Assembly: GCA_017472105.1 (NCBI GenBank)
Contig: JAFUQY010000442.1
Coordinates: 1-5,388 of the forward strand
Direction: 5' to 3'
DNA: 5,388 nucleotides
Source: Clostridia bacterium
Lineage (GTDB): Bacteria > Bacillota_A > Clostridia > Oscillospirales > CAG-272
Made by a program: the position numbers and the translations under genes. This document shows positions 1 through 5,388 of the stretch, piece by piece; the first letter of the stretch is position 1; each line of letters starts with the position of its first letter. The notes under the pieces are model-generated. The model worked only from the letters and a program-made list of their open reading frames with translations. It ran no database searches and was not told the DNA's origin.

Positions 1-767
1 ACGGTCTGTCCACTCCTCAGCTTGAAGAAGAAATGGGCGGCGAATACACCGTTATCAACCTCGGTATCCATGCAAATACTCCCGCAGTCTTCTTCATGGA
101 TCTCGTTTCCGCTTACACCAAGGAAGGCGACCTCGTCATCAATGCTCCCGAACCGATGCACGAACAGTGGGGCTCCGTTTCCTTCAACTCCACCATGTGG
201 GGTATCCTTGAGTGCAACCTCGGCGCGGTTTCGAAGGTTGACGTCAGCGTTTACGACGGCTTCTACTCTTCCTTTGCGTCCTTCAACCAGACCCGTTCCT
301 GGTTCGATACCGGACGAGGCTACGACTGGCATGACTCCAACTCCGACCATTACGGTGACCTCAATTACTACCGTGAACTGATGCCCGAAGACTGGATCAC
401 CTACGTCAACGGCGTTCAGGACTTCAGCGTTACCAACTGCCACAACAAGAAGAACATCAAGAACTTCAACTACGGTGTTGAAAAGATCACGGCATCCGGT
501 GCAACCGCGCTCATGACCTTCTCTCCGATCAACATCAACATTCTCTCCGAAAAATCCCTTCAGAAGGATTACCGTCTCAACTATCAGGAATCTGCCGACG
601 AAAAGTTTGACAGCATCCTGATCTCCGAGGTGGATGACTACATCATGTCCGGTGCGTACTTCTCCAACACCGACCTTCACCCGAACACCCCCGGTACCGA
701 AATCCGTACCGCTCAGCTCGCGGAAGACATCAAGGCTTACCTTGCTGATCCGTCCAGCTACAATTGA
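1..767 (+). CDS. SGNH/GDSL-hydrolase-like exported protein, 5'-truncated by window edge
   Basis: The reading frame is open from position 3 to a TGA at 765-767, which is followed in frame by a second TGA (768-770). An internal ATG at 33 exists, but the frame continues upstream of it. Alignment with the next gene shows that the first visible residues (GLSTPQLEEE) correspond to residues 67-76 of that protein, so about 65 N-terminal residues, including the signal peptide and the nucleophile-serine block, lie outside the window. Shared landmarks are an N-L-G block II (VINLG), a KEGDLVINAPE strand matching EEGDVVIVAPE, an FSP segment, and a C-terminal FSNTDLHPN block with the putative catalytic His at 678-680. 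Unlike its paralog it has Asn, not Asp, four residues before that His, and it ends soon after this block with no leucine-rich repeat domain. SGNH proteins of this kind often modify surface polymers, but the substrate cannot be read from the sequence. The family assignment rests on motifs and paralogy only. Confidence 0.8.
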   Translation, partial: GLSTPQLEEEMGGEYTVINLGIHANTPAVFFMDLVSAYTKEGDLVINAPEPMHEQWGSVSFNSTMWGILECNLGAVSKVDVSVYDGFYSSFASFNQTRSWFDTGRGYDWHDSNSDHYGDLNYYRELMPEDWITYVNGVQDFSVTNCHNKKNIKNFNYGVEKITASGATALMTFSPININILSEKSLQKDYRLNYQESADEKFDSILISEVDDYIMSGAYFSNTDLHPNTPGTEIRTAQLAEDIKAYLADPSSYN

Positions 768-770
768 TGA

Positions 771-776
771 AAGGAG
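771..776 (+). promoter_or_regulatory. Ribosome binding site AAGGAG for the SGNH-LRR gene
   Basis: AAGGAG lies 9 nt before the ATG at 786 and directly after the tandem TGA TGA stops of the preceding gene. The 18-nt gap between the genes leaves no room for a separate promoter, so the two are most likely co-transcribed. Another ATG at 778 closes after three codons, which supports 786 as the start. Confidence 0.85.
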
Positions 777-785
777 TATGACATC

Positions 786-2234
786 ATGAAAAAGACAATC
801 TGCATCGTTCTCGCGTTCATTCTGGTGCTGCTCCTGCCCGTCGGCGTTCTTGCCGTACTGGATGTCGCGATTCCCGCACAGTACGATCAGTCCTTCCTTG
901 CCGGTCTGGCGCTGAAGTACGATCTGATTAAAAACGAATCCTCTCCCAAGCTCGTTATCATCGGCGGTTCCAGTGCGGCGTTCGGCCTTGACACGGAACT
1001 GCTGGAAGAGCATCTTCCCTACGAAGTGGTCAACTTCGGTCTGTACGCTACCCTCGGCACCAAGGTCATGATGGACCTCGCGTCTGACTACATCGAAGAA
1101 GGCGACGTTGTGATCGTGGCTCCCGAGCTTGACCCGCAGACCTTCTCCCTGTACTTCAACGCACAGTCCGTATGGCAGGCTGCGGAAAGCGACAAGTCCA
1201 TCCTCTCCGGCGTGGCATCCGACAACATGGGCGACATGCTCGGCGGCTACTGGAAGTACATTGCCGGCAAGTTCTCCAGCTATCAGAAGAACACACCCGA
1301 TCCGACCGGCGTTTACAGCCTCTCCGCGATCGACGCGAACGGTGAAATTGACTACGAACGCACCGAAAACATCATGGCACTCGGCTACGACCCGAACATG
1401 ATGATTAATCTGAACGACAGTCTGATGGATTCCGCGTTCATTGACTACGTAAACGACTTCACTGCTGCCTGCGAAAAGAAGGGCGCTGTCTGCTACTTCA
1501 GCTTCTCTCCGACCAACAAGGCGGCTCTCTCCGAAACCAACACGGAATCGACCATCCTTGCGTTCTACGACAAGCTCGCGAAGCAGCTCGACTGCGAAGT
1601 CATCAGCAATATCAACGACTGCCTCTACGATCAGGCTTACTTCTACGACACCAACTTCCACCTGAACGACACCGGCGTGATCGCGCACAGCATTACCCTG
1701 ATCCGCGACCTGAAGCGTGTGCTCGGTGACAATGCGGTGAATACCCTCGAAGTTCCCGAACCGCCGCAGCCCGGTACCTCTGCTGTTGTCGGTGAAGACG
1801 CAACTGTTTCCGAAGAACGGGAAGATATGAGTGCTCTGTTCACCTACGGCGAGTTTGCAAACGGCAGAATGATTACCGGTGTGACCGACGAAGGCAAGGC
1901 AAAGGAAATCCTCTACACGCCCGCGGCTTATGACGGCGTTGCTGTTCTCGCAATTGCGGACGGCGCGTTCGATGGCTGTCAGGCTGCTGAGATTTACCTG
2001 AATCCCTCCATCATTCAGCTTTACGACGGACTCTTCAAGAACTGCCCGAACCTCGAAAAGGTTCACATTGAACAGCCCATCGCGGCAAAGCTTGCAGTCG
2101 GTAAGAATCTCATGGACGGTGCAAACGACACGGTTCGTCTGGTTCACTCCACTCTTGAAGGCTTCGGCGACTACTACAACAACTACAGCTGGCAGGACTA
2201 CGCCGACCTCATGGAAATCGCCAACATGAACTAA
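786..2234 (+). CDS. Exported SGNH-hydrolase-like protein with C-terminal LRR_5 (BspA-type) domain
   Basis: This is a complete 482-residue protein. Residues 1-25 are a Lys-Lys start plus a hydrophobic segment, either a signal peptide (possible cleavage after the A23 of GVLA) or an uncleaved anchor. Residues 55-310 form an SGNH/GDSL-like domain: LVIIGGSSAAFGLD at 56-69 is the nucleophile block (Ser62 favoured, Ser63 possible), VVNFG at 81-85 resembles block II, and FYDTNFHLN at 286-294 is the block V equivalent with His292 and Asp288. The Asp-to-His spacing is one longer than the classical DxxH, so the triad is a proposal. A Pro/Glu-rich linker (about 320-347) leads to residues 375-431, whose repeats ADGAFDGC and DGLFKNCPNLEKVHI are typical of LRR_5/BspA-like repeats. 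The tail is Tyr/Asn rich and lacks an LPXTG signal. The domain order suggests an extracytoplasmic, surface-acting enzyme with a binding module, perhaps in polysaccharide or teichoic-acid acyl modification, as for DltD or AlgJ relatives. That role is inference. It is paralogous to the gene just upstream. Confidence 0.88.
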   Translation: MKKTICIVLAFILVLLLPVGVLAVLDVAIPAQYDQSFLAGLALKYDLIKNESSPKLVIIGGSSAAFGLDTELLEEHLPYEVVNFGLYATLGTKVMMDLASDYIEEGDVVIVAPELDPQTFSLYFNAQSVWQAAESDKSILSGVASDNMGDMLGGYWKYIAGKFSSYQKNTPDPTGVYSLSAIDANGEIDYERTENIMALGYDPNMMINLNDSLMDSAFIDYVNDFTAACEKKGAVCYFSFSPTNKAALSETNTESTILAFYDKLAKQLDCEVISNINDCLYDQAYFYDTNFHLNDTGVIAHSITLIRDLKRVLGDNAVNTLEVPEPPQPGTSAVVGEDATVSEEREDMSALFTYGEFANGRMITGVTDEGKAKEILYTPAAYDGVAVLAIADGAFDGCQAAEIYLNPSIIQLYDGLFKNCPNLEKVHIEQPIAAKLAVGKNLMDGANDTVRLVHSTLEGFGDYYNNYSWQDYADLMEIANMN

Positions 2235-2239
2235 TCGGT

Positions 2240-2389
2240 GCGGGGCTGCCCCCGCTGGCATACCGGCGCTATTGAAGCTGTGATTTGAACAAGTCCCACG
2301 ACCTTCCGCTGCGCTGATGCAGTGCTAGGGCACTAAGTTTTATCTATCAAATACAGAAAACCGTTATCTCATGTGGGATAGCGGTTTTT
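2240..2389 (+). repeat. 3'-end element, copy L (about 150 nt, inverted relative to copy R)
   Basis: It begins 5 nt after the TAA of the SGNH-LRR gene and runs to the terminator T-tract. Read on the plus strand it aligns with the minus strand of 2561-2409. Over 2240-2322, 67 of 83 positions match with one 2-nt gap; the next 34 nt match at about half of positions with no gap; the terminator matches at about 27 of 33. Visible structure: a GC hairpin GCGGGG-CTGC-CCCCGC (2240-2255); a 5-bp hairpin with loop GAAC (2282-2295); a perfectly conserved block TCCCACGACCTTCCGC (2294-2309); a GCTG-ATG-CAGT mini-hairpin (2313-2323); AGTGC-TAGG-GCACT, found only in this copy; then the terminator. It contains no coding frame. 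It may be a structured 3' UTR, a 3'-derived small RNA, or a MITE/REP-like dispersed repeat. I do not recognise a named RNA family. Confidence 0.85.
2357..2389 (+). terminator. Intrinsic terminator of the plus-strand SGNH operon
   Basis: AAAACCGTTATC (2357-2368) pairs with GATAGCGGTTTT (2377-2388) in a 12-bp stem with one T-G wobble (2364/2381) and an 8-nt loop. The stem runs into TTTTT then CTTG. On the opposite strand the stem is followed by only four T, so it works best on the plus strand. The hairpin is related in sequence to the minus-strand terminator. Confidence 0.88.
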
Positions 2390-2408
2390 CTTGTGTCTGT
2401 TGGAATAC

Positions 2409-2442
2409 AAAAAAGCCGTTACCCAAGTCAGATAACGGCTTT
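2409..2442 (-). terminator. Intrinsic terminator of the minus-strand ABC exporter operon
   Basis: On the minus strand AAAGCCGTTA (2442-2433) pairs perfectly with TAACGGCTTT (2421-2412) around an 11-nt loop. The stem is followed by an uninterrupted run of six T (2414-2409, partly within the stem). Compared with the plus-strand terminator, one stem pair is changed from A-T to G-C on both sides, so pairing is kept. On the plus strand the tail is TTTCTTC, which might give weak bidirectional activity. Confidence 0.9.
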
Positions 2443-2561
2443 CTTCACTTGATTCACTGAACTCAGCCAACTCAAGCTGCATCAGCAACGCGGAAGGTCG
2501 TGGGAACTGTTCAATCCCCGGCTTCCATAACGCCGAGCCATGCCCGCGGGGGCTTCCCCGC
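2409..2561 (-). repeat. 3'-end element, copy R (about 150 nt, inverted relative to copy L)
   Basis: Read on the minus strand it starts at 2561, directly after the TGA (2564-2562) of the ABC exporter gene, and ends at the T-tract at 2409. It has the same order as copy L: a GC hairpin GCGGGG-AAGC-CCCCGC (2561-2546) with changes only in the loop; two extra bases plus a variable stretch; a GAAC-loop hairpin (2517-2504), here extendable to 7 bp; the identical 16-nt block (2505-2490); GCTG-ATG-CAGC (2486-2476); a 34-nt spacer of the same length as in copy L; and a homologous terminator. Homology thus covers the complete 3' flank of both converging genes, leaving about 19 nt in the centre (2390-2408) unassigned. 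The element could act as RNA or be a repeat that inserts at gene ends. Genome copy number is unknown from this window. Confidence 0.85.
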
Positions 2562-4514
2562 TCAGGTTTCGATGCCGGCGAATTGGTTTTGGTAGAGGCT
2601 GTGGTAGACGCCCTGCTTCGCGAGGAGCTCGTCGTGATTGCCGGCTTCCATCACAGTGCCGTCCTTCATTACAATGATGATGTCGGCGTCACGGATCGTG
2701 GAAAGACGGTGCGCAATAATCAGACTGGTGCGGTTCTTCATCAGAGCAACCATCGCCTGCTGAATGTGCATTTCGGTTCTCGTGTCAACGGAGGATGTCG
2801 CTTCGTCCAGAATCAGAATCTTCGGATCCGCCAGTACCGCACGGGCAATGGACAGAAGCTGACGCTGACCCTGGCTGAGGTTACTGCCCCCTTCCGCGAG
2901 AATCGTGCCGTAGCCTTCGGGCAGACGGGAGATGAACTCGTGCGCTTCCGCCATGTCCGCCGCCTGCTCAATTTCGCTCTGTTCCGCGTCCAGCTTGCCG
3001 TACTTGATGTTGTTTCCGATCGTGTCGTGGAACAGAACGGTGTCCTGAAGTACAATCGCAATCGCACTGCGGAGGGTTTCCTTCGGAATGTCGTTGATGT
3101 TGATGCCGTCGATCTTGATTTCACCCGCATCCACGTCGTAGAATCTCGTCAGCAGGTTTACAACGGTCGTCTTGCCGGAGCCGGTTGCACCTACGAGCGC
3201 GATCTTCTGACCGGGCTTGACCTTCAGATTGAAGTCGTGAAGCACCTGCTTGCCGGGAATGTAGGAGAAGTCGATGTGGTTGAACTCGATCTCGCCCTTG
3301 ATTTCATCAACCTTGATCGGGTTGGTGCCTTCGTCCAGTTCGTTCGGAGTCTCGAGAATCGTGAAGACGCGTTCCGCACCTGCAATCGCGGTCAGAATGC
3401 TTGCGTACTGGTTGGAAATCTGGTTGATCGGCTGGGAAAGCTGACGGGAGTACTGGAGAATCGCCTGAATGTCACCGACGGAAATCGCGCCCTTCATAGT
3501 GAAGAATACGCCTGCCGCCGCAACGATGAGGTAGTTCAGGTTGTTGATGATGTTGTTTGCGGGACCCATCAGACCGCCCCAGACGTTCGCACGGATACTG
3601 CACTTGCGGAATTCTTCACTGATTTTCGCAAATTCCTCGCATGCGTCGTCTTCCTTGCCGTACGCGATGACGGTCTTGAAGCCGGTGACCATTTCTTCCA
3701 CCTGCGTGTTCATCTGTCCGAGAAGAACCTGCTTCTGCACGAAGTATTTCCGCATGAATTTGGAGAGGTTCATGGAAACGATCACGGTCAGCGGAATTGT
3801 AATCAGGGAGATGATTGCCATCCGCCAGTCGTAGTAGATCAGCATCGCGAAGGCGCCGATCAGGGTCAGGAACGCGGAAATCAGCGATGTGATCGACGAG
3901 GAGATCGTCATGGAGATGTTGTCGACGTCGTTGGTCATACGGGACATGATGTCGCCGTGCGCGTGGGTGTCGGTGTATCCGATCGGGAGGAAGGAAATCT
4001 TGTCAAACAGGTCCTTCCGCATGGTGTAAACGGTGGTCTGGGAGATCTTCGTGGATGCAAATCCCTGACAGAGCTGGATCACCGCGCTGAAAATGTACAC
4101 GATGCCCATGAGAACGAGGGTTTCGATGAGGGTATCGAAGTCCACGTTCAGCTTGCCGGCGGACAGGGTGATGGCGTCGATGGCTTTCCCCTGTAAATTC
4201 GGGATGGTCAGGTTCAGGAAAGTCGAAATGATCGTCGTGACCATAATCAGGAACACGAGATACTTGCTCTTGCCGATGTATTTCACGAGCTTGGCGACGG
4301 TCGCCTTGGCATTCTTCGGCTTTTCGCGCACCATGTTCCTGCCGTGAGGACCGCGGGGAGCGTCATTGTTCTTCTTCATCAGATCGCGGAGCTCGTCTGC
4401 GGACAGTTCCTTGTTCTTTTCCCCGGGTTTTCCGCCCGGTTTGCCCGCCATCGGAGGCATTCCGCCGTTTTTCGGGGGCATCGGAGGCATTCCGCCGTTC
4501 ATGTTCTCAGCCAT
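2562..4514 (-). CDS. Heterodimeric ABC exporter, consensus-site subunit (EfrB/TM288-like), TMD-NBD
   Basis: This 650-residue protein is an export half-transporter. Residues 1-80 are an unusual cytosolic leader: Met/Pro/Gly-rich NGGMPPM repeats, a GKPGGKPGEK stretch, then a charged helix-like segment. Residues 84-375 form the membrane domain, with hydrophobic helices near 86-105, 130-152, 208-228, 231-250 and 322-340 and the intracellular loop motif TNDVDN (194-199). The nucleotide-binding domain has the A-loop Tyr418, Walker A GATGSGKT (442-449), Q-loop Gln490, signature LSQGQ (546-550, Gln in place of Gly), Walker B ILILD (566-570), catalytic Glu571 and switch His602. The full Glu/His set with a degenerate signature is the hallmark of the TM288/EfrB/MdlB-like partner. 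ATG at 4514 is preferred because an excellent Shine-Dalgarno lies 8 nt before it; a GTG at 4523 lies inside that site. It overlaps the stop of the upstream subunit by 8 nt. The substrate is unknown: drugs, peptides or lipids are all possible for the family. Confidence 0.95.
   Translation of the reverse strand: MAENMNGGMPPMPPKNGGMPPMAGKPGGKPGEKNKELSADELRDLMKKNNDAPRGPHGRNMVREKPKNAKATVAKLVKYIGKSKYLVFLIMVTTIISTFLNLTIPNLQGKAIDAITLSAGKLNVDFDTLIETLVLMGIVYIFSAVIQLCQGFASTKISQTTVYTMRKDLFDKISFLPIGYTDTHAHGDIMSRMTNDVDNISMTISSSITSLISAFLTLIGAFAMLIYYDWRMAIISLITIPLTVIVSMNLSKFMRKYFVQKQVLLGQMNTQVEEMVTGFKTVIAYGKEDDACEEFAKISEEFRKCSIRANVWGGLMGPANNIINNLNYLIVAAAGVFFTMKGAISVGDIQAILQYSRQLSQPINQISNQYASILTAIAGAERVFTILETPNELDEGTNPIKVDEIKGEIEFNHIDFSYIPGKQVLHDFNLKVKPGQKIALVGATGSGKTTVVNLLTRFYDVDAGEIKIDGININDIPKETLRSAIAIVLQDTVLFHDTIGNNIKYGKLDAEQSEIEQAADMAEAHEFISRLPEGYGTILAEGGSNLSQGQRQLLSIARAVLADPKILILDEATSSVDTRTEMHIQQAMVALMKNRTSLIIAHRLSTIRDADIIIVMKDGTVMEAGNHDELLAKQGVYHSLYQNQFAGIET
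4449..4499 (-). repeat. Two identical 21-bp in-frame direct repeats coding NGGMPPM
   Basis: Positions 4449-4469 and 4479-4499 are identical over 21 bp with a 30-bp period, and each encodes Asn-Gly-Gly-Met-Pro-Pro-Met near the N-terminus of the exporter subunit. Identity at the DNA level, including third positions, suggests recent duplication or slippage rather than convergent low complexity. Confidence 0.85.
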
Positions 4515-5388
4515 TGATATCACCTCCGTTGTTCTTCATCTGTGAATTGTAAATATCGCGGTATGCGGCACTGGACTGCATCAGGTTGTCGTGATTGTCA
4601 AATGCCGTGATTTTTCCGTTTTCGATGACCGCAATTCTGTCGGCGTGCATGACACTGGCGATACGCTGTGCGATCATGATAACGGTGGTGTCTTCGAATT
4701 CCTCGTTGAGCGCCTTTCTGAGCTTCGCTTCGGTGCTCAGGTCAAGCGCGGAGGTGGAATCGTCGAAAATGATGATCTCCGGATGACGGAGCACGGCGCG
4801 GGAGATTGCCACACGCTGCTTCTGACCGCCGGACAGGGATGCGCCCTTCTCCGCAACGTAGGAGGTATAGCCGTCCTCCATCTTGGAGATGAATTCATCC
4901 GCCTGTGCGATTCTTGCGGCGTTCTGAATTTCTTCCATGGTTGCGTCGTCCTTACCCCAGCGGATATTTTCGTCGATGCCGCCGGAGAACAGCTCGCTCT
5001 TTTGCAGAACAAAGCCGATTTTTGCGCGGAGTGCCTCGAGATCCCACTTTTTCACGTCAACGCCGTCCACGTAAACGGTGCCGGAAACGGTGTCGTAGAA
5101 GCGCGGAATGAGGTTGACAAGGGAGGATTTGCCGGAGCCGGTCGCGCCGATGATGGCAACGGTTTCGCCCTTCTTCACTTCAAAGGAAATGTTGTCGAGA
5201 ACGTTGTTGCCGGCTGCACCCGGATACTTGAAGGATACGTTTTCAAAGCGGACGGTGCCCTTTTCCGTGCCGTTTTCGACGGAGCCGCTGACGATGACCT
5301 GATCGGCTTCGAGAACCTCACGGACACGGGCAGCACAGGCATTACCGCGGGCGATATTCTGGAAGATCATGGAGATCATCATGATGGA
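4507..5388 (-). CDS. Heterodimeric ABC exporter, degenerate-site subunit (EfrA/TM287-like), N-terminus beyond window
   Basis: The frame is open through the window edge: codons for Ser-Ile precede the Met at 5382, so that Met is internal. Visible are the end of the last membrane helix (SIMMISMIFQNIARGNACAARVREVLE) and the whole nucleotide-binding domain. Counting from that Met, there is an A-loop Tyr53, Walker A GATGSGKS (79-86), Q-loop Gln127, canonical signature LSGGQ (183-187) and Walker B IIIFD (203-207). The catalytic Glu is replaced by Asp208 (codon 4761-4759) and the switch His by Gln239 (codon 4668-4666). These two replacements, paired with LSQGQ in the partner, build one degenerate ATP site, while LSGGQ here completes the consensus site with the partner's Glu and His. 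The Gly-Gly-Asp codons at the C-terminus double as the Shine-Dalgarno of the next gene, so translation is probably coupled. About 300 N-terminal residues, with most membrane helices, are outside the window. Confidence 0.95.
   Translation of the reverse strand, partial: SIMMISMIFQNIARGNACAARVREVLEADQVIVSGSVENGTEKGTVRFENVSFKYPGAAGNNVLDNISFEVKKGETVAIIGATGSGKSSLVNLIPRFYDTVSGTVYVDGVDVKKWDLEALRAKIGFVLQKSELFSGGIDENIRWGKDDATMEEIQNAARIAQADEFISKMEDGYTSYVAEKGASLSGGQKQRVAISRAVLRHPEIIIFDDSTSALDLSTEAKLRKALNEEFEDTTVIMIAQRIASVMHADRIAVIENGKITAFDNHDNLMQSSAAYRDIYNSQMKNNGGDING
4519..4527 (-). promoter_or_regulatory. Extended Shine-Dalgarno GGAGGTGAT inside the upstream coding region
   Basis: GGAGGTGAT on the minus strand matches nine consecutive bases of the usual bacterial anti-Shine-Dalgarno complement. 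The GGAGG core ends 8 nt before ATG 4514. It fixes the start of the downstream exporter subunit and is read as Gly-Gly-Asp in the upstream one, whose stop TGA (4509-4507) follows inside ATGGCTGA. Confidence 0.92.

What the first reader, a model, noticed from the sequence alone, without database searches (positions are those of the whole stretch)
2240..2561. Convergent genes share inverted copies of one ~150-nt 3'-end element
The whole gap between the stop codons is two homologous, head-on copies (plus 2240-2389, minus 2561-2409). Both begin at or 5 nt after a stop codon, have the same 34-nt spacer length, and end in related terminators. By hand about 110 of ~150 positions agree. Two unrelated operons carrying the same 3' module suggests a dispersed 3'-UTR element (structured RNA, 3'-derived sRNA, or a MITE/REP that targets gene ends) rather than chance. 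Read through on one strand, the region could fold into a ~320-nt hairpin with the terminators at its tip.
Basis: partly seen in the sequence, partly recalled or inferred. Interest (0 to 1): 0.72.

Follow-up and report, generated by a model that had tools for sequence, protein, structure and literature searches.

The report
REP-like hairpin repeats at gene ends
The gap between two facing genes holds two copies of a small folded DNA repeat that, in related uncultured gut bacteria, is scattered over the chromosome and often begins right behind the last letter of a gene, which suggests a mobile element tied to gene ends.

Summary
In detail: 119 of 149 aligned positions match between the two head-on copies, score 142 against a shuffle maximum of 50. 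They belong to a dispersed repeat family, but the dispersed unit is about 82 nt, not 150. The closest named relative found (goat-colon Clostridia MAG RGIG2226, handle G001) holds 39 copies. Relatives hold diverged copies, at least 38 and 64 in two genomes. Each unit starts with a 6-bp hairpin whose arms covary, followed by a GGCA tag (45 of 51 rows) and a conserved end ATCCCACGA. In the discovery set, 36 of 63 arrays start -3 to +8 nt from the stop of a same-strand gene (5.2% expected); one has the mirrored arrangement. Six more abut tRNA or tmRNA genes. The rule weakens in G454 (6 of 26) and fails in G427 (1 of 44). The terminators are not part of the dispersed unit; here spacer and terminator were additionally copied between the two sides. 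It works like a REP/MITE-type mobile repeat placed at gene 3' ends, but lacks the GTAG/CGTC tag and a linked RAYT. Function and transposase are unknown.

The parts
786..2234 (+). Upstream gene on the plus side: 482-aa protein with a sub-threshold LRR_5 match, homologous to proteins of uncultured Clostridia MAGs; stop TAA 2232-2234
2240..2319 (+). Repeat copy 1 (about 82-nt unit), starting 5 nt after the TAA; TCGGT precedes it
   Evidence: R1 88.6 bits, E 8e-17, but R1 was built with this copy among its 22. Independent support: 27 matches of 2240-2389 in G001 before any model was made
2240..2255 (+). P1 hairpin of copy 1: GCGGGG-CTGC-CCCCGC, followed by TGGCA
   Evidence: fold and family covariation
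2357..2388 (+). Terminator-like hairpin with T-run behind copy 1; not part of the dispersed unit
2411..2443 (-). Terminator-like hairpin with T-run behind copy 2; resembles the plus-side terminator, unlike the sister genome's terminator at this place
2480..2561 (-). Repeat copy 2, starting directly after the TGA at 2564-2562
   Evidence: R1 85.4 bits, E 4e-16 (also a member of the model's seed); 78.8% identical to copy 1 over 85 columns by BLAST
2546..2561 (-). P1 hairpin of copy 2: GCGGGG-AAGC-CCCCGC, followed by GGGCA
2562..4523 (-). Upstream gene on the minus side: ABC transporter, membrane plus ATPase domains, 653 aa

Best explanation
The two copies belong to a dispersed, non-coding, REP-like mobile repeat of uncultured gut Clostridia. 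Shown: the unit is a 6-bp covarying hairpin with an adjacent GGCA/GCCA tag and a conserved end ATCCCACGA. It occurs singly or in head-to-tail arrays. In the discovery genomes taken together its hairpin end usually abuts the 3' end of a gene on the same strand: a stop codon, sometimes a tRNA or tmRNA end. Inferred: copies spread by transposition through an unidentified enzyme. They are inserted, or survive best, right behind the last needed base of a gene, so they become the start of the 3' UTR. There a hairpin at the stop codon could slow ribosome release or protect the mRNA end, as reported for stop-proximal REPs in E. coli. In this window two convergent genes each carry such a copy, and later local inverted copying made spacer and terminator of the two sides alike.
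For: Dispersed copies: 27 DNA matches in G001 and 39 with model R1, whose 22 seeds are mostly G001 copies. Diverged copies: 9 of 59 genomes drawn as relatives of G001 and 18 of 395 family genomes, G001 included each time; one search scored only 13 candidates per genome, so it is a lower bound. Model specificity: R2 at E <= 0.05 over 80 related loci (1.23 Mb) found L035, itself a seed, and one marginal hit; over 34 viral loci, none. P1: 6 of 6 pairs with double changes and 96.4% of cells paired; covariation of the 8 pairs tested (P1 plus 2 loop contacts) 0.350 against 0.108 shuffled and at most 0.097 slid. Position: 36 of 63 arrays at -3..+8 of a same-strand stop against 5.2% expected, 1 of 63 mirrored; binomial 7e-30, which ignores orthologous arrays. 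Per source: G001 17 of 28, G024 6 of 12, G003 4 of 6, G015 2 of 4, G016 2 of 3, G010 1 of 3, G006 0 of 2, G002 0 of 1, G017 and G218 1 of 1, window 2 of 2. Six arrays lie 0 or 1 nt behind tRNA or tmRNA genes. Retention: behind tmRNA in 4 of the 30 genomes shown, behind an NMT1-like gene in 3, phosphofructokinase in 2. Mobility: a 96-nt copy splits an XRE-type HTH gene in G001 and G003, with flanking repeat GAAACGGG in G003 (GATACGGG on the right in G001); the element differs at one site while flanks fall to 42-77% per 60 columns. 3'-UTR setting: terminator-like hairpin within 160 nt of 15 of 25 array ends (23 of the 29 G001 arrays plus the window's two) against 28 of 230 random pieces.
Against: In G427 only 1 of 44 arrays lies at a stop codon (3.9% expected), so gene-end placement is not a property of the whole family. 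Flanking repeats of 8 nt or more occur at 4 of 57 junctions, one of them a tandem module, against a control mean of 0.67 and maximum of 3, so target duplication is weak as a general claim. No transposase is tied to it: Y1_Tnp was not found in G001, G024, G003, G002, G427, G728 and G017, and no copy lies in 15 of the 16 loci fetched around Y1_Tnp and reverse-transcriptase genes (the sixteenth was not tested). The outer stem of the 3' part shows no covariation. Order-wide, 11 of 394 genomes matched, mostly weakly. No expression data exist. The genomes are drafts whose completeness was not told.
Confidence: 0.62

Rival explanations
1. Local inverted duplication only: one 3' end was copied to the other gene, and the likeness has nothing to do with a dispersed family.
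For: Spacer and terminator behind the two copies resemble each other (52 against mean 20, maximum 33 for 23 others), and the window's second terminator matches the sister genome's first (48) rather than its second (19). In the sister genome the plus copy is closest to the minus copy of the same locus, 66% against a median of 52%. Identity between the window copies is similar inside and outside the 82-nt unit.
Against: The first 82 nt occur 39 times in G001. Copy 1 is closer to a copy at another gene of G001 (88.8%) than to copy 2 (75-79%). The sister genome has a diverged copy at the minus-side stop and a degenerate one at the plus-side stop.
Confidence: 0.12
2. A cis-acting 3'-UTR RNA element with a host function (translation termination, mRNA end protection or RNA processing), selected at gene ends, mobility being incidental.
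For: Same-strand placement directly after stop codons and tRNA/tmRNA genes. Covarying hairpin and a possible loop contact. Retention at orthologous genes. Hosts include GroEL (2), EF-G, EF-P, valyl-tRNA synthetase, aldolase, transketolase and glutamine synthetase.
Against: Copies inside an HTH gene and, by eye, upstream of opposite-strand genes; tandem arrays; patchy distribution (18 of 395 family genomes, lower bound); no common pathway seen among host genes.
Confidence: 0.2
3. Insertion aimed at 3' ends by an RNA-based step: element RNA joined to, or reverse-transcribed onto, the 3' end of another RNA and recombined in.
For: Sense orientation near stops, 36 against 1; junctions at stop codons, tRNA/tmRNA ends and, by eye, three terminator T-runs; many hosts are core genes.
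Against: Junctions follow the base before a CCA that appears not to be encoded, so mature CCA-bearing RNA was not the donor. Ordinary mRNAs are not known to end at stop codons. Reverse transcriptase found in only 4 of 8 positive genomes.
Confidence: 0.06

Closest known systems
REP / BIME sequences of E. coli and other bacteria (GTAG- and CGTC-tagged palindromes)
   Same: Short GC-rich palindrome with a conserved tag at one end, many copies, clusters, mostly downstream of coding regions and between convergent or unidirectional genes, some inside genes (PMC3733652, passages). Stop proximity is known too: PMC12306157 (passages) reports that REPs 1-20 nt from ORF ends reduce translation when under 16 nt from the stop, that 446 of 4,072 E. 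coli REPs lie that close, and that an earlier study put 260 of 496 there.
   Different: Tag here is GGCA/GCCA, not GTAG or CGTC; an 82-nt unit with a conserved 3' domain; nearly one orientation relative to the gene; also at tRNA/tmRNA ends; no linked RAYT found.
MITEs such as Correia and RUP elements
   Same: Short, non-coding, dispersed, thought to be moved in trans; some flanking direct repeats here.
   Different: No inverted repeats span the unit, no parent IS found, direct repeats rare. Named from PMC2817692 passages and recall.
BOX elements of Streptococcus pneumoniae
   Same: Modular repeat with tandem sub-modules (recalled; PMC3049150 seen only in a search listing).
   Different: No sequence comparison was made; whether BOX elements sit as close to gene ends was not checked.
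Integron attC sites
   Same: Folded site directly behind the stop codon of a gene, same orientation (recalled; search listing only).
   Different: Copies are scattered at core genes, tRNA and tmRNA rather than in a cassette array; the attC core motif was not searched for.

Membership tests
REP (GTAG/CGTC-tagged) | Short palindrome in many copies, largely extragenic | tested here: met
   P1: 96.4% of cells paired over 51 rows; 39 matches in G001, 64 in G427, 38 in G454
REP (GTAG/CGTC-tagged) | Tetranucleotide GTAG or CGTC at one end of the palindrome | tested here: not met
   0 of 51 rows have GTAG or CGTC, or their complements, directly at either edge of P1; the 3' tag is GGCA in 45, GCCA in 4, GGCG in 2. 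Copies of G427 and G454 were not in this count
REP (GTAG/CGTC-tagged) | RAYT (Y1 transposase) gene in the genome, flanked by the repeat | tested here: not met
   Y1_Tnp found in 4 of 8 and 3 of 6 positive genomes, not in G001 or G427; no copy in the 10 loci around Y1_Tnp genes. Drafts, so absence is not certain
REP (GTAG/CGTC-tagged) | Preferentially downstream of coding regions | tested here: met
   36 of 63 discovery arrays and 6 of 26 in G454 at stop codons; not met in G427 (1 of 44)
MITE | Terminal inverted repeats shared with a full-length IS | tested here: inconclusive
   No inverted repeat spans the unit on inspection of A2; a parent IS was not searched for beyond Y1_Tnp and RVT_1
MITE | Target-site duplication | tested here: inconclusive
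   8-nt repeats at three junctions plus one tandem-module case of 57; control mean 0.67, maximum 3
Known structured RNA family (Rfam 15) | Covariance-model match above gathering score | tested here: not met
   None on the element in the window or in 9 loci; sub-threshold matches are at E 0.05 or worse
Integron attC | Core recombination sequence and a cassette array with integrase | not tested
   Only the scattered placement was seen
Intrinsic terminator | Hairpin followed by a run of T | tested here: not met
   P1 is followed by the GGCA-type tag, not T; terminator-like hairpins lie downstream where found

The most novel reading that the evidence does not exclude
A bacterial mobile element that recognises gene 3' ends as such: it inserts in sense orientation right behind the last needed base of unrelated genes (stop codon, tRNA or tmRNA end, terminator), independent of sequence, through a targeting step coupled to transcription or translation.
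Probability: 0.15. Interest if true: 0.85.

Novelty: new variant of a known kind. Interest (0 to 1): 0.5.

Why it matters
Repeats beside stop codons are known from REPs, but here 27 of the 36 stop-linked arrays start within -1 to +2 nt of the stop, nearly always in sense, and others sit at tRNA and tmRNA ends. Either insertion is aimed at gene ends, or selection holds a structured RNA there; both can be tested. It would also give gut Clostridia a REP-like family with a tag other than GTAG or CGTC, and may explain some broken contigs in their MAGs.

Tried and rejected
An antisense-tRNA origin was considered, because TTGAAC...CCCACGACCTTCCGC in the window copies looks like an antisense T-arm; ARAGORN found no tRNA in the window and Rfam none in 2200-2600, and the TTGAAC part is not kept in other copies. 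An HDV-like self-cleaving ribozyme was rejected by inspection: the first six bases pair with bases 13-18 as a plain hairpin.

The exact pattern TGAACANNTCCCACGACCTTCC had no match in genome contigs, being too specific to the window. The 34 viral matches of a shorter pattern share only the motif and no model match.

An RNA-3'-end-capture origin was weighed and marked down, because tmRNA and tRNA junctions precede a CCA that is apparently not encoded. A RAYT link was sought without success. A reverse-transcriptase link was inconclusive. A general target-site duplication was not established.

Rows dropped or not used: one truncated copy of the 23 was left out of A2; 4 of the 55 candidates were left out of A4 (L153:1417, L162:1596, L180:1519, L153:1231); one contig-edge array (G001 C186) of the 64 was left out of the 63, arrays with less than 40 nt upstream and repeated contexts were removed before the 70; 6 of 29 G001 arrays were not used for the terminator count; 3 of the 42 upstream proteins were not scanned.

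Literature: searches listed no paper that I recognised as describing this family; most subscription journals are not held.

Full report
What is in the window. The window comes from an uncultured Clostridia MAG: one homologue, named only as Clostridia bacterium (IJ037_01460), is 100% identical over 86% of the 482-aa protein. No whole genome is held for the window. A plus-strand gene (786-2234) and a minus-strand ABC-transporter gene (2562-4523) converge. The gap between their stops holds two head-on copies, 119 of 149 aligned positions identical, far above shuffles. Both fold better than shuffles (z -3.2 and -4.1), and the whole gap read through would form one long hairpin.

It is a dispersed repeat. 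The genome of the closest relative found (G001, reached through L035, goat-colon isolate RGIG2226) gave 27 DNA matches to 2240-2389. Of these, 26 fall within query positions 1-87, and one, the orthologous terminator, covers 112-150. A covariance model from 22 copies, most of them from G001, found 39. Of 59 genomes drawn as relatives of G001, G001 included, 9 have matches. A second model (R2) of the 63-nt core from 51 copies found 17 copies in G024, 8 in G010 and 6 in G003. It was positive in 11 of 394 genomes of the order, mostly weakly, and in 18 of 395 of the family; both scored only 13 candidates per genome. It gave 64 matches in G427 and 38 in G454, with 150 candidates scored in each. R2 gave L035 (a seed) and one marginal hit in 80 related loci (1.23 Mb), and none in 34 viral loci.

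Anatomy. The unit starts with hairpin P1, followed by a tag that reads GGCA in 45 of 51 rows, GCCA in 4 and GGCG in 2. Then come CTCGGCG, a variable middle and a conserved end ATCCCACGA; in G001-type copies CCTTCCGCTGCGCTGAT follows. All six P1 pairs show compensated changes; 96.4% of its cells are paired. A two-pair contact between the P1 loop and the tag is suggested by four related copies with GG/CC in place of GC/GC, which is thin evidence. The outer stem of the 3' part is almost invariant, so covariation says nothing for it. Copies occur in head-to-tail arrays, and partial leading modules are common.

Position. In the discovery set (window, G001, G002, G003, G006, G010, G015, G016, G017, G024, G218), 36 of 63 arrays start between -3 and +8 nt of the stop of a same-strand ORF of at least 100 aa. 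The mode is +1, then 0, and 27 of the 36 lie at -1 to +2. About 5.2% of non-coding positions would qualify, and the mirrored arrangement occurs once. Two of the 36 are the window's own copies, which prompted the search. By eye, five more arrays are led by a partial module that itself starts at or next to the stop, and one abuts a short ORF at a contig edge. Six lie 0 or 1 nt behind tRNA-Val, tRNA-Met or tmRNA genes, and three, by eye, follow terminator T-runs. In these tmRNA genes CCA seems not to be encoded, judging from relatives, so the junction is the last encoded base or the next. The check in genomes not used to form the idea is mixed: G454 6 of 26 (1.8% expected), G427 1 of 44 (3.9% expected). 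In G427 many hairpins are embedded in other repeats.

Host genes. Pfam scans of 39 of 42 upstream proteins (last 330 aa at most) gave a family at 1e-8 for 33. They include GroEL twice, EF-G, EF-P, valyl-tRNA synthetase, fructose-bisphosphate aldolase, transketolase, phosphofructokinase, glutamine synthetase, iron hydrogenase, an RlmH-type methyltransferase and transporters. No shared pathway is apparent. The copy behind tmRNA is kept in G002, G003, G006 and G016, 4 of the 30 genomes shown. The copy behind an NMT1-like gene is kept in G003, G016 and G015, and behind phosphofructokinase in G003 and G016 (the G016 proteins were matched by their ends, not scanned). So copies persist at orthologous gene ends.

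Mobility. In G001 and G003 a 96-nt copy splits an XRE-type HTH gene after VSKWETG and shifts the frame. GAAACGGG flanks it on both sides in G003; in G001 the right copy reads GATACGGG. The element differs at one site between the genomes, while the flanking alignment falls to 42-77% per 60 columns. Other 8-nt direct repeats flank one copy in G016 and one in G001. Over 57 junctions the excess is small (4 against a control mean of 0.67, maximum 3; one of the four is a tandem module). No copy was found in 15 of the 16 loci fetched around Y1 transposase and reverse-transcriptase genes; the sixteenth was not tested.

The pair in this window. Copy 1 is closer to a copy at another gene in G001 (88.8%) than to copy 2 (75-79%), so the pair is not simply one unit duplicated on the spot. 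At the same locus of G001 the minus side has a diverged copy found by a profile not built from it, and the plus side has a degenerate one recognised only by alignment. Yet spacer and terminator of the two window copies resemble each other strongly (52 against mean 20, maximum 33 for 23 others), and the second terminator resembles the sister genome's first (48), not its second (19). The best reading is two family members at two gene ends, plus later local inverted copying of spacer and terminator.

What it works like, and membership. REPs are tagged palindromes mostly downstream of genes; GTAG REP ends often supply the TAG stop of neighbouring ORFs (PMC3733652, passages), and REP-RAYT units are described in PMC2817692 (passages). 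[quoted passage not shown] 446 of 4,072 E. coli REPs are that close by one count and 260 of 496 by an earlier one (PMC12306157, passages; the underlying study was not read). So stop proximity by itself is not new. This family works like a REP but fails two defining features, the GTAG/CGTC tag and the linked RAYT, so it is not filed as a REP. It reaches no Rfam gathering score.

What is shown and what is inferred. Shown: the family, P1, the sense gene-end placement in the discovery genomes, the exception G427, orthologous retention, and the split HTH gene. Inferred: transposition as the way of spread, the reason for gene-end placement, and any effect on translation or mRNA ends. The idea that insertion itself is aimed at gene ends remains open.

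Noticed in passing
L155 (G001 C222:39924-40004) and L163 (G003 C20:9742-9822): Nearly identical 96-nt copies split homologous XRE-type HTH genes; the downstream reading frame stays open to the end of the stretch translated, roughly 195 codons, in both. Independent homing, recent transfer or some form of bypass are all possible.
   Followed up: partly
L131 (G001 C138) and L156 (G001 C197): The upstream reading frame runs into the element and ends at a stop inside it; in C138 the P1 loop reads GGTAAGC and supplies TAA while P1 stays paired.
   Followed up: no
G427, many contig ends: At least 64 copies, many within 400 nt of contig ends, suggesting that the arrays break the assembly; hairpins of the GGGAAGCCC+GGGCA and GGGAAGGCCC+GGCCA types occur side by side.
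   Followed up: partly
L165, L171, L173 (G016, G003, G015): Orthologous copies behind an NMT1-like gene carry an extra GCCTCCGGCAGC stretch in the 3' part.
   Followed up: no
L232 (G006 C46:59648): A copy directly follows an unannotated stretch ending CTCTCTCCACCA that neither ARAGORN nor Rfam names; possibly a small RNA gene.
   Followed up: partly
window 33-767 and 786-2234: Two adjacent plus-strand genes without a Pfam match over the cut-off; the second has 856 homologues, and of the 120 listed all but the top three are 39-64% identical.
   Followed up: no
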